From contig NZ_CP034145.1 of NCBI RefSeq assembly GCF_003856835.1, positions 2,356,001 to 2,420,000 on the forward strand: DNA of 64,000 bases, written 5' to 3'. How positions within the stretch are numbered: the stretch's first letter is position 1; the number at the start of each line of letters is the position of its first letter. This DNA comes from Haloplanus aerogenes. Its GTDB lineage: Archaea; Halobacteriota; Halobacteria; Halobacteriales; Haloferacaceae. The notes under the pieces are model-generated. The model saw only the letters and a program-made list of their open reading frames with translations. It was not told where the DNA came from and did no database searches. A program made the translations under genes and the position numbers. Below are positions 1 to 64,000 of this stretch, one piece after another.

Positions 1-128
1 ACATCGTAGACGCCGGAGAGATCCTTGAGATGACGTTCGAGTGCTCGCGCTCCCGCGTCGCCACGACCACCTCGTCGTTCGATGTGGACAGTGCACGTCG
101 AGAGAGACCGAGAGTCAGTAACAGCCAC
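1..128 (-). CDS. Heavy-metal P-type ATPase, N-terminal fragment (partial)
   Basis: This is an open reading frame that runs off the left edge of the window. From a GTG at 128 it reads STCTVHIERRGG followed by DAGARALERHLKDLSGVYDV. From memory this resembles the N-terminal metal-binding-like segment of haloarchaeal heavy-metal translocating P-type ATPases (CxxHI...GA..LE..L..L.GV.DV). A TATA-like CATAAAA at about 163-169 fits a short leader and the GTG start; another in-frame GTG lies at 161. A UspA gene sits just upstream on the same strand. Only about 42 residues are visible, with no ATPase core motif, so the assignment is an inference from the N-terminus. Confidence 0.42.
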   Translation of the reverse strand, partial: MAVTDSRSLSTCTVHIERRGGRGDAGARALERHLKDLSGVYD

Positions 129-220
129 GTTCTCGACACCTATGCTGTGGTTTGATTTCACGTTTTATGTGGCCCCACGAGCATTCATCCGGTCCTGATC
201 CGGGACACGAGTTGAAGATA

Positions 221-649
221 TCATCCAATGATCGTCACCGGGATCCGTGCTCGGCGGGTGACTGTCTCGGCGACACTCCCGAGGAACGCCCGGTCGATTC
301 CTGACCGGCCGTGGCTACCCATAACGATCTGATCGATACCATGGTCTTCAGCGTATTCGAGGATCCCTCGAGCAGGTTTCCCGACTTCTGTGATCGTTTC
401 GAGATCGAGATCGTACTCTATCGCGCGATCCGTGGCCGTCGTGTGAATTTTGGTAGCACGTTCTTGGGCGTTATCGTACCAGTCCTCTGCAACTGGCAGG
501 CCACCGACCTCCACGTCGATTACCGAGTCGACCGGATTGATGACGTAAATCGTGGTGATCGTTGCGTCGGGGAAATTCTCGAGAGCGTACGTGAGCGCGC
601 GCTCGGCAAGCGGAGAGCCGTCGACGGCGACGAGAACGTTGTCGGGCAT
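221..649 (-). CDS. Universal stress protein, UspA family
   Basis: A 142-residue single-domain Usp protein, cytosolic, of the ATP-binding type. The N-terminus MPDNVLVAVDGS is the typical first beta strand. G111-x2-G114-x9-G124-S125 is the nucleotide-binding loop, and the protein ends in the usual final strand PVTIIG. The ATG at 649 is chosen because the upstream in-frame extension has no Usp character and overlaps the divergent CPBP gene, whose start is 93 bases away. It ends 92 bases before the putative P-type ATPase start on the same strand, so the two may be co-transcribed. Its specific stress role cannot be told from sequence. Confidence 0.9.
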   Translation of the reverse strand: MPDNVLVAVDGSPLAERALTYALENFPDATITTIYVINPVDSVIDVEVGGLPVAEDWYDNAQERATKIHTTATDRAIEYDLDLETITEVGKPARGILEYAEDHGIDQIVMGSHGRSGIDRAFLGSVAETVTRRARIPVTIIG

Positions 650-742
650 ACGCGTGGATTCGAGACGCGTCGAGAAGAGTGTAGTGCCGACAATTCGGCG
701 GCTGGGAGTACGGTTAACTGCGATGTGCCCACAATCGGTAGT

Positions 743-1639
743 ATGTCTAGTCTCCGTACATGGATCGACCAGCATCGCCTCCTGAGCTTCGGTGCAATCG
801 CGTACGCGTTCACCTGGACCATCCAGGGCGCACTCGCGTACTCCGGTATGGAAGCCTCCTGGACGCACTCCATTCTGATCGGTTTCGGCGGATTCGGTCC
901 GCCGATTGGCGCGGCGGTCGTCATCTGGGCCTCAGGTGGGAGCCTCCGTACCTGGGTCGGGCAGATGTTCAAGTGGCGGATCGGTGTGAAGTGGTGGGCG
1001 CTCGCAATCGGGCTCCCATTCGTCATCCTCTCGCTTGGCGTCTTGTTGTTCGTCGTAGCTGGGGGTCCGATCGACCTCACGGAGTTCGAGTCGCCGTTCA
1101 TCTACCTGTTCGCGATGGCGTGGGGGACCGTGTGGGGCGGCGGCCAGGAGGATCTCGGTTGGCGTGGCTTTATGCTTCCCATCCTTCAGGACTCGTACAG
1201 CGCGCTGGTGTCGAGTGCCATCGTGGGCGTCACGTGGGCCGCTTGGCACCTCCCGCTGTTCCTGAACGCCACGACCACCCACGGCGGCTGGCCGCTCTCC
1301 CAGCAGCTCCTCTGGATGGTCTCCATCCTCGCGGGCTCGATCCTCTGGACGTGGATGTACAACAGCACCGGCGGAAGCGTCCTCGCCGTCGCGGTGTTTC
1401 ACGCCGGTGTCAACGCGATGGGCATCTTTCACCCCGCCGATCCGGCGGCGCTCGTCCCGAACGGTGTGCCGGACCCCTGGCTGAACCTGCTCGCAGAGGT
1501 CACGGGCGCGCTCCCGCTCGTGGTGATCGCACTCCTCCTCGTCGTCGTCTACGGTTCGGATCGCCTCGCAAATCGCGACCCGCCAACCCCCCAGGACGCC
1601 GGGCTTCCGCCGGAGACCGAAGCGGAAACGGTCACGTGA
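743..1639 (+). CDS. CPBP-family intramembrane glutamic endopeptidase
   Basis: A 298-residue polytopic membrane protein of the CPBP (CAAX prenyl protease 2/Rce1-like) family. The three family motifs are present: QEDLGWRG at 135-142 (the usual EExxWRG with Asp as second acid), WAAWHLPLF at 165-173 with His169, and HAGVN at 220-224. About seven to eight hydrophobic segments are visible, and the C-terminal tail is short and polar. The ATG at 743 is preferred over upstream in-frame starts, which lie antisense to uspA. In this family the motifs bind water for proteolysis inside the membrane; the substrate is unknown. A second CPBP gene at 6401-6934 is truncated, so this is the only intact copy here. 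Confidence 0.85.
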   Translation: MSSLRTWIDQHRLLSFGAIAYAFTWTIQGALAYSGMEASWTHSILIGFGGFGPPIGAAVVIWASGGSLRTWVGQMFKWRIGVKWWALAIGLPFVILSLGVLLFVVAGGPIDLTEFESPFIYLFAMAWGTVWGGGQEDLGWRGFMLPILQDSYSALVSSAIVGVTWAAWHLPLFLNATTTHGGWPLSQQLLWMVSILAGSILWTWMYNSTGGSVLAVAVFHAGVNAMGIFHPADPAALVPNGVPDPWLNLLAEVTGALPLVVIALLLVVVYGSDRLANRDPPTPQDAGLPPETEAETVT

Positions 1640-1716
1640 CCCACTGGGTCGTCGGTTAACACGGGCGGGTGACGGTCGCCAACGTATTTGTCGCGACCAC
1701 ACGACTATCCGCCCGT

Positions 1717-2373
1717 ATGGCAGCATCGCTCCCGACCGAATTGATCGGTCGGGTGTCGAAACGAATCGGGTGGTACGTCAACCACGAGAACCTCCTCGTC
1801 CGATTCGTCTCCCTGTGGATTGTCGTCGCGAGCGCGTTCACCGCGGCGTGGCTCCTCAGTTACTTCTTCCTTCCCCAGGGGCTGTTACGCGGCGGGAATC
1901 CGGGCGCATCTACGGGGTACGCGGGGAGTATCACACGAGAGTTCTTGTGGCTGTTCGGGTGGAACGTCGGCGTCTCCCTGATCGCTATCGGCGCGAACAC
2001 GCTTCGGTCGGTGAACACGCCGATGGGGTACGTCATCGAGGTCGTCCAGGCGCCCTGGTACGGGGCCGTTTGGGGGACCGGGTCTCTCGCCATCGGGACG
2101 GGAGCGCGCATCGTGCCGTCGCCGACCGTACTCGTCGAGCGGAGCGGGCCGATGGAGATCACCGCCATCGTCGCTATTGTCGTCGCTACCAGAGGCGTCA
2201 TGATCTGGCGCCAGGAGTCAGGCCCACGGTGGCGGGAGGAGTTCGATCGCGTGCAGTCGCCCAGCGACTGGTCGCTGACACGACGCGAGTGGGCACTACT
2301 GATCGGTGGATATCTGCTGTTGGCAGTCGCGTGCTACCGCGAGGCGGTCGCGATAGCACAGATCGCCGGGTGA
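1717..2373 (+). CDS. Haloarchaeal multi-pass membrane protein of unknown function
   Basis: A 218-residue protein starting at ATG 1717 (an in-frame GTG at 1669 would add 16 residues). It has a long hydrophobic helix near residues 35-55 (SLWIVVASAFTAAWLLSYFF), another near 75-95 (WLFGWNVGVSLIAIGAN), one near 145-165, and a C-terminal helix after a basic stretch (TRREWALLIGGYLLLAV). The layout, with a conserved-looking TP.GYVIE.VQAPWYG patch, loosely recalls SpoIIM/DUF95 membrane proteins, but I do not recognise a firm family. It follows the CPBP gene on the same strand with 77 bases between them. Confidence 0.6.
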   Translation: MAASLPTELIGRVSKRIGWYVNHENLLVRFVSLWIVVASAFTAAWLLSYFFLPQGLLRGGNPGASTGYAGSITREFLWLFGWNVGVSLIAIGANTLRSVNTPMGYVIEVVQAPWYGAVWGTGSLAIGTGARIVPSPTVLVERSGPMEITAIVAIVVATRGVMIWRQESGPRWREEFDRVQSPSDWSLTRREWALLIGGYLLLAVACYREAVAIAQIAG

Positions 2374-2564
2374 GCGGAACCGCGATCGTGTGACTCCGGA
2401 TTCGGATGGGTTGTCCCTAATGAATTACGAGAATAGCGAGATGCTGAGCGTGGTCGATAGTCGTTCACAGCGTGACCTGCGCCTCGATTGAGGCCGTAGC
2501 CGCACCACGTGAACGCACGGGTCACTACTGGTTTATCATCTCTCCCTCCGTCCTAGCGGTAGAT

Positions 2565-2921
2565 ATGTCCTCAACAGCCATCTCGACAGAGGTACAGCAG
2601 TCGCTCGTCGCCACCGTCACCACCGAGACTATCCCTGGCCACGAGATTGTGGAGGTGCTCGGTATCGCCCGCGGCAACACCGTCCGCGCACGGAATGTGG
2701 GACGCGACATCACCCAGGGACTCCGAAATCTCGCTGGCGGAGAACTCAAGGCCTACTCGACGCTGCTCGCCGACGCTCGGGATCAGGCGATCGAGCGGAT
2801 GGAAGCGGACGCACTTGAGATGGGAGCGGACGCTGTCGTGAACGTCCGGATGGAAACGTCCGAGGTTACCCAAGGCGCTTCGGAAGTGATCGCCTATGGG
2901 ACGGCTGTCAAACTCGCCTGA
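2565..2921 (+). CDS. YbjQ/UPF0145 family protein
   Basis: A 118-residue cytosolic protein matching the YbjQ/UPF0145 (DUF74) family. It has the strand TTETIPGHEIVEVLGIARGNTV, the central R-N-V/G-R-D-I segment, a helix rich in A/R/E (LLADARDQAIERMEADA), and the G-A-D-AVVNVR...YGTAVK ending typical of the family. Length is normal. The ATG at 2565 follows a TTTAT box about 30 bases upstream, consistent with a short leader. YbjQ proteins form ring-like oligomers and are sometimes called heavy-metal-binding domains; biochemical function is unsettled. It converges with the frameshifted hydrolase, whose extended reading frame would overlap its last bases. Confidence 0.88.
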   Translation: MSSTAISTEVQQSLVATVTTETIPGHEIVEVLGIARGNTVRARNVGRDITQGLRNLAGGELKAYSTLLADARDQAIERMEADALEMGADAVVNVRMETSEVTQGASEVIAYGTAVKLA

Positions 2922-2977
2922 GGAGACTGTCGTGGCCGGCGTCGAGCAGCCGCGGTCGAGTTTGAACCTGCTCGACA

Positions 2978-3900
2978 CTACTCGCGACTGATCCGGTCGG
3001 TACTACACGTCGAGAGAACTGAGAGGATGTGCTTGCGGAGCCGATCGGTCGCAAGCGATCCAGTGACGTGTCCGTTCTCCAGTACGGACAGTGGCAGTCC
3101 CGCGTAGCCGGGCGCTGTCGGTTGTACTCGATGATGCGGTCGTATCGGGCAAGCAACGGGGAACAATCATCCGTCCCGACGGTACTGAACTCCTCCTCGA
3201 AATCGAGTATCTCACGGAGGTAGTCCGGCCGTCTCCGAGCCGGTTCGGCAGTCATCTTCCGATAGACGGACGTGACGAACATCTCGCCCAGCGCCGCCCC
3301 GGCGAAGATCGGGACGTATTGGTCGACGGTGTCGAAGCACGCCCGGTGGAGGTTGACCGCCCAGCCACCGAGGCTGAGACCCGAAGCGAGGACCGGACTG
3401 CTGGTACGCTTGCTCGCCTCGGTCGCGAGCGCGTCGATGAGACCGACCGAGGCGGCGAGCATCCCCACGAAGTTCTCGAGGTCACCCATTGCTCGGGCGT
3501 ACTCCGTGTTCGATCCGCCGTGGAACGGGGCCTTGACGGCGATGACGTTGGCCGGGATCGCTTCGTCGGTCGTGACGAACAACCGCCGAAACGAGTTCGA
3601 ACTGAACCACCCGAAGTCGAACGGTCGCTCGCCACTCCCGTGGTGATAGATAAGCGTCGGATAGTTCGGGCCACGCCATTGCCAAGGCATATACGCCGTC
3701 TCGAACGTCCCGATCGGTGTGTCGACGGTCACAGACTGCTCGCCAGCACGACTGAGGTCGTCGACGGTGGCCTCCGATTCACTCGCCACCTCGATGAGCG
3801 GTCGTGAGTCGAGCGACCGACCGAAGAACTTCGCATCACGCAGGAGGAGGACACTGACTTGTATGGTTCCGACATCGAGGAGTTCGTGGATGTTCGTCAT
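2978..3900 (-). pseudogene. Alpha/beta hydrolase gene with a C-terminal frameshift
   Basis: The first roughly 265 codons from ATG 3900 read as an alpha/beta hydrolase: a beta strand YPTLIYHHGSGE that could carry the oxyanion-hole region, and a nucleophile elbow SGLSLGGW. Near 3110-3113 the frame changes. The original frame continues as Cys-rich low-complexity sequence to 2908, whereas the other frame gives a natural-looking ending (GYAGLPLSVLENGHVTGSL, then LATDRLRKHILSVLST) that stops at 2978. One missing base in a CCCGG run explains this. It could be a true inactivating deletion or a sequencing error. The gene is monocistronic and convergent with the YbjQ gene. Confidence 0.7.
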
Positions 3901-4152
3901 CTGATTTGGAAGCTTGGTTCGGATGCTCTGTGCGTTCCGGTCGGTTCCCCGGAGTCACACGCCGCGTGTGGTCGACGAATCACGACGCTCCCGCATTTCA
4001 CGCCGAGCCACTAACCGCCCCCTAGATCGGCTGATCATCGGGGGTGTCCGGAAACTGTTGAACGACTAAGAGCGCTCACGAACGGGAAGCTGTTAGATGG
4101 CCCGGCTGTATTTCGAGTCAACTCTTTGTAATTACATCGTGTCGTATCTTGT

Positions 4153-5586
4153 ATGTCCCAGTTGACGCGCAAGACCATCCAGAACGGAGTCATCGGTGGC
4201 GTGGTTGGGTCCGCGCTCGGCTTCGTCCCACTCGTCCTCCTCGTCGCGCCACTGTTGGGTGGCGGCGTCGCGGGGTACCTCGAACGCGACGATGCCAAGG
4301 GAGGATTAGTCGCGGGTGCCGTCGCTGGGGTGGTCATGGCAGCTCTCAGTACCGTCGTCACGGGCGTGATTCTGTTCACACGCTTCGGCGAGTTACCGTT
4401 CGGCCCGGAAACGCCGCTCGCAGGCCTCGGTATCGCTGCACTGCTGTCGCTTGCAGCCACCCTCGGGCAAATCCTCGTTGCGAGCATCGGCGGTGCGCTC
4501 GGCAGTCTCCTCGCAGGCGCCCATCTGTCAGAAGACGCTGCGGGTGGAGGTCACGAGCGTAACTGGAGCGTCGTCGTCGGAAGCTTAGTCGCCGGGATCC
4601 TGACGTTTGCCGTCGTCACCGTTGTCGTCGCCGTTGTGCTCGAGGCGTTCATCTGGTTGTCGCTGCTCGTCGCCCTTCCAATCGGGTTCATTGCTGGTGC
4701 CGGTGTCGCCATACTCGGGTACCGCTACGTCACGCGCGGCCCCGACAGCAGCGTCAACTGGCGTGGTGTCGGTATCGGCGTCGTCGCCGTCGTCGTCGTC
4801 TTCGCGTTACTGCTCGGTGGCGTCTACGCGCTGGGCCAGCAACGCGCCGAGCAATCAGAGCAGAGTACCTACGAGTACCAGGTGACGATCGCCACGAACC
4901 AGACGCTGACCAACGCGACGTTTTACGTGCCGGTCCCGGAGACGAACGGCGAATCGGAACTCGGCGAGCAGTTCGTCGAGGACGTCCAGTACAGCCGCGA
5001 AACCCCCGCAATTCGTGGGGCCGACGACACCCCGGCGCGTGTGAACTTCACCTACGAACTCGTCGACACGGAGCACGGACGGATGCTTGCCATCAGTGCA
5101 GACCGTATCGAAGTTCAGCGCGCCTACTACCGTGAGGTGGAGAACGAAACTATGGGATGGCGCGAACCAATCCCTGAGTCGCAGTACGATCCATCGAACC
5201 CATCGATGGGGGTGGTCGACGACGGCACTTTCACGTTCTCCGTGACCGCCACAAGCGAGGAGACTATCGATACGGCAGCGCCGTTCGGAACGGAGCCACT
5301 GCTCACGCCGCAGTTCAACCGCACGGGGGTCGAGTGCAGGTATGGTCGACAAGAGCGCCACCGCTGCTTCGAGTACGACACCCGCGTGTACGCCACCTAC
5401 GGGGCACCAGAGGATACGACGGTGTACGTCTCCGCGCAACTCGACGGTCGCAACGAGTGGGTCGCCGGCGAGTGGACGGGCAACGAATACCGCGAGTGGG
5501 CCCACACGGAACTGCTGGGCCCGGGCCAAGGCTGGTACGTCGTGCAAGGCGAACTGGAGGTCGGAAGCGGTCGCTATCGGGATTAG
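4153..5586 (+). CDS. Membrane protein with five to six N-terminal helices and an extracellular domain
   Basis: A 477-residue protein. Residues 1-220 hold Gly/Ala/Val-rich hydrophobic helices in which IGGVVGSALGFVPLVLLVAP and VLEAFIWLSLLVALPIGFIA stand out; the N-terminal part resembles haloarchaeal DUF5518-type membrane modules. Residues 235-477 form a hydrophilic, probably external domain rich in Thr, Glu and N-x-T/S sequons (NQTLTNATFYVPVPE). It contains two Cys about 10 residues apart (CRYGRQERHRCFEYDTRVYA) that could form a disulfide. The TATA-like region TAATTACA and the ATG at 4153 lie just after a 250-base intergenic space. No enzyme motif is visible and the function is unknown. Confidence 0.7.
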   Translation: MSQLTRKTIQNGVIGGVVGSALGFVPLVLLVAPLLGGGVAGYLERDDAKGGLVAGAVAGVVMAALSTVVTGVILFTRFGELPFGPETPLAGLGIAALLSLAATLGQILVASIGGALGSLLAGAHLSEDAAGGGHERNWSVVVGSLVAGILTFAVVTVVVAVVLEAFIWLSLLVALPIGFIAGAGVAILGYRYVTRGPDSSVNWRGVGIGVVAVVVVFALLLGGVYALGQQRAEQSEQSTYEYQVTIATNQTLTNATFYVPVPETNGESELGEQFVEDVQYSRETPAIRGADDTPARVNFTYELVDTEHGRMLAISADRIEVQRAYYREVENETMGWREPIPESQYDPSNPSMGVVDDGTFTFSVTATSEETIDTAAPFGTEPLLTPQFNRTGVECRYGRQERHRCFEYDTRVYATYGAPEDTTVYVSAQLDGRNEWVAGEWTGNEYREWAHTELLGPGQGWYVVQGELEVGSGRYRD

Positions 5587-5604
5587 TCCCGCGACTTACG
5601 ATTT

Positions 5605-5741
5605 CTAATTGTCGTCAAGTGACCTCTTCCAGTACTGTTTTCGGCGGAAGAGCGCGCCGACCAGTTCGAAGACGGGGCCCTGGAACGTCGACACGGCCTG
5701 AACGAGCCACGCGGAGGCACCCTCCGTCTTGGCATCGCAGT
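5605..5741 (-). pseudogene. Orphan C-terminal gene fragment
   Basis: The minus strand between two plus-strand genes encodes a coherent C-terminal-looking peptide: DAKTEGASAWLVQAVSTFQG, then PVFELVGALFRRKQYWKRSL and DDN before a TAG. It has amphipathic or membrane-like character and a basic end. There is no start codon in this frame, and an in-frame TAG lies about 6 codons upstream of the first plausible residue. It therefore looks like the 3' remnant of a deleted gene. The parent family is not recognised. Confidence 0.4.
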
Positions 5742-5792
5742 TGAGACTCGCCGTCCGACGCTATTTATCCCGATTCCGCGTACTATCCACGC

Positions 5793-6332
5793 ATGGACAC
5801 CAGACTCGCTCTCGCTGTCGGACTCGTCGTCGGTCTGATCGTCGGTGCGGCGGGGGGCGCAGCGGCCGGTGCCGCGCTCATTCCGACTCAGAGCGTCTCC
5901 TCGCCGTCGTTCTCGACCTCGGCTGGGACGGGGTGTGTGAGCAACCCCGCGACCGGCGGCTGGGTCGGACAGGTTCCTAACGGAGAGACGCGGACGGTGG
6001 CACTCAATTTCACGTTCACACACGACGTGACCGACGTGAACGTTCGGGCGAATCTCACGGAGCCGAGTCCGGGGCACTACCGCTTCACCGTCGAAGTCGC
6101 GCCCGGCGACGGGGCGAAGGGCCAGCCCCCGGCGGATTGTACGCCGCGGACCACATTCGACGCACTCGTCTCGCTTCCCGGCGACTTCCGGACGGTAACA
6201 GTCGTCCTCGACGGGGCCGTCGTGACGCAAGTCGAGCACCCAGAGGACTCGTTCGCCACGTTCCGCACGCTCTCGGGGAACTACAGCGTGGCCGTCGACG
6301 AAGACGGAGCCAGCCGGCTCGACTCGTCGTGA
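5793..6332 (+). CDS. Secreted or membrane-anchored haloarchaeal protein of unknown function
   Basis: A 179-residue protein with one N-terminal hydrophobic helix (LALAVGLVVGLIVGAAGGAA) that may be a Sec signal or an anchor. A beta-rich exported domain of about 130 residues follows, with paired cysteines (GCVSNP and DCTPRTTF) and an N-x-T/S-rich strand (NFTFTHDVTDVNVRANLTE). A box CTATTTAT about 30 bases before ATG 5793 supports this start and near-leaderless transcription. No enzymatic motif is recognised. Its 3' end faces the truncated CPBP gene. Confidence 0.7.
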   Translation: MDTRLALAVGLVVGLIVGAAGGAAAGAALIPTQSVSSPSFSTSAGTGCVSNPATGGWVGQVPNGETRTVALNFTFTHDVTDVNVRANLTEPSPGHYRFTVEVAPGDGAKGQPPADCTPRTTFDALVSLPGDFRTVTVVLDGAVVTQVEHPEDSFATFRTLSGNYSVAVDEDGASRLDSS

Positions 6333-6400
6333 CCGACGAATGCCGAGGCGTCGACACAATCGTGGGCGACGCGCGCCCGACGAGCGGCCGGCCCCGCCGC

Positions 6401-6934
6401 TCACCCGACGAATCCGTGAGCGATGCCCGCAGGGAGGAGCGTCCCGCGCCTGTCGACGAGCCATCCAGTGACGATGCCGACGAGGAACACGACGAGGAGT
6501 AGTGGCCACGCTGAGACGGGGTAATACCCGAAATGAGCGAGCGCGAAGACACCCGCTTGTCCGACGATCGCGACGAGACGCCCGTATCGCTCCTGGAGGA
6601 GATTCTGGAGAAACCCACGGAACAGCGTCTCCTCCTGGAAGGCGGCGATGGCGAACCCGAAGAACCACCCGAGCAGCAGGTTCACTGCGAGGCCGCTCGC
6701 TGCGTCCGCCGCGACGGTCGGAGAGGGGTCGGCACCGACCTCCCCAACCGGAGCGAGTCCGGGGAAAAGCGCAGTGAGGGCGAGCGTGCCTCCGAGGGTG
6801 GCGGCGAGCACGAGGACGATACCGGCGACGCCCCAGAGGAGGTCGCCGCGGAGTCGCTGCCGGTCGAACCACCACCGCCGGAGGTCGACGCCCACCCAGC
6901 GCGTGAAGCCGAAGTAGACTAGGCCGACCGAGAG
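6401..6934 (-). pseudogene. CPBP intramembrane protease gene truncated by an IS element
   Basis: The frame encodes CPBP motif 1 (FQEETLFRGF) and motif 2 (FALAHFGYYP), then stops at HGFVG without the Asn of the third HxxxN motif. At the 5' end, coding sense (ATLSVGLVYFGFTRWVGVDL) continues past the first ATG (6895) right up to the left terminal repeat of the IS6 element. No N-terminal remainder is found on the far side. Roughly the first 70-100 residues expected for this family are therefore missing, and the C-terminus is also abnormal. A second, apparently intact CPBP gene is at 743-1639. Confidence 0.75.
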
Positions 6935-7625
6935 GGTCGCGTTAAGTTAGAGGATGAGGCGTTCGAGTTCTGAGTGTCTATGGCAGAATCCGAACGCCTC
7001 AGCAAGTGTATCGAGTGGATCGACTTGTCGTTTGTGGAGCGAGATCGGACTCCCGAGTGGGCGATTCAAGTGGGCATCCGGTGTCATCTCGCAGATATGT
7101 CAACTAGGGATGCCAGTCAGTTTCTCGATGAGTTGGGAGTCCAACGCAGTCACGTCGCGGTTCACAACTGGGTTCACAAGGCCGAGCTACAGCCGGTTTC
7201 GACGGTGAGTGCGGATCAGCTTGCGGTCGACGAGAAAGTGATCCGCATCAACGGCGACGACTACTGGCTGTACGGTGCCGTCGATCCCCAAACGAACGAA
7301 ATCCTCCATTTCAGGCTGTTTCCAGCGACAACGAAACAGACGACGCGATGGTTTCTGACCGAACTTCATCGACGATATCGGCTAGATGGCGTCGAATTTC
7401 TCGTCGATGACGCCGATTACTTGGTGAACGTCCTCGACGAAGACGGGTACCGATTCCAGATGATTTCACACGGGAATCGGAATGCCATCGAACGTGTCTT
7501 TTGGGAGATAGAACGACGAACCTCATCGTTCGCAACTAGTTTCAGCCATGTCGAACCGCAGACAGCAGAATCGTGGCTCAAAGCCCTCGCCGTCCGGCAC
7601 AACTCACGCCAAAGTTAACGCGACC
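6935..7625 (+). mobile_element. IS6-family insertion sequence
   Basis: A 691-base element bounded by imperfect inverted repeats that start GGTCGCGTTAA at both ends (6935-6950 and the complement at 7609-7625). It carries a single transposase gene. IS6 elements normally create 8-bp target duplications. Here the flanks (accgagag left, ggcgaggc right) do not match, and the left flank is the interior of a CPBP gene with no counterpart on the right. That pattern suggests an adjacent deletion or replicative rearrangement after insertion. Confidence 0.8.
6980..7618 (+). CDS. IS6-family DDE transposase
   Basis: A 212-residue protein from ATG 6980 (a GTG at 6974 is two codons upstream). It is a compact IS6-type transposase. 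An N-terminal helix-turn-helix-like region around residues 40-60 contains MSTRDASQFLDELGV. The DDE/RNase H core has its first Asp in QLAVDEKVIRI and DYWLYGAVDP, the second in VEFLVDDADYL, and the Glu in RNAIERVFWEIERRT, with the basic residues usual after it. Length matches haloarchaeal IS6 transposases (about 210-230). The reading frame is intact, so the element could still be active. Confidence 0.88.
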   Translation: MAESERLSKCIEWIDLSFVERDRTPEWAIQVGIRCHLADMSTRDASQFLDELGVQRSHVAVHNWVHKAELQPVSTVSADQLAVDEKVIRINGDDYWLYGAVDPQTNEILHFRLFPATTKQTTRWFLTELHRRYRLDGVEFLVDDADYLVNVLDEDGYRFQMISHGNRNAIERVFWEIERRTSSFATSFSHVEPQTAESWLKALAVRHNSRQS

Positions 7626-7765
7626 GGCGAGGCCAGCTTGATAACAAACCAAGCGAAATTCCTCTAACTGTATCTAGGGCTTAACGAACTTGGTTTTGTT
7701 CAGTTGTCTAAGCGATAGCCGGTCGCCCCCGTGATTTAATCCGCCACTCCACGTAGTCCTGCGGG

Positions 7766-8398
7766 ATGAGACGACGTGCCATACTTCGAACCGGGCTCGT
7801 CGCTGGGTCCGTTGCTGTGGCCGGATGCACGCGAGGCCGCGGTGGCCCTGCATTCCAAGAGGGGTTCGAGAACGGGCTGGGGGACTGGCAGGCCAACGCG
7901 GCTATCGGGCCGGAGGTGAACATCGAGGAGTTCGAATGGGAGGTGACGGTGTCCGGTGAACAGGCGATGAGCGGGGAGCGGTCGCTTCGCATCTGGAACG
8001 AAGGCGACTACGACGATGGTGTCACATGGGTGACCCATCCGGTGCCAGTTCCGTCGGGGGGTGCCGACGAGGCGACGGTCCGAGCACAGATTTGGAGCGA
8101 GTCCGAGTCGTTCAATACGCTCCGGGATGCCGTCATGCGTCTCGGCCCCGAACGCCCGGAGACCGAGGAGGAGTTTCCCCATCCCGGCGTGAACACGACT
8201 GCGCTGGGCGAAACACCGTATGGAGGCCTTCGTGAACCGCTCTGGCTGGCCGATGGCTGGCGGGAGTACACCTTCGAGTGGACGATGCCGTCGCTTTCGA
8301 CGGAGACGCTGTACGTCTCGGTGGGAACCAGTGTCATCTGGGAAGGAGACGCGACCCACTACGTCGATGATATCTCCGTCGAGTTCGACTCCGCATGA
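7766..8398 (+). CDS. Tat lipoprotein with beta-sandwich-like domain
   Basis: A 210-residue exported lipoprotein. The N-terminus MRRRAILRTGLVAGSVAVAG ends in a lipobox Cys at residue 21 and has the twin-arginine character common in haloarchaea. The mature part begins FQEGFENGLGDWQANAAIGP and later has SGERSLRIWNEG and YVDDISVEF. This is the pattern of carbohydrate-binding-like jelly-roll domains (FE.GL..W), although no ligand can be named. It starts 140 bases after the IS6 element. The next frame overlaps its stop by 4 bases. Confidence 0.75.
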   Translation: MRRRAILRTGLVAGSVAVAGCTRGRGGPAFQEGFENGLGDWQANAAIGPEVNIEEFEWEVTVSGEQAMSGERSLRIWNEGDYDDGVTWVTHPVPVPSGGADEATVRAQIWSESESFNTLRDAVMRLGPERPETEEEFPHPGVNTTALGETPYGGLREPLWLADGWREYTFEWTMPSLSTETLYVSVGTSVIWEGDATHYVDDISVEFDSA

Positions 8399-8709
8399 CG
8401 ACCGTTCCCAACGGAATTATCGGTGATATTCTCGCAGCAGGACTCCTCCGACTGATTGGGGGCGAACAGTCCGTGGACAATGCGACAGCCTCCGGCACCG
8501 GTGACCATCCGCAGTCTCGACGGTGGACGGGCGGTCTGAGTATGATCTATGGGGCTGTCGACGGCGGCGCGCTCCTGCTACTCGAGCGGCACGTACTCGG
8601 CGTGCTTGCTGTCCCACCCAGTGTACTCGAGGCGCTCGGTACGACTCTTGTCGGACGTAGCGAGCCCAGAACTAATAGGCATCTACGCCACGACACGTGT
8701 GTGGTATGA
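8395..8709 (+). CDS. Small membrane protein, possibly degenerate
   Basis: A 104-residue frame whose ATG overlaps the stop codon of the upstream lipoprotein (ATGA), a good sign of a translated pair. Residues 5-20 (NGIIGDILAAGLLRLIGG) and 47-75 (GLSMIYGAVDGGALLLLERH, then VLGVLAVPPSVLEALG) look like membrane or amphipathic helices. The last 25 residues (SEPRTNRHLRHDTCVV) are polar and look out of register, so the 3' part may be frameshifted or lost. Its end overlaps the next lipoprotein start. No family recognised. Confidence 0.4.
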   Translation: MTTVPNGIIGDILAAGLLRLIGGEQSVDNATASGTGDHPQSRRWTGGLSMIYGAVDGGALLLLERHVLGVLAVPPSVLEALGTTLVGRSEPRTNRHLRHDTCVV

Positions 8710-9290
8710 ACGGGACTCGGCGGATGATCCTCGCGGTCATCGACAGTAGCCTGACGGCAGGGTGTCTGACCGACGGAGACGGGAACGGCACCACGCCCTC
8801 ACCAACGCCGAGCAGCGGCGGACCGACGACGCAGAATGGGGGCACGCCGTCACCGATCCCGAGCAGTTGCGACCCGGCCGACGTGAGCCATCCGCCCGTC
8901 GTCGAGGAGTCGAACCACCCGGCGATGGGGTACGGAACGAAGCCCCAGGAACTCACTCAACAGTCCGTGGCCGACTATTTGGCGGACTTCGAAACCGCCT
9001 ACGCCTGGAACCGCATCCTCGACGATCACAGTCCGGTGGCGAGACTTAACATCGATACGACCACACCGTGGAACCCGGAACCCGCCGGTGCGGGGTTCCT
9101 CGCGTCGAGTGGGATCGAAACCAGTTACACCCCCGAGGGGAGTGAAGAATCCTCCGAGCGTGCGTATGTGGCGAGCTACTACGTCTCCCCCGACCCGGTC
9201 TACCGAGTCCAGACCGAAGCCGAATCGGTCGATCCGCGCTCTCATCCCGACCGTCAACTGGTCCAGTGCGGCACGGACACGAAGAAATAA
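8706..9290 (+). CDS. Small lipoprotein related to the one at 10203-10619
   Basis: A 194-residue protein with a short signal (MNGTRRMILAVIDSSLTAGC) and a lipobox Cys. A Thr/Pro/Gly-rich linker follows, then a globular domain. The segment QSVADYLADFETAYAWNRIL matches in pattern the segment TAGPYIAAYEEVYRHNLIV of the lipoprotein encoded at 10203-10619, so the two are paralogues of one haloarchaeal lipoprotein family. The ATG at 8706 is preferred over the GTG at 8697. Both proteins should sit on the outer face of the cytoplasmic membrane. Function unknown. Confidence 0.65.
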   Translation: MNGTRRMILAVIDSSLTAGCLTDGDGNGTTPSPTPSSGGPTTQNGGTPSPIPSSCDPADVSHPPVVEESNHPAMGYGTKPQELTQQSVADYLADFETAYAWNRILDDHSPVARLNIDTTTPWNPEPAGAGFLASSGIETSYTPEGSEESSERAYVASYYVSPDPVYRVQTEAESVDPRSHPDRQLVQCGTDTKK

Positions 9291-9687
9291 CGTTCCGTCG
9301 GTAGACTCGGCCTTGATGAATACGCGCGCCGTATCTTGTACCGCGAGCGTTGACAGGACCCGAATAGACAGACCGTGGGAAGTTTGCTATGACACGCGTT
9401 AACCTAATACTACCCCTGAACTCGACACTCGGGGCGGTGGGTTCCGGCTCCACGATTACGACGTATCCAGCCCACCCATTTCGTCGGAGAAACGCTCATC
9501 CCGTTCGGTCATCTTCACTTCCAAAGATACTGTGACAGAGTTGTAACACGTGAGGGACAGACAGGGTACCGCCTCCGGACAACGTCGTCCAGTATCGAAT
9601 CGCTGCTAACCGCTGTACATCAAGACTTCAACTCGCCCACCGTAACCTACCGCTGTTCGGGGAATTCCACGAGACCGGGCTCGTCGT
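9291..9687. other. Intergenic region with no supported gene
   Basis: This stretch of 397 bases holds no frame I can support. Composition is mixed and locally AT-richer near 9400-9550. A tiny minus-strand frame at 9456-9512 reads MTERDERFSDEMGGLDTS and stops; it looks like the start of a lost gene but is too short to call. No tRNA, inverted repeat or clear promoter was found. Confidence 0.5.
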
Positions 9688-10206
9688 TCAAGCGGCGAGC
9701 GTGGCGAGGACCACGCTTTCGGCGGTGACCACGACAAACAGGAGAAATCCCACGAACTGGACAGCCGGTCCGGCAGCCAACGCAACCGTTGAGCGGCGTC
9801 CGTCCCAACGGGCGGCCAAAACGAACGCGCCAGCCAGGCTGAGAATAAACCAAAGGAACACACCGGCATCGAGCAGCAAGAACTCCCAGGCTTCGTACGG
9901 GCGAGGGAGGCGGGTCCCGATCGCAACGAGAATCGTGAGTAAGCCCGCCGCTGTCGTGCTTACCAGTCCCCAGACTGCAAGCCCGAGCAGACGGCGCCGT
10001 CCCGTCGTCGGCCGCCTTCGAACGTAGAGTGCGAGTGCCACGGGTGTGGGAGTCAGCAGATACGCCACGGGCCCCGGACGGACGTTGCTCGTTGCGTCGA
10101 GAACGAACACCCCCAAGCCCAGGGCAAAGACGATCACAGCAGGGACGATCGACTGGCGAGGATCGAGCAGTGCTGGAACGGGCCGACCGAGAGCCGAGCC
10201 ACTCAT
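9688..10206 (-). CDS. Multi-pass membrane protein of unknown function
   Basis: A 172-residue protein with about five hydrophobic segments: SIVPAVIVFALGLGVFVLDA, AYLLTPTPVALALYV, LLGLAVWGLVSTTAAGLLTI, FLLLDAGVFLWFILSLAGAF and VQFVGFLLFVVVTAESVVLA. A basic loop RRRPTTGRRRLLG lies between helices 2 and 3. The start ATG at 10206 overlaps the stop of the upstream lipoprotein gene by 4 bases (ATGA), indicating translational coupling in a two-gene operon. The family is not recognised; a role linked to the lipoprotein is an inference from that coupling. Confidence 0.65.
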   Translation of the reverse strand: MSGSALGRPVPALLDPRQSIVPAVIVFALGLGVFVLDATSNVRPGPVAYLLTPTPVALALYVRRRPTTGRRRLLGLAVWGLVSTTAAGLLTILVAIGTRLPRPYEAWEFLLLDAGVFLWFILSLAGAFVLAARWDGRRSTVALAAGPAVQFVGFLLFVVVTAESVVLATLAA

Positions 10207-10619
10207 TCGAGTGTGTCCCCTCGCCGGTCGGTCGTCGTCTCGTTGACGAAGTAGGTGGCTTCGTACGGCTTTCCGTCTGCAATACCGGTGGGTTGACCAG
10301 TCCCGTCGTCGCCGAACGTCCAGTAGAATCCGACGCGCACGACGACTTCGTATCCATCACCGCTCTCGGCCACCGAGACGACGCCTGCACCGACGACGAT
10401 CTCTTGAATACTCTCGGTTTCTTCTTCGACTATCAGGTTATGCCGGTACACTTCTTCGTAGGCGGCGATATACGGACCGGCAGTCTCACCGTCCACCGTG
10501 GGCGGGCGGTCGGGATAATCTCTCTGCTTGACGCCGTCGGTCGGAGCAAGCCCGCCGAGACATCCTGAAAGACAGAACAGTCCGACGACTGCGATGGTGG
10601 TCAGTGGTCGCAGAGTCAT
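10203..10619 (-). CDS. Small lipoprotein, paralogue of the 8706-9290 product
   Basis: A 138-residue lipoprotein. The signal MTLRPLTTIAVVGLFCLSGC gives a lipobox Cys at residue 20. The mature domain contains AGPYIAAYEEVYRHNLIVEE, a beta-rich region (EIVVGAGVVSVAESGDGYEV, VVRVGFYWTFGDDG) and ends near YEATYFVNET. It shares the Y.A.YE..Y..N.I pattern with the lipoprotein at 8706-9290. It forms an overlapping pair with the membrane protein gene downstream. Function unknown. Confidence 0.7.
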   Translation of the reverse strand: MTLRPLTTIAVVGLFCLSGCLGGLAPTDGVKQRDYPDRPPTVDGETAGPYIAAYEEVYRHNLIVEEETESIQEIVVGAGVVSVAESGDGYEVVVRVGFYWTFGDDGTGQPTGIADGKPYEATYFVNETTTDRRGDTLE

Positions 10620-10974
10620 AGGAACGCTACGGTCGTAGTTGTAAAAACGCTACTCGTGTAGAACGAATGAACGATTCGATGTGGGTAGTTACTCCAACAC
10701 GATCGAGAACACACACGTTCCGGAGGTCCGAGGCTCGGAGTCGCCCGAAACCACCCGTACCGTCGTCGTGTTAGCTGCACACTCCTGTCGTGAATCGGGG
10801 CGCATAATACTGTACGCTGTCCGATGTTTTCCCGAGCATGCTCGCCATGGAAGTGTTCCCACTTGGGTGCCAATGACGTCTTTCGGTTCTGAGCGCTGAG
10901 AAGTTGCGTATAGAGGGTTCGTTCAGCAAGACGCCCTCCAGAAGTATCTTGTGAACGCGAGGCGGCACTTGTTC
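10620..10974. other. Intergenic region with no supported gene
   Basis: These 355 bases separate two divergent lipoprotein transcripts. AT-rich patches near 10640-10650 (TTGTAAAAACG) and 10806-10815 (ATAATACTG) could be promoter elements. The segment 10900-10950 has the look of a mobile-element end but no matching partner was found nearby. I could not support any coding or RNA gene here. Confidence 0.45.
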
Positions 10975-11367
10975 ATGAACAGACGGGAAACACTCGGTGT
11001 GATGGCTTCGGTTGTGGCCGTGATTAGTGGGTGCTCGCAACCGGAAGTCACGGAACGGCCGACGGGGGAGGTCGACATCGCGTTCAGCACCGAAGCGGAC
11101 CGGGATTATCTCATCCGAGTCGAAGTCGTCGATGCGGACGGGACTCTGGAAGACGAATTCGAAACCGCGTTCCCGCCAGACCAACAGGGAGCCCCAAGTT
11201 ATTACTCGTCCGGCCTTGCCAACGGCCCGTACACCATCACCATTCAGACGGAAGCCGAACAGGAAACCCTGGAGTGGTCGATCACCGACTGTCCGAGCCT
11301 CGAGGTCTCTGTAACTGTACTCGCGGATGGGCAACTGGAGGTCGATCGTACCTGTGCCAGTTCGTGA
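10975..11367 (+). CDS. Small lipoprotein of unknown function
   Basis: A 130-residue protein. The N-terminus MNRRETLGVMASVVAVISGC is a Tat-type lipoprotein signal with lipobox Cys at residue 20. The mature part is about 110 residues and beta-rich (VDIAFSTEADRDYLIRVEVV; YTITIQTEAEQETLEWSI) with a pair of cysteines (TDCPSLEV and DRTCASS) that may form a disulfide near the C-terminus. The ATG at 10975 is preferred over the GTG 24 bases upstream because the signal begins there. It is the fourth lipoprotein in about 3.6 kb. Confidence 0.7.
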   Translation: MNRRETLGVMASVVAVISGCSQPEVTERPTGEVDIAFSTEADRDYLIRVEVVDADGTLEDEFETAFPPDQQGAPSYYSSGLANGPYTITIQTEAEQETLEWSITDCPSLEVSVTVLADGQLEVDRTCASS

Positions 11368-11548
11368 AGGTCCGAATGGCGCGATGTCGCGTCGGTGATC
11401 CGCAACCACTTGCCGACCCGTCGCTACTGACCGATTTGCGCCCTGTATCCAGCACAGTTGCCGAAACACATCTCTGATCGAGGATTTCAACGAGGTCGAC
11501 GCTTTGAACGACAGTCGTTTCGTTCCCGGATTCGACTTCCTTCGTCGC

Positions 11549-11878
11549 ACCCGAGAACAGGGCCGTGAGCGAGGGCGTCGCGACCGACTGGAGGGTGGCC
11601 ACGAACGCGCCCTCGAGGGCGTAGATGGTGCCCGTGACGTTCCAGCCGACGAGCCGCGACACTTCGGGCGAGAGGTCTCTGACGACCTTGTTGAACAGGA
11701 GGACGCTCGCGAGGAGCGCGATGGGGGCGAGGGTCTCCCGGGGACGGGTCCGGACCTTGGCCGCGAACTGAGAGAGGCCGCCCCGACCGACGACGGTGTC
11801 AGTCGTCGCGGCCGTCGCGATCCCCGCCCCCGCGAGGACGGCGGCGGACACGACGACCGACGACGCGAGACTCGCCAT
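11549..11878 (-). pseudogene. PAP2-type phosphatase gene, N-terminal fragment
   Basis: From ATG 11878 the first 110 residues form a membrane N-terminus: a helix at 5-25, a basic loop KVRTRPRETLAP, a helix at 50-65 (APIALLASVLLFNKVVRDL), then LVGWNVTGTIYALEGAFVAT and LQSVATPSLTALFSG. This matches the start of haloarchaeal PAP2-superfamily (inositolphosphotransferase-like) proteins as I recall them. After LTALFSG the protein sense collapses and the frame runs on into the antisense of the neighbouring lipoprotein until 11282. The catalytic KxxxxxxRP, PSGH and SRxxxxxHxxxD motifs are all absent. It is a truncated, presumably dead gene. Confidence 0.55.
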
Positions 11879-11885
11879 CAGGGCA

Positions 11886-12554
11886 TCACCAGGTGACCGT
11901 CGTCCGAGTAGCGATACCCCGTGTCGCGAAACGGTCGCGAGCACGCTCGACGTCGAGCGTGCCGTTCTCCCCGGGGAACGGCGTCGGCGGATCGCGCCCG
12001 TCCCACCGCAGGTCGCGTGAGCGGACCGGCCGCCGGGCGAGCGGACTCGTGGCGGGATCGGCGTACCCCCGGAACACGTCGTCGACGATGGTGGCCTTGT
12101 CGACCAGGTGGGCGATGGCGCGGGCCAGCACGTCGGTAATCTCGTGTTCGTCGCGCTCGCTCCGGGGTACGTCGAGCCAGTCACACGCCTCGTGGGGGAA
12201 CACCTACGCTCCCGCGTTGACGAGCGTACTCTCCGGGTCGTCGGGTTTTTCCCGGCTGTCCGTCACGCAGCCGCCGTCGGTCGACAGCACGCCGTAGGAC
12301 GAGGGGTCCGGCCGGTGGACGGCGGCGACGCTCGGCCCGCGCTCGAAGAGCGTCGCCACGTCCGTCGGATCGTAGAGGTTGTCGCCGTTGAGGACGGCGA
12401 AGTCGCTGTCGACGTGGGGCGCAGCAGTTCGGACCGCGTCGGCGACGTGGGCGGCGATGGGCCGGTCGCCGGCCGGCAACATCGGCTTCGGAGCAGACGC
12501 CGACAGCGGCTGGATTCGCGTGCCTCGGCCAGCGGCGAGAATGACTGCTTGCAT
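11886..12554 (-). pseudogene. glmU/RmlA-type nucleotidyltransferase gene, nonsense-mutated and rearranged
   Basis: The 5' part starts MQAVILAAGRGTRIQPLSAS and continues APKPMLPAGDRPI, the nucleotide-binding signature of sugar-1-phosphate nucleotidyltransferases; FAVLNGDNLYD and EKPDDPESTLVNAGA are further family motifs. A TAG at 12204-12206 interrupts it where Tyr is expected in NAGAYVF; the frame then resumes as VFPHEACDWLDVPRSERDEH and EITDVLARAI. Two more defects are visible. About 50 residues are missing between IAAHVADA and VRTAAPHVDSD, and after LVDKATIVD the C-terminus is unrelated to the family. It lies next to glmM, as expected for a UDP-GlcNAc pathway partner. Confidence 0.8.
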
Positions 12555-12660
12555 CGGTTGGGCCGACGCGTCGTCAGGCCATTATTATACAGCCGCTAAG
12601 GTGCGTCGAACGGCGGAATTCGGGGGGTAACCGCCGACGGGGAACCACGGACGCAGGCGG

Positions 12661-13986
12661 TCAGGTCTCCGAGACGCCACTCGCGGTGACCAGGTCGTCC
12701 GCCCGGTCCAGCAGTTCGTCCGCCCGCTCGGCGCTCCGCGCCTCCGCCGTGAGACGGACGAGCGGCTGAGTGCCGCTCGCACGGACGAGAAACCAGCCGT
12801 CGTCGACCGTGACGCGGACGCCGTCGGTGTCGTCGACGTCGTCGAACACCGACTCCGCCCGGCGCTTCACCTCCCGAACGACGCGGTCGTTGTCCTCGCA
12901 GACGCGGTTCGCCCGGCGGGTGACGTAGCCACCGACCGATTCGAGCAGGCCGGCGAGCGAGCCGGCGTCGTGGACGAGCGCCGCGAGTCGGCAGGCGGCC
13001 AGCGGCCCGTCCGGACAGCGCGTCTCGTCGGGCCAGATCCACGCCCCGCTGGGTTCGCCGCCGAAGACGGCTCCTTCCGACACGATCCGTTCCGCGACGA
13101 ACACGTCGCCCACTTTCGTCCGCGACACCGACGCGCCGAAATCGTCGAGGGCGTCGTCGACGGCGAGGCTCGTATTGAGGGGCGCACAGACCGTCGCGCC
13201 GTCGTCCGCCGCCGCGCGGGCGAAGAGCGCGAGCAAGTGGTCGCCGGGGACGAAATCGCCGTGCTCGTCGACCGCCATCATCCGGTCGGCGTCGCCGTCG
13301 TGGGCGATGCCGAGGTCGGCCGCCGTCGCCGCGACGAACCGGCACAGATCGGCACACGTCTCCGCCGTCGGCTCGCTGGGACGGCCCGGAAACGTCCCGT
13401 CCGGCTGGGCGTTCAGCGTCGTCACGTCGGCACCGAGTTCGCGCAGTGCGTCGGGCGTGACGCTGCCCGCGCCGTTGCCGAGGTCGACGACGACCTGCAG
13501 GCCGTCGACCCGATCACAGGCGTCGCGGACGGCCGCGACGTGTCGGTCGTGGGCCGCGTCCCAGCGGCGTTCGGCGCCGACGCCGGCCGCGGCCGACAGA
13601 TCGTACACCTCTTCCTCGATGCGGCGCGTAATCTCGTCGCGTCGGGGCGCATCGAAGGCCTGCCCCGAGGGGGCGAGCAGTTTCAGGCCGTTGTCCGCCG
13701 GCGGGTTGTGCGAGGCGGTGACCGCGACGCCGGCGTCGGCGTCGCGCCACCCGACGCTGCGGGCGATGGTCGGCGTCGACGCCGTCCCCACGTCGATTAC
13801 GTCCGCCCCACACTCCCGGAGACCGGCCGAGAGCGCGTCCACGAGCATCGCGCCGCTGTCGCGAACGTCACGGCCGACGACGACCCGGTCGTACGACCCG
13901 GAGCCCAGCGCCCGCCCGACGGACAGCGCCAGTTCGGCCGTGACCTCGCTTCCGACTGTGCCGCGAATCCCGCTCGTTCCGAACAT
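12661..13986 (-). CDS. glmM: Phosphoglucosamine mutase / phosphohexomutase
   Basis: A 441-residue alpha-D-phosphohexomutase that interconverts hexosamine-6-phosphate and -1-phosphate. The N-terminus MFGTSGIRG is the family signature. The phosphoserine is S92 in TASHNPP (90-96), the Mg-binding loop is DGDADR (230-235), the sugar-specificity loop is GGEPSG (309-314), and the C-terminal phosphate-binding loop is RASGTQP (402-408). All are intact and the length is normal. The adjacent broken nucleotidyltransferase gene supports a role towards UDP-GlcNAc and S-layer or lipid-linked glycans. GlmM versus phosphomannomutase cannot be separated with certainty from sequence. Confidence 0.88.
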   Translation of the reverse strand: MFGTSGIRGTVGSEVTAELALSVGRALGSGSYDRVVVGRDVRDSGAMLVDALSAGLRECGADVIDVGTASTPTIARSVGWRDADAGVAVTASHNPPADNGLKLLAPSGQAFDAPRRDEITRRIEEEVYDLSAAAGVGAERRWDAAHDRHVAAVRDACDRVDGLQVVVDLGNGAGSVTPDALRELGADVTTLNAQPDGTFPGRPSEPTAETCADLCRFVAATAADLGIAHDGDADRMMAVDEHGDFVPGDHLLALFARAAADDGATVCAPLNTSLAVDDALDDFGASVSRTKVGDVFVAERIVSEGAVFGGEPSGAWIWPDETRCPDGPLAACRLAALVHDAGSLAGLLESVGGYVTRRANRVCEDNDRVVREVKRRAESVFDDVDDTDGVRVTVDDGWFLVRASGTQPLVRLTAEARSAERADELLDRADDLVTASGVSET

Positions 13987-14265
13987 AGTCGTCCCACGCA
14001 GGGAACCACCCTAACTATCCGGTGCTTAACGTCGCCACCGAGCGGTGACAGGGGACCCGAGAACGCGAATCGAGGCCAGCGGTGGGACCACGATCAAATG
14101 TCCGGAGCCCGTAGCCGTTCGTCGAAGAAGTCGTCATCCCCACCGCTGGATGCGTCGATAGAGACCGATAGCGGAGCGGCCGGTGATTCGTTCGCTGACA
14201 GTCCACACACGCCGAACAGCGCAACCGCTACGCTCTCCGGGGTCGACGACGACGGCGAGAAGTGA

Positions 14266-14391
14266 TTACGTCAGGACGTACTGACAGGCGTCGTCGCGTC
14301 CGTTTTCACAGAGTCGTTCGAGCGTGTGGCACGCCCGATCGTTGCCGTCGCTGCACTCCTCACGGAGCAGTACCATGTCCTCTTGCTTCAT
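14266..14391 (-). CDS. Tiny Cys-rich acidic protein, paralogue 1
   Basis: A 41-residue protein from ATG 14391. Its four cysteines (C13, C21, C28, C36) fall in two copies of a C-x2-G-x3-A-C unit (CSDGNDRAC and CENGRDDAC) joined by HTLERL. The pattern recalls Sel1/TPR-like Cys-rich helical hairpins or a small metal site. A second gene of the same design lies 97 bases upstream on the same strand, with identical Cys spacing. Upstream, a TATA-like CTATAAG and a GAGGT element near the start are shared in type by both. Not annotated by any domain I know. Confidence 0.65.
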   Translation of the reverse strand: MKQEDMVLLREECSDGNDRACHTLERLCENGRDDACQYVLT

Positions 14392-14487
14392 AATTTGTGA
14401 CCTCGTACCATGGTAGTAAGTAGCATAGCACTTATAGATTCGGTATACGGCGACGTTCGTGTCGCGGTTCCCCGATACCAAGAGGCG

Positions 14488-14619
14488 TTACTGCGGGACG
14501 TACCGGCAGGCGTCGTCTCGGCCGTCCGCACAGAGCCGTTCGAGCGTCCGGCACGCGTCGTCGCTTCCTTCACTGCACTTTTCGCGGAGTTTCAGCAGCA
14601 CCACGTCGTCTTGGTCCAT
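14488..14619 (-). CDS. Tiny Cys-rich acidic protein, paralogue 2
   Basis: A 43-residue protein from ATG 14619 to TAA 14488, shorter than usual gene-calling cut-offs. It reads MDQDDVVLLKLREKCSEGSD and continues DACRTLERLCADGRDDACRY before VPQ. The cysteines (C15, C23, C30, C38) have the same C-x7-C-x6-C-x7-C spacing as paralogue 1, and the core CRTLERLC matches CHTLERLC. Both genes carry a CCATGG-containing upstream segment and GAGGT just before the start, so the duplication seems to include regulatory DNA. Function unknown; metal or redox binding is a guess. Confidence 0.65.
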   Translation of the reverse strand: MDQDDVVLLKLREKCSEGSDDACRTLERLCADGRDDACRYVPQ

Positions 14620-14740
14620 GTGTGTTAACCTCAATCATGGCAAGATGTGCCATGGTATTTACGTTTATCGACGAGGCAACACTAGCCACTATCGAGAGTG
14701 CGAGTCCCGTGGCTCGGCGGGTAGAACACGATGAATGTGG

Positions 14741-15038
14741 ACGGCGGGATTGCCCGGCGTTCCGAGCCGGGGAATCCCGGTCGCCTCCTCCACCCCGCGA
14801 TCCTTCGAGCGACTGGCGTCCGGCGATGGGCTGCTCGCTTCCGCGCCTGACCCGGTGCCGCCGACGAACCGCGGCGGAGCGTCCCTGCGGACGCGCGCCG
14901 CGGACCGCTGTCCCCGAAGGACGAGGCTTCCACGTTGGCTCCCGGGGCCCGGACCGGTCTGACCGGACGCCCCCGAGTTCGGTCCCCGCTCAAGACCGTA
15001 GTGCGGGTGGAAGAGCAGGGCCTAACTGCCCGACCTAG
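14741..15038 (-). ncRNA. ffs: Archaeal signal recognition particle (7S) RNA
   Basis: Read on the minus strand, the RNA starts near 15038 with TAGGTCGGGCAGTTAGGC. It contains the SRP54-binding domain IV signature GTCAGG...GGAAG.GAGCAGCCC around 14815-14850, and ends near 14741 after GGCAATCCCGCCG. Length (about 298 nt) and GC-rich extended helices match haloarchaeal 7S RNA. A CTTAAGA box at about 15063-15070, some 25-30 bases upstream of the 5' end, serves as a promoter candidate. It scaffolds SRP19 and SRP54 for co-translational targeting. Ends are approximate within a few bases. Confidence 0.88.
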
Positions 15039-15176
15039 TCCATCTCATCGTATGCCGGTTCCTCTTAAGGGCCTTTCGACTCGCCCACACGCCGACGTGG
15101 AGTCGTCGGCCGACGCGAACGACGGCGACAGCGCCGGTGTCGAGGGGTTCTTGCCTCCGGCTCCCGTCGATCCACC

Positions 15177-15671
15177 GTGACACTGATCGCCGTCGCCGCG
15201 ATGACCGAGGACCGGATCGTCGCGGACGCGTCCGGCGTCCCCTGGGATCACCCCGAAGACGTCCGTCAGTACAAACGACGCGTCGCCGACGCGCCAGTCA
15301 TCGTCGGCCGGACGACGTACGAGGGCATGCGTCCCGACCCGCCCGGCCGACGCCAGATCGTCCTCTCACGGTCGGCACCGACCTACCCCGAGGCGACGGC
15401 GACCGTGGTCGACGGCGTCGAGGCGGCGCTGGCGGCCGTGGACGAGGGCGAGACGGTCTACGTCATCGGCGGCGGGCAGGTGTACGAGGCCTTTCTCCCA
15501 CACTACGACACGATGGTGCTCACCGTCGTCGAGGACGAGATCGAACCCACCGCAGAGATGCGATTCTTCCCCGCGTGGGACCGGTCGGCGTGGACCCTGA
15601 CCCGCACCGACGACTCCTACGACGGCTTCCGGATCGAGTTCTGGGAACGCGACGAATCGACGGCCGACTAA
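15177..15671 (+). CDS. folA: Dihydrofolate reductase
   Basis: A 164-residue DHFR that reduces dihydrofolate with NADPH. It begins with the strand TLIAVAAMTEDRIVAD at a GTG start (15177). It has PWDHPEDVRQYKRR (the folate-binding helix with its acidic residue), VIVGRTTYEGM (NADPH phosphate region; the family's GRxTxE), QIVLSR and the nucleotide-binding VIGGGQVYEAFLP. All standard motifs are present and length is typical. It is divergent from the SRP RNA gene, and its stop overlaps the convergent membrane protein gene by 4 bases. I saw no thymidylate synthase gene next to it. Confidence 0.9.
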   Translation: MTLIAVAAMTEDRIVADASGVPWDHPEDVRQYKRRVADAPVIVGRTTYEGMRPDPPGRRQIVLSRSAPTYPEATATVVDGVEAALAAVDEGETVYVIGGGQVYEAFLPHYDTMVLTVVEDEIEPTAEMRFFPAWDRSAWTLTRTDDSYDGFRIEFWERDESTAD

Positions 15672-16078
15672 TCGAGAACCGCTCGCGCGTAGAGCGCGGC
15701 CGCGGCGGCCGTGAGCCCCGTCGCGGCGACGACACCCCACCGAAGTTCCGTGATCCACGACACCGGGAAGCCAAAGAGCGGGTCGAGCGGCGCCGCGAGC
15801 GCCCACGAGAGCGCGATGGCGAACGCGACGACGCCGAGAGGGACGGCGATGCCCGCGGCGGTCGTCGGGTCGGTGCGGCCGCGCGCCCCGGCGAGGAAGA
15901 CGACGACACCGACGAGCGCGAACGCGAGGACGGCGCCGACGCCGAGCGGACCGCTCGTGTAGTACTGAGCCAGTTCGCTCCCCCAGTCGGGAAAGAGGGC
16001 GAAGGGGAGGGCGAGTGCGGCGACGACGGCGAGACAGCCGACGATGCCAAGCACGGGGGCGGCCTGCTCGGTGCGCAT
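15668..16078 (-). CDS. Four-helix haloarchaeal membrane protein
   Basis: A 136-residue protein made of four predicted membrane helices: VLGIVGCLAVVAALALPFAL, VGAVLAFALVGVVVFLAGAR, AAGIAVPLGVVAFAIALSWA and GVVAATGLTAAAAALYARAV. Short acidic or Arg-containing loops separate them. It resembles the many small haloarchaeal four-TM proteins of unknown function. It converges with folA, and the two stop codons overlap within four bases. No functional residue can be pointed to. Confidence 0.7.
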   Translation of the reverse strand: MRTEQAAPVLGIVGCLAVVAALALPFALFPDWGSELAQYYTSGPLGVGAVLAFALVGVVVFLAGARGRTDPTTAAGIAVPLGVVAFAIALSWALAAPLDPLFGFPVSWITELRWGVVAATGLTAAAAALYARAVLD

Positions 16079-16135
16079 ATCTCACCCTGTCGCCGCCGGC
16101 GGGTTAAATGGCTCGTATCCCCCGCGACGCCCACG

Positions 16136-16675
16136 ATGAGCAAGGAATTTAGTCGCGCGCCGTTCAGTTGGGCCAACGTGACCGACATCCACCCGAACCA
16201 GCGCGTCGCGATACTCGCGGACGCGCAGAACCTCTATCACTCCGCTCAGAGCCTCTACTCCCGCAATATCGATTACTCGGCGCTCCTCTCGAAAGGCGTC
16301 TCGGAGCGCGAACTCGTCCGCGCCATCGCCTACGTCATCCGCGCGGACTCGCCCGAGGAGGAGCGATTCTTCGAGGCACTGCAAGAGATCGGCTTCGAGA
16401 CGAAGATCAAGGACATCAAGACCTTCGGCGACGGGTCGAAGAAGGCCGACTGGGACGTTGGCATCAGCTTGGACGCCGTGACGCTCGCGAACCACGTCGA
16501 CGTGGTCGTCCTCTGTACCGGCGACGGCGACTTCTCCCGCCTCTGCTCGCACCTCCGCCACGAGGGCGTCCGCGTCGAAGTGATGGCCTTCGGCTCCTCG
16601 ACCGCCGACGAACTCGTCGACGCCGCCGACTCCTTCCTCGACCTCGCGGAACGCGAGGAGACGTTCCTGCTGTAG
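16136..16675 (+). CDS. NYN-domain (LabA/DUF88-type) protein, putative RNase
   Basis: A 179-residue NYN/PIN-like protein. The first acidic site is in VAILADAQNLYHSAQSLY, the second in DWDVGISLDAVTLA, and the third in VVLCTGDGDFSRLCSHLR; these carry the conserved Asp residues that bind metal in PIN-like nucleases. EGVRVEVMAFGSSTADELVD is the family's C-terminal strand and helix. Members of the LabA/DUF88 group are often nucleases acting on RNA; activity here is inferred. The ATG at 16136 gives a normal length. Confidence 0.85.
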   Translation: MSKEFSRAPFSWANVTDIHPNQRVAILADAQNLYHSAQSLYSRNIDYSALLSKGVSERELVRAIAYVIRADSPEEERFFEALQEIGFETKIKDIKTFGDGSKKADWDVGISLDAVTLANHVDVVVLCTGDGDFSRLCSHLRHEGVRVEVMAFGSSTADELVDAADSFLDLAEREETFLL

Positions 16676-16676
16676 G

Positions 16677-17294
16677 CTATCGTCGCCGCACCTCGACCAC
16701 AGCCACGCATTCGATCCGGAGCGCATCGTCGGCCCGACCGCCGAGGAGAGCGACAGTCCCGAAGGCGTACGTACCGTCGTCGAGCGCCTGCACGATGTAC
16801 GTCGTGTCGTCGGTCCGGGGCGTGGGATGGGGCTGGAGCGACAGCGACCACGTGTATCGCTGCCCGGGGTCGATGGTGCGCCACGCGTCGCTCGTCGATC
16901 CCGAGGCGATTCGATCCCAGCCATCTCCCGTCCGGCGGGCGATCCACCAGTCGTGCGGGTCGACCCCGACGGATCGATCCGGATGCTGATCGTGCAAGAC
17001 GAACTCGACCGTCTCGGCCGACAAATCGTCGGAGTCGGGTTCGAAAACGGGGGTAGAGGCGTTGAGGAAGACGCGGCTCCGGATTCGATCCTCGGACGGC
17101 CAGCAGACCGTCCGATCCGGGTCCGCGGCGAACGACGGACAGTTCGGGTCGGCGTCCGGCCGCTCGCCGTCGGTTCTCGAGGTGCCGGTGCCAGTCGCGC
17201 GATCACGTCCGTCGCTGCGCGGTGGGGTGATGCCGACACAGCCGGCAGTGGCGGAGAGCGATCCGAGCGTCGCGAGGACCGTGCGGCGCTGCAT
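16677..17294 (-). CDS. Tat lipoprotein of unknown function
   Basis: A 205-residue exported lipoprotein. MQRRTVLATLGSLSATAGC gives a twin-Arg signal and a lipobox Cys at residue 19. A Thr/Arg/Asp linker follows, then a domain with FVLHDQHPDRSVGVDPHDWW and WDRIASGSTSDAWRTIDPG, a beta-sandwich-like layout, and paired Cys (NCPSFA and VCWPSE). The ATG at 17294 is chosen over one 45 bases upstream because the signal peptide begins there. It converges with the NYN gene with almost no gap. Confidence 0.75.
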   Translation of the reverse strand: MQRRTVLATLGSLSATAGCVGITPPRSDGRDRATGTGTSRTDGERPDADPNCPSFAADPDRTVCWPSEDRIRSRVFLNASTPVFEPDSDDLSAETVEFVLHDQHPDRSVGVDPHDWWIARRTGDGWDRIASGSTSDAWRTIDPGQRYTWSLSLQPHPTPRTDDTTYIVQALDDGTYAFGTVALLGGRADDALRIECVAVVEVRRR

Positions 17295-17356
17295 ATTGGT
17301 CGGTGATCGCAGAGCGGTATGGGCTTCGTGGATGGTCAAAGAGCCGTATGCGTCAC

Positions 17357-18259
17357 CTACAACTCGTCATCGAGGACTCGCTCCTCGACCGACCGCCCGT
17401 TACGACGGTAGAACGCAGTGGCGTAGGTCTGCCGGAAGGCGAAAAACAGCGCCGTCGTCACCGCGGAGACGAGTGCGAGCGCGATCACTTCGGGCGTCGA
17501 GAGGCCGAGGCCTGCCCCGGCGAACATATCGGCCATCTGGGGAGCGCCGGCGCCGGCACCCGATCCGGGGCCGCCGGGGCTCATCCCGCCACCGATCGGG
17601 CCCGGCGTGTCGCCCGTTCCCGGCCCGCTCGTGAGGAAGCGATAGGCGGCGAAGCCGGAGACGGGGAGCGCGGCGAGACCGCCAAGGACGACCGTAATGA
17701 CGCTGTAGCCGAGCGTGCTGACGACGTTCCCGCGGACGAAGTCGACGCTGTCGGTGATGGCGTCGACGGGGCCGGCGTCGTCGACGACGACGATGACCGG
17801 GTAGAACTGGATGAGAAAGAGCACGACGAGATACGCGAGCGCCAGCAGGACGCCGAGCGCCGCGCCGACGAGGGCGGCCGGGCCGGCGCCGCCACCCCCG
17901 GCCACCAGCGCGACGAGGGCGAGGACGATGAACGCGACGCCGAACGCCAGTTGGATACCGAACTCGACGAGCGTGGCGAGCAGGATGTCGACGTACCGAT
18001 CCTTGCCGGTCGCGGTGAACGCGTCGAAGGCCGTGTCGCCGTCGAGCGCCTCGCGCGCCATCCCGAGGACGCCCGCGAGGACGAACGGCGTCACGAAGAA
18101 GGTGACTAGCTGGAGCAGGGCGGGGGCGAGGGGAATGCCCGCTAGCTGGAGGGCGCGCTGGGGGAGGACGACGAGCGCGTACGCGAGACCACCGAGGAAG
18201 AGGACCGGGTTGCGCGAGAGTGCCCCGGTCGCTGTACGGAGGGACTGAACCGCTGACAT
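17357..18259 (-). CDS. Haloarchaeal six-helix membrane protein (DUF7847-like)
   Basis: A 300-residue protein. It begins with SAVQSLRTATGALSRNPVLF, the typical amphipathic start of haloarchaeal proteins of this type, and then shows five to six membrane helices. A loop of about 40 residues that is Gly/Pro/Met-rich (GPGTGDTPGPIGGGMSPGGP) precedes the last helix, and a charged tail RRNGRSVEERVLDDEL ends the protein. I recall similar proteins as DUF7847/glycerophosphoryl-diester-phosphodiesterase membrane-domain-like. The ATG at 18259 gives the best N-terminus. Function unknown. Confidence 0.75.
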   Translation of the reverse strand: MSAVQSLRTATGALSRNPVLFLGGLAYALVVLPQRALQLAGIPLAPALLQLVTFFVTPFVLAGVLGMAREALDGDTAFDAFTATGKDRYVDILLATLVEFGIQLAFGVAFIVLALVALVAGGGGAGPAALVGAALGVLLALAYLVVLFLIQFYPVIVVVDDAGPVDAITDSVDFVRGNVVSTLGYSVITVVLGGLAALPVSGFAAYRFLTSGPGTGDTPGPIGGGMSPGGPGSGAGAGAPQMADMFAGAGLGLSTPEVIALALVSAVTTALFFAFRQTYATAFYRRNGRSVEERVLDDEL

Positions 18260-18350
18260 ACCCAAGCACGGGCGTAGCGGCCATATAAAACGTGGTGAGA
18301 CGGCAACGGGAGCGCCGCCAGTTATTACGCCAGCGTGTCGAGACTCGCCC

Positions 18351-18803
18351 ATGCGCGTCAGCGTCATCGGCGGTGGAACGGTCGACGAGGCGGCAGCCGA
18401 GCAGGCCCGAGCGGTCGGGCGGCTGCTCGGGGAGCGCGATCACGTCGTCGTCTGTGGTGGTCTCGGCGGCGTCATGGCGGCGGCCTGCGAGGGGGCGCAC
18501 GCCGCGGGCGGCGAGACGGTGGGTATCCTCCCGACGGCCGACCGCCGCGACGCCAACGAGTACGTCGACACCGCCATCGCGACGGGACTGGGACACGCCC
18601 GCAACGCGCTCGTGGTGATGAACGGCGACGCCGTCGTCGCCGTCGACGGCGGGGCGGGGACGCTCTCGGAACTCGGGTTCGCGGGCGTCTTCGACCGACC
18701 GGTGGCGGGTCTCGGCACCCACGACGCGCCCGGCGTCGAGGCCGTCGACTCGCCCGCGGAGGCAGTCGATTACGTGGAGTCCGCGTCGTCGTCCCAGCAC
18801 TGA
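18351..18803 (+). CDS. TIGR00725/LOG-like nucleotide-binding protein
   Basis: A 150-residue Rossmann-type protein of the TIGR00725 family, related to lysine-decarboxylase-like LOG proteins. MRVSVIGGGTVDEAAAEQAR is the N-terminal strand and loop, VVVCGGLGGVMAAACEGAHA the family's GGxxGxM motif, and AVDGGAGTLSELGFA the second phosphate-binding (GGxGT..E) motif. LOG proteins hydrolyse cytokinin-type nucleotides; for TIGR00725 members the substrate is not established. Its last 34 bases overlap the convergent trmO-like gene. Confidence 0.85.
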   Translation: MRVSVIGGGTVDEAAAEQARAVGRLLGERDHVVVCGGLGGVMAAACEGAHAAGGETVGILPTADRRDANEYVDTAIATGLGHARNALVVMNGDAVVAVDGGAGTLSELGFAGVFDRPVAGLGTHDAPGVEAVDSPAEAVDYVESASSSQH

Positions 18804-19177
18804 ACGTCGACCGGGACCTTGAGGTCGATCACCGGACTGCCGTCGGCCATGTCGACACCGCCGAGTCGGAGGCGGCCGGCCTCGTGATCGACCGACAGGA
18901 CCGAACACTCCGAGATGCAGACCGGGTTGGGCCGGGCGGGCGACCGCGACGTGAACACGCCACGGGCGGGGTCGCGATCCAGCGTCAACACCGACCTATC
19001 GGCGCGGTCGGCCCACCAGACGACGACAATCCGGTCGCCGTCGAAGCCGGCCAGTCCCTCGCGGTACTCGGGATTGAGGTCGACGACGCCCTCGGCGTCG
19101 TCGTGGAAGCCCTGTCGGGGCGCCTCGCTCGTCGTCTCGTAGGGCGTGTAGACGGTGCCGATGGGGTCACACTCCAT
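18770..19177 (-). CDS. trmO: tRNA m6t6A37 methyltransferase TrmO-like (TsaA/UPF0066)
   Basis: A 135-residue TrmO/TsaA-family beta-barrel protein. Hallmarks are PIGTVYTPYETTSEAPRQG at the N-terminus, GFDGDRIVVVWWADR, and GVFTSRSPARPNPVCISECS, the conserved SPxRPNPIG-type loop that binds S-adenosylmethionine. LRLGGVDMADGSPVIDLKVP is the family's G.D..DGTPVLDIKP motif. In bacteria TrmO methylates N6 of t6A37 in tRNA; archaeal homologues are assumed to act similarly. The single domain has the short archaeal length. It overlaps the TIGR00725 gene tail-to-tail. Confidence 0.88.
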   Translation of the reverse strand: MECDPIGTVYTPYETTSEAPRQGFHDDAEGVVDLNPEYREGLAGFDGDRIVVVWWADRADRSVLTLDRDPARGVFTSRSPARPNPVCISECSVLSVDHEAGRLRLGGVDMADGSPVIDLKVPVDVQCWDDDADST

Positions 19178-19233
19178 GTGACGACCACCCGCCGAGGACG
19201 CAAAAGGGCACGGGGCGGTGCGGGACCGACGCG

Positions 19234-21093
19234 TCAGATGCCGGCCTCGGCAGCACCGGTGTCGGAATCGGTCTCGCGGTCGGTCTCGGAATGGGCGTCG
19301 GTGTCGTCCCCGAACGCGTCGTCGATCAGCGTCACGTCCGAGAAGACGATTCTGGCCCCGCCGGTGCTCCCCGCGTGTGCCGCGGTCGTCCAGCCGTGCG
19401 CCTGTGCGATGGCGTCGACGATGGCCAGTCCCAGCCCCGTCCCGTCGGCGGTCGTGAACTCGTACTCGAAGACCGATTCGCGGTGTTCCGGCGGGATGCC
19501 CGGACCGTCGTCCTCGACGTAGAAGCCGTCCTCGTGACGACCGACCGTGATGGTGACGGCCGGGTCGTCGCTCGTCACTTCGCCGTCCGGAGTGCCGTGT
19601 TCCACGCTATCCCCGCGAGTGTTCGAGCGGGGAGTGGTCGAGCCGTGCTCCACACTATTCCGAAACAGATTCTCGAAGACGTTCAACAGCCGCGTCCGAT
19701 CCGCGGACACCGAGACGTGGTCGTCGATGTCGAGGGTGAGCGTCGCGTCGGCGGTGTCGGTCGTCTGCCACGCGCCTTCCGCCACGTCGACCAGCGAGAC
19801 GCGCTGGCGGTCGTCGATCGTCCGGCCCTCGCGGGAGAGCGTCAGGAGGTCGTCGATGATCCGGTCGATGCGGTCGAGCGACCCGATCACGTGTTCCAGA
19901 TGGTTCGGATCGTCGTTCTCCAGCGCCAGTTCGGTCCGCCCCCGGGCGACGTTGAGCGGGTTTCGGATGTCGTGCGAGAGGGTGCTCGCGAACCGTTCGA
20001 GCTGTGCCTTCTGCCGTTCGAGGTCGCGAATCCGACGCTGGCGGTCGGTTATGTCTCGGACGACGACGGCGTACCCCCGGAGCCGACCGTCCGTGTTCAG
20101 TCGGGTTACCGTGACGGAGTACTCGCGTGGTGTCGACCCGTCGTATCGGGTGAACGTGGACACGAACGGCGACGACGTGGTGGTGCCGGTGGGGACGGGA
20201 TCCGTTCGTCCGCCGTCGGTGCGCGCCTCGTCGTCGAGGAGAGCCGGGAGTACGGTGTCGATTCGCTGGCCTCGATTCCCGCCCAGTTCGGGGAACGTCA
20301 CGGCGGCGGCGTCGTTGTAGTCGAGGAGGCGGCGCTCGTCGTCGACGACGAGGACCCGTTCGTCGAGCGCCTCGAACACCGCCTCACGGGCGAGCGGGAC
20401 CACGTCGAACAGCTGATACCGGTACACTGCCCATCCGGCGAGGGCGGCCGTCCAGGCCGAGCCGACGACGAACCCGCCGTCGAGCGGGCCGACGAGCAGT
20501 CCCGTGAACCAGAGGCTCGACACGACGAACGGCGAGACGAAGCCGATGAGCAAGACGAGCGTCTGCATCCACCGCCCTTCACGACGGGCGAGAAAGCGAT
20601 AGCCCAGCATTCCGACGGCGGCGTAGTAGGCGACGAAGGAGGGGAGCGTCAGGAGACCGAACGCCGTCGTCGGCGTGGCGGTCAGGTGTGGTACCGTCGT
20701 CCCGACCATCTGATAGCCGTCGCGGGCGAGATGGTGTATCGGATTCGTCACTTCGAGCCCGACGACGACAGCCGCGTAGATGCCGACGCCAGCCAGCAAC
20801 TGACGGGGAAGGTGGCGGCGATTGTCCGAGAAGGCGAGCGCGAACAGGAAGAACACGACCGGGACGAGCAGACTCAGCCCCGTATGCAGCGCGTAGAACA
20901 GAACCGAGAGCGACCGCGTCGGCGCGAGTAGCTCCGCGACGACGAGCAGTCCGAGCGGTGGATGCAGCGCCAACAGGAGGACGAACAGCTGACCCGACAG
21001 GTCGAGGTCGGTCGACCACAGCCACGCGGCGACAGCCGTCACGAAGCCACTGGTCAGGAGAATCGCCCCGATGTAGAGCGTCTCGGCGTTCAT
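19234..21093 (-). CDS. Sensor histidine kinase with 7TM N-terminus and PAS domain
   Basis: A 619-residue kinase. Residues 1-230 carry about seven membrane helices (histidine-kinase N-terminal 7TM type). A PAS domain (about 235-350) follows with ALDERVLVVDDERRLLDYND. The HisKA dimerisation domain has phospho-acceptor H374 in LSHDIRNPLN. HATPase motifs are NLFRNSVEHGS (N box), VEDDGPGIPPEHR (G1) and GTGLGLAIVDAIAQAHGW (G2). Between two near-identical VEHG motifs in the N box lies a short spacer (see findings). No cognate receiver gene is adjacent. It probably senses a membrane or small-molecule cue. Confidence 0.9.
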   Translation of the reverse strand: MNAETLYIGAILLTSGFVTAVAAWLWSTDLDLSGQLFVLLLALHPPLGLLVVAELLAPTRSLSVLFYALHTGLSLLVPVVFFLFALAFSDNRRHLPRQLLAGVGIYAAVVVGLEVTNPIHHLARDGYQMVGTTVPHLTATPTTAFGLLTLPSFVAYYAAVGMLGYRFLARREGRWMQTLVLLIGFVSPFVVSSLWFTGLLVGPLDGGFVVGSAWTAALAGWAVYRYQLFDVVPLAREAVFEALDERVLVVDDERRLLDYNDAAAVTFPELGGNRGQRIDTVLPALLDDEARTDGGRTDPVPTGTTTSSPFVSTFTRYDGSTPREYSVTVTRLNTDGRLRGYAVVVRDITDRQRRIRDLERQKAQLERFASTLSHDIRNPLNVARGRTELALENDDPNHLEHVIGSLDRIDRIIDDLLTLSREGRTIDDRQRVSLVDVAEGAWQTTDTADATLTLDIDDHVSVSADRTRLLNVFENLFRNSVEHGSTTPRSNTRGDSVEHGTPDGEVTSDDPAVTITVGRHEDGFYVEDDGPGIPPEHRESVFEYEFTTADGTGLGLAIVDAIAQAHGWTTAAHAGSTGGARIVFSDVTLIDDAFGDDTDAHSETDRETDSDTGAAEAGI

Positions 21094-21246
21094 CCACCCA
21101 CCGTCTCATACGCTCCGCAGGAGAGGGGGATAATCTTGGTGGTTAGTAAAATACATCTGACGTTTCTCAGCGACCGTTATCGGCGGTCGGCGAGGCGTGA
21201 ATCGGACGACGTGGACCGGTGGTGGCGACGACGTGTTAGAAATCCG

Positions 21247-22281
21247 TCACCAGGTCCCGTGGAAGGTGTCGAACGAGAGGGAGTCGAGAGGCTCGTCGCC
21301 GACGGCGATGCGGTACTCGCCCGGCGTGAGCATCGGCTTGTGGAACTGCGGACCGTCGTCGGTCGTGATCCGTGGACAGCCCGTGTTGACGAAGGCGTCC
21401 ATGTCGAAGTTGCGGAGGCGGTCCGGGGTCACCTCGTCCATCGTGATGAGGTAGGTGTCGTCGTTGTCGTTAACGATTTCCTCAGCCATATCCCAGCGCC
21501 CCTGCCCGATCTTGGTGCAGAAGATGACGCCCCACTTCTCGGCGTCCATCGCCCGGTGAACGGCGCCGTAGCGTTGCTTCATGAACTTCTCCGTGTCCGC
21601 GACGGTGACGACGTTGTTGACGGGGTCAGCGATGACCACCTTCTTGTCCGGGTGCTCCATCGCCAGCCCGAGCGGGTGGAACTTGCCGCCGCCGACGTAG
21701 AGCACCTGATCGGCGTCGATATCGGCCGAGGCGTAGTTACAGCCGAGCACCTGCCCCTCGTGGGTGAGGCGGTCGTCGCCCTTGCGGGTGTGGACGTTGT
21801 AACCCTCGTCTTCGAGCCACTCCTTCATCTCGTCGAAGCGGTTCATGTGCTGAGCCGTCGTGACGAGACCGACGTCGTCCTCGGGGAGTTCGTCGAGGGC
21901 GTCCTCCATCATCGGGAAGGGGTCGACGTTCGAGAACAGGGGGACGTAGATGATCTTGTCCGACTCCTTCATCGGCGAGTGACCGAAGTGGACGAACACG
22001 TCCGTCCGGCGCATGAGGTAGGTGTCGAGGTCGCAGGCGCCGTAACAGGGCTGACCGGAGAGCATGTAGGTCACGTCGTCGTCGGTCAGCGCTCGGAGGT
22101 CGTCGGCGACGGCGGGGCCGCGCCGTTTCAGCCCCTCGGGGAACTGGAGGCCGACCTTCGTGGCGCCGCGTTCCTCGACCGCCTCGACGATGCGGTCGAG
22201 TTCGTAATCCCACTCCCGGTCGTGTTTGAGCGACATCCCCGTGTTTCGGAGATCCCCCTCGGAAGATACGTCCTGACTCAT
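21247..22281 (-). CDS. dph2: Diphthamide biosynthesis enzyme Dph2 (2-(3-amino-3-carboxypropyl)histidine synthase)
   Basis: A 344-residue radical-SAM-like enzyme that transfers the aminocarboxypropyl group of SAM to the target His of elongation factor 2, the first step of diphthamide synthesis. The three Fe-S ligand cysteines expected for archaeal Dph2 are visible: C79 in SGQPCYGACDLD (with C83 nearby), C181 in VLGCNYASAD and C302 in NTGCPRITTDD. VGLQFPEGLKRR and LYVGGGKFHPLGLAM are family motifs. Length is typical for the homodimeric archaeal enzyme. It is a core gene with no operon partner visible. Confidence 0.93.
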   Translation of the reverse strand: MSQDVSSEGDLRNTGMSLKHDREWDYELDRIVEAVEERGATKVGLQFPEGLKRRGPAVADDLRALTDDDVTYMLSGQPCYGACDLDTYLMRRTDVFVHFGHSPMKESDKIIYVPLFSNVDPFPMMEDALDELPEDDVGLVTTAQHMNRFDEMKEWLEDEGYNVHTRKGDDRLTHEGQVLGCNYASADIDADQVLYVGGGKFHPLGLAMEHPDKKVVIADPVNNVVTVADTEKFMKQRYGAVHRAMDAEKWGVIFCTKIGQGRWDMAEEIVNDNDDTYLITMDEVTPDRLRNFDMDAFVNTGCPRITTDDGPQFHKPMLTPGEYRIAVGDEPLDSLSFDTFHGTW

Positions 22282-22333
22282 TGCCCGTTCGTTGCCGTCG
22301 TGGCCGGTTAAGGGCCGCGCTTCGGGGTGGCGG

Positions 22334-23401
22334 CTACGCCGACACCTCTCGGCCCGTGATCTGTGAGACGCGCTCGATCGCCTGTGGTGCCAACCGCTCG
22401 GAGTAGCCCGCCGCGAACGCGACGAGCAACAGCAGCGCCGGAGAGACGTCGGTAGCGGCGGCGGCGGTAACGTTGACCACCTCCGCCGTGAGCCCGAAAT
22501 ACAGGGCGACTGCGGAGAGGCTCCCGATGAACACGCGGGCGAGCACCACGCCGAGCGGCGTGAAGTTCTGGGGCACCTTCATCGACGTGGCGGTTTTCGA
22601 GACGGAGCGCACGCCGAACAGTGACGCCCCGAGTGCACCCAGCAAGGGAACGTAGAGGGCGAACGTCGGGATCGTCACGTCCGCCACCGCGAGCGGGTTC
22701 GCTCGCGTCACACCGAGCATGAAGACCGTCAGCGCGACGATGCCGATGCCGAGCAGGTATCGCAACTGCCGCTGGAGGTAGCGCCGTTTGGCGTGGTTGC
22801 TCTGGTTGGCCTCGTCGACGAGGTGGCGGGCACGCATCACTGCGCTCACCGGGGGGTGTCGCCGCACCTGCCCGCTCCGGTCGAGCAGGAGGTCGGAGAC
22901 GGCCTCGCGTCGCCATCCACTCAGTCGATCCATCGCCTCGCGGTGAATCTCCACGGTCCGTTCCCGAACCAGATCCGTCTCCCCGTCGGTCAGCCGGTCG
23001 TACGCCGCGTAGACGTAGAGATCGACCCGCCGAGCCGCGTGAAAGCAGACCCAGCCCTGATCGATGTGCCCCCGCTGGAGGTGGCTGGCCGCTCGGTCGA
23101 GCAAGGTCTCGACGTGGGTGACGACGTCGCGGTCGACCGCTGGCCCATCGCCACGGGCGGCTTCGAGCCGATCCAGTTCGTCTAGCAGCGCGCCGAACTC
23201 CGCGCAGTACGCCGTCAGCGTCCCGTCGAGACGGTCGTATGCCGTCCCGCTTCCGCGGTCGTGCCACCAGTTCCGCAGTCGCTCGGCGGGCCCGGGCGTC
23301 GCTCGCGGCGCACACCCACGTAACGCCGCGTCCTCCGTCGCTGGCGGTGTCCCCCGTAACGACTCCTCTCCGTCGGTCGCCGGTGGTGTCTCGGTGACCA
23401 T
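22334..23401 (-). CDS. Haloarchaeal membrane protein with cytosolic helical domain
   Basis: A 355-residue protein. The first 200 residues are polar and helical (HDRGSGTAYDRLDGTLTAYC; HVETLLDRAASHLQRGHIDQ; YAAYDRLTDGETDLVRERTV) and look cytosolic. RRYLQRQLRYLLGIGIVALT opens the membrane part, which has four helices including LYVPLLGALGASLFGVRSVS and LLLLVAFAAGYSERLAPQAI, ending in ERVSQITGREVSA. The GYSERLAP.AI..V motif is common at the C-terminus of haloarchaeal proteins of this type, but the role is unknown. Its start lies 42 bases from a MITE-like repeat. Confidence 0.7.
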   Translation of the reverse strand: MVTETPPATDGEESLRGTPPATEDAALRGCAPRATPGPAERLRNWWHDRGSGTAYDRLDGTLTAYCAEFGALLDELDRLEAARGDGPAVDRDVVTHVETLLDRAASHLQRGHIDQGWVCFHAARRVDLYVYAAYDRLTDGETDLVRERTVEIHREAMDRLSGWRREAVSDLLLDRSGQVRRHPPVSAVMRARHLVDEANQSNHAKRRYLQRQLRYLLGIGIVALTVFMLGVTRANPLAVADVTIPTFALYVPLLGALGASLFGVRSVSKTATSMKVPQNFTPLGVVLARVFIGSLSAVALYFGLTAEVVNVTAAAATDVSPALLLLVAFAAGYSERLAPQAIERVSQITGREVSA

Positions 23402-23442
23402 ACTACAATACAATGACAGGAGAGGAGATAGCCGTTCGCCTC

Positions 23443-23524
23443 ATACGGTTTATTGTAAGTCAGTACCGGTGGTTCGCCGGACTGTTTCGGCGAACCACCG
23501 GTACACAGTTACAATAATCCGTAT
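23443..23524. repeat. 82-bp palindromic MITE-like element, copy 1
   Basis: An 82-base near-perfect inverted repeat. The outer arms are ATACGGTTTATTGTAA and, as complement, ATACGGATTATTGTAA; the inner arms are TACCGGTGGTTCGCC, with a 10-base loop. It has no coding capacity. Two further copies of identical length are at 48273 and 56303. Its last T forms part of the cetZ stop codon (TGA on the minus strand, 23524-23526). As RNA it would fold into one long hairpin and might also end transcription of cetZ. Confidence 0.85.
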
Positions 23525-24702
23525 CAGAAGAGGGGGTCGAGATCCTCGTCGCCGTCGTCGGCCTCCCCGCTCCACGTCAGGTCACGTAGCGCCTCGGGGG
23601 CGTCGGCGTCGGCTTCGAGTTCCCGCACCCGCTGCTGCGTCTCGACGGCCGTCGCTTTCAGTTCCTCGATCCGGGGCACGTCGCTCACGCCCGAGAGGAG
23701 TACCACGGCGGCGACGTAGCCGGAGTCGAGGGGGTAGTCGCCGCCGCGGATCTCCATACTTCCCGTGGTCTCTTCGAGCCAGCGGCGTGCGCGTTCGATC
23801 CCGCGTCGGTCGAGATACGCGGGTGGCCCGGCGGCGACGAGCAGGCCGCGTTCGACGCCCGCGAGTTCGCAGGGGAGAGTCAACCGGCCGAGCGCCGCCC
23901 GGCGAACCGTCGTGAGGATGCGATTCGTCGAATCGCCCACGTCCGGCGCCGGTTGCCGCCGGGCGAAGAGCCGCGGTTTGGGGCGGTCGACCGCCGTCGC
24001 CGCGTAGCCGAGGGTCGAGATACCTCCGCTCCCGAGCGTGTTGATGATCTCGCTGGCGTCGACGACCGACTCGCCGACCGCCTGTCCCTCCTTCACCTCG
24101 CCGGCCGAGAAGAGCACGCCGAGGCGGCGGGCGATCTCCGCGTTGAGCCGGTCGTAGCTGGTACGGAGGCTCTCGCCACCCTCGCGCCACGCGTCGTTGT
24201 CGAAGAGGAGCAGGTTGTCCACCTGATCCACCAGCGTCACGAACGAGCGTGCGGCGTTGAGCGTGTAGATGTTCCCCTCGGTTCGGCTCGGGAGGATGCC
24301 GAGGCCGTAGACGGGTTCGGCGTGTCGCCGCCGGAGTTCGCGAGCGATCACGGGCGCGGCGCCGCTCCCCGTGCCACCGCCGAGACCGGCGATCACGAGG
24401 AAGGCGTCGATTTCGTGGACCGCCACGTCGTCGACGGCGCGCATCACTTCGGTCAGGTCGTCGCGCGCCACGTCGGCACCGAGTTCGTTGTCCGCGCCCG
24501 TGCCGTGCCCCTTCAACCGTGCGCCGCCGATCAACACCCGACGCTCCAGTGGCGTGGCCTCCAGACCGACGAGGTCCGCCCGCGCAGTGTTGACGGCGAT
24601 GGCGTCCGCGACGAACCCAACCTCCGCCCGCCGGTCGTACATCATGATCGCCTCCATCACCTTCCCACCGGCCTGCCCGGCGCCGACGAGCGCGAGTTTC
24701 AT
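23524..24702 (-). CDS. cetZ: CetZ-type tubulin/FtsZ-superfamily GTPase
   Basis: A 392-residue tubulin-superfamily protein. The N-terminus MKLALVGAGQAGGKVMEAIM fits CetZ. AVNTARADLVGL and VLIGGARLKGHGTGADNELG are CetZ-specific, GGGTGSG (108-114) is the tubulin signature that binds GTP phosphates, and NLLLFDNDAWREGGESL and GESVVDASEIINTLGSGGIS follow. The C-terminal tail is acidic. CetZ proteins form cytoskeletal filaments controlling haloarchaeal cell shape and motility. The paralogue type (CetZ1, CetZ2 or other) cannot be fixed. The stop codon abuts a palindromic repeat. Confidence 0.92.
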   Translation of the reverse strand: MKLALVGAGQAGGKVMEAIMMYDRRAEVGFVADAIAVNTARADLVGLEATPLERRVLIGGARLKGHGTGADNELGADVARDDLTEVMRAVDDVAVHEIDAFLVIAGLGGGTGSGAAPVIARELRRRHAEPVYGLGILPSRTEGNIYTLNAARSFVTLVDQVDNLLLFDNDAWREGGESLRTSYDRLNAEIARRLGVLFSAGEVKEGQAVGESVVDASEIINTLGSGGISTLGYAATAVDRPKPRLFARRQPAPDVGDSTNRILTTVRRAALGRLTLPCELAGVERGLLVAAGPPAYLDRRGIERARRWLEETTGSMEIRGGDYPLDSGYVAAVVLLSGVSDVPRIEELKATAVETQQRVRELEADADAPEALRDLTWSGEADDGDEDLDPLF

Positions 24703-24747
24703 CGACGACGTGTACACGAGCCGAGCGTAAGAATCGCGGGGTCGACC

Positions 24748-24903
24748 TCACGACCGATACCGGTGGATGGCAATCAGAAAGACCAGCAGGAGGGGGAGTA
24801 CCGGAGCCGCGACGTCCAGCGGAGCGACGAGCAGGAGGAACGACGCCATCACGACGAACTCGACGGCGACGAGGAGGCTCAGGGTGTCGGCAGGGCTGGG
24901 CAT
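24748..24903 (-). CDS. Small two-helix membrane protein
   Basis: A 51-residue protein from ATG 24903. Two hydrophobic stretches (LSLLVAVEFVVMASFLLLVA and APVLPLLLVFLIAIHRYRS) are separated by a short PLDV turn, with a basic C-terminal end. It starts 45 bases upstream of cetZ on the same strand and may be co-transcribed with it. Its small size makes the call moderate; the clean hydrophobic pattern and haloarchaeal codon use favour a real gene. Confidence 0.55.
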   Translation of the reverse strand: MPSPADTLSLLVAVEFVVMASFLLLVAPLDVAAPVLPLLLVFLIAIHRYRS

Positions 24904-24980
24904 CGTCCGAACCGGTCGGACAGGAAAAGTGTAACGTGGTACCAATCACCTATTTTGGTCTGGGTGGGATTGTACGCCCG

Positions 24981-25280
24981 ATGCCCTCCACAGTCACCAA
25001 CGTCGTATTTAGCGAGCCAGCCGGGCGACTCAACGCGGTCGTGATGTTCTCGGGGGCGCTCGTGTTCGCCAGCCTCTACGCCTACAACGTGCTGCGGGGC
25101 GATGCCGCCGCAGCCAACTGGTTACTCGTCATGATCGCCGGGTGTGCGCTGTCCGGTATCGCCGAATCCCTACCGAAAGATCGGCGACAGATGGCCGGGA
25201 CGCTCCGCGTCACCGCGATTCTCGTCTTTGCCAGTCTGATCGCGAGTGTGATCGTCGCCCCCGAGTTCGTCGTCGGATAG
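24981..25280 (+). CDS. Small haloarchaeal membrane protein
   Basis: A 99-residue protein with three helices: VVMFSGALVFASLYAYNVL, NWLLVMIAGCALSGIAESLP and TLRVTAILVFASLIASVIVA. The loop ESLPKDRRQMAGTLR is conserved-looking. The ATG at 24981 is preferred over an in-frame GTG at 24936. It is divergent from the small membrane protein and cetZ, sharing a promoter region of about 77 bases. Function unknown. Confidence 0.65.
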   Translation: MPSTVTNVVFSEPAGRLNAVVMFSGALVFASLYAYNVLRGDAAAANWLLVMIAGCALSGIAESLPKDRRQMAGTLRVTAILVFASLIASVIVAPEFVVG

Positions 25281-25373
25281 CGGTGGCTCGTCGATACAAC
25301 CGAACGTGAAGTTTTGCGAGGGAAGAGCGCTCCGAGAGCGGTCTTCCGCATCTTCCGGCGTGCGCCGGAGCGA

Positions 25374-25457
25374 TGCGAGGGAAGGGATTTGAACCCTTGG
25401 ACCTCTACAGGAGCGGATCTTGAGTCCGCCGCCGTTTCCAGGCTTGGCTACCCTCGC
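25374..25457 (-). tRNA. tRNA-Leu (anticodon CAA)
   Basis: Read on the minus strand this folds as a class II tRNA. The acceptor stem GCGAGGG pairs with CCCTCGC with A as discriminator. The D arm is AGCCAAGCCTGG, the anticodon arm GCGGA-CTCAAGA-TCCGC has anticodon CAA, there is a long variable arm (TCCTGTAGAGGT), and the T arm contains GGGTTCAAATCCC. It decodes UUG. No intron is present in the anticodon loop. A truncated IS200/IS605 element lies a few hundred bases away. Confidence 0.95.
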
Positions 25458-25649
25458 ACGCACTGCGGCCGTAGACGACCACGTGGGTTCAAGCCACCGA
25501 TTTTCCCCGACGAGGACTTCACCGGAACAATTGTGTGTATTAGTAACGTATGCCAGCAGACCGGTCGATGCCACGAGAACGTACCGGGCGACCAGCACCG
25601 AACCGCTGACGCGAAACGGACCCGGTGCGGGGTACAACCGAAGCTCCCT

Positions 25650-26381
25650 TGACCTCCTCCCACTCCTAAAGGGGCGGGATTCCCCGAAGGGGATATTCGG
25701 GTTGCGCGTTTCCTCGGCCCGTAAGGACGCTTTCGCGTGGGGCGTCAGCGGTCGCCGTCCGGTTACGACCCCGGACGTGCTTTCCAGCGCGTACAGCCGG
25801 GTCAACGCGGCCTTCCTCCCCGGTCACGCCGGGCGTCTGCGAAGCAGACGGTGGAGTATTCAGCCCACGAGGCCGCACGGTTCGCCTCAGCCGAACTGTT
25901 AGGCCGTGCATGGTTCTTCCTCCCGTTGGCGGATGTTCTCGGCGGCGTTCAGGTCGGCGTGACGACCACGGTCGCACTTGGGACACGAGAAGTGGTCGCC
26001 GTCGCGTGTTCCCTCGGCACCACAGGCCGAACAGCGTTGACTCGTCTCGAACGGATCAACTTCTGTGACGCGAATCCCGGCTTGCTCGGCTTTGTAGATG
26101 ATGAATTCCTGCAACTGATAGAAGTGCCACGAGTGGACGCCACGCCAGTCGCTCCTAGCTCTGATGCCTTCCAAATCCTCGATTTTCAGCACGGGATTCT
26201 CGAACTGCTGTGCCCAGTCAATGAGGCGACGGGAGGCGTTGTGGTTCAGGTCACGAATCCGGCGCTCCTCTTTGTTACCCACGCGGTTGCGTGCGCGAAG
26301 CGCACCCGCTTGTTGGAGCGACTCGCGTAGGGAACGATATTTGCGCCGGACGTATTTCGCCTCACGACCGGATACCAGCAC
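25650..26381 (-). mobile_element. IS200/IS605-family element, 5'-truncated
   Basis: This remnant comprises the C-terminal part of a TnpB gene and a downstream 3' end. The 3' end has the hairpin-forming motif CCCGCCCCTTTAGGAGTGGG followed by AGGAGGTCAAG (minus strand, about 25650-25690), typical in my experience of haloarchaeal IS200/IS605 right ends. In active elements this 3' region also encodes the guide (omega) RNA. No TnpA transposase and no complete left end are visible. It sits between tRNA-Leu and a PAS kinase gene. Confidence 0.65.
25899..26381 (-). pseudogene. tnpB: TnpB (RuvC-like nuclease) C-terminal fragment
   Basis: A 160-residue frame homologous to the last 40% of IS200/IS605 TnpB. 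Visible motifs are [20 protein letters not shown], the RuvC II-type [14 protein letters not shown] with the catalytic Glu, [20 protein letters not shown], the zinc ribbon CSACG...CPKCD, and the RuvC III Asp in [11 protein letters not shown]. The N-terminal half with the RuvC I Asp is absent, so it should be inactive as a nuclease. Intact TnpB is about 400 residues. Whether the remnant is expressed is unknown. Confidence 0.85.
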
Positions 26382-26907
26382 CGACTCACCACTCTCGGCG
26401 GCGCTCGTGGGATGGATTGTGGAACGTCGTGATGACGGTCGTCGTGGCCACGATTACAATCGTAATATATTATCTGAGATCTGTTAAAACGTGGGAATAT
26501 CGGGCCTGTCGTGGCCGGTAGTTTGCTCCCCAGTTGTCGGTTTCGTTCCACGGCTAAAGCCGTGGGCCTTCGCCTCGCTACCGCTGTAACGTGGAAACGA
26601 GGTGCACGCCCCGACGGTAGACCGCCGCGTCCCAGAACCCGTCCGCCATGGCGGATGGGTGTGAAGGCCAAGTACCGGACCCCGTGTGAGTGGGGTTCGG
26701 GAACCTGAACATTCAGCACGGCCGTAGGGGGCGCCGAAAACACCACCCGTCCGGGTCCAAATCGGGGCCTCGGCCCCTCGATATTCTACGACTGCAGAGC
26801 GAAGCCTATCTGCCGAGCAGACGAAATCCACCCATAGCGTCGCTGAAGCGGCATGAATACGCAGCGTTAATACGATTCGAGCCGATCTATCTGCGGAGAA
26901 ACGAGGG
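26382..26907. other. Intergenic region with a strong palindrome, likely mobile-element debris
   Basis: These 526 bases lack a supportable gene. A perfect 18-base palindrome CCACGGCTAAAGCCGTGG at 26548-26565 is of the type found at the ends of haloarchaeal IS200/IS605 elements. The minus-strand sequence from about 26740 to 26545 resembles a 3' untranslated or omega-RNA region of a second, lost element. An AT-rich patch at 26459-26485 stands out against the GC-rich background. No clear promoter for the downstream kinase was seen apart from weak AT-rich sites. Confidence 0.45.
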
Positions 26908-27972
26908 ATGCCGGAAACGCGACGAACACTTCACAACGCTCTAGATGCGCTGGACGATATCTTCTATATCTACGACGAGCACGGTCGACTGGTGTTCTGG
27001 AACGACCACCTCAACGAACTGTTCGATCTGACGGACGAGCAGATAGAGGGAATGATGCCCGCCGAATTCTTTCTCGACGCCGATCAGCCGGCCGTCGAGC
27101 GGGCCGTCGAGCGCATCTTCGACGACGGCGAGACGGTCGTCGAGGCCCGCGCCGACACGACGAACGGGCGGATTCGATTCGAACTCACGGGGCGGAAACT
27201 GACCGACGACGACGGCAGCGTCCTCGGCTTCTGTGGCATCGGTCGGAACGTAACCGAGCGACGAGAGTGGGAACGCCAACTCGCGGCGCAGAACGACCGG
27301 CTCACCGAGTTCGCGACGATCCTCGCTCACGACCTTCGGAACCCGCTGGCCGTCGCCAAGGGGTATCTCGACCGCTATCTGGCGGAGGGCGAAACCGTCG
27401 ACATCGACCGCGTAACCGACTCGCTCGACCGGATCGAGCGGATCGTCGAGGACGTACTCACCGTCGCCATCGAGGGGCAAGCTGTGACGGACGTACAGCC
27501 GGTGGCGCTCGACGCGGTCGCCCGGGACGCGTGGGAGATGGTCGCCATCAACGGCGCCACCCTCGACGTGCGAACGTCGCTCGTCGTCGACGCCGACGCG
27601 ACACGGGTGCGTCGGTTCTTCGAGAACCTGTTTCGAAACAGTGTGGAACACGGTTCCACAGGCAGTCGGACGGAGTCCGACGATGCGATCGAACACGGCG
27701 GTGCCGACGTGACCGTCACTGTCCGCGAGACGGACACTGGCTTCGCCGTCGTCGACGACGGCCCCGGCATCCCCGTCGCGGAGCGCGACCACGTGTTCGA
27801 CCCCGGTTTCAGCCGCACCACGAACGGGACGGGGTTCGGACTGTACATCGTCCAGACTATCGCGGAAGCACACGGGTGGGCCGTCGCCGTGACCGAGGGT
27901 GACGCCGGCGGCGCGCAGTTCGAATTCGCGACGATGCCGGTGATGTCGCTCGACGCCGACGAGACATCGTAG
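26908..27972 (+). CDS. PAS-containing soluble histidine kinase
   Basis: A 354-residue cytosolic kinase. The PAS domain spans about 8-118 (FYIYDEHGRLVFWNDHLNEL; GFCGIGRNVTERREWERQL). The HisKA domain has H141 in LAHDLRNPLA. The HATPase domain has NLFRNSVEHGS (N box), VVDDGPGIPVAERD (G1) and GTGFGLYIVQTIAEAHGW (G2). As in the 7TM kinase at 19234, the N box is followed by a variable linker and a second IEHGG motif. No receiver gene is adjacent. A redox or ligand cue sensed by PAS is likely but unspecified. Confidence 0.9.
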   Translation: MPETRRTLHNALDALDDIFYIYDEHGRLVFWNDHLNELFDLTDEQIEGMMPAEFFLDADQPAVERAVERIFDDGETVVEARADTTNGRIRFELTGRKLTDDDGSVLGFCGIGRNVTERREWERQLAAQNDRLTEFATILAHDLRNPLAVAKGYLDRYLAEGETVDIDRVTDSLDRIERIVEDVLTVAIEGQAVTDVQPVALDAVARDAWEMVAINGATLDVRTSLVVDADATRVRRFFENLFRNSVEHGSTGSRTESDDAIEHGGADVTVTVRETDTGFAVVDDGPGIPVAERDHVFDPGFSRTTNGTGFGLYIVQTIAEAHGWAVAVTEGDAGGAQFEFATMPVMSLDADETS

Positions 27973-28031
27973 CGCCGACGACGCGGACAGAGCCGAGGGC
28001 TTAAACCACTCGTCTCCTAAGGTCGGCCGGA

Positions 28032-28529
28032 ATGTTCGACGACACGGGCCGACGCCGATTTCTCCAGCTCGCCGGCACGGGAGGCGCCCTCTCGATAGCC
28101 GGCTGTAGCGCGCTCTCGGAGCACAACGGGAGCGGTGCCGACAGCGGGGCGGGCGGTGGTGGCGAGACCGCCACGGTCACGCTCGCAGTCCAACCCGACC
28201 AGCAGTCACTCCAGCAACTCCAGTCCGAGATTCAGTCGAAAGTCGAGTCGGGCGAACTCGACCGTATGCAGGCGCAGGCCGAGTTCCGGCAGCGACGGAT
28301 CGAACTGACGCAGGACGCGGTCGACACGTTCCGGAACCGCAGCAACGTCTCGGTGAGCGTCGACGACACCGTCAGCGACTTCGGCGTGTTGCTCGTCTCC
28401 GGCGACCCCGCTGCACTGGTCGAGACGCTCTCGCTCGCGGAGGTCAGCGGCCTCTTCCCCGCGTCGACGTTCGAACAGGCACAGGCGCAGGCCGAGACCA
28501 CGACGGACACCGGCACGTCGACGGCGTAA
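28032..28529 (+). CDS. Tat lipoprotein with helical coiled segment
   Basis: A 165-residue exported lipoprotein. FDDTGRRRFLQLAGTGGALS contains the twin-Arg motif, and the lipobox Cys follows in SIAGC. After a Ser/Gly linker, residues 60-100 form a Gln-rich amphipathic helix (DQQSLQQLQSEIQSKVESGE; AQAEFRQRRIELTQDAVDTF). A beta-rich part (NVSVSVDDTVSDFGVLLVSG) and a Gln/Thr tail end the protein. This resembles small haloarchaeal exported proteins of unknown function. It ends one base before the stop of the convergent amidase gene. Confidence 0.7.
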   Translation: MFDDTGRRRFLQLAGTGGALSIAGCSALSEHNGSGADSGAGGGGETATVTLAVQPDQQSLQQLQSEIQSKVESGELDRMQAQAEFRQRRIELTQDAVDTFRNRSNVSVSVDDTVSDFGVLLVSGDPAALVETLSLAEVSGLFPASTFEQAQAQAETTTDTGTSTA

Positions 28530-29831
28530 CTACGCGACCGAGTCCACGTCCGCGACGGCGGCCGCGATTTCCTCGCCCCACGCCAGCAACGCCTCGTCCT
28601 CGCCGAAGGGAGCGACCACCTGCAGGCCGAGCGGCAGGTCTCCCACCCGTCCGCAGGGCACCGTGAGCGCCGGGACGCCGGCGTTGGTCCACGGCAGGTT
28701 CATGATCGGGTCGCCAGTGTCGTCGATGCCTTCCGGCGCCGGGCCGGGCGCGGCCGGCGACAGGAGGAGGTCGACACCCGCCTCGTCGGCCCGTTCCCCG
28801 ATTCGCTCGCGCAGGTCGAGTCGGGCGGCCCGAGCGGCCGACAGTTCGTCGACGCCCACGTCCCGCCCGCGTTCGATCAGGTCGACCGTCTCCGGGGCGT
28901 ACCCCTCGCCGTACTCGGCGTACCACTCCGCGTGCGTGAGGGCGAACTCCGCGGCCGCCAGCGCGTCGTGGCTGTCGTTCACGTCGTCGATGTCGTCGAG
29001 CATCGGGACCCGCCGCACCTCGTAGCCCGCGTCTTCGAGGGCGGCGACGCCGGCTTCGACGCCCGCCCGCCCGGCCTCGGTCGCCTGCTCGACGTACGGA
29101 CCCTCGACGACACCGAGTACCGGCCGGTCGTCGGGGGCGACCGGTTCCCAGCCGTCACAGAGGACGGAAGCAGTGCGAGCCGCGCCGGCCACGTCGGCCG
29201 TGAACGTCCCGACGTGATCCACCGAGGGCGCGAACGGAATCACGCCGTCGAGCGGGATCCGGCCGTAGCTGGGCTTGTAGCCGATGATGCCGCAGAAGGC
29301 CGCTGGCCGGATCACGGAGCCGATGGTCTGGGAGCCGAGTGCGAGCGGACAGATGCCGGCGGCGACGGCGGCGGCCGACCCGCTGGACGACCCGCCGGGC
29401 GTGTGTCCGAGGTCGTTCGGGTTGCGGGTCGGCGGCGGCGCGAAGTACGCGAACTCGGTCGTGTGCGCCTTGCCGAAGTGGAGCGCGCCGGCGTCGCGGA
29501 GGCGGCCGACCGCGGTTGATTCGGGCCCGGTGACGACGGAGGGAGGCACCGACGCCCCGGCCTCGGTGACGAAGCCGTCGACGTGGAAGATGTCCTTGAC
29601 GGCGACGGGGACGCCGAACAGCGGCGGCCGGCTCTCGGAGTCGTCGTGCCGAGCGGCGAGCGCCGACGCCTCGCGCGTCAGGCGGTTCCGTCGTCCCGTC
29701 TCGGGGAGTAGCGCGTGAACGTCGTCGACGGCGTCGCGTCGGTCACACAGGTCCGCGACGAGCGCCGTCGGCTGCCGGTCGCCACCCCGGAGCGCGCGAG
29801 CGAGCGGTGCGAGTGGCTGTGGGTCGTACAT
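28530..29831 (-). CDS. Amidase-signature family amidohydrolase
   Basis: A 433-residue amidase-signature enzyme. The Ser-cisSer-Lys triad is visible: Lys79 in GVPVAVKDIF, the cis-Ser in HTPGGSSSGSAAAVAAG (about 148), and the nucleophile Ser172 in GSQTIGSVIRPAAFCG. The family's GYKPSYGRIP and LSPAAPGPAP segments follow, and MNLPWTNAGVPALTVPCG is the usual C-terminal motif. Length is typical. ATG 29831 is preferred to GTG 29837. Substrate is unknown; it is not GatA, which would have a different GGSSGGSA context and length. Confidence 0.88.
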   Translation of the reverse strand: MYDPQPLAPLARALRGGDRQPTALVADLCDRRDAVDDVHALLPETGRRNRLTREASALAARHDDSESRPPLFGVPVAVKDIFHVDGFVTEAGASVPPSVVTGPESTAVGRLRDAGALHFGKAHTTEFAYFAPPPTRNPNDLGHTPGGSSSGSAAAVAAGICPLALGSQTIGSVIRPAAFCGIIGYKPSYGRIPLDGVIPFAPSVDHVGTFTADVAGAARTASVLCDGWEPVAPDDRPVLGVVEGPYVEQATEAGRAGVEAGVAALEDAGYEVRRVPMLDDIDDVNDSHDALAAAEFALTHAEWYAEYGEGYAPETVDLIERGRDVGVDELSAARAARLDLRERIGERADEAGVDLLLSPAAPGPAPEGIDDTGDPIMNLPWTNAGVPALTVPCGRVGDLPLGLQVVAPFGEDEALLAWGEEIAAAVADVDSVA

Positions 29832-29884
29832 ATCCACTCACGGGGTGCGCGCGGCGCATAACCCTTCGGGAGGGGAAGAAGACG

Positions 29885-30175
29885 CTACTGGGTCTCTGCC
29901 GTCGCATCGGCCGTCCGGCGCTCGACGCCGGTTGCCGGGACGGCGACCCGGTAGAGACCCCACAGCCCGAGGACGGCCAGTCCGGCCAGCACGAGGCCGG
30001 TGCGGATGGCCGGGTCGATACCGGGCTGGGCGATCACTTCGCCCGCCTCGTTCGTCGTCGGCGCGGCGCCGTACGGCACCCCGTCGAGAATCTCTACCAC
30101 ACCGAGGACGACGATGCCAGCCAGCAGCAACGTGCTGCTCAGTGCCATCGCCGCCTTGTCGATCATGTCGGTCAT
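29885..30175 (-). CDS. Small two-helix membrane protein
   Basis: A 96-residue protein with two membrane helices (ALSSTLLLAGIVVLGVVEIL and IRTGLVLAGLAVLGLWGLYR) around a polar loop PYGAAPTTNEAGEVIAQPG. A Shine-Dalgarno GAGGTGA lies close before ATG 30175. It is 15 bases downstream of the DoxX-family gene on the same strand, so the two form an operon. It may be a subunit or partner of the DoxX protein; no family is recognised. Confidence 0.7.
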   Translation of the reverse strand: MTDMIDKAAMALSSTLLLAGIVVLGVVEILDGVPYGAAPTTNEAGEVIAQPGIDPAIRTGLVLAGLAVLGLWGLYRVAVPATGVERRTADATAETQ

Positions 30176-30190
30176 CGTGGTGTCACCTCG

Positions 30191-30715
30191 TTAGCCGAGC
30201 AGATGTTTGAGCCGCGGATGGTTCTCGACCAGTTCCAGGCGCTCGAAGACGGCGTCGAGGCCGTAGTACCGGCCGGCGCCGAGGACCAGCAGCGTGACGA
30301 ACAGCAGCAGGCCCATCAGGTCGCCGTTGACGACGCCGTGGCCGAACTCGGCGTTGCCGACCCAGAAGAACGCCATGAAGATGGCGCCCCCGAAGGACGC
30401 GAGTCGGACCAGCGCGCCGGCGATCAGCGCGAGGCCGATGAGCGTCTCCGCGAGGGGGACGATGGCCTCGATGACGCCGGGCATCGTCGTCGCCATCCAC
30501 ACGGCTACCGGGCCGAGGACGGTGCCGCTCATCCCCTGCAGATACCCCGGGCCGGCGGTGAAGTTCAGCCCCGACTCGATCAGTTTCGTCACGCCGGCGT
30601 GGAAGAACCACCAGCCGACGACCACCCTGAGGGTGGCGATCCAGACGGGGGCGAACGGCCCGGCACGGCCGAGGTCGAACTCGCCGTCGAGCGGGTTCGA
30701 AACGTCGTATGCCAT
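30191..30715 (-). CDS. DoxX-family membrane protein
   Basis: A 174-residue DoxX-like protein with four membrane helices. Family features are LRVVVGWWFFHAGVTKLIES at the first helix, GPVAVWMATTMPGVIEAIVP, LAETLIGLALIAGALVRLAS (the conserved E in helix 2/3) and FFWVGNAEFGHGVVNGDLMG. A GAGGTG ribosome-binding site precedes ATG 30715. DoxX relatives include the small subunit of thiosulfate:quinone oxidoreductase and redox-associated membrane complexes. The divergent YHS-permease gene suggests a shared theme of metal or sulfur stress, which is inference. Confidence 0.85.
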   Translation of the reverse strand: MAYDVSNPLDGEFDLGRAGPFAPVWIATLRVVVGWWFFHAGVTKLIESGLNFTAGPGYLQGMSGTVLGPVAVWMATTMPGVIEAIVPLAETLIGLALIAGALVRLASFGGAIFMAFFWVGNAEFGHGVVNGDLMGLLLFVTLLVLGAGRYYGLDAVFERLELVENHPRLKHLLG

Positions 30716-30984
30716 CGTGGACACCTCACGTGTAGGCGTTGGGAAGGCCGATCCAAGTACGTCCCCGCCGATTCCCAGTCTCGGGGAATCGGTCGTGTTC
30801 GGCGGTGACGCCGGCGTCCGACTCTCCGAGACCGGATATCGAAGTTCGGGGAGACCGAGACGCCCGATTCCAAACTACACGCTCGACTTCGACCGGTGTG
30901 TGGCAAGCGCAATCCAGTTGAATCGACGGCTCGTAGATCGAAAACGATGCACCGGAACGCCGTCGACACCGGGAGGTGGTTCGC

Positions 30985-32214
30985 GTGACCGTCGTCGAGA
31001 CGCTGGTGGAGGGGCTGACCCTCGCCGCCGAGATGGGCTGGGAGACGTGGTGGGCGCTCGTCCTCGGGTTCACCATCGCCGGCGCGGTGGAGACGTTCGT
31101 CAGCGAGGAGAAGATGTCGGCCGTCCTCGGCGGGCACGGGTGGCGCGAACTCGGCCTCGGCACCCTGTTCGGCGCCGCGTCGTCGTCGTGTTCGTTCGGC
31201 GCCGTCGCCACCACCAAGTCCCTGTTCAAGAAGGGGGCGTCGCCGGTCGCCAGTCTCGCCGCCTTCCAGTTCGCCTCGACCAACCTCGTGATCGAACTCG
31301 GTCTGGTGATGTGGATTCTGCTCGGGTGGCAGTTCGTGATCGCCGACTACGTCGCCGGCCTGTTCCTGATCGGCCTCCTCGCGCTCACCTTCCGCTACGT
31401 CGTCCCCGACGGCTGGTTCGAGACGGCACGGGAACACCTGCGGTCCTCGGAGGGCGTGCGCGATCCTTCCTGTGGGATGGAGGTCGACCCCACCGACGAC
31501 GACGTGGTCGAACTCGACACCGATGGCGGGACCGAATACTTCTGCTCCGAGTCGTGCAAGTCGGCGTACGTCGAGTCCCAGCAACAAGCGGACGCGACGT
31601 GGCGTGACCGCCTGCTGACCCGCGACGGCTGGCGACTCGCCTCGAAGAACACGCTCGGGGAGTGGGACATGCTGTGGACGGACATCGTCGCTGGCTTCCT
31701 GATCGCCGGCCTCATCGGCGCCTTCGTCCCCCGGTCGTGGTGGACGACGCTGTTCGGTATCGGCGCCGAAGGCACCCTGACGTGGGTCGTCGCCAGCGCG
31801 GTCATCGGCGTCGTCGTCGGCGTCGTCACCTTCGTCTGCTCGGTGGGGAACGTGCCCTTCGCCCTGATCCTCTGGTCGAACGGCATCGCCTTCGGCGGCG
31901 TCATGAGTTTCATCTTCGCCGACCTGATCGTGCCGACGATCACGGACGCCTACCGCCGCTACTACGGCCTCCGCATGGCTGCGGTGCTGTTCGTGAGCAT
32001 CTTCGTGACTGCCGTCGTCTCCGGCGTCGCCATCCACTACCTCTGGTCCGGCCTCGGCCTCGTTCCGCCCGCCGGTGAGGCCGGCGGCACCGCCCCTAGC
32101 GGCTACACCACCTACCTCAACGTCGCGTTCACGCTCCTCTTTCTCGGACAGGTGTACGTGGGGTACGTGAGCGACGCGGGCGAGGAGGGGACAGCGGAGA
32201 CCCACGCCCACTAG
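30985..32214 (+). CDS. Permease (ArsP/DUF318 type) with an inserted YHS metal-binding domain
   Basis: A 409-residue transporter. The first membrane block (residues 1-145) includes ALVLGFTIAGAVETFVSEEK and GTLFGAASSSCSFGAVATTK, a Cys-containing motif of this permease family. Residues 155-195 form a YHS domain (DPSCGMEVDPTDDD; TEYFCSESCKSAYVES) whose cysteines suit soft-metal binding. The second membrane block repeats the fold with VVTFVCSVGNVPFALILWS. The GTG at 30985 is chosen because GGAGGTG lies 7 bases before it. It probably exports a metal or metalloid; the substrate is not determinable. It is divergent from the DoxX operon. Confidence 0.85.
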   Translation: MTVVETLVEGLTLAAEMGWETWWALVLGFTIAGAVETFVSEEKMSAVLGGHGWRELGLGTLFGAASSSCSFGAVATTKSLFKKGASPVASLAAFQFASTNLVIELGLVMWILLGWQFVIADYVAGLFLIGLLALTFRYVVPDGWFETAREHLRSSEGVRDPSCGMEVDPTDDDVVELDTDGGTEYFCSESCKSAYVESQQQADATWRDRLLTRDGWRLASKNTLGEWDMLWTDIVAGFLIAGLIGAFVPRSWWTTLFGIGAEGTLTWVVASAVIGVVVGVVTFVCSVGNVPFALILWSNGIAFGGVMSFIFADLIVPTITDAYRRYYGLRMAAVLFVSIFVTAVVSGVAIHYLWSGLGLVPPAGEAGGTAPSGYTTYLNVAFTLLFLGQVYVGYVSDAGEEGTAETHAH

Positions 32215-32234
32215 ACGGCGGCGATCCCCACCGG

Positions 32235-33182
32235 CTAGCGGTTGCGGCTGACGGGGAACGCCACCCGATCCGGGTGATCGTTGAACCGGTCGAGGATCTC
32301 GCGGTAGAGCGTGTTCCGGGCGCGCGTCCCACGGCGCGGATGGACGAGATAGCGCAAGCGGAGTTCGACCCACGACTCATCCTGCACGACGTTGACGGTC
32401 GGCCGCTCGTTCACGTCGAGGTCGACCGGCGTCTCGGCGAGGCGCTCGCGGTACTGCTCGACGCCCGCTGCCATCTCGTCGCCGAGGTGATCAGCAGCCG
32501 CCTCGGTCATCACGTCGACCGCGAAGTCGAGGTCCGTCTCGTAGGCCACCTGCACGGAGAGTTCGTTCCAGACGTAGGGGACGCCCTCGCCGTGGAAGTT
32601 GACGACGTGGGAGGAGAGTACCACGCTGTTGGGGACGGTGACGATCCGACCGGAGGGCTGGTTGCTGGAGACGAGTTCGCCGTCTATCTCCCACACCTCC
32701 GTCACGAAGAGGTCGATAGTGGTCACGTCGCCGCGAGTGCTCTCGATGGCGATTCGATCCCCGACCGCGTACGGGCGCTTGATGACGATGTAGAGCCACC
32801 CGATGAGGGAAGCGAGTGCCCCCTGGAGCGCGAAGGTGATGGCGAAGCCGACGACGCCCAGCGAGAACAGGACGCTCACCCAGTCGCGGGTGACGATACC
32901 GAAGCCAGCGATGATGCCGAGCGCGCCGAACGTGAGTCGGAGGACGTTCCGCACGTTGTGCCGGCGACGCTTGCTCGTGGTGTGGTCGAGCAGGAAGCCG
33001 CCGACGAGTCGATAGGCGCCGTACGCGGCCAGCGCGACGGCGGCGACGGACAGCACGAGCAAGGTCGGCGGGCCGATTGCCACGCCGAACAGCGTCTCGT
33101 CGACGCCGAACCGACGGACGACGCGGGAACCAGCGTAGAGGAGAACGGCGCCAGCGAGAGCCAACGGCCCGGTGTAGCGCAT
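32235..33182 (-). CDS. mscS: MscS-family mechanosensitive channel
   Basis: A 315-residue small-conductance channel homologue. Three to four helices precede the pore helix VVGFAITFALQGALASLIGW, which carries the Gly/Ala packing and the Q-G-A/L-Gly motif of MscS TM3. The beta domain follows (YIVIKRPYAVGDRIAIESTR; EIDGELVSSNQPSGRIVTVP NS with NSVVLSS), then an alpha/beta C-terminal domain (ELSVQVAYETDLDFAVDVMT). Such channels release osmolytes on hypo-osmotic shock, relevant for a halophile. It converges with the permease gene and is 45 bases downstream of the CBS gene. Confidence 0.88.
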   Translation of the reverse strand: MRYTGPLALAGAVLLYAGSRVVRRFGVDETLFGVAIGPPTLLVLSVAAVALAAYGAYRLVGGFLLDHTTSKRRRHNVRNVLRLTFGALGIIAGFGIVTRDWVSVLFSLGVVGFAITFALQGALASLIGWLYIVIKRPYAVGDRIAIESTRGDVTTIDLFVTEVWEIDGELVSSNQPSGRIVTVPNSVVLSSHVVNFHGEGVPYVWNELSVQVAYETDLDFAVDVMTEAAADHLGDEMAAGVEQYRERLAETPVDLDVNERPTVNVVQDESWVELRLRYLVHPRRGTRARNTLYREILDRFNDHPDRVAFPVSRNR

Positions 33183-33227
33183 ACCAACACACCGTCGCCG
33201 GGGGTCGAAAAACCCGGGGGCCGACGG

Positions 33228-33704
33228 TTACTCGGTCGCGACGGTGTCGGGGGTCCCCGTCCCATCGAGCGAGAGCGGGTCGCCCTGCCAGTCGACGTCG
33301 AGACGGTGCCGGGAGAGGTAGGGGGCGATGTCGTCGCGGGTGACGAGTCCGCGGTATCCGTCGTCGGTCGAGGAGCGGCGCTCCCCTCCATCCACGACCG
33401 GCAGCCGCGCCACCCCCGCGTCGCGCATCTGGTCGGCGGCGAGACCGACCGGCGTGGTCGGATCGACCGTCACGACCGGCGTCGACATGAACGACTCGAC
33501 GAGCGGATTCTCGCCGCCTTCGGCCACGACGGCGACGATATCCGATTCGGTCACGATGCCGACGACGGCGCCGCTCGAATCGCGGACGACGAGCGCACAC
33601 ACGTCGGCCCGTCGCAGGCGAGTCGCCGCCTCGACGGCGGTGGTGGTCGGCGGGACGGTCGGGACGCTCTCGGTCGTGACGGCGGACACGGGCACGTCGA
33701 TCAT
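33228..33704 (-). CDS. Tandem CBS-domain protein
   Basis: A 158-residue protein made of two CBS domains (a Bateman module). Domain 1 spans about 3-65 with VPTVPPTTTAVEAATRLRRA and GAVVGIVTESDIV; domain 2 spans about 70-135 with FMSTPVVTVDPTTPVGLAAD, VARLPVVDGG and RGLVTRDDIAPYL. CBS pairs bind adenine nucleotides and regulate partner proteins. It lies upstream of the MscS gene on the same strand, so it could modulate that channel; this is inference from position only. Confidence 0.85.
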   Translation of the reverse strand: MIDVPVSAVTTESVPTVPPTTTAVEAATRLRRADVCALVVRDSSGAVVGIVTESDIVAVVAEGGENPLVESFMSTPVVTVDPTTPVGLAADQMRDAGVARLPVVDGGERRSSTDDGYRGLVTRDDIAPYLSRHRLDVDWQGDPLSLDGTGTPDTVATE

Positions 33705-33915
33705 GGACGAGTTGTCTCACCGGGCACATTAATAATTATGCCATATATCCACTTATCAGGACAAAGATAGAATTTTTCCAGTCTTATTCGCGTTAAAAGT
33801 TTGTATGTATATGATCGATTGGAGTTCTAGTTCTAGAATCTCGTATTCTCTGTGTCGTCTGTCGCCGACACCGCGGACCACAACACAGTTGCGCTCGGAT
33901 CGCCCTCCCACCAGT
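33705..33915. promoter_or_regulatory. AT-rich divergent promoter region
   Basis: These 211 bases between the divergent CBS and peroxiredoxin genes are markedly AT-rich (33728-33840) in an otherwise GC-rich sequence. TATA-like sites include TTAATAATTA at 33729-33738, CATATATCC near 33743 and GTTAAAAG near 33794. A direct repeat GTTCTAG is at 33826-33836. This is likely a regulatory hub for both genes; the actual boxes were not resolved. Confidence 0.5.
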
Positions 33916-34368
33916 ATGCTCGATATTGGCGACGAGGCACCCGACTTCGCACTCTCCGATCAGCACGGCGAGACGGTGTCACTCGCGGACTTCCGCGGCC
34001 AGCGACTCGTCCTGTACTTCTACCCGCGCGCCGACACCCCCGGCTGTACGACCGAGGCGTGTGGCTTCCGCGACCGCCTCGACGACTTCGCCGCCCGCGA
34101 CATCGCCGTCGTCGGCGTCAGCGACGACCCGGTCGACGACCTCGCGGCGTTCGCCGAGAAACACGACCTCACTTTCCCACTCCTGTCGGACGAGTCGGGC
34201 GACGTGGCCGCCGCGTACGACTCCTACGGCGAGAAGCAGATGTTCGGCCGGACGTTCGACGGCGTGTTCCGGAACACGTACGTGATCGGTCCGGACGGCC
34301 GGATCGACCGGGTCTACGAGGGCGTCTCGCCGGATGGCCACGCGGCCGAGATTCTCGACGAAACCTGA
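33916..34368 (+). CDS. Peroxiredoxin (BCP/PrxQ type)
   Basis: A 150-residue thioredoxin-fold peroxidase that reduces hydroperoxides. It shows LDIGDEAPDFALSDQHGETV, the strand RLVLYFYPRADTPGCTTEAC with peroxidatic Cys followed five residues later by a second Cys (the PrxQ arrangement), VVGVSDDPVDDLAAFAEKHD, LTFPLLSDESGDVAAAYDSY and TYVIGPDGRIDRVY. ATG 33916 gives a normal length. It needs a thioredoxin-type reductant, not seen in this window. Confidence 0.93.
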   Translation: MLDIGDEAPDFALSDQHGETVSLADFRGQRLVLYFYPRADTPGCTTEACGFRDRLDDFAARDIAVVGVSDDPVDDLAAFAEKHDLTFPLLSDESGDVAAAYDSYGEKQMFGRTFDGVFRNTYVIGPDGRIDRVYEGVSPDGHAAEILDET

Positions 34369-34451
34369 ATCCGGCGATAAATTGCCCGAGGGTGCCGAAA
34401 TCGGCGTTTCGCGCCCCTAGTTATTAGTGAATTGAAACTAGTTATAGACGG

Positions 34452-35876
34452 ATGTCTGACAAGAAATTCCGGAAGATACCGATCGGCCGGCGCGAGTTCG
34501 TGAAGGCATCGGGCGGCGCCGCGGGGTTGGGAATCGTTCGGCAGGCCACCGGTGCGGGGGGCGGCGACGAGCGGGGCGCGAGCGGGAGTTCGGCGACGTA
34601 CGTCCCGCTCAACTTCCGAACGCCGGGCGCGCTCTACGAACCCGTACAGGGAACGGGCGTCACGGGGCGGGGTCGGGGCGGGCGGAAGAGTCACGTCGGA
34701 TTCGTGATCATCCACCAGAGTTTCTCGGTGTTGACGGCGGACCAGATACCGTTCACCAGCGTCTCCATCGGCGAGGAGTTCGCGAAGCGGGGGTATCGGG
34801 CGCTCGTCGCCGACACCGAGGCGCGGGCGGGGAGCTACCACATCCACGACATCCTCCCCGACGTGGGGGCGGGGGTTCAGTTCTTCCGTGACCACCCCGA
34901 CGTGGACACGGTCGTGGTCGTCGGCTACAGTCGCGGCGCGTCGCTCATGTCGTTCTATCAGAACGTCGCCGAGAACGGCGCCAGTGTCGCCCAGAGCGAC
35001 GACCGCCTGTTCCCGGCACCGGACGATCTCGACGAACAGCCCGCCGCCGACGGTGTCCTCATCCTCGACGGCGTGTTGGGTACCGGGCCGGGCGGAGGGT
35101 CACAGCCCGAGGGCTTGCTCGAAGTCGACCCGCAGGTCGTGGACAACGACCCGCAGTCGCTGGACCCGTCGCTGAACGTGTACGCGCCCGAGAACGGGTT
35201 CGCACCCGACGGCGCAGCGGACTACAGCGACGCCTTCCTCGAGGAGGTCTTCGACGCGCAGGCGGCGCGGATGAACGCGATGATCGAGGAGGCACAGACG
35301 GCGGTGGAGGCCATCGACGGCGGAACCGGCGACTTTCCGGACGACGACGAGTTCCTCGCGGTGAGCATCAACACGCCGGTGGCCGATCTGGACTCCGATC
35401 TGCTCGCGCACACGAGCGGCGAGTGGCCGCTCCTCAGCACCGACGGATCGGTATCGGTCCAGCAGGTGCCGTACGTCGGGCCGACGCCCGACGCCCACCC
35501 GGAGGTGACCTTCGACGAGAGCCTGCTGACCACGGTCAAGCGATTCCTCAGCACGAGTTCGATCCGTCCGACCGACGACTACCGGATCACCGAGGACTCC
35601 ATCGAAGGCCTCGACTACGATTCGACCAACGCCGAGGCGCCCGGCAACCTCGAAGGTGTCTCTGCCCCGCTCCTGATCCTGGGGTTCACGGGCGACCGGA
35701 ACTACCTCGTCCACTGCGAGATCATGATGGAACACGCCGGAAGCAGCGACAAATCGCTCATGTACATCGAGGGGGCGGGCCACGGGTTCGAACCGCTCGA
35801 CCCACAGCAGTACGGCGACACGGCCGAACTGATCTTCGACACGGTGGACGAGTGGGCCGCGGAGCGGTTCGTGTGA
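34452..35876 (+). CDS. Tat-exported alpha/beta hydrolase-like protein
   Basis: A 474-residue secreted protein. IPIGRREFVKASGGAAGLGI is a twin-arginine signal without a lipobox Cys. The mature protein has an alpha/beta hydrolase layout: HVGFVIIHQSFSVL (first strand and H-Q loop), DTVVVVGYSRGASLMSFYQN with the nucleophile Ser in GYSRGAS, APLLILGFTGDRNYLVHCEI near the acid, and SLMYIEGAGHGFEPLDPQQY with the catalytic His. A long acidic insertion (about residues 200-330) is unusual. Substrate unknown. It may act on external esters or peptides. Confidence 0.8.
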   Translation: MSDKKFRKIPIGRREFVKASGGAAGLGIVRQATGAGGGDERGASGSSATYVPLNFRTPGALYEPVQGTGVTGRGRGGRKSHVGFVIIHQSFSVLTADQIPFTSVSIGEEFAKRGYRALVADTEARAGSYHIHDILPDVGAGVQFFRDHPDVDTVVVVGYSRGASLMSFYQNVAENGASVAQSDDRLFPAPDDLDEQPAADGVLILDGVLGTGPGGGSQPEGLLEVDPQVVDNDPQSLDPSLNVYAPENGFAPDGAADYSDAFLEEVFDAQAARMNAMIEEAQTAVEAIDGGTGDFPDDDEFLAVSINTPVADLDSDLLAHTSGEWPLLSTDGSVSVQQVPYVGPTPDAHPEVTFDESLLTTVKRFLSTSSIRPTDDYRITEDSIEGLDYDSTNAEAPGNLEGVSAPLLILGFTGDRNYLVHCEIMMEHAGSSDKSLMYIEGAGHGFEPLDPQQYGDTAELIFDTVDEWAAERFV

Positions 35877-35915
35877 CGGCAGAAGACACATGACTGACGC
35901 CGAACACGTGCCGGC

Positions 35916-36404
35916 ATGGTCCCGCGACCGACCCTCCCCACCGCCCTGATCGGCGTCGGTCTCGCCCTCCTCCTCGTCTCCACCGCCCCCAGTACCGGCA
36001 CCACCGACACCGACTACGCCCACCACGTCGAACCCGCCGAGAACGGGGCGCTAGCGTACGGCCTCGAATACGACGAGTCCGACGTACTGGCCTACGAGAA
36101 CCTCTCCGTGCGGGGACAGCAGGTGTTCGACCGCGCCCGCGCCGACTCGCCGTACGTCGTCGAGAACGAGTCCGCCACCGCGCCCGACTTCTCGTACACG
36201 AGCGACAACGTCGCCGTCGGTGAGGGACTCTACCCGGTCCGATACGAGGGCGAGGTCTACTCGCTCCGCACCGAGCGAGAGAGCGGGGGCTTCAACGCCG
36301 CGGCGTGGCTGGTCGGTCTCGTGACGCGGGGCCTCGGCGTCGTCTGCGTCGTCGCCGGCCTCGTCCTCGCGGGGTGGCGACGGTACCGTTATAGTAGCGA
36401 TTGA
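35916..36404 (+). CDS. Membrane protein with external domain; C-terminus derived from a repeat
   Basis: A 162-residue protein. A signal or anchor helix (ALIGVGLALLLVSTAPSTGT) is followed by a polar, external domain (YAHHVEPAENGALAYGLEYD; LSVRGQQVFDRARADSPYVV) and a C-terminal helix (WLVGLVTRGLGVVCVVAGLV) with a basic end RRYRYSSD. The last codons TAT AGT AGC GAT TGA lie inside the left arm of a palindromic element (36390-36473), so the natural stop was replaced by the element. This looks like the haloarchaeal family with a membrane-anchored domain of about 100 residues; function unknown. Confidence 0.7.
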   Translation: MVPRPTLPTALIGVGLALLLVSTAPSTGTTDTDYAHHVEPAENGALAYGLEYDESDVLAYENLSVRGQQVFDRARADSPYVVENESATAPDFSYTSDNVAVGEGLYPVRYEGEVYSLRTERESGGFNAAAWLVGLVTRGLGVVCVVAGLVLAGWRRYRYSSD

Positions 36405-36473
36405 AAGTCGTTGTTCAGCTGATCGCAGTACGGCGTACGATCGGCTGGGCAAACAGTTTCAATCGCTACTATA
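36390..36473. repeat. 84-bp palindromic MITE-like element of a second family
   Basis: An 84-base inverted repeat with 17-base terminal arms TATAGTAGCGATTGAAA (left, 36390-36406) and its complement at 36457-36473. Inner arms pair further (CAGCTGATCG with CGATCGGCTG). Its sequence is unrelated to the 82-bp family. It lies tail-to-tail between two convergent genes and encodes the last residues YSSD and the TGA stop of each. Non-autonomous, no coding capacity. Confidence 0.82.
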
Positions 36474-37766
36474 GTCGTCCGTGCCGGCGAGCGTCGCGCC
36501 TGCGGCCGTCCTCGATTCGCGGCGGTGGAGACAGAACGCGGCGACGACGGCGACCACCGCGGCGCCAGTGGCGATACCGAACGCGACGCGGTAGCCGGTG
36601 ACGGTGTAGACCCGCGCGCCGTTGATGATCTCGCCCGTCCAGTAGGCGTCGAGGACGGCCCCCATGACGGTCGGCAAGATTGCGGCCCCGACGTAGCCGA
36701 GGCTGTTGATGACGCCGGTGACCGTGCCGGCGACGGCCGGTTCGTGGCGCTCCTTCCCGACGGTGAAGACGAGGGCGACGCCGCCGTTGGCGAGGAGGGC
36801 ACAGAACAGCGCCGCGCCGACGACGGGCAGGGGCGGCACGAGAATCAGGGCGCCGTAGGACAGCGAGAACACGACCGTCGTCGCCACGACGAGTTCCGTC
36901 CGCCAGCCGGTTCGATCCGAGAGCGCGCCGAAGGCGGGCGACCCGAGGACGAACCCGACGTTTCCGAGGAGGACGTACGTCGACGCCCGCGCCACCGTGA
37001 CACCGTAGGTGTCGGCGATGAAGGGGACACCCCACAGGCCGAGGACGGTGAAGTTGACACCGAGGACCAGAAAGAGCAGGAGACCCATCAGCCACGTCTC
37101 CACCTCGCCGAGGACGGTGCGGGTGTTGGCGACGATATCGGCGAGGGTGGCGGGGGAGTGATCGGTGTCGTCGACGCCGATATCGGCCCGCGACGGCCGG
37201 TCACGGACCGCGGTCGCGACGACGACGGCGACGACGGCCGTGATCATCCCCGTGGCGAGGATGGCGAAGCGCCACCCGACGCGGTCGATGGCCAGCGCTA
37301 GCGGCGTCGTCGCGAGGATACCCCCCGCGCCCGCCGCGGCGACGGTGTATCCGGTCATGGTCGCGTACTCGTCCGGCCGGAACCAGTTCGCACAGAACCG
37401 AAGTGTGGCGATGTAGAGGACGCTCCCGCCGAAACCGACGACGGCGCGCGCGAGGAAGGCGGCCAGCAGCGTCTCGCTCCACGCGAACCAGACGACTCCG
37501 GCCGAGAGGACGGCCAGTCCCGTCGCGCCGACCCACCGCGGTCCGTAGCGGTCGACGACGAGGCCGGCCGGGAGTTGCAAGGCGGCGTAGATGTAGAAGA
37601 AGGAGGCGTGAAGCAGTCCCAACTGGGACCCGGTCGCGTCGAAGGTGCGTGCGAGGGAGTCGGCGAGGACGGCCGTCGCCGTCCGGTGGAAGTTGACGAA
37701 GAGAAAGCCGGCTGCGAGGAGGGACCACAGGGCGGCTCGTCGCTGCCGAACCGAGAGCGAGACCAT
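36459..37766 (-). CDS. Major facilitator superfamily transporter
   Basis: A 435-residue MFS permease with twelve predicted helices. MFS features are LQLPAGLVVDRYGPRWVGAT (the loop 2-3 motif A, DRYGPR) and GALSDRTGWRTELVVATT (the second-half equivalent). ARAVVGFGGSVLYIATLRF is helix 4-5 and WFRPDEYATMTGYTVAAAG resembles nitrate/nitrite or glycerol-phosphate-type carriers. The C-terminal AGTDDYSSD includes four residues encoded by the palindromic element at 36390-36473. ATG 37766 is the start; substrate unknown. Confidence 0.88.
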   Translation of the reverse strand: MVSLSVRQRRAALWSLLAAGFLFVNFHRTATAVLADSLARTFDATGSQLGLLHASFFYIYAALQLPAGLVVDRYGPRWVGATGLAVLSAGVVWFAWSETLLAAFLARAVVGFGGSVLYIATLRFCANWFRPDEYATMTGYTVAAAGAGGILATTPLALAIDRVGWRFAILATGMITAVVAVVVATAVRDRPSRADIGVDDTDHSPATLADIVANTRTVLGEVETWLMGLLLFLVLGVNFTVLGLWGVPFIADTYGVTVARASTYVLLGNVGFVLGSPAFGALSDRTGWRTELVVATTVVFSLSYGALILVPPLPVVGAALFCALLANGGVALVFTVGKERHEPAVAGTVTGVINSLGYVGAAILPTVMGAVLDAYWTGEIINGARVYTVTGYRVAFGIATGAAVVAVVAAFCLHRRESRTAAGATLAGTDDYSSD

Positions 37767-38197
37767 ACGCCAGGGTGGGGGAAGCGGGGTCAATAGCGTG
37801 TTGGAACTGATCGCCGGAAGCGGCCGCAACGTGCGGCGTGGAAGGTCGGATAGGGGGTCAAATAAAAACCACGGAGTGGGTGTGGGGAGAGGGAGCGAAC
37901 CGGGGCAGTTCGCTCCAGGGTAGCTCCGCTTCGAGTACGGCGTGCCGGTCACGAAGGGGCGCCATCTCCGCGACCCGCACGTGGAGTACAGTCGCGTAAT
38001 GGTCTTAAAACGACGACCTAACCGCTCGCGTACGGGGGTGAGCGAGCCGATCCGCGGCCGCGCTCGTCGGAAGGCCGTTGGCGGACGGATACGGGGACTA
38101 CCGAGACGCGCCCCCGCCCCGACGTCCCGTGCCAACGTTTAACAAGGACCGTGGCCTCTACTCCATCGACCACCACGAGCGTCGACCGCCGCCACCG
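37767..38197. other. Intergenic region, structured; possible small RNA
   Basis: These 431 bases have no supportable protein gene. An AT-rich box AAATAAAAACC at 37859-37869 (plus strand) precedes by about 25 bases a 9-bp perfect hairpin, GGAGCGAAC-loop-GTTCGCTCC (37892-37916). A further stem CGCGAC...GTCGCG spans 37971-37998. The spacing of box and hairpin is what a transcription start at the hairpin would need. On the minus strand the same AT-rich box could serve the MFS gene. Confidence 0.4.
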
Positions 38198-38599
38198 ATG
38201 CCTGCAAACACCACCCAAGACGCCGACGACGCCCAACCACCCCGGGGTGTCGACCGAACGACCGTTCTGCTGGCCGACGACGACGACGCCTTTCGGGAGA
38301 GTCTGGTGCTGTGGCTGGCGGCCGACGAGCGGTGGGACGTCCGCGAAGCCACCGACGGCGAGGAGGCGCTGGCGAAACTGGACGGGGCGGTCGACATCCT
38401 CGTTCTCGACCGACGGATGCCGATCCTCTCCGGCCCCGAAGTCGTCGACCGCCTCGACGAGACGGGGTTCGAGGGGTCGGTGATCGTCCTCAGCGCCTTC
38501 GAACCCGACGGCCATCTGGACGAGAACGACACGACGATGTATCTGACGAAGCCGGTCGACCGGGAGACGTTCGTCGACGCGCTCACCCGCCGTCGGTGA
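38198..38599 (+). CDS. Stand-alone receiver-domain response regulator
   Basis: A 133-residue CheY-like receiver. TVLLADDDDAFRESLVLWL carries the acidic Mg2+ pocket, D71 in VDILVLDRRMPILSG is the phospho-acceptor, VIVLSAF holds the conserved Ser/Thr position, and MYLTKPVDRETF the Lys. There is no output domain. The ATG at 38198 follows an N-terminal tail of about 25 polar residues. Nearby histidine kinases (39427, 41813, 46574) are potential partners. Its sequence is close in style to the broken receiver at 41258 (VLDRRMP and ILDRRMP). Confidence 0.88.
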   Translation: MPANTTQDADDAQPPRGVDRTTVLLADDDDAFRESLVLWLAADERWDVREATDGEEALAKLDGAVDILVLDRRMPILSGPEVVDRLDETGFEGSVIVLSAFEPDGHLDENDTTMYLTKPVDRETFVDALTRRR

Positions 38600-38602
38600 G
38601 GG

Positions 38603-39370
38603 CTACTCGCGAAGGGTCGGTGCCGGCGGCAGCGCTCGCTTGTGCGACGATGACTGCCACATCTCCGTGAGGCGGTGGACCGTCCCGGCGTCGATATCGG
38701 TGTCGGCGGCGATCCGTTCGGGCGGGTGCCCCTCGTCGACGAGTCGGCGCAACACCCGGTCGACGGTCGCGTAGTCGGCGCCGATCTCGCCCTCGTCGGT
38801 CTGATCCTCCCAGAGCGCCGCCGTGGGCGTCTTCTCGACGAATCGCTCGTCGAGGTCGATCGCTCGGGCCACCTCGGCCACCTCCGTCTTGTAGAGGTCG
38901 AGCATCGGCTGGACGTCGACGGCCGCGTCGCCGTACTTCGTGAAGTAGCCGAGCAGTCGCTCGGACCGGTTGCCAGTGCCGAGCACCAGACAGTCGCGTT
39001 CGTTCGCAACGGCGTACGCCAGCACCATCCGCGTCCGAGCGCGGACGTTCCCGAGGGTGAGCCGGGACGCGTCGAACGGGAGTTGGTCGCCGACGGCGTC
39101 GACGATGGGCCGGATGGACAGTTCCTCGAACGCGATTCCCCGCTCGCGACAGAGCATCCGAGCGTCGGCCATGTTGGCCTCGTCGTTGGGGCGGCCCGGC
39201 ATGATCAGGCCCGTCACGGCGTCGGCGCCGACGGCGCGGACCGCGAGCGTCGTCGCGACGGCCGAATCGAGGCCACCGCTGACGCCGACGACGTAGCCAT
39301 CGGCCCCGGCCGTCGCCAGCTGGTCGGACAGAAACGCCTCCATCCGCTCGACTGCCCGCGACGTGTCCAT
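38603..39370 (-). CDS. nadE: NH3-dependent NAD+ synthetase
   Basis: A 255-residue enzyme of the N-type ATP pyrophosphatase family that amidates deamido-NAD with ammonia. SGGLDSAVAT (31-40) is the ATP PPi-binding motif. GLIMPGRPNDEANMADARML, ARTRMVLAYAVANE, VLGTGNRSERLLGYFTKYGD and the C-terminal KTPTAALWEDQTDEGEIGAD are hallmark segments. No glutaminase domain is present, so ammonia is the donor. Length is typical of archaeal NadE. It converges with the receiver gene with a 3-base gap. Confidence 0.95.
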   Translation of the reverse strand: MDTSRAVERMEAFLSDQLATAGADGYVVGVSGGLDSAVATTLAVRAVGADAVTGLIMPGRPNDEANMADARMLCRERGIAFEELSIRPIVDAVGDQLPFDASRLTLGNVRARTRMVLAYAVANERDCLVLGTGNRSERLLGYFTKYGDAAVDVQPMLDLYKTEVAEVARAIDLDERFVEKTPTAALWEDQTDEGEIGADYATVDRVLRRLVDEGHPPERIAADTDIDAGTVHRLTEMWQSSSHKRALPPAPTLRE

Positions 39371-39426
39371 ACCGATCAATCCGGTGGCAGCGGCAAAGGC
39401 TCTCCGCCGATCCCACGGCGGTTGTC

Positions 39427-40875
39427 TCACCTCGCAATCGGGAGGTCGAGTTCGAACACCGTGCCGCGTGGTTCGTTGTCTCGAACGCGGACCTCGCCGT
39501 CGTAGTTCTCGACGGCGTCTTTGACGAGGTACAAGCCGAAGCCGCTCCCCTGACTCTCGGTCCCGTGACTCCCCTGCTCGAAGATGGTTTCTCGGCGGTC
39601 GTCGGGGATGCCGGGGCCGTTGTCGGCGATCCGAACGCGAACGACGTCGTCCAGCCGTTCGGCGTCGACGGTCACCGAGGGTGTCGGCGCGTCGTTGTGT
39701 TCGACGGCGTTGCGGAGCAGGTTCGCGAAGACGTGTCCGAGCAGGTCGTCGGCTTCGACCGCCACCTTCGGAATCGACTCGCGAGTGATCGAAACGTCGG
39801 GGTGAGCGTCACGCAACGCGTCGAGATGATCGTCGAGGACGGGACACAACGGGACGGCTTCGAGCGGGTGGTCGTCGGTGAGGACCGACTCCATGTACGT
39901 CCGCATCGTCCGGATGAATTCGTGCATCTCGTCGGTGCGACCGAGCGCGACATCGAGGTGTTCCGCGTGGGCCCCCTCGTCGAACGTCACGTCCCGGTCC
40001 AGCATCCGGAGTCGGGCTTCGAGCAGGGAGAGGTCACCCAGCAGGTCGTGCCGGAGCGTCCGGTTGACGAAATCGAGGATGTCCCGTTCCTCGCGCAGAC
40101 GCTCCTCGCGTTCGATCCGCTGGATAGCCTCGTCCAGGTGGCTAGCGAACAGTTCCACGGAGAGGATGTCGCGGTGTTCGACCGGCGCGTCCCACAGGTC
40201 GATCCGTCCCCGCCCGCCGATGGAAACGCGTTCGACTGGCTGGACGGCGTCGTCGGTCGGCGTCGCGTGGGTCACGACCGTCGATCCGTCGACGACGACG
40301 CGAAACGGCGACCCGTCGAGCGCGTCCCGGAGGGCGCCCTCGACGATGTCGTACGCGGCCTCGCGGTCCGAGGTCGCTTCGAGATTGCTGGCGGTGTGGT
40401 ACAGGAGTTCCAGATCGTCGTTCCGCGCTCGTTCCGCGTCGGCTTCCCGTTTGAACACCGTCGCTCGCGTCGACGCGACACTGATCCCGAACGACGTGAC
40501 CGCCCCCACCAGCACGCCGTCCAGCGCGAGAACGAGCGGTTTGAGAGTGCCCATCACCTGAATCTGCAGGAACGTGGCCCAGCCGATGAGGCCGCCGAAC
40601 GCCACGGTGGCGACGACGGTCCGGCGCGCGACCGTCGCGACGCGGTCGACCTCCCAGTCCGTGCGGACGAGCCAGAGTCCACCCCAGACGAGGATGGCGG
40701 CCAGAAACAGGAAAAGCGCGTTCTCGGCGAGCGTCACCAGTACAGCCCAGGAAAGATTCGTGGCGTCGTCCCAGATGTCGAACATGGGGATGCCGAGAAG
40801 AAACGCCCCGAGGAGGCTGATGCTCCCGCCAGCGAGGAACCGACGGAGTCGAGCATCACGAAACGATTCGATCAT
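39427..40875 (-). CDS. Membrane histidine kinase with haloarchaeal H box
   Basis: A 482-residue kinase. Four helices (about 10-120) are followed by a signalling helix with KREADAERARNDDLELLYHT and a small GAF-like region (about 150-245). The H box is the haloarchaeal form RTLRHDLLGDLSLLEARLRM with H276. HATPase motifs are NLLRNAVEHND (N), IADNGPGIPDDRRETIF (G1) and GSGFGLYLVKDAVENYDGEV (G2). It lies in the signalling island, divergent from the broken receiver gene. The external helices could sense a membrane or ion signal. Confidence 0.88.
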   Translation of the reverse strand: MIESFRDARLRRFLAGGSISLLGAFLLGIPMFDIWDDATNLSWAVLVTLAENALFLFLAAILVWGGLWLVRTDWEVDRVATVARRTVVATVAFGGLIGWATFLQIQVMGTLKPLVLALDGVLVGAVTSFGISVASTRATVFKREADAERARNDDLELLYHTASNLEATSDREAAYDIVEGALRDALDGSPFRVVVDGSTVVTHATPTDDAVQPVERVSIGGRGRIDLWDAPVEHRDILSVELFASHLDEAIQRIEREERLREERDILDFVNRTLRHDLLGDLSLLEARLRMLDRDVTFDEGAHAEHLDVALGRTDEMHEFIRTMRTYMESVLTDDHPLEAVPLCPVLDDHLDALRDAHPDVSITRESIPKVAVEADDLLGHVFANLLRNAVEHNDAPTPSVTVDAERLDDVVRVRIADNGPGIPDDRRETIFEQGSHGTESQGSGFGLYLVKDAVENYDGEVRVRDNEPRGTVFELDLPIAR

Positions 40876-41257
40876 CGAAAGTTCGTTCAGAAATCCTTCA
40901 TATAAATCCCCAGCCTAATCGACAGTCGGCGGCGAGGGTGGTGGGAGCCAATCGACCGATGGCTTCGGGACAGTTCGCATCGATTCCCCGCCACACAGCG
41001 AGATCGAGTACGTCGATCACGCGGCCCACTATCCTGTTAGACCTCAAACTATTCTGTCGGCGCCGCGAAGCAATTAGGGCTGGAATTCGAGAGGGAGCGT
41101 GTCCAGTATTCGAACTGCGGGTGGGAGGACGGCACCCGTGCGGTTGACCCCGCCGTTGCCACCCGGAACGCGACTCCGCTGACGGCGAGCCCACCCCCCT
41201 CGGGCTTCACCTTCCGACGCTCTTCTGTCTTACGTCCCGACAGGGGTATCGAGGGCA
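40876..41257. other. Intergenic region between divergent kinase and receiver genes
   Basis: These 382 bases show no supportable gene. A TATA-like site CATATAAAT at about 40898-40906 (ATTTATATG on the minus strand) sits 25-30 bases before the kinase start and is its likely promoter. For the receiver gene no strong box was recognised. Two AT-richer spots lie at 41035-41080. No repeat or RNA structure stood out. Confidence 0.5.
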
Positions 41258-41645
41258 ATGGCTACGATTCTCGTCGCCGACGACGATCGGGAACTACTCG
41301 AGATGTATCGGCTCTGGTTGAGCCGTCACGGGGACTGGTCGATTCGGTCGGCGACGAGCGGAAACGAGGCGGTGTCGCTGGTCGGCGACGAGCGGAAACG
41401 AGGCGGTGTCGCTGGTCGACGACGGCGTCGACGCCGCGATTCTGGACCGCCGAATGCCCGGGCGAACCGGCGACGACGTGGCCCGGGAAATCAAGATGTC
41501 TCACCCCACGTGTGCCGTCGTTCTGGTGAGCGCGTTGCAGCCCGGTGAGGCGACGTCGACCGATCTCGAGTGCGACCGCTACGTCACGAAACCGGTCCGG
41601 CGGGGTGACCTGATCGGCGCTATCGAGGCGGCGGCGTCGCTCTGA
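41258..41645 (-). other. Placeholder for the antisense of the receiver pseudogene: nothing seen
   Basis: The minus strand opposite the receiver pseudogene holds long open frames that are Arg/Ser-rich shadows of the receiver sequence. Nothing on this strand is supported as a gene. Confidence 0.2.
41258..41645 (+). pseudogene. Receiver-domain response regulator disrupted by a 34-bp tandem duplication
   Basis: From ATG 41258 the frame encodes a good receiver N-terminus: ATILVADDDRELLEMYRLWL followed by SATSGNEAVSLV. It then enters a 34-base perfect tandem repeat (41346-41379 and 41380-41413). Because 34 is not a multiple of three, the frame changes and ends at 41548 as an Arg-rich tail. The original frame resumes after the repeat with DDGVDAAILDRRMPGRTGDD (phospho-acceptor Asp) and RYVTKPVRRGDLIGAIE, ending at 41645. 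Removing one repeat copy would restore a complete protein of about 117 residues. Confidence 0.88.
41346..41413 (+). repeat. 34-bp perfect tandem duplication (two copies)
   Basis: Two head-to-tail copies, 41346-41379 and 41380-41413, are identical over 34 bases; the unit begins GGTCGGCGACGAGCGG and ends GGTGTCGCT. The next bases (GGTCG) repeat the start once more. It lies inside a receiver gene and shifts its frame. The perfection of the copies points to a recent or reversible event. Confidence 0.9.
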
Positions 41646-41812
41646 TCGCGCGGGGTCGGACCGACCGACGTCTGGCGGCAAAGTTTTTATTATTTGAGTG
41701 GAGACATATGCCGATCATCGGGTCAAGACTGCCGAACGGGAGCGGGATCGGCAATCAGTGCCACGATCGACCGCTCGCGGTTCGGCGGCGGGGATGCTGA
41801 GGGAGGCCACCT

Positions 41813-44587
41813 ATGGCAAACGTCTACGAGACGGGAGAGGAGGTGTTCGAGCGCATAGACGATGCGTTCATCGCACTGGACGCCGAGTGGCGATTCACCT
41901 ACCTGAACGAGCGAGCGGAGGAGGTACTCGATCTCACGGGAGAGGACGTCGTCGGTGTCAGCGTCTGGGAGGCGTTTCCGGAGGCCGTCGGCACCTCGTT
42001 TCAGTACGAGTACGAGCGGGCGATGGAGACACAGGAGTCGGTGTCGTTCGAGGAGTACTACGCCCCGCTCGAGAAGTGGTTCTCGGTCACCGCCTACCCG
42101 TCCGAGACGGGACTGTCGGTGTACTTCCGGGACGTGACCGAGCGACGAGAGCGTGATCGCGAACTCGAACGGTACGAGTCCATCGTCGAGACCGTGCAGG
42201 ACGGCATCTACGTCGTGAACGACGAGGGACGGTTCACGATGGTCAACGACGCCTACGCCGAGATGGTCGGCTACGACCGGGACGAACTCATCGGATCACA
42301 CGTCTCGCTCGTCGTGGACGAGGCGACGGCACACGACGCCGCCACACTCGAAGCGGAACTCGCAGCGGGCACGCGATCGACGGCGACGATGACGGCGACG
42401 CTCGAATGCGCGGATGGGGGATCGATCGAAGCCGAGGCGACCTTCTCGCTCTTGCCAGACGGGGACCGCGTGGGCGTCGTCAGAGACGTGACCAGACGGC
42501 GGGCGCGCGAGCGGAAACTCGAACTGTTCGAACGGATCATCGAGACGGTCGAGGACGGGATCTACGCCGTCGACGACGACGCGGAGTTCATCGTCGTCAA
42601 CGACGCCTTCTGCGAGATGACGGACTACGACCGGGACGAACTGCTCGGTCGACACGTGACGACGGTCAAAGACGCGTGGGTCAGCGAACGAGCCAAACGG
42701 CTCACTGCGGACGTGCAGGCCGGCGACCGCGGGGAGGGTGTGATCGAGTTCGAACTGGAGACCAGCGACGGCGAACGCCTCCCCGTCGAGAGCCGACTGG
42801 TGCCCTTTACCCTCGACGACGGAATCGGCCGCTGTGGTGTCGTCCGCGACGTGTCCGACCGCAAGGCGCGCGAACAGGAGTTGCGAGACCGGATCCGACA
42901 GCAGGAGGTCGTGACCGAACTCGGCAAACACGCGCTGGAGACACAGGACATCGATACGCTGATGGCCGAGGCGGTGCGGCTGGTTTCCGAGACGCTCGGT
43001 ACCGACTACGGCAAGGTACTCGACCTCGACGCCGAGGCCGGGGAACTCCTCCTCCGGCAAGGTACCGGGTGGGACGAGGGCGTCGTGGGCGAGGCGACCG
43101 TCTCCGCGGTCGACCGGAACTCGCAGGCCGCACACACGCTCGAAGCCACCCATCCCATCGTCGTCGAAGATATAGCCGCAGAGACGCGGTTCAACGGCCC
43201 CGACCTCCTCACGGACCACGACGTGAAAAGCGGCATCAGCACGATCATCGGCCCCACGGACGACCCGTGGGGCATCCTCGGCACCCACGACACCGAGCGC
43301 CGCGACTTCTCGGAACACGACGTGACCTTCGTCCGGTCGGTAGCGAACATCCTCGCGGCGGCCATCGGCCGGCAGCGGAGCGAGGAGGCACTCCGCCGCC
43401 AGCACGAACGGCTGTCGGCGCTCAACGACATTAACTCGCTCGTTCACGGCCTCTCGGAGTCGATGTTCGGGCTCTCGACACAGGAAAATATCAAACAACT
43501 GATCTGCGACCGCCTCGCCGAATCCGACTCCTACGCGTTCGCGTGGATCGGCATCCTCGACGACGGCGAAATCCTGACCGACGCCGAGGCGGGTATCGAC
43601 GACTACCTCGACGACCTGACGCTCGAAGTCGGGCAGTCGCCGGACGAACGGGGGCCGACCATCCGAGCCCACCAGACGGGCGAGATACAGGTCGTCCAGA
43701 GCGTGGACGACGACCCGCGATACGAACCGTGGCGTGACCGTGCCGAGGAGTACGGCTACCGCGCCTCGGCATCGGTGCCCATCGGCGACGGGGGCGAGTT
43801 CTACGGCACGCTCAACCTCTACTCCAACCGGGTGGGCGCGTTCAACGACGAGGAACGTGACGCGCTGCAACGGCTCGGCTCCATCGTCGCGTACGCCCTC
43901 TCGTCGGTCGAGCGCGACCGCGAACTCCAGCGCGAACGCAACCGGCTGGAGTTCATGAACCGCCTGCTCCGGCACAACCTGCTCAACAGTCTCAACGTGG
44001 TGGACGCACGACTGGAGATGCTCGACGGCCGCGTCGACTTCGAGGTGAGCGACCACCTGCAAACCGCCATCGACCGCACCAACGAGATGAGCGAGTTCGT
44101 CGAGATGGTCCGCGAAGTGACGAACGTCATCGGCAGCAGCGACGAACAGGAACTCGGACCGGTCGACATCGAGGACGTGGTCACGAGCCACGTCGAGCGG
44201 ACGCGAGATAGCTATCCCGCGGCCGAGATTCATCTCGACCCGGTTCCCGAGGTCGACATCGTGGCCGACGACCTGATCGGCGAAGTCCTCGACAACGTCC
44301 TCGTCAACGCGGTCCAGCACAACCCGGACCCAGCACCGACGGTCTGGGTGGAGGTGACGACCGACGACGACGAGGTGGTCGTGACGGTGGCGGACGACGG
44401 TCCGGGGATTCCCGACGACGAGAAAGCGGATATCTTCGGTCGCGACGCGAAGACCTTCGACGATCCGAGCGCGGGATTCGGGCTCTATCTGGTCAAGGAG
44501 ATTCTAGATTCGTACGGCGGCCGGATCACGGTCGAGGACAACCAGCCACAGGGTTCGCGCTTCCGACTCGTGTTTCAGCGTGTCTGA
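41813..44587 (+). CDS. Large PAS-PAS-PAS-GAF-GAF histidine kinase
   Basis: A 924-residue soluble sensor kinase. Three PAS domains lie at about 5-112, 118-232 and 238-352 (for example DAFIALDAEWRFTYLNERAE, VQDGIYVVNDEGRFTMVNDA, VEDGIYAVDDDAEFIVVNDA). Two GAF domains are at about 365-530 and 545-705. The kinase core has H721 in LRHNLLNSLNVVDARLEM. HATPase motifs are VLDNVLVNAVQHN (N), VADDGPGIPDDEKADIF (G1) and SAGFGLYLVKEILDSYGGRI (G2). It starts 167 bases after the broken receiver gene on the same strand; that receiver may be its former partner. Confidence 0.93.
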   Translation: MANVYETGEEVFERIDDAFIALDAEWRFTYLNERAEEVLDLTGEDVVGVSVWEAFPEAVGTSFQYEYERAMETQESVSFEEYYAPLEKWFSVTAYPSETGLSVYFRDVTERRERDRELERYESIVETVQDGIYVVNDEGRFTMVNDAYAEMVGYDRDELIGSHVSLVVDEATAHDAATLEAELAAGTRSTATMTATLECADGGSIEAEATFSLLPDGDRVGVVRDVTRRRARERKLELFERIIETVEDGIYAVDDDAEFIVVNDAFCEMTDYDRDELLGRHVTTVKDAWVSERAKRLTADVQAGDRGEGVIEFELETSDGERLPVESRLVPFTLDDGIGRCGVVRDVSDRKAREQELRDRIRQQEVVTELGKHALETQDIDTLMAEAVRLVSETLGTDYGKVLDLDAEAGELLLRQGTGWDEGVVGEATVSAVDRNSQAAHTLEATHPIVVEDIAAETRFNGPDLLTDHDVKSGISTIIGPTDDPWGILGTHDTERRDFSEHDVTFVRSVANILAAAIGRQRSEEALRRQHERLSALNDINSLVHGLSESMFGLSTQENIKQLICDRLAESDSYAFAWIGILDDGEILTDAEAGIDDYLDDLTLEVGQSPDERGPTIRAHQTGEIQVVQSVDDDPRYEPWRDRAEEYGYRASASVPIGDGGEFYGTLNLYSNRVGAFNDEERDALQRLGSIVAYALSSVERDRELQRERNRLEFMNRLLRHNLLNSLNVVDARLEMLDGRVDFEVSDHLQTAIDRTNEMSEFVEMVREVTNVIGSSDEQELGPVDIEDVVTSHVERTRDSYPAAEIHLDPVPEVDIVADDLIGEVLDNVLVNAVQHNPDPAPTVWVEVTTDDDEVVVTVADDGPGIPDDEKADIFGRDAKTFDDPSAGFGLYLVKEILDSYGGRITVEDNQPQGSRFRLVFQRV

Positions 44588-44651
44588 TCGACTGCGCCGT
44601 GGATGGTGTCGACGCGGGACCCAGTCACTCGCCACGAGCGAGTCCGGGGAG

Positions 44652-46433
44652 TCACTGGTCGCGAAGCCGTTCGCCCTCGTCCAACGTGCCAGTCTCCTCG
44701 AAGAAGGCCTCGATGAGTTCGATCTTCGCGCCGCGGAGGTGTTCGTGCAGCGTCGGCGGCGCCAGATCCAGCGAGTCGGCGATTTCCTTGGCCGTCGACT
44801 CCCGCGGCCACGCGAAATAGCCCGCGGCGTAGGCGGCCTCGAGGATCGAGTACTGCCGGTCGGTGAGACGGTTCTCCAGCGACTGCCGGAAGCTCTCGGT
44901 CGACTGGAAGTCCCGCTCGATTTCGCGTTTCGCCACGAGATCGATATCGTCGAACCGCTCCTGAATCGTATCGGCGACCGTCCGAACGTCCGTATCGGGG
45001 GCGACGGTCGCCGCGATGTGCCCCTGTCCCTCGTCGATCCGCATGGATTCCACGTTCGCCCCGGCGTCGATCAGGGAGAGGACGACCGTCGAATCCGAGA
45101 CGCGACACTCGTAGAGGTTCTGCTCGTTCGACTCGCCGATGCCCCGGACTTTCTCGAATTCCGGAATCCCCGTCGCGGCGTCCAGAAAGGCTTCCGTCGT
45201 CGTCCCGGTGACCTCGACGTAGCTCGTGAGTTCGCCGTTGGCCGCGGGGACGAAACTCTTGAGTTCGATACGTGACTCCGTCTCCGCCGACAGCGACACG
45301 AAGATGTCCGACCGGTCCTGCACGTCGAATTCCAGTTCGACGACCGTATCGGAGAGCATCAACTTCTTGTGTTCGACGGAGTTGATCGCGTTGGCGACGC
45401 TGTCGCCGAGTTCGGAAAGGACGGTTATTTCGCGTTCGTCGAACACGTCAGCCTCGGTCGTGCAGACGTTGAGAACGCCGTAGACGGTGTCGCGGTAGGT
45501 GAGCGGGACGACCGCCCCCGCTTCGAATCGGTCGTGACTGTCGGCCGACCCGATCGGGTCGAGCATCTGCCGGCTCCGGTCGGTCGAGAAGTCGTCGACG
45601 ACCTGCACCTCGCCGGTCGAGACGGCCTCGGCGGCCGGCCCACTGCCGCCGTCGGCGACGGTGTCCTGATTCAGCGTGGCGTCGTCCCTGCACGCCATCA
45701 CGCTCGGCGTCACCTGATCGAAACTGACCGTGTAGTCGCCGATCCACGCCAGTTCGTACGGATCCGAATCGACGAGACGCTCACAGACCGTGCGTTCGAT
45801 CTCCTGCCGACTGGTCGCGACCACGAGCTGTTTGTCGATATCGCGGATGACGGAGGAGATCCGCTGGAGTCGCTGGAGCCGTTCGCGCATATCCCGAATC
45901 CGCTCGGACTCTCGGGCCTGTTCGGCGTCGGCTTCGAGGTCCGCGGCCGCGTCCGGATTGCGGAGGTTCTCCTCGTCTCGCGTCTCCAGCGCGTCTGCTT
46001 TCGACTCCATCGCGAAGAACTCCTGTGCGTCGGCGTCGAACCCCTGCCGCAGGAGTAGGTCGTCGACGGTCTCGCGGAGTTCCGACTGGGTGACCGGCTT
46101 GACCAGATACTCGTCGAACGGTAGTTCGATGATGTCCGTGTCCGGTTCGACGGCAGTGAGCATGGCGACCTGACAGTCGATTCCCCGGTCGCGGATATCC
46201 TCCAGCACACGGTCGCCCGGAATCCCGGGCATTCGCCGATCGAGAAGAACGAGATCGAGACCGTCGTGAATCTGCTCGCGTGCCTGCACGCCACCGTACG
46301 CGGTTTCGACGTCGAAATCCCCCGAGAGCCACAGGCTGTACGTGTCGGCGAGATCCTTGTCGTCGTCGACGATCAGGATCGTGGGTGAGTCCGATGTGTC
46401 CGTGAGTGACTCCGAGACGGTCGTCTTACTCAC
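44652..46433 (-). CDS. Bat-like regulator: receiver-HalX-GAF-HTH_10
   Basis: A 593-residue transcription regulator. Residues 16-130 are a receiver with DDD at 23-25 and D65 in LDLVLLDRRMPGIPGDRVLE. A HalX domain follows (about 118-155, LRETVDDLLLRQGFDADAQE). A coiled segment and a GAF domain (about 210-350; SFDQVTPSVMACRDDATLNQ; VVPLTYRDTVYGVLNVCTTE) come next, then a bacterio-opsin-activator-type domain (360-520) and a C-terminal HTH_10 helix-turn-helix (STAKEIADSLDLAPPTLHEH). GTG 46433 is preferred over an upstream in-frame ATG. It combines phosphorelay input and DNA binding and is probably the output of the kinases around it. Confidence 0.88.
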   Translation of the reverse strand: MSKTTVSESLTDTSDSPTILIVDDDKDLADTYSLWLSGDFDVETAYGGVQAREQIHDGLDLVLLDRRMPGIPGDRVLEDIRDRGIDCQVAMLTAVEPDTDIIELPFDEYLVKPVTQSELRETVDDLLLRQGFDADAQEFFAMESKADALETRDEENLRNPDAAADLEADAEQARESERIRDMRERLQRLQRISSVIRDIDKQLVVATSRQEIERTVCERLVDSDPYELAWIGDYTVSFDQVTPSVMACRDDATLNQDTVADGGSGPAAEAVSTGEVQVVDDFSTDRSRQMLDPIGSADSHDRFEAGAVVPLTYRDTVYGVLNVCTTEADVFDEREITVLSELGDSVANAINSVEHKKLMLSDTVVELEFDVQDRSDIFVSLSAETESRIELKSFVPAANGELTSYVEVTGTTTEAFLDAATGIPEFEKVRGIGESNEQNLYECRVSDSTVVLSLIDAGANVESMRIDEGQGHIAATVAPDTDVRTVADTIQERFDDIDLVAKREIERDFQSTESFRQSLENRLTDRQYSILEAAYAAGYFAWPRESTAKEIADSLDLAPPTLHEHLRGAKIELIEAFFEETGTLDEGERLRDQ

Positions 46434-46573
46434 TGGCCCCCTCCCCCTGCGAAATCGGGCGGCTACTCTCGACAAACGCCCCGGCGGCAACGGTCGTTCG
46501 GACCGAACGGATGCACATTTGGAACGGACCCCCTCACCGTGGATAAACTGTATCTATCCTAATAAGACCCCGC

Positions 46574-48013
46574 CTAATCGGGGGTGCTATCTGGCGGGTC
46601 GGCGAGCGGGAACTCCAAGACGATTTCGGCGCCGCCGCAGTCGCTCTCTCCCGCGCGGACGGTGCCGCCGTAGCCGTCTTCGACGACCTTCCGGGTGAGA
46701 AAGAGACCGAGACCGTGCCCCTCGCCGTCGAACCTGGAGACGCCTTCGTCGAAGATGGACCGATCGATATCGTCCGGGAATCCGGAGCCGTTGTCCGCGA
46801 TCCGCACCGTCGCTACGTCGGCGGTTTCGTCGATCGTGACGCGGACCCGGACCTCGGGCGAGCCGAGATCGGCGTGCTGGACCGCGTTTCGCAACACGTT
46901 CCGGAGACAGACGTGGACGAGGTCGCCGACCTCGATGGTTGCCTCGGGGATCGATCCGACGACCGAGAACGAGGCGTCCGGATACTTTTCACTGGCGCGG
47001 GTGAGCCGCTCGTCGAGCAGGACTTCGAGCCGGTAGGGGCCGACCTCGGCGGTCCCGTCCTCGACCTGTATCTCACGGATCGCTTCGATTCGGTCGAGCA
47101 GGTCGTCGATCCGAGCGTTCGCCGTCTCGTAGTGCTCCCGGCTGGTCTCGGAGCCGTCCGTCTCGACGAGCTCCAGCCGCGCCCGAATCAGGTTGAGGCC
47201 GTTCAGCACCGAGTGCCGGAGGATGCGGTTGAACATCGTCAGCTCCTGCTGCTCGGCGCGCAGCGAGCGCGTCCGCTCGATACCGTCGAGGACGAGGTCG
47301 AGATACCGGCAGAGCGATTCGAGACGCTCGATGGCCGCCGAATCGAGTGCGTGGCTGGTACAGGTCGCTGCCACTACGACCCCGCGGTCACCCACGGGAG
47401 CCTGCACCACGGTCCCCCAGGTCTCGTCGTTCCGTGGGTCGTGTACCTCGTGTCGGATCGAGAGCGTCGGCTCCGCCGAATCGAACGTGATGGATTCGTC
47501 GACGTTCGTCAGGTGGACGCCCTCGTCGACGTGGATCACGACCGCGTCGAAGCCGAAGTCGTCGAGCAGTAGCGCGGCCACGCCGACACAGACCGCCGAC
47601 GCGTCGTCGGCGCCAGCCACCTCCGCGAGTGTGTGGATCAGCTCGTTACCAGCCGTCGCAGAGGCGCCCACGGTGGAGGCGTCCGAGACGACGACGAGCG
47701 CGTGCGCCGAGTCGATCGGCTGGTCGAACGGCCGCACCCGGACGAGATACTCGTCGCCGGTCACGCCGAGTTCGGCGCGCGTTTCCCGCTCGCGGCGGGG
47801 GTGGGCACCGACCCGTTCGACCGGGTCGAATCCGAGTACGGCCCCCAGTGGCTCGTCGTGGACGGCGGATGCCGGGCAGTCGAACGCGTCCGTGAACGCG
47901 CCGTTGACGGTCCGAATCCGCCAGTCGTCGCTCGATACGTCGACGATCGCCATCGCGTCCGTCGCGGCTTCGAACGGGACACGGTGATCGAATTGGTTCT
48001 CGAAGTCGGGCAT
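46574..48013 (-). CDS. Soluble histidine kinase with PAS- and GAF-like sensor
   Basis: A 479-residue kinase. Residues 10-115 form a PAS-like domain (ATDAMAIVDVSSDDWRIRTV; YLVRVRPFDQP). Residues 120-255 form a GAF-like domain (VAALLLDDFGFDAVVIHVDE; WGTVVQAPVGDRGVVVAATC). The H box is RILRHSVLNGLNLIRARLEL with H267. HATPase motifs are CLRNVLRNAVQHADL (N), IADNGSGFPDDIDRSIF (G1) and GHGLGLFLTRKVVEDGYGGT (G2). It lies 140 bases upstream of the Bat-like regulator gene in the same orientation, making a likely kinase-regulator pair. Confidence 0.88.
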   Translation of the reverse strand: MPDFENQFDHRVPFEAATDAMAIVDVSSDDWRIRTVNGAFTDAFDCPASAVHDEPLGAVLGFDPVERVGAHPRRERETRAELGVTGDEYLVRVRPFDQPIDSAHALVVVSDASTVGASATAGNELIHTLAEVAGADDASAVCVGVAALLLDDFGFDAVVIHVDEGVHLTNVDESITFDSAEPTLSIRHEVHDPRNDETWGTVVQAPVGDRGVVVAATCTSHALDSAAIERLESLCRYLDLVLDGIERTRSLRAEQQELTMFNRILRHSVLNGLNLIRARLELVETDGSETSREHYETANARIDDLLDRIEAIREIQVEDGTAEVGPYRLEVLLDERLTRASEKYPDASFSVVGSIPEATIEVGDLVHVCLRNVLRNAVQHADLGSPEVRVRVTIDETADVATVRIADNGSGFPDDIDRSIFDEGVSRFDGEGHGLGLFLTRKVVEDGYGGTVRAGESDCGGAEIVLEFPLADPPDSTPD

Positions 48014-48272
48014 CGTGAATCGCGACAGCCTGCTCGGTCGAACGAAGCGAGACGTGTAACTGACTTCCCGGGTCGGCGGTCGAACGGTCCGTGCTTTCGC
48101 CGGGATTCCGCTCAGCCACACTTAAACTATCGACCTAAGGTACGGGAGGGTGCGGACGCCGACAGCAACGAAAATCGAGCGAGGGTCGGCGCCTCACGGA
48201 GTACGGTACGTCATCCCGGTGTGCCGCCGGACGGGTGGCGACCCACCGGACACGGGTGCCGCAGACCCGCTC

Positions 48273-48354
48273 ATACGGACCGTTGTAAGTCATCACCGGT
48301 GGTTCGCCAGGACAGGTCGGCGAACCACCGGCAAACAGTTACAACGATCTGTAT
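48273..48354. repeat. 82-bp palindromic MITE-like element, copy 2
   Basis: Same family and identical length as copy 1, more diverged: outer arms ATACGGACCGTTGTAA and ATACAGATCGTTGTAA (complement), inner arms ACCGGTGGTTCGCC. The arms have changed together in places (ACCG/CGAT versus TTTA/TAAT in copy 1), keeping the pairing. Its last base lies in the stop codon of cdc48 (TGA at 48354-48356, minus strand). Confidence 0.85.
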
Positions 48355-50624
48355 CAGTGGAACGTCCGACTCGTTTCGGTCTCGCCGCCGATTTCGGGTT
48401 CCTCGTTCGTGAAGCGCTTCTCGATCTCGCGGTAGCGCTCGCGGGTGTCCTCGGTGACGCTCGCGGTCACTTCCTCCAGAGCCTGCTCGAAGTGGTCCAT
48501 CGTGATGCGAACGTTCCCCACGGACTCGTCGATTTCCTCGGGCGAGACGCTGTGGATGAACTCGCGGCTGGCGGCCATGGAGGCCTCGCGGCAGACGGCC
48601 TCGATGTCGGCGCCGACGTAGTTCTCGGTCCGGTGAGCGAGGCTGTCCAGATCCACGTCGTCCGCGAGCGGCTTGTCCCGGGTGTGGACCTCGAAGATGG
48701 CGCGCCGCGCCTCCTCGTCGGGGACGGGCACGTGGACGTGCCGGTCGAGTCGACCGGGGCGCAGGAGTGCCGAGTCGATGAGGTCGGGCCGGTTCGACGT
48801 GGCGATGACGACCACGTCCTCCAGCGTCTCGAGCCCATCGAGTTCCGTCAGCAGTTGCGAGACGACGCGCTCCGAGACGCCGGAGTCGCCGGTGTTGCGG
48901 CCGCGCTCGGTCGCGATGGCGTCGATCTCGTCGAAGAAGATGACGGTCGGCGCGTTCTCGCGGGCCTTGCTGAAGATTTCGCGGACCCCCTTCTCCGATT
49001 CCCCGACGTACTTGTCGAGGAGTTCGGGGCCTTTCACCGAGATGAAGTTGGACTCGGCCTCGTTGGCGACCGCTTTCGCGAGCAAGGTCTTCCCGGTCCC
49101 GGGCGGGCCGTACATGAGGACGCCCTTCGCGGACTCCATGTCCATGGCCTCGAACACCTCGGGATAGTCGAGCGGCCACTGGATCGTCTCGCGGAGGCGC
49201 TCTTTCGTGTCCTCGAGGCCGCCCACGTCCGTCCACGTCACGTCGGGGACTTCGACGAACACCTCGCGGAGCGCCGACGGCTCGATCCCCTTGATCGCCT
49301 CCTGGAAGTCGTCCTGGTCGACTTCGAGGGATTCGAGGATCTCGGCGTCGATCTCCTCGGCGTCGAGGTCGATCTCGGGACGGATACGCCGGAGCGCGTT
49401 CATCGCAGCCTCTTTGGCGAGGCTCTCGATGTCGGCGCCGACGAACCCGTGCGTGGACTCGGCGAACTGCTCGATGTCCACGTCCTCGGCCAGCGGCATG
49501 TTGCGGGTGTGGACCTGCAGGATTTCGCGGCGACCGTCGCGGTCGGGGACGCCGATTTCGATCTCGCGATCGAACCGGCCGCCCCGCCGCAGGGCAGGGT
49601 CGATGGCGTCGACACGGTTGGTCGCGCCGATGACCACGACCTCGCCCCGTTCCTCCAGACCGTCCATCAGCGAGAGCAACTGTGCGACGACGCGGCGTTC
49701 CACGTCACCGCCGGCCTCGCTGCGCTTGGGCGCGATGGAGTCGAGTTCGTCGATGAAGACGATGGCGGGGGCGTTCTCCTCGGCCTCCTCGAAGGCATCG
49801 CGGAGTTGCTCCTCGCTCTCGCCGTAGTATTTCGACATGATCTCCGGGCCGGAGATGGTGTGGAAGTGCGCGTCGATCTCGTTCGCCACCGCCTTGGCGA
49901 TCAGCGTCTTCCCGGTCCCGGGCGGGCCGTGAAGCAGGACGCCCTTGGGCGGGTCGATACCGAGGCGCCGGAACAGTTCGGGGTGGCGCATCGGCAGTTC
50001 GATCATCTCGCGAACCTGTTCGAGTTCGCGGTCGAGGCCGCCGATGTCTTCGTAGGTCACGTCCGGCGTGTCGGCGCGGCCCTCGGCGCCGCCGGTCTCA
50101 CGGATCTGCTCGGCGGGCTTCTCGCTAATCTGGATCTCGGTCGAGTCGGTGACGACGACCGTCCCCGAGGGATCGGTGTCGGCGACCCGCAGCGGGAGCG
50201 CCTGACTCTGGCGGCCGCTCATGAAGCCGAAGCCGAAGGGCACGCGGAGGGTCTGGCCCTTCGTGATCGGTTTGTCGGTCAGCTTGTCACGGAGGTAGTG
50301 GCCGATGTCGCCGCGAATCCCGATCTGCTGGGGGAGCGCGACCGTCACCCGCTCGGCCTGTTTCACGTCGGCTTTCTCGACCTCGACGCGGTCGTCGATG
50401 CCGACGTTCGCCTGCTGGCGGAGCTGGCCGTCGATGCGGATGACGCCGGTCCCCTGATCCTCGGGGTGGCCGGGCCAGACGCGCGCGATGGCAGTACCGT
50501 CCTTGCCTTCGATACGGATGTAGTCGCCGACTTCGAGACCCATCTCGGCGACCGCCGCGCGGTCGATGGCCGCGAGTCCACGGCCGGCGTCTTTCTGCTT
50601 GAGTGGTTTGACGACGAGTTTCAT
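48354..50624 (-). CDS. cdc48: CDC48/p97-type AAA ATPase
   Basis: A 756-residue double-AAA unfoldase. The N domain (1-185) has the CDC48 double-psi barrel fold sequence ([40 protein letters not shown]). D1 has Walker A GPPGTGKT at 233-240 and Walker B VFIDEL at 289-294. D2 has Walker A at 506-513 and Walker B VIFFDEID. Arg fingers lie in the SRH regions ([40 protein letters not shown]). It extracts and unfolds proteins, probably feeding the proteasome. Its start overlaps the Hsp20-like gene by 4 bases, indicating co-translation. Confidence 0.95.
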
Positions 50625-50860
50625 TGGGTTCCCCTCACAACGAGTACGCCGTTGTTCGTGTCAACACTTTCGACTGAACCGGGAACTTCGAACTCCAGTT
50701 CGGTCTCCTCGTCAACGAGCACGATGGCCGTCTCGCCGACGACGTCGACGTCCAGGTGATCGTCGCCGACGCCGAGGTCCGCGGCGATCACCCACTCGTC
50801 CTCGTAGTCGTACCGGCGGACGAACCGCTCGTCTTCACCGGCGTATTGTTGTCTCACCAT
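50621..50860 (-). CDS. Hsp20-like fold small protein (DUF7127-like)
   Basis: A 79-residue acidic protein with the beta-sandwich pattern of Hsp20/alpha-crystallin-like domains: [40 protein letters not shown] and [20 protein letters not shown] followed by VVRGT. It lacks the N- and C-terminal extensions of a full small heat-shock protein. It overlaps cdc48 by 4 bases (ATGA), so the pair is translationally coupled. A role as a substrate adaptor or co-chaperone for CDC48 is a plausible inference. Confidence 0.75.
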
Positions 50861-50891
50861 GTTAATTCCTAACCCCAAGTTAGCTATCTAA

Positions 50892-50900
50892 GTATATAAA
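50892..50900 (-). promoter_or_regulatory. TATA box of the hsp20-like/cdc48 operon
   Basis: The minus strand reads TTTATATACTT (complement of AGTATATAAA), a strong archaeal TATA element about 32-40 bases before the ATG at 50860, implying a leader of about 10 bases. Confidence 0.65.
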
Positions 50901-51015
50901 TCTTCTGCCGATGAATCGGGAGACGGGGGCCGTATGGCGAAATTCGGTCACATTGCGGTTCACATATCGACGCCCCGTCGGGCGGGTTTATACCCCTCCC
51001 GACGCTACCGACCGT

Positions 51016-51783
51016 ATGGAGACGGTCACGCACCACGGACGGGAGACGGCGTACCGCCGGCACGACCGCGGCGGCGACGGGGAGCCGATCCTGTTCGTCC
51101 ACGGGAGCGGGGGATCGCACGCAGTCTGGAAGGCACAGGCCCGCCTCGCGGACGCCCGGCCCGTGATCACGCTCGATCTGAGCGGCCACGGAGCGAGCGA
51201 AGACGTGACGGCCGACCCCGGCTACGAGGCGCTCTCGGCGTACGTCGACGACACGCTCGCCGTCGCCGAGGCGACGAACGCGGGAGTCCTCTGTGGCAAC
51301 TCGCTCGGCGGCGCCGTCGTTCTGACGCTCCTTCTCGAACGCGACATCGACCCCGAGGCGGTCGTCCTCGCGGGCACAGGCGCGAAACTAGCCGTCCTCG
51401 ACGACTTGCTCCGGTGGCTCCGGACCGATTTCGAGCGGGCCATCGAGTTTCTCCACGGCCCGGATCGGCTGTTTCACGACCCCGACGACCGACTGCTCGA
51501 AACCTCGCGGGCGGCGTTCGACGACGCGGGGCAGGCCGTGACCCACCGCGACTTCCGAACCTGCCACACCTTCGACGTGCGGGGGCGGCTGGACGAGATT
51601 ACGACGCCCACGCTCGCCGTCGTGGGCGAGTACGACGCGCTCACGCCGCCGTGGTACCACGAGGCGCTCGCGGCGCGGATGCCGGACTGCGAGTGGACGA
51701 CCCTCGACGACGCGGCCCACCTCGCCATGCTGGAGCGGCCCGAGGCGTTCAACGACGCGCTCACGAACTTCCTGGAGGAGTGA
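51016..51783 (+). CDS. Alpha/beta-fold hydrolase
   Basis: A 255-residue soluble alpha/beta hydrolase. PILFVHGSGGSHAVW is the oxyanion strand (HGSGG). The nucleophile elbow is LCGNSLGGAVVL with the Ser in GNSLGG, the acid is in LAVVGEYDALTP, and the His is in LDDAAHLAMLERPEAFN. All catalytic residues are in place and length is normal. ATG 51016 follows a short leader. Substrate (ester, lactone or halide) is not determinable. Confidence 0.88.
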   Translation: METVTHHGRETAYRRHDRGGDGEPILFVHGSGGSHAVWKAQARLADARPVITLDLSGHGASEDVTADPGYEALSAYVDDTLAVAEATNAGVLCGNSLGGAVVLTLLLERDIDPEAVVLAGTGAKLAVLDDLLRWLRTDFERAIEFLHGPDRLFHDPDDRLLETSRAAFDDAGQAVTHRDFRTCHTFDVRGRLDEITTPTLAVVGEYDALTPPWYHEALAARMPDCEWTTLDDAAHLAMLERPEAFNDALTNFLEE

Positions 51784-51835
51784 CGCCGTCGTCGAAACCG
51801 CCACACATTACCCCTTCGACCCCGAACCGACGGGC

Positions 51836-52072
51836 GTGCCACACCGCGTCGAACGAACCGACCCCGACGGCGTCGACTTCGGGTGGGTGATGCAGGTGAC
51901 GTTCGTCGCGACCATCGTCGCCGGCGCGCCGCTCGTGGCCCTCCTCTCGACGACGACGACGCTCCCGACGTGGGGCGCCCGCGCCGCCTTCGCCATCCGC
52001 GTTGGAGCGCTCGTCTGGTTCGTCACCGCACTGCTCGCGTATGCCTACGCCCGTCGGACGGCGGACGAGTAG
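51836..52072 (+). CDS. Small two-helix membrane protein (DUF5822-like)
   Basis: A 78-residue protein from GTG 51836. An N-terminal polar part with PHRVERTDPDGVDFGWVMQV precedes helix 1 (TFVATIVAGAPLVALLSTTT) and helix 2 (ALVWFVTALLAYAYARRTAD). I recall the motif DP.GVDFGWVMQ.TF as a haloarchaeal conserved family (DUF5822). It lies between the hydrolase and the eIF2B-like gene on the same strand. Function unknown. Confidence 0.75.
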   Translation: MPHRVERTDPDGVDFGWVMQVTFVATIVAGAPLVALLSTTTTLPTWGARAAFAIRVGALVWFVTALLAYAYARRTADE

Positions 52073-52109
52073 CCGGAACCTCTTTGCCGCCGACACGACA
52101 CCTCTCGGT

Positions 52110-52964
52110 ATGATCGACGAGACGATCGAGGAGATTAGCCGGATGCAGACCCACAGTTCGTCGGTGGTGGCGGTCAAAGCCACGACTGCGCTGGGCGAAC
52201 TCCTCGACCGGGACTACCGGAACGTCGAGGAGTACGAGCGTGACCTCGAACGCAACGCGGGGGCGCTCCGGCGGGCCAACCCCTCCCACGCCTCCCTCCA
52301 CAAGGCGATGCGCGAAGTCGTCGATGGGGTCCTCGGCGAGGCCGACACGATCGAGGACGCGAAATCACGGACCCGCGAGGAGATCGACCGGATCGTCGAA
52401 GCCATCGAGACGGGCAAACACCGGGCGGCCGCCCGCGCCGCCACCACGTTCGAGGACGGCGAGACGTTCCTCACCCACGACTTCTCCTCGACCGCCCTCG
52501 AAGCCATCGAGGTGGCCGCGTCCGAAGGGTGTCACCTCACCGGCTACGTCACCGAGGCCCGCCCCCGTTACCTCGGCCGGAAGACCGCCCGCCGCCTCGC
52601 GGAGATGGACCGCGTCGACCCGCATCTCCTCGTGGACAGCGCCGTCGGCCACATCCTCGAACGCTGTGACCGCGTCGTCGTCGGCATGACCTGTATCGTC
52701 GGCGACACCCTCTACAACCGCGTCGGCACCTTCCCCCTCGCCGCCGCCGCGAACGTCGTCGGCGTCCCCGTCGTCGTCGTCGGCTCCGAGTCGAAGATCA
52801 TCGAGAGCGACTTCGTCTTCGAGAACGAGGAGCGCGAACCCGCGGAGGTGATCCGCGAACCCGTCGAAGGCGTCGCAATCGAGAACCCCGCGTACGACGC
52901 GACGCCGATGGATCTGGTCTCCGAGGTTATCACCGATCAGGACCACTACCAGGACGGACTGTAG
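52110..52964 (+). CDS. eIF2B alpha/beta/delta-like protein, ribose-1,5-bisphosphate isomerase type
   Basis: A 284-residue protein of the eIF2B/R15P isomerase superfamily. An N-terminal helical domain is followed by the Rossmann-like part with TFLTHDFSSTALEAIEVAAS, VTEARPRYLGRKTARRLAEM, CDRVVVGMTCIVGDTLYNRV and GTFPLAAAANVVGVPVVVVG. The VGxD/V...N.VGT motif of sugar-phosphate isomerases is present. Archaeal members include R15P isomerase of the AMP phosphorylase pathway; that pathway is not otherwise visible here. eIF2B-like function is also possible. A short leader precedes ATG 52110. Confidence 0.82.
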   Translation: MIDETIEEISRMQTHSSSVVAVKATTALGELLDRDYRNVEEYERDLERNAGALRRANPSHASLHKAMREVVDGVLGEADTIEDAKSRTREEIDRIVEAIETGKHRAAARAATTFEDGETFLTHDFSSTALEAIEVAASEGCHLTGYVTEARPRYLGRKTARRLAEMDRVDPHLLVDSAVGHILERCDRVVVGMTCIVGDTLYNRVGTFPLAAAANVVGVPVVVVGSESKIIESDFVFENEEREPAEVIREPVEGVAIENPAYDATPMDLVSEVITDQDHYQDGL

Positions 52965-52965
52965 C

Positions 52966-53442
52966 TTAGGGCCGGATCAACTCGGAGAGCCGATCCCGGA
53001 GTCGCTCGTCCGGCCCGAGACGGAGATAGTACGCGTCGCCGTTGTCCTCGTAGTACCCCTCGATCCGCCGTTTGATCTCGAAGCCGACGGATTCGTAGAA
53101 GTCGAGGGCGCGTTCGTTGGTCGTCCGGGCGTGACAGGTGACGGTGCGGTGGTCCTCCGCGACTTCCGCGACGAGGCGGCGGCCGAACCCTTCACCACGC
53201 CGTTCGGGGGCGACGGCGAGAAAGAGGATGTACCCGTCGCGTCGCACGGTGGCGAAGCCGACGAGGTCGTCGTCGAGATAGAGCAGGTAGGTCGTCGCCC
53301 GCCGGTAGGCATCCATGAAGAAGCGCTTGCGCTGTTTGAGGACGCCCTCTTGCCGGCGAATACGCTCTTTGAGATCCCAAGCCTCGCCGGCGTGGTCGGT
53401 CGCGCCGGGACCATCGACGCGTTTCTCGACAGTGACGCTCAC
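52966..53442 (-). CDS. GNAT-family N-acetyltransferase
   Basis: A 158-residue GCN5-related acetyltransferase. VGFATVRRDGYILFLAVAPE is beta strands 3-4, RRGEGFGRRLVAEVAEDH is the acetyl-CoA pyrophosphate loop (R-x-x-G-x-G/A), and CHARTTNERALDFYESVGFE is motif B. The GTG at 53442 is chosen because a TATATTAG box lies about 25-32 bases upstream, giving leaderless transcription. The substrate is unknown. It converges tail-to-tail with the eIF2B-like gene. Confidence 0.85.
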   Translation of the reverse strand: MSVTVEKRVDGPGATDHAGEAWDLKERIRRQEGVLKQRKRFFMDAYRRATTYLLYLDDDLVGFATVRRDGYILFLAVAPERRGEGFGRRLVAEVAEDHRTVTCHARTTNERALDFYESVGFEIKRRIEGYYEDNGDAYYLRLGPDERLRDRLSELIRP

Positions 53443-53616
53443 TACCGCAACTCTAGCGAGGGTGGCTAATATAACTTCATCGCCGTCGACCATCGTCGCC
53501 GGCTTCTGGTAGTCGTACGGATCGTCGTAATGGACGCTGTTTTCCCGCGAGCAATCGCTGCCGATTCTCGCCCGGCGTCGGGAACCGTTTTCACCGTTCC
53601 CCGCCACGGTCCACCC

Positions 53617-54027
53617 ATGAGCTACGAACTCCGCCCCCACACGGCCGACGTGGCCGTCGCGGCGACCGGCGCGGACCTCGGGGAGACGTTCGCCGCCGCC
53701 GCCGACGGCCTCGCCGCCGCGATGTGTGACCACGTCCCCGAGACGGGCGACCGCTTCTCCTTCACCGTCCGGGCCGAAGGGCTCGAAGCCCTCCTGTTCG
53801 ACTATCTCGACCAGCTCATCTACGAACGCGACGTGCGGGGCGTTCTCCCCGTCGACAACGAGGCGACGGTGCGCGAGGCGGGCGAGGAGTGGGTGATCGA
53901 GGCGAGCACCCGCGGCGTCCCACTCGCGGACGTGACCGCTCGGGACGTGAAGGCCGTGACGTACTCGGAGATGCGGGTGGAGGAGAGCGAAGACGGCTGG
54001 GAGGCCTACGTCGTCCTCGACGTGTAG
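53617..54027 (+). CDS. Archease, activator of the RtcB RNA ligase
   Basis: A 136-residue archease. SYELRPHTADVAVAATGADL contains the conserved HTAD (metal-binding Asp), FAAAADGLAAAMCD follows, then LLFDYLDQLIYERDV and the C-terminal KAVTYSEMRVEE with its acidic metal ligands. Archease speeds guanylylation of RtcB and widens its nucleotide use. It is 35 bases upstream of rtcB on the same strand, the classic gene pair. Length is typical. Confidence 0.93.
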   Translation: MSYELRPHTADVAVAATGADLGETFAAAADGLAAAMCDHVPETGDRFSFTVRAEGLEALLFDYLDQLIYERDVRGVLPVDNEATVREAGEEWVIEASTRGVPLADVTARDVKAVTYSEMRVEESEDGWEAYVVLDV

Positions 54028-54062
54028 TAACGTATTCCCGCGTCGGTCACGTCGGTTCGAGC

Positions 54063-55523
54063 ATGACCACACGCGAGTTCGACGGCATCCAGCTCGAACG
54101 AGTTCGGGAGTTCGTCTGGGAGATTCAACGGGAGGGCGACATGCGCGTCCCCGCGCGAGTGCTGGCGAGCGAGGCGCTGCTGGAGGAGATTGGCGAGGAC
54201 AAGACGCTCCAGCAGTTGAAGAACGCGACGCACCTCCCCGGGATCACCGGCCACGCCATCTGCATGCCGGACGGGCATCAGGGGTACGGCTTCCCCGTCG
54301 GCGGCGTGGGAGCGACGGATACGGAGAACGGCTGTATATCGCCCGGTTCTGTGGGTTACGACATTAATTGCGGAGTTAGAATGATGAAAACAAATCTGGC
54401 CTACGACGACGTGCAGGGCCACGAGGAGGAACTCGTGAACGCCCTCTTCGCCAACGTCCCGTCGGGCCTCGGCGGCGGCGGCGTCGTCGAGAGCGACATC
54501 GACACCGTCGAGGCCGTCCTCTCCCGCGGCGTCGACTGGGCGCTCGAGGAGGGGTGGGCCGTCGAGGAGGATCTGACCCACTGCGAGGACGAGGGCGTCC
54601 GCCCGGACGCCGACCCGAGCGCCGTCTCCCAGAAGGCGAAGGATCGAGGAAAGAATCAGCTCGGGAGTCTGGGCAGCGGCAACCACTTCCTCGAAGTCCA
54701 GCGCGTGACCGACGTGTACCGCGACGACGTGGCCGACGCGTACGGTCTCGAACCGAATCAGATCGTCGTCCTGATCCACTGCGGGAGCCGGGGGCTGGGG
54801 CACCAGACCTGCACCGACTACCTGCGAAAGATCGAGAAGCGCCACGGCGACCTCCTGGCCGAACTGCCGGACAAGGAACTCGCGGCCGCGCCCGCGGGCT
54901 CCGAACTCGCGGAGGAGTACTACGGCGCGATGTGTGCCTGCATCAACTTCGCGTGGGTGAACCGCCAGTTGATCATGCACCGCGTCCGGCAGGTGTTCGA
55001 GCGCGTCTTCGACCGTTCGTGGGAGTCGATGGACATGCACCTGCTGTACGACGTGGCGCACAACATCGCGAAGAAGGAGATTCATACGGTCGACGGCGAG
55101 GAGCGCGAACTCTACGTCCACCGCAAGGGGGCGACGCGGGCGTTCCCGGCGGGCCACCCCGAAGTCCCGTCCGCCTACCGCGACGTGGGCCAGCCGATCA
55201 TCATCCCCGGGAGCATGGGCGCGGGGAGCTACGTCCTTCGGGGTGGCGAGTCGTCGATGGACCTCACGTTCGGCTCCACCGCCCACGGCGCCGGCCGGCT
55301 CATGAGCCGGACGCAGGCCAAACAGGAGTTCTGGGGCGAGACGGTACAGGACGAACTCCGCGAGCAGAATCAGGTGTACGTCAAGGCCCAGAGCGGCGCG
55401 ACGGTGGCCGAGGAAGCCCCCGGCGTCTACAAGGACGTGGACGAGGTGGTGCGCGTCTCTGACGCCCTCGGCATCGGTGACAAGGTGGCGCGGACGTATC
55501 CGGTCTGTAACATCAAGGGCTAG
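54063..55523 (+). CDS. rtcB: tRNA-splicing RNA ligase RtcB (3'-phosphate/5'-OH)
   Basis: A 486-residue GTP-dependent RNA ligase that joins tRNA exons and repairs RNA. ICMPDGHQGYGFPVGGVG, SPGSVGYDINCGVRMM (metal-ligand C103), LGSLGSGNHFLEVQ, VLIHCGSRGLGHQ and the guanylylated His in STAHGAGRLMSRTQAK are all present; YPVCNIKG ends the protein as usual. Start ATG 54063. Codons 94-113 around C103 are unusually AT-rich (ATT AAT, GTT AGA, AAA ACA AAT) for this genome. C103 is the position where inteins sit in some archaeal RtcB proteins (see findings). Confidence 0.95.
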   Translation: MTTREFDGIQLERVREFVWEIQREGDMRVPARVLASEALLEEIGEDKTLQQLKNATHLPGITGHAICMPDGHQGYGFPVGGVGATDTENGCISPGSVGYDINCGVRMMKTNLAYDDVQGHEEELVNALFANVPSGLGGGGVVESDIDTVEAVLSRGVDWALEEGWAVEEDLTHCEDEGVRPDADPSAVSQKAKDRGKNQLGSLGSGNHFLEVQRVTDVYRDDVADAYGLEPNQIVVLIHCGSRGLGHQTCTDYLRKIEKRHGDLLAELPDKELAAAPAGSELAEEYYGAMCACINFAWVNRQLIMHRVRQVFERVFDRSWESMDMHLLYDVAHNIAKKEIHTVDGEERELYVHRKGATRAFPAGHPEVPSAYRDVGQPIIIPGSMGAGSYVLRGGESSMDLTFGSTAHGAGRLMSRTQAKQEFWGETVQDELREQNQVYVKAQSGATVAEEAPGVYKDVDEVVRVSDALGIGDKVARTYPVCNIKG

Positions 55524-55894
55524 CGCTCGTTCGGCGACGTATCGGTGTTGGCGTCGCGGTCCGCCGCCCGCCGCGCTTCGCGCCGGTGAAAGGCGAAATA
55601 CACGAGCGCGGCGACGCCGAGCAACGTGAGCGTGAGGCCCTCCTCCGGGACGGCGCCCGCCCAGGCCGCCCGGAGCAAGTCCGCGAGGCCGAGCGCGAGC
55701 AACAGGAGGCCGGCGGCCAGCATCCACGTGCCCGACTCCTGCTGTTCGGCGTACTGTCCCGTCTCGATGAGCTTCATCTCCTTGCGGTGTTCGGTGTAGA
55801 GGATCGCGGCGAAGAAGGCGAGGCCGGTGAGAAAGACCAGACCGATCACGACGAGGCCGAAGACGCCGTCTGGAGACTGCTGGAGTGGGACCAT
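55520..55894 (-). CDS. Three-helix haloarchaeal membrane protein
   Basis: A 124-residue protein. Helix 1 is FGLVVIGLVFLTGLAFFAAI, followed by a charged loop HRKEMKLIETGQYAEQQES, helix 2 WMLAAGLLLLALGLADLL and helix 3 LTLTLLGVAALVYFAF. A basic and polar tail ends the protein. A helix-YTEHRKEMKLIETG-helix layout is known from small bacterial and archaeal membrane proteins of unknown role. Its stop overlaps the rtcB stop by 4 bases. Confidence 0.7.
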   Translation of the reverse strand: MVPLQQSPDGVFGLVVIGLVFLTGLAFFAAILYTEHRKEMKLIETGQYAEQQESGTWMLAAGLLLLALGLADLLRAAWAGAVPEEGLTLTLLGVAALVYFAFHRREARRAADRDANTDTSPNER

Positions 55895-55941
55895 ACGGTA
55901 TCGACGATGTGTCAACAAATAAAGACGGTGCCAGTCGGCGT

Positions 55942-56244
55942 CTACAACCCCAGCCGCACGTACTCGCTCTCGGGGACCGGGTCGACCTCCTCGCCGTTCT
56001 CGTAGCGGACGTAGCTGAGGTAGAAGGGCTCGCCACAGCCGGTGGCGTCGTCGTCGCGGAGGGTGCCGTCCTCGCCACAGACGAAGCGGACGCCGTCGGC
56101 GGCCTCCACGTCCTCGTCGGCGTCGACGTACGTCCATCCCTCGAGCGGGTAGGGCGTCACCGAGCGGTCGGCGAGGTAGCCCTCGCGTTCGAGTTCGACG
56201 ATAGCCTCACACCGCGGGCAGTAGTAGGTGACGGGGTAGCTCAC
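55942..56244 (-). CDS. Zinc-ribbon-like haloarchaeal protein
   Basis: A 100-residue cytosolic protein from GTG 56244. An N-terminal CxxC (YYCPRCEAIVELEREGYLAD) and later cysteines in RFVCGEDG and TGCGEPFYLSYVRYE suggest a small zinc-binding fold of two Cys pairs. The rest is acidic. It resembles haloarchaeal conserved hypothetical proteins; function unknown. Its promoter region is close to a MITE-like repeat at 56303. Confidence 0.72.
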   Translation of the reverse strand: MSYPVTYYCPRCEAIVELEREGYLADRSVTPYPLEGWTYVDADEDVEAADGVRFVCGEDGTLRDDDATGCGEPFYLSYVRYENGEEVDPVPESEYVRLGL

Positions 56245-56302
56245 GGATGTGGTAGGGGCGAGACGGACTTATATGGTCGCGTTCGGACCGGGGTGGTGAC
56301 TT

Positions 56303-56384
56303 ATACGGTTTATTGTAAGTCAGTACCGGTGGTTCGTCGAGACGGTCCGGCGAACCACCGGTACACAGTTACAATAATCCGTAT
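56303..56384. repeat. 82-bp palindromic MITE-like element, copy 3
   Basis: Very close to copy 1 over the arms: identical outer arms ATACGGTTTATTGTAA and complement ATACGGATTATTGTAA, inner arm TACCGGTGGTTCG, differing mostly in the loop. It lies between the start of the zinc-ribbon gene and the stop of a uspA gene, 41 bases from the latter. The close match to copy 1 implies recent spread; copy 2 is more diverged. Confidence 0.85.
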
Positions 56385-56425
56385 TACACTGTCGGCCGTA
56401 GTACGACGACGCCGTCGGCCACCCG

Positions 56426-56842
56426 CTATACCACGGTGACGGGGACGGGCGATTCGCGGACGACCTTCTCGGCGACGTTACCGACGAACAGCCGATCCAT
56501 CAGCCCTCCGCTGTGGCTCCCGATCACGACGGCGTCGAAATCGCCGGCGCGATCGAGTATCGTCCGGGCGGGGTGGCCCACTTGAACCTCGGTTTGGATG
56601 TCTGCGCCGTACTCCGCGGCGATGTCGCGGGCCCGATCGAGTGCTTCCTCGGCGTACGCGTCCGCCACGCTGTCGGGGTCGTCCGAGAGGGCGATTTCGG
56701 TCGCCTCCCCCATCATCGGCGACGGTCCACCGCTGACATGGAGGACCGTGATCGTCGCGTCGGGGAAGGTCTCGAGTGCGTATCGAAGCGCTCCGGCCGC
56801 CATATCGGAGTCGTCGACCGGCACCAAGATACGAGAAACCAT
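56426..56842 (-). CDS. Universal stress protein, UspA family
   Basis: A 138-residue Usp domain. [20 protein letters not shown] is the N-terminal strand and helix, and [20 protein letters not shown] is the nucleotide-binding region (G-S-H-x-G-G rather than the canonical G-2x-G, with G-N replacing G-S), so ATP binding may be altered. PVPVTVV ends the protein. It is divergent from the lsm operon. About 35-40% of positions look shared with the UspA at 221-649 by eye. Confidence 0.9.
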
Positions 56843-56921
56843 ATCTAGGCTACGGCTGTCGGACGAATAAAGACTCGGGCGGGACGCCGATGTCGGAAGC
56901 GGCAGGCGTGACCTTCGGTAC

Positions 56922-56930
56922 GTTTATTAT
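56922..56930 (+). promoter_or_regulatory. TATA box of the lsm-rpl37e operon
   Basis: GTTTATTAT lies 24-32 bases before ATG 56954. The spacing implies leaderless transcription, the norm for haloarchaeal core genes. Confidence 0.65.
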
Positions 56931-56953
56931 TCCGACCCTCCGCTTTTGTTGGC

Positions 56954-57187
56954 ATGGGCGGACGACCCCTCGACGTGCTGGAGGCCTCGCTAGACGAGGA
57001 CGTGACGGTACATCTCAAGGACGGCCGGGCGTTTCATGGCCTCCTTGGTGGCTACGACCAGCACATGAACGTCGTGCTCGAACCGGCCGAGGAAGTCGGC
57101 GAGGGCATCCTCGGCGAGCCGGAGATCGAGTCGGTCGACAACACAACCATTATACGCGGCGACAACGTCGTGACGATAAGTACATGA
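56954..57187 (+). CDS. lsm: Sm-like (LSM) RNA-binding protein
   Basis: A 77-residue archaeal Sm protein forming a heptameric ring that binds U-rich RNA. Sm1 is [20 protein letters not shown] with QHMNVVL, and Sm2 is [13 protein letters not shown]; both are complete. Its stop overlaps the start of the rpl37e gene (ATGA), the conserved lsm-rpl37e operon of Halobacteria. The Lsm is thus co-expressed with a ribosomal protein. Confidence 0.95.
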
Positions 57188-57357
57188 CCGGAGCAGGAAC
57201 GCCGTCTCAGGGCAAGAAGAACAAGACGACACACGTCAAGTGCCGACGCTGTGGCGAGAAGTCCTACCACGTCCGGAAGAAAGTCTGCTCGTCGTGCGGC
57301 TTCGGCAAGTCGGCCAAGCGCCGCGACTACGAGTGGCAGAGCAAGGCCGGCGAGTAA
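57184..57357 (+). CDS. rpl37e: 50S ribosomal protein L37e
   Basis: A 57-residue zinc-ribbon ribosomal protein of the large subunit. [20 protein letters not shown] with [16 protein letters not shown] carries the two CxxC pairs that bind zinc, and the basic surface for rRNA. It is shorter than common gene-calling limits in a naive search but complete. It overlaps lsm by 4 bases. Confidence 0.95.
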
Positions 57358-57501
57358 CGAATCGGTCCGGTTCTTTCTCACACCTTTCCTCCCGTTCGTC
57401 GTCGTTTCCGACGTTGAGCCGCGTGGTTACGATTGTGGCAACGCGTGCGTGGCGCGCGCCAATAGCGTGGCTTTTTACCCCGCGGTACAGTACGAACGCC
57501 C

Positions 57502-58977
57502 ATGGCACACGGGCGGGATCACCGTACCACCGGGATGACCGAGAAGTGTGGCGTCGTCGGGGTTTCGCTTTCGGACCGCGACGCCGCACGTCCCCTGTAT
57601 TACTCCCTGTACGCACTCCAGCATCGGGGGCAGGAGTCGGCAGGTATCGTGACACACGACGGCTTCCAGCAACACAGCCACGTCGAGATGGGACTGGTCG
57701 GCGACGCGTTCGACGCCGCCGACCTCGACCAGTTGAACGGGCAGACGGGCATCGGGCACGTGCGCTACCCCACGTCGGGTGGCGTCAACGCCTCTTGCGC
57801 CCAGCCGTTCTCCGTCTCGTTCAAATCGGGCTCGCTCGGTCTCGCACACAACGGTAACCTCGTCAACGCCGGGGAGATTCGCTCCGAACTGGAAGCGCTC
57901 GGTCACGCCTTTACCTCCAACGGCGACACCGAAGTCATCGCTCACGACCTCGCACGCAACCTGTTGGAGGAGGACCTCGTCCGCGCAGTCAAGCGAACCA
58001 TGAGCCGCATCCACGGCTCCTACGCGCTGACGATCATGCACGACGAGGCCGTCCTTGGGGTGCGCGACCCCGAAGGCAATCGGCCGCTCTGTATCGGAAA
58101 GCTCGACGACGGCTACGTACTGGCCTCGGAGTCGGCCGCCATCGACACGCTGGACGGCGAACTCGTCCGCGACGTGGCGCCGGGCGAACTGATCGTTCTC
58201 GAATCCGACGGATCGGGATTCGACTCCTATCAACTCGTCGACCGCGACGCCACCGCCCACTGCTTTTTCGAACACGTCTACTTCGCTCGCCCCGATTCGA
58301 TCATCGACGACGAACTCGTCTACGAGGCACGCCGCGACTTGGGTCGGGAACTCTGGGCCGAGAGCGGTATCGAGACGGACGTGGTGATGCCCGTCCCCGA
58401 CTCCGGGCGCTCGTTCGCGTCCGGGTACGCCGAGGCCGCCAACGACGACGGCGCCGACGTGGAGTTCGCGGAGGGCCTGATGAAGAACCGCTACGTCGGC
58501 CGCACGTTCATCATGCCGACCCAGGACGAACGCGAACGCGCCGTCCGCCTGAAACTCAACCCGATCCGGAGCACGGTCGAGGGCCGGACGGTCACCATCA
58601 TCGACGACAGCATCGTCCGTGGCACCACCTCGACGCAACTGGTCGACCTGATCCGCGACGCTGGCGCGGAGGAGGTCCACGTCCGCATCGGCGCGCCGCC
58701 CATCGTCGCCCCGTGTTACATGGGTATCGACATGGCGAGTCGCGACGAACTCATCGCCGCGGACAAGAGCGTCGACGACATCCGCGAGATCATCGGCGCC
58801 GACAGCCTCTCCTATCTCTCCATCGACGCCATTGCGGACGTACTCGGCCGCGCGAAAGGTGACCTCTGTCTCGGCTGTGTGACCGGCGAGTACCCCTACG
58901 ACATCGACGGCGAGTCGACCGACCGTGACGTGTCGCGACCGGTCGTCGGAAGCGAGTCGGCGCCGGCGGGCGACTGA
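57502..58977 (+). CDS. purF: Amidophosphoribosyltransferase
   Basis: A 491-residue enzyme that makes 5-phosphoribosylamine from PRPP and glutamine, the first committed step of purine synthesis. The glutaminase nucleophile is the Cys of TEKCGVVGVSL (residue 16 from this start; residue 5 from the alternative ATG at 57535), exposed by propeptide removal. YALQHRGQESAGIV, GIGHVRYPTSGG and LAHNGNLVNA are glutaminase motifs, and VTIIDDSIVRGTTSTQL is the PRPP loop. A box CTTTTTAC at 57470-57477 suggests leaderless use of ATG 57502, though 57535 is possible. Confidence 0.93.
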   Translation: MAHGRDHRTTGMTEKCGVVGVSLSDRDAARPLYYSLYALQHRGQESAGIVTHDGFQQHSHVEMGLVGDAFDAADLDQLNGQTGIGHVRYPTSGGVNASCAQPFSVSFKSGSLGLAHNGNLVNAGEIRSELEALGHAFTSNGDTEVIAHDLARNLLEEDLVRAVKRTMSRIHGSYALTIMHDEAVLGVRDPEGNRPLCIGKLDDGYVLASESAAIDTLDGELVRDVAPGELIVLESDGSGFDSYQLVDRDATAHCFFEHVYFARPDSIIDDELVYEARRDLGRELWAESGIETDVVMPVPDSGRSFASGYAEAANDDGADVEFAEGLMKNRYVGRTFIMPTQDERERAVRLKLNPIRSTVEGRTVTIIDDSIVRGTTSTQLVDLIRDAGAEEVHVRIGAPPIVAPCYMGIDMASRDELIAADKSVDDIREIIGADSLSYLSIDAIADVLGRAKGDLCLGCVTGEYPYDIDGESTDRDVSRPVVGSESAPAGD

Positions 58978-59086
58978 TCGGCCGCACCAACTCCTGTCAA
59001 TCGTCTTGAAGGCCAATATATATACCGGCAAGTGAGCGTGAAACCGGCAATATTTTTGAGGGGGTCGCGTCTACGGTGAAGCGACA

Positions 59087-59860
59087 ATGAGTGACGAACG
59101 CGACGTTCGGCTAGGACGGCGACGGCTGATGCGGGCAGGCGCGGGTGCCGTCGGAGCCGGACTCGTCGGTGCGGGGGCGACCGGAACAGCAGCCGCACAG
59201 TCCGGGCCGTTCGGTGGGTGGATGAGTGACGTGAGCAACTACGACGGCGTCCACGACCAGACGGGATCGGGCAACGTGACCGTCCAGGTCGGCACCGAGG
59301 CGAACCAGGGCGCGTACGGGTTCGGGCCGGCCGCGATCCAAGTCGACACCGGGACGACGGTCACCTGGGAGTGGACGGGCAACGGCGGGATGCACAACGT
59401 CGCCGCCGACTCCGGCGACTTCTCCAGCGAACTGAAGCAGGAAGCCGGCTTCACGTTCGAACACACGTTCGAATCCAGCGGCGTCGTCAAGTACTTCTGC
59501 CAGCCTCACAAGGCGCTGGGGATGAAAGGCGTCGTCGTCGTCGGTGATGCCGTCCCCGACGGTGCCGAAGTCGTCGCCGGCAGTAGCGGCAGTGGCGGTG
59601 GCGGCGGTGGCAGTGGCGGGAGCGGCGGCAGTGGAAGTGGCGGCAGCGGTGGAGAAGGCAGTGGCAGCGGCAGCGGAAGTGGTGGCGGCGACAGTCAGAG
59701 CAGCACCGTGATGTCGCTGATGGTCGGCGGTTCGCTCGTCGCGGCGTTCCTGTCACCCATCGTCTTCGGCCTCGTGTTGATGCTGCGGAACAAGACGGGT
59801 GGCCCGCCGGACGAAGTGGGTGTGGGTGCGGAGCACGGCGAACCGAGCCACGAGGACTAG
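59087..59860 (+). CDS. hcp: Membrane-anchored halocyanin-type blue copper protein
   Basis: A 257-residue exported copper protein. RLGRRRLMRAGAGAVGAGLV is the Tat signal. The cupredoxin domain (about 45-160) holds the type 1 copper ligands H103 (GNGGMHNVAAD), C138, H141 and M146 (YFCQPHKALGM). A Gly/Ser linker (166-205) follows, and a C-terminal membrane helix LMVGGSLVAAFLSPIVFGLV anchors it outside the cell. It probably donates electrons to nearby NirK. A box AATATTTTTG near 59049-59058 is the likely promoter. Confidence 0.9.
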   Translation: MSDERDVRLGRRRLMRAGAGAVGAGLVGAGATGTAAAQSGPFGGWMSDVSNYDGVHDQTGSGNVTVQVGTEANQGAYGFGPAAIQVDTGTTVTWEWTGNGGMHNVAADSGDFSSELKQEAGFTFEHTFESSGVVKYFCQPHKALGMKGVVVVGDAVPDGAEVVAGSSGSGGGGGGSGGSGGSGSGGSGGEGSGSGSGSGGGDSQSSTVMSLMVGGSLVAAFLSPIVFGLVLMLRNKTGGPPDEVGVGAEHGEPSHED

Positions 59861-60504
59861 TTTTCGCTGCTGACGGCGGCCTCGTCGGCGACGAACGCGC
59901 GAATGATCGCGCTCTCGGCCCGGTGGAGACGTTCGCTGGCCGTCGATTTGGCGATTCCGAGGTGGTCGGCGAGTTCCGTCAGTGTACAGGTCCGGGGCGT
60001 GTCGTAGTAGCCTTGCTCCACCGCCGTCTCGATCAGCCGTCGCTGGCCGTCGGTGACGACCGACTCCGAGTCGATGGAGGTGCGGACGGACCGCACGTCG
60101 AACTGGAGGCCGAAGGTCCGAAACTGATCGGCGAGGGAGGACAGACGGTCCCGCGGCGCGGTGATCTCCAGGTCGGCGATGCCGTCGACGATGGTCACGG
60201 GGGGTTCGAACGGTGCCCGCGAGTTCCGGATGGAGAGGAGGAGGAGCGGGTCGTCGGTTTCGAACTGCACGAGCGCCCGGTCGTCGCCCCGGTAGAGAGT
60301 TTCGAACACGCGGACGCCCTCGGACTCGTCCAGTCCGGCGAGGACGCCGCCCACGTCGGCCGCGGTGATTTCGACCAGACCGACGCCCGTGTTTTCGTCG
60401 GGGAGCGCCGCCAGCACGCGGAACGTCGCGTCGGGGAACCGTGTCGAGAGGTCAGCGATCCAGATATCGTCGGGGAGCGTGACGGCCAGCTTCGCCGTGG
60501 GCAT
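59857..60504 (-). CDS. HTH_10-type transcription regulator
   Basis: A 215-residue regulator with the bacterio-opsin-activator (HTH_10) C-terminus: TCTLTELADHLGIAKSTASE is the helix-turn-helix, preceded by the conserved DGQRRLIETAVEQGYYDTPR. The N-terminal 130 residues form a sensor-like beta domain (VGLVEITAADVGGVLAGLDE). No Cys cluster typical of NarO-like regulators is seen. It converges with the halocyanin gene (stops overlap by 4 bases) and lies next to nirK, so it may control this cluster. Confidence 0.88.
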   Translation of the reverse strand: MPTAKLAVTLPDDIWIADLSTRFPDATFRVLAALPDENTGVGLVEITAADVGGVLAGLDESEGVRVFETLYRGDDRALVQFETDDPLLLLSIRNSRAPFEPPVTIVDGIADLEITAPRDRLSSLADQFRTFGLQFDVRSVRTSIDSESVVTDGQRRLIETAVEQGYYDTPRTCTLTELADHLGIAKSTASERLHRAESAIIRAFVADEAAVSSEN

Positions 60505-60596
60505 GAAGGCACGGTAGGCGCCCGCGCATATAAGACCGCGAAAACGGAGTGGCATGTCACAGGTCGCCCGAGGCGGGCGAACCGGCGCGCGTGGTA

Positions 60597-61712
60597 TCAG
60601 CCGTACAGCGCCCCCTCGTGGCTGGTGCCGTGGGCGTCGGGGTCGTAAATCTCCTCGCGTTCCTCCCCGAGCACGTCGACTTCCGCGAGCATCCCCTTCC
60701 GAGCGACGCGGCTGAGGGCGTGGTCGACGAGTTTGATCCGTTCGGGGACCGGCGTCTCCATCTCGCCGATCATACAGCTCCCCGGCGGCACCTTCATCGT
60801 CTGGATGTTCTTGTCGGCGTAGGCCTCGAAGTTCCCGTCCTCGGGGAGACCGCCGTCGCGGTAGGCTCGCGACCAGACGTTGCCGATGGGGTGGAAGTTA
60901 CTGGAGAGGTTGGGTCCGCCGTCGACCATGAACACGCGGACGCGTTCGCCCTGATTGACCTCGACCGGGCCGCGGTTGGCAGCCGCCCACGCGTACTTCT
61001 CGCCGTTCAGCAGGACGTACGTCGGGGCCTCGTTTTTCATCGCGTTCATGTCGAAGCTGTGCTTGCCCTCCTGCCCCACATCGCCGTCCGTGTACACCTC
61101 GTGCTGGCCGAAGTAGAGTTCGCGGTCGACTTCGGGGAGGCCACCTTTCGGTTCGACCAGGATCATGCCGAACATACCCGCGCTGATGTGCATGTCGAGG
61201 TTCGGCACGGCACAGTGGTAGATGAACGCGCCGGGGTAGGAGGCCTTGAACGTCATGGCGTTCTCCTGTCCCGGAGCGGCCGTCGTCGCCACCGCCCCGC
61301 CACCGGTGCCGTAGACGGCGTGGAGGTCCACGTTGTGCGGAAGGGCGTTCCCCGACGGGCTCTCGAGGGTCAGATCGACCGTGTCACCCTGTCGGACACG
61401 GATCATCGGCCCGGGGATCTGCCCGTCGAAGGTCATGTAGTCGAAGGTGACGCCGGGTTCGATTTCGGCGGTGACTTCCTCCACCGTCAGCGTCACTTCG
61501 TGCGTTTTCGGCTGGTTCCGGTCGATGGGACCGGGGATGTCCGTCGGATCCGCGGCCACCTGACTGACCGTCGGGGTCGACGTCTGCTCGACCTGTTGGC
61601 GCTGAGCCTCCGTCTCAGCGGCCGTCGGCGCTTTCGAACTGCACCCTGCCACCGTCGCCGCACCACCGATGCCGAGCGCCTGAAGCGCCCGACGCCGGGT
61701 CGTTTCGAACAT
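60597..61712 (-). CDS. nirK: Copper-containing nitrite reductase (NirK)
   Basis: A 371-residue multicopper oxidase-like enzyme that reduces nitrite to nitric oxide outside the cell. TTRRRALQALGIGGAATVAG then C24 is a Tat-lipoprotein signal. Type 1 copper ligands are H126, C167, H175 and M180 (PHNVDLHA; FIYHCAVPNLDMHISAGM). Type 2 ligands are H131, H166 and H331, with catalytic Asp129 (VDLHA) and His274 (SSNFHPIG). All are intact. A GAGGTG site precedes ATG 61712. Halocyanin is the likely electron donor. Confidence 0.95.
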   Translation of the reverse strand: MFETTRRRALQALGIGGAATVAGCSSKAPTAAETEAQRQQVEQTSTPTVSQVAADPTDIPGPIDRNQPKTHEVTLTVEEVTAEIEPGVTFDYMTFDGQIPGPMIRVRQGDTVDLTLESPSGNALPHNVDLHAVYGTGGGAVATTAAPGQENAMTFKASYPGAFIYHCAVPNLDMHISAGMFGMILVEPKGGLPEVDRELYFGQHEVYTDGDVGQEGKHSFDMNAMKNEAPTYVLLNGEKYAWAAANRGPVEVNQGERVRVFMVDGGPNLSSNFHPIGNVWSRAYRDGGLPEDGNFEAYADKNIQTMKVPPGSCMIGEMETPVPERIKLVDHALSRVARKGMLAEVDVLGEEREEIYDPDAHGTSHEGALYG

Positions 61713-61791
61713 TGGGTGTCACCTCTGTTTGGATCATTGGGGGCATCACGTATCAACCGGCGAGCCAATTCTTGCGGGGTGGCACCCGAGG

Positions 61792-61803
61792 CGAACTGAT
61801 TCG
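61792..61803. promoter_or_regulatory. CGAA-N4-TTCG palindrome upstream of nirK
   Basis: CGAACTGATTCG lies 80 bases before nirK and next to a TATA-like TTATAAAT (61811-61818, readable on either strand). The same CGAA-N4-TTCG form recurs at 62336-62347. I recall related semi-palindromes upstream of haloarchaeal denitrification genes, but their exact consensus should be checked. Confidence 0.45.
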
Positions 61804-61892
61804 CGTCGAGCTTATAAATGGGGGGAGAGACGGCCCGCTGGCTGCCGCACTGTTGGGTCAGCGCCGACGGACGAAGGGCCGAGACGGTCCCG

Positions 61893-62294
61893 TCAGCAAC
61901 AGAAGATGAACGGGTAGACGAAGCTCACGCGGTCGCCGTCCTCGATTTTCGTGTCGAAGCCGTCGAGGACCTCGTTGAACTTCCCGTTGACGAGCACCCG
62001 TGCGTAGGGTTTGGTCTGTTCGCCCTCCGGATTCTTGTGCCACGTGCCGGGCAGGTTCTTGGGCGGTTTCGCCCAGCCGTCGGTCGTCGCCTCGGCTTCC
62101 GTTTCAGCGATCAGCATCTCGGCGAGGTCCGGCCGCTCCTCGAAGAACGCCTCCAGCAGATCACGCAGAGTGTCGCCCTCGAACGTGAACTCCTGGTGGG
62201 GCGTCTCCATCGCGTCGCGGACGTGGCCCGTCGCGCGGAGGTGGACGGTCGTCGTCTTCCGCTCGGTCTGGTTCTCCGATGTGGTCGTGCTCAT
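61893..62294 (-). CDS. MoaD/ThiS-like beta-grasp protein with a Cys-Cys C-terminus
   Basis: A 133-residue ubiquitin-like protein. TTTVHLRATGHVRDAMETPH opens the domain. TLRDLLEAFFEERPDLAEML is the helix, YARVLVNGKFNEVLDGFDTK with IEDGDRVSFVYPF the final strands as in MoaD/ThiS. The usual Gly-Gly tail is replaced by PFIFCC. A middle insert (residues 65-95) contains WAKPPKNLPGTWHKNPEGEQ. It is 180 bases upstream of nirK on the same strand. A role in sulfur or cofactor delivery for denitrification is inference; the CC end suggests metal or disulfide chemistry. Confidence 0.8.
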   Translation of the reverse strand: MSTTTSENQTERKTTTVHLRATGHVRDAMETPHQEFTFEGDTLRDLLEAFFEERPDLAEMLIAETEAEATTDGWAKPPKNLPGTWHKNPEGEQTKPYARVLVNGKFNEVLDGFDTKIEDGDRVSFVYPFIFCC

Positions 62295-62335
62295 GACAGA
62301 TATGTATAGGCGATTATCCCCCGAAAAGCTGATTG

Positions 62336-62347
62336 CGAACATGTTCG
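62336..62347. promoter_or_regulatory. CGAA-N4-TTCG palindrome upstream of the MoaD-like gene
   Basis: CGAACATGTTCG is a perfect 12-base dyad, 42 bases before the MoaD-like start. TATA-like GGATAATCG and CTATACATA lie between it and the start. The position upstream of the TATA region suits an activator site. Its match in form to 61792-61803 supports a shared regulator. Confidence 0.5.
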
Positions 62348-62455
62348 AACAGCGGCGAGCGGAGCCGTGCGGCCAGCTTGCGAACGAACGGCGGCTCATT
62401 CGCTGCCCGGACGCACAGCAGACAGTATAAGTGACTCCCCCAGTGAGGGGAGGGC

Positions 62456-62833
62456 ATGGTGCGCGATCCGCTGTCGGGCGACGACCCGCCCGACCTGCAG
62501 TCGGTCCTCGACGCACTCGACGACCCCGACTGCCGGACCATCATCCAGCACCTCGACGAGCCGATGACGGCGACCGAGGTGTCCGAGGAGTGTGATATCC
62601 CTATGTCCACGACCTACCGAAAACTGGACCTACTGACGGAGGCGTCGCTGCTCGCGGAGGGCACGGAGATCCGACCCGACGGCCACCACGCGACGCGATA
62701 CGAACTCGATTTCGATCGGGTCGAAATCGGGCTGACCGAGGAGCAGAAACTGGAGGTGTCTGTCGGCCGGCCGGCACGGACCGCGGACGAACGCCTCGCG
62801 TCGCTGTGGGGGGAGGTTCGCAAGGAGACATGA
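62456..62833 (+). CDS. Winged helix-turn-helix regulator
   Basis: A 125-residue ArsR-like DNA-binding protein. LQSVLDALDDPDCRTIIQHL is the first helix, MTATEVSEECDIPMSTTYRK the recognition helix region, and LLTEASLLAEGTEIRPDGHH the wing. The C-terminal part is acidic. A box GTATAAGTG lies near 62425, about 25-30 bases before ATG 62456. Its stop overlaps the ATG of the next gene (ATGA), forming a regulator-membrane protein pair. The target may be the adjacent nirK cluster; this is inference. Confidence 0.85.
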   Translation: MVRDPLSGDDPPDLQSVLDALDDPDCRTIIQHLDEPMTATEVSEECDIPMSTTYRKLDLLTEASLLAEGTEIRPDGHHATRYELDFDRVEIGLTEEQKLEVSVGRPARTADERLASLWGEVRKET

Positions 62834-63105
62834 GCCACCTCGACATCGCTCTCGCGGCCGTCAAAACCGGGACGCTCCTGCTCGGCAGTCTCATCACCTA
62901 CCTCTCGTTCAAGGCCCACCGGCGGACCGGATCGCCCGCGCTCCGGGCGCTCTCCGTCGGCTTCGGGCTGATCACTATTGGCGCCCTCCTCGCGGGTGTC
63001 GGCCACCAGTTCACGTCGATCTCGCTCGCGGAGTCCATCGTCATCGAGAGCGCGCTCACGTTCCTCGGGTTCGCCGTCATCGTCTACTCGCTGTACGCCG
63101 AATAG
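62830..63105 (+). CDS. Three-helix membrane protein (DUF7521-like)
   Basis: A 91-residue protein with three helices: TGTLLLGSLITYLSFKAHRR, LRALSVGFGLITIGALLAGV and IESALTFLGFAVIVYSLYAE. The HRRTGSPALRALSVGFGLIT segment is conserved in haloarchaeal proteins paired with a winged-helix regulator. It overlaps that regulator by 4 bases, so the two are translated together. The membrane protein may sense the signal for the regulator. Confidence 0.8.
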   Translation: MSHLDIALAAVKTGTLLLGSLITYLSFKAHRRTGSPALRALSVGFGLITIGALLAGVGHQFTSISLAESIVIESALTFLGFAVIVYSLYAE

Positions 63106-63108
63106 GAG

Positions 63109-63669
63109 TCAGTACACCACGTACAACAGTGCGTAGACGACGTTGCCGAGGACGAACGAAACGAGCCAGAGGCTCGCCGCCACGCGGCCGGCGCGCGCGT
63201 GTGCGGTGTCGCTCAGCGCCGTGATCGGGCGGGTCGTCGCCAGCAAGAGGACGTAGTACAGCAGTGGGATGCAGACGACGGCGAGGAGGATGTGGATCGC
63301 GAGGAGGGGGAGATACACCTGCTGGTAGATGGCCTGCGGTCCGGGGAACTCGGCCGGTCCCTCCAGTACGACCTTGTAGAGGTAGAGAACGAGGAAAACG
63401 GCGAAGAGGCCGGCGGAGAGCAACATCGATGCACGGTGTTTGTCGAATTCGCGCCGACGGGCGAAGACGACACCCGCGAGGATGGTCACGATAGCGAGGG
63501 TGCTGACGACGGCGTTGATATGTGGAATGGCCGCGAGCACCGCGTCCGGCGCGCGCGGGATGGCGCCACGCGGGATCGCACCGAGAACGGCGCCGAACAC
63601 CAGCGCTAGCGACGCGAGAGAGAGGATCGCGGTGAGTTCCGGAACGCGATCACGGACATCGAGATGCAT
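63109..63669 (-). CDS. DUF420 membrane protein
   Basis: A 186-residue membrane protein with five helices, of the DUF420 (YozB/CtaM-like) type. AAIPHINAVVSTLAIVTILA and FARRREFDKHRASMLLSAGL carry the conserved H..N and H-R residues. YQQVYLPLLAIHILLAVVCI has the family's H. DUF420 proteins occur beside cytochrome oxidase and nitrite or copper genes and may aid haem or copper insertion. Its place by nirK and halocyanin fits a role in that respiratory chain. ATG 63669 gives a normal length. Confidence 0.88.
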   Translation of the reverse strand: MHLDVRDRVPELTAILSLASLALVFGAVLGAIPRGAIPRAPDAVLAAIPHINAVVSTLAIVTILAGVVFARRREFDKHRASMLLSAGLFAVFLVLYLYKVVLEGPAEFPGPQAIYQQVYLPLLAIHILLAVVCIPLLYYVLLLATTRPITALSDTAHARAGRVAASLWLVSFVLGNVVYALLYVVY

Positions 63670-63828
63670 ACCCGTCGTTGGGCAGGCGGACCACAAAACA
63701 CCGACGGGTTCCGACGGTCGTTTGACGGATTGGTGCCGTGTCAGGTCACGTGATCGACGGCGGGGAAAAGGAAAGCCATTTCAAATACCCCCGTCAACGG
63801 TTGAATGCGTACGACAGAACACATGCGA

Positions 63829-63913
63829 GCGTGGGTAGCCAAGCCAGGCCAACGGCGCAGCGTTGAGGGCGCTGTCCCATAGGGGTCCGCCGGTTCAAAT
63901 CCGGTCCCACGCA
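63829..63913 (+). tRNA. tRNA-Leu (anticodon GAG)
   Basis: A class II tRNA. The acceptor GCGTGGG pairs with CCCACGC with discriminator A at 63913. D arm AGCCAAGCCAGG, anticodon arm CAGCG-TTGAGGG-CGCTG with anticodon GAG, a variable arm (TCCCATAGGGGT) and T arm CCGGTTCAAATCCGG follow. It decodes CUC and CUU. No intron. A short GC-rich inverted repeat GGCGGG...CCCGCC lies about 10 bases downstream. Confidence 0.95.
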
Positions 63914-64000
63914 TCGCACAAGGCGGGATCGACCCGCCGACCGCGGAGGCAACCGCCGACGCGGCGATGCAGGTGATTCCCATCCGGGACATCACCCACG

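Follow-up and report, generated by a model that had tools for sequence, protein, structure and literature searches.

The rtcB gene and its rare-codon patch

The DNA analysed here is a 64-kb stretch of the Haloplanus aerogenes genome, referred to below as the window. On its forward strand it carries rtcB (54063..55523), which encodes an RNA-splicing ligase of 486 aa (Pfam PF01139, E 6e-165). The gene is intein-free and is present as a single copy in its own genome, where no rtcB intein was found. Directly 5' of it, on the same strand, lies an archease gene (53617..54027; Pfam PF01951, E 1.4e-33; start codon as deduced from the list of ORFs), mentioned as context only; archease is the usual partner of RtcB. 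The insertion point of the RtcB intein, empty in the window, is N102^C103 (54368..54369, + strand; ^ marks the insertion point), and 49 unique carriers have an intein of 427-491 aa at exactly this position. C103, a metal ligand at the active site of RtcB, is encoded by TGC (54369-54371). For intein-containing RtcB, a model exists at NCBI (NF038162), in which the intein separates N from C in DINCGVR; the window rtcB, with its uninterrupted reading frame, does not belong to this class.

An earlier, sequence-only reading had pointed to an AT-rich patch in rtcB, and both its coordinates (54330..54401, + strand) and its sequence proved correct. The patch spans codons 90-113 (GGC TGT ATA TCG CCC GGT TCT GTG GGT TAC GAC ATT AAT^TGC GGA GTT AGA ATG ATG AAA ACA AAT CTG GCC). 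Its GC content is 0.48 (90-bp window), compared with about 0.70 in the surroundings, and GC3, calculated in 22-codon windows, reaches its minimum for rtcB at codon 90, with a value of 0.41 that was obtained in 0 of 5000 shuffles; the next minimum elsewhere in the gene is 0.73. The rare-codon score of the best 16-codon window was z = 9.0, against a gene-wide maximum of 7.07 in 1000 within-gene permutations of synonymous codons, and the patch ranked first among 13,056 codon windows from 51 ORFs of the 64-kb stretch. The codon fractions in these ORFs are 1.4% for AGA, 3.1% for TCT, 3.8% for ATA, 4.5% for GTT, 4.8% for ACA, 9% for ATT and 10% for AAT. Thus, ATT, AAT, GTT, AGA and ACA, which had been named as rare, are indeed low, whereas AAA, named together with them, accounts for 34% and is not rare. 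The same is true of TGT (54%), and these two codons therefore contribute nothing to the patch.

The centre of the patch lies at most 3 bp from 54368^54369, which bears out its earlier placement at the intein site. Codons 100-106 (positions -2 to +4; 54360..54380, + strand) form the putative core of a homing-endonuclease target, as the sole stretch with an approximately 2-4 fold difference between intein-free and carrier alleles in synonymous mismatches. The window reads GAC ATT AAT TGC GGA GTT AGA at these codons, whereas the carrier consensus is GAC ATC AAC TGC GGC GTC CGG. Across codons 98-106, the window target has 7 nucleotide mismatches compared with a mean of 1.9 for the carriers, and the core motif GYDINCGVRM is unchanged. 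No Rfam match, i.e. no known RNA element, was found. Two constant odd codons, located 7-11 codons 5' of the site, fall outside the variable patch: Cys91 (54333-54335) is TGT in about 86% of rtcB genes, in intein-free and carrier alleles alike, and Gly95 (54345-54347) is GGA in 58-76% of them, although GGA makes up 10% of the Gly codons in the window genes.

The RtcB intein and the hotspot at its insertion site

The rtcB intein was found in 45 of the 392 genomes of the order and in 29 of 90 genera, including three species of the window's genus, and its presence or absence changed at least 34 times along the rtcB tree. It matches the Pfam family Intein_splicing and, with TIGR01445 and TIGR01443, the splicing motifs. 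Its endonuclease is barely detected by sequence profiles (LAGLIDADG_3, E 0.07). The structural model of the intein (pLDDT 91) matches the homing-endonuclease inteins PI-SceI and TliVMA (E 3e-16) and also the free-standing LAGLIDADG enzyme I-Tsp061I, and it contains two motif regions, in which Asp154 and Glu261 are invariant. Judged by its splicing domain and the modeled endonuclease fold, the carriers' RtcB intein is a LAGLIDADG homing intein with a predicted endonuclease. Among the 24 haloarchaeal intein alleles of a published inventory, rtcB is not listed (PMC4071816). The mcm gene of the window's own lineage (L327, genome G000) is itself occupied by inteins, one of 188 aa at site A and one of 523 aa at site B, and the DP2 reading frame of the same genome is intein-sized (1840 aa), indicating that the lineage is exposed to inteins.

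To compare alleles, the inteins were spliced out in silico and the codons of 245 unique rtcB genes were mapped onto the window protein; 230 of them, 185 intein-free and 45 carriers, were kept on the basis of high GC3. Genomes G098-G100 and G159-G161 and most of genus code g41 gave matches to this RtcB no better than about E 1e-5, which would fit absence of the usual rtcB or its replacement by a distant paralogue. At the intein site, z>5 was reached by 47 of the 185 intein-free genes compared with 2 of the 45 carriers, and z>6 by 33 compared with none. The background per equal block elsewhere in rtcB is about 0.3-0.35% at z>5 and 0.02% at z>6, and within-gene synonymous permutation gave on average 0.65 of 185 genes with z>5 at the site (maximum 2). 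The intein-site block ranks first of the 33 blocks of rtcB. On the tree, the z>6 patch state changed at least 27 times. Between sister intein-free genes, the synonymous difference is 0.292 at the site compared with 0.220 overall, which makes the site their most divergent 16-codon block (18 of 90 pairs with z>2, none below -2), with bursts of 7-9 synonymous changes within 13-14 codons. Carrier pairs have no such excess (0.239 at the site and 0.256 overall). The rtcB patches look like repeated, partly convergent recoding.

Carriers keep the canonical, GC-rich codons GAC ATC AAC^TGC GGC GTC beside the intein. Measured against the carrier consensus, intein-free alleles have more synonymous mismatches than carriers at codons -2 to +4 (0.38 vs 0.18 at N102 and 0.14 vs 0.04 at C103, for instance), whereas elsewhere the ratio is 1.07. 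This stretch of about 21 bp has the size of a LAGLIDADG core. Rare codons further out, from about -10 to +9, are present to some degree in both carriers and intein-free alleles. In 29 phylogenetically independent carrier/free pairs, the carrier never had a z>6 patch, and the intein-free member had one in 4.6 pairs on average (median p 0.06); the direction of the contrast is consistent, and its strength after phylogenetic correction is marginal. One Haloplanus carrier, L111, shares the outer codons GGT TCT GTG GGT, AGA and AAA ACA with the intein-free window allele and with the intein-free L002 and L003, but its core, ATC AAC^TGC GGC GTG, is canonical. L111 nests, with weak support, among patch alleles. 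Therefore, either the core is restored by short co-conversion during homing, or the patches are not absolute barriers.

Other intein-target genes and control genes

The link between rare codons and the intein site, drawn earlier for the window rtcB, holds and generalizes, since rare-codon hotspots occur at the insertion sites of four genes. In 58 mcm genes, with the intein sites located from carriers, blocks with z>5 were found at site A (GTGK^S) in 24 genes and at site B (AGL^T) in 14; the third and fourth sites have weaker blocks nearby, and the remainder of the gene has few. The intein-site block ranks first of 50 in mcm and first of 66 in polB, where the top block is at YGDTD^S and exceeds z>6 in 7 of 25 genes. 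PolII-DP2 was added as a test of the hotspot idea beyond rtcB, mcm and polB. Among its 1200 codons, only the blocks at codons 912-964, which are contiguous, contain at least two genes with z>5; they peak at block 938 (9 of 20 genes), and the intein gap in three carriers is at 951^952. The mean profile, calculated without pre-selecting alleles, has a footprint of about ±10 codons in rtcB and polB and is somewhat wider at mcm site A and in DP2.

Neither control gave a comparable signal: rpoB, which has no inteins in this set, showed no recurring z>6 block, and the second ribonucleotide reductase no internal hotspot. Windows near the ORF starts of polB and of this reductase, where the frames extend into upstream non-coding DNA, were excluded.

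The contrast between occupied and empty sites was not reproduced throughout mcm. At site A, z>4 was reached by 7 of 26 occupied and 16 of 32 empty sites (p 0.12), and at sites B and C occupied and empty sites did not differ in the patch. The confinement of the patch to empty sites is thus a trend in rtcB and fails as a universal rule in mcm. Within the occupied genes at the site A core (among L310-L347), those with mini-inteins are near-normal, with a mean z of 0.77 (n=12) compared with 2.34 (n=14) for those with full-length inteins, a difference that possibly reflects relaxation after loss of the endonuclease.

Proposed recoding of an empty target and alternative explanations

We consider it somewhat probable that the patch in the window is a recoded, empty homing-endonuclease target, where cutting would favour synonymous changes by selection or drive them in some other way. 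Inteins that encode a LAGLIDADG endonuclease would circulate among haloarchaea, and the endonuclease of a passing intein would cut intein-free rtcB around N102^C103. As this target encodes an invariant active site, only silent changes would be affordable; repeated exposure would favour alleles rich in synonymous mismatches, and such alleles would survive and remain empty. Changes would be limited to synonymous positions because the active site fixes the protein sequence, and the mismatches would be mostly rare, A/T-ending codons because the normal codons of the genome end in G or C. The starting points of this explanation are the observed position, synonymy and recurrence of the patches, their replication in other intein-target genes and the carrier contrast in rtcB; cutting as the cause, and a lowering of cleavage by the mismatches, would connect them. 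As expected of a resistant allele, the patch lies at the insertion site, the element is absent from the genome but circulates in relatives, and the DNA differs while the protein is kept. On the basis of its sequence, the window target is therefore a candidate for resistance to the endonuclease. Against the proposal stand the phylogenetically marginal contrast, the frequent patches at occupied mcm sites and the outer rare codons shared by L111.

Experiments in Haloferax bear on this explanation in both directions. When plasmids with mcm targets were exposed to the endonucleases, escapers with point mutations arose, and 3 of 5 survivors kept a natural, diverged homologous site unaltered; however, several substitutions in a homologous site, most of them synonymous, did not prevent cutting by the MCM endonucleases (PMC10643990). 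Single synonymous target changes have also been reported as tolerated (PMC3024317). Since several synonymous differences can leave cutting intact, many may be needed, which would explain patches with many changes.

The sequence-only reading had offered other origins for the patch: a co-conversion tract or the scar of an excised intein, a horizontally acquired tract, or a site kept similar to a homing-endonuclease target. The last runs opposite to what was seen, as patch alleles without an intein have diverged from the sequence of the carriers. That the patch was left by intein gain and loss, or was acquired, appears very unlikely to us and is largely disfavoured by the data. Co-conversion predicts that carriers share the codons, yet none of them has a strong patch and their cores are canonical, so the comparison of rtcB with and without inteins that had been proposed as a check leaves co-conversion unsupported. 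The Haloplanus carrier with the window's outer codons and a canonical core would fit co-conversion over a very short tract during homing. Several rare codons and the NLA residue are common to the window and Natrinema limicola (L086), a resemblance that could point to an imported tract, but among 49 patch alleles the 999 pairs whose remaining rtcB sequence is distant shared on average 10.0 identical codons of 22, compared with 10.5 expected from column-permuted alleles (maximum 18, with a 95% limit of 19). A single imported tract is disfavoured because unrelated patch alleles have no common haplotype; the look-alike pairs L005/L058 and window/L086, considered as shared imports, are as a class not beyond chance. 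A viral donor was likewise rejected: no relative was found in the viral_contigs set, and the single close match in the phage collection is a record of 8.6 kb labelled Halorubrum virus BJ1 (AM491333.1:5903-7408), whose RtcB is 76% identical to that of the window and is probably host flank. For an excision scar we found no positive evidence, and synonymous, AT-ending changes would not be expected of such a scar, although some lineages may once have carried the rtcB intein.

An intein-independent constraint, such as translation pausing, mRNA structure or an internal promoter, acting at conserved motifs into which inteins happen to insert, seems to us quite unlikely. Intein sites do fall in conserved motifs, carriers also show rare codons in the outer flanks, and codons 91 and 95 are odd in carriers and intein-free alleles alike; however, hotspots are lacking at other conserved motifs of rtcB, mcm, DP2 and rpoB, and no Rfam match was found. 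The earlier reading held that AT-rich codons in intein-free relatives with no intein history would imply a constraint of this kind. Such codons are present in intein-free relatives, but they vary, and 25 of the 185 intein-free alleles are wholly canonical across codons 98-106, which disfavours a fixed RNA or promoter element. A process of mutation linked to cutting, or of short-patch repair, in which resistance is not selected is unlikely in our view; repair would be inaccurate or use a divergent template, and only synonymous changes would survive. It predicts the same location and footprint as recoding of the target under selection, and it agrees with the bursts of changes between sisters and with the point mutations seen in endonuclease-exposed targets (PMC10643990). 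Errors alone, however, predict neither graded accumulation nor that strong patches are almost lacking among rtcB carriers, and shared templates were not found among the distant pairs of patch alleles.

Recoding of empty targets would have parallels in known systems. In synthetic homing gene drives, functional target-site resistance arises through coding-neutral variants that escape the nuclease; the rtcB patch likewise would be a coding-neutral target variant, but natural, archaeal and recurrent across taxa and genes. In wild yeast, degenerate VDE targets in VMA1 were reportedly described by Gimble in 2001. There, too, the host gene of an intein occurs in empty form and its recognition sequence has diverged, but this concerns a single locus, whereas in haloarchaea several genes carry a rare-codon signature. 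In Torulaspora, a working FBA1 allele resists the intein-related LAGLIDADG endonuclease of WHO elements via target differences (PMC7282813); in that system the element carries the resistant segment along, whereas the rtcB patch is found in element-free alleles and its resistance is presumptive. Haloferacales mcm alleles that resist the MCM-d intein (PMC10643990) are similar in being haloarchaeal, located at an intein site and empty, but in that case a proline blocks splicing rather than recognition, and the rtcB changes are largely synonymous codons.

In the literature searched, we found no published description of a rare-codon signature at empty intein sites. Inteins occupy active sites whose protein sequence cannot change, and the host escapes known so far are loss and amino-acid blocks. 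We give about even chances to a broader, silent immunity in haloarchaea, in which empty targets in the essential genes rtcB, mcm, polB and DP2 have repeatedly acquired rare synonymous codons, imposed by inteins; the patches would then be a record of past exposure, from which the footprints of endonucleases and so far unrecognised homing sites could be predicted. If this is true, synonymous positions would hold selectable immunity, the homing cycle would gain an evolving resistant state, and scans for codon patches could map endonuclease footprints and earlier invasions. Such alleles would also be natural precedents of the target-site resistance that concerns gene drives.

Two minor hotspots were observed outside the established intein sites. 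In polB (L348-L372), codons 301-355 form a second hotspot around DVLTGWNFEDFD, seen in 3 of 25 genes and with z>6 in two blocks; a block near TGWNFEDFD has three genes at z>5. We know of no intein at this location, which could mark an unrecognised homing site. In the ribonucleotide reductase RIR1 (codons 418-460, L421-L437), a weak hotspot was seen in 3 of 17 genes at HRILATNPCGEQPL (ATNPCGEQ). This stretch may be another intein target; because the intein position there is not established, RIR1 was left out of the count of hotspot genes.
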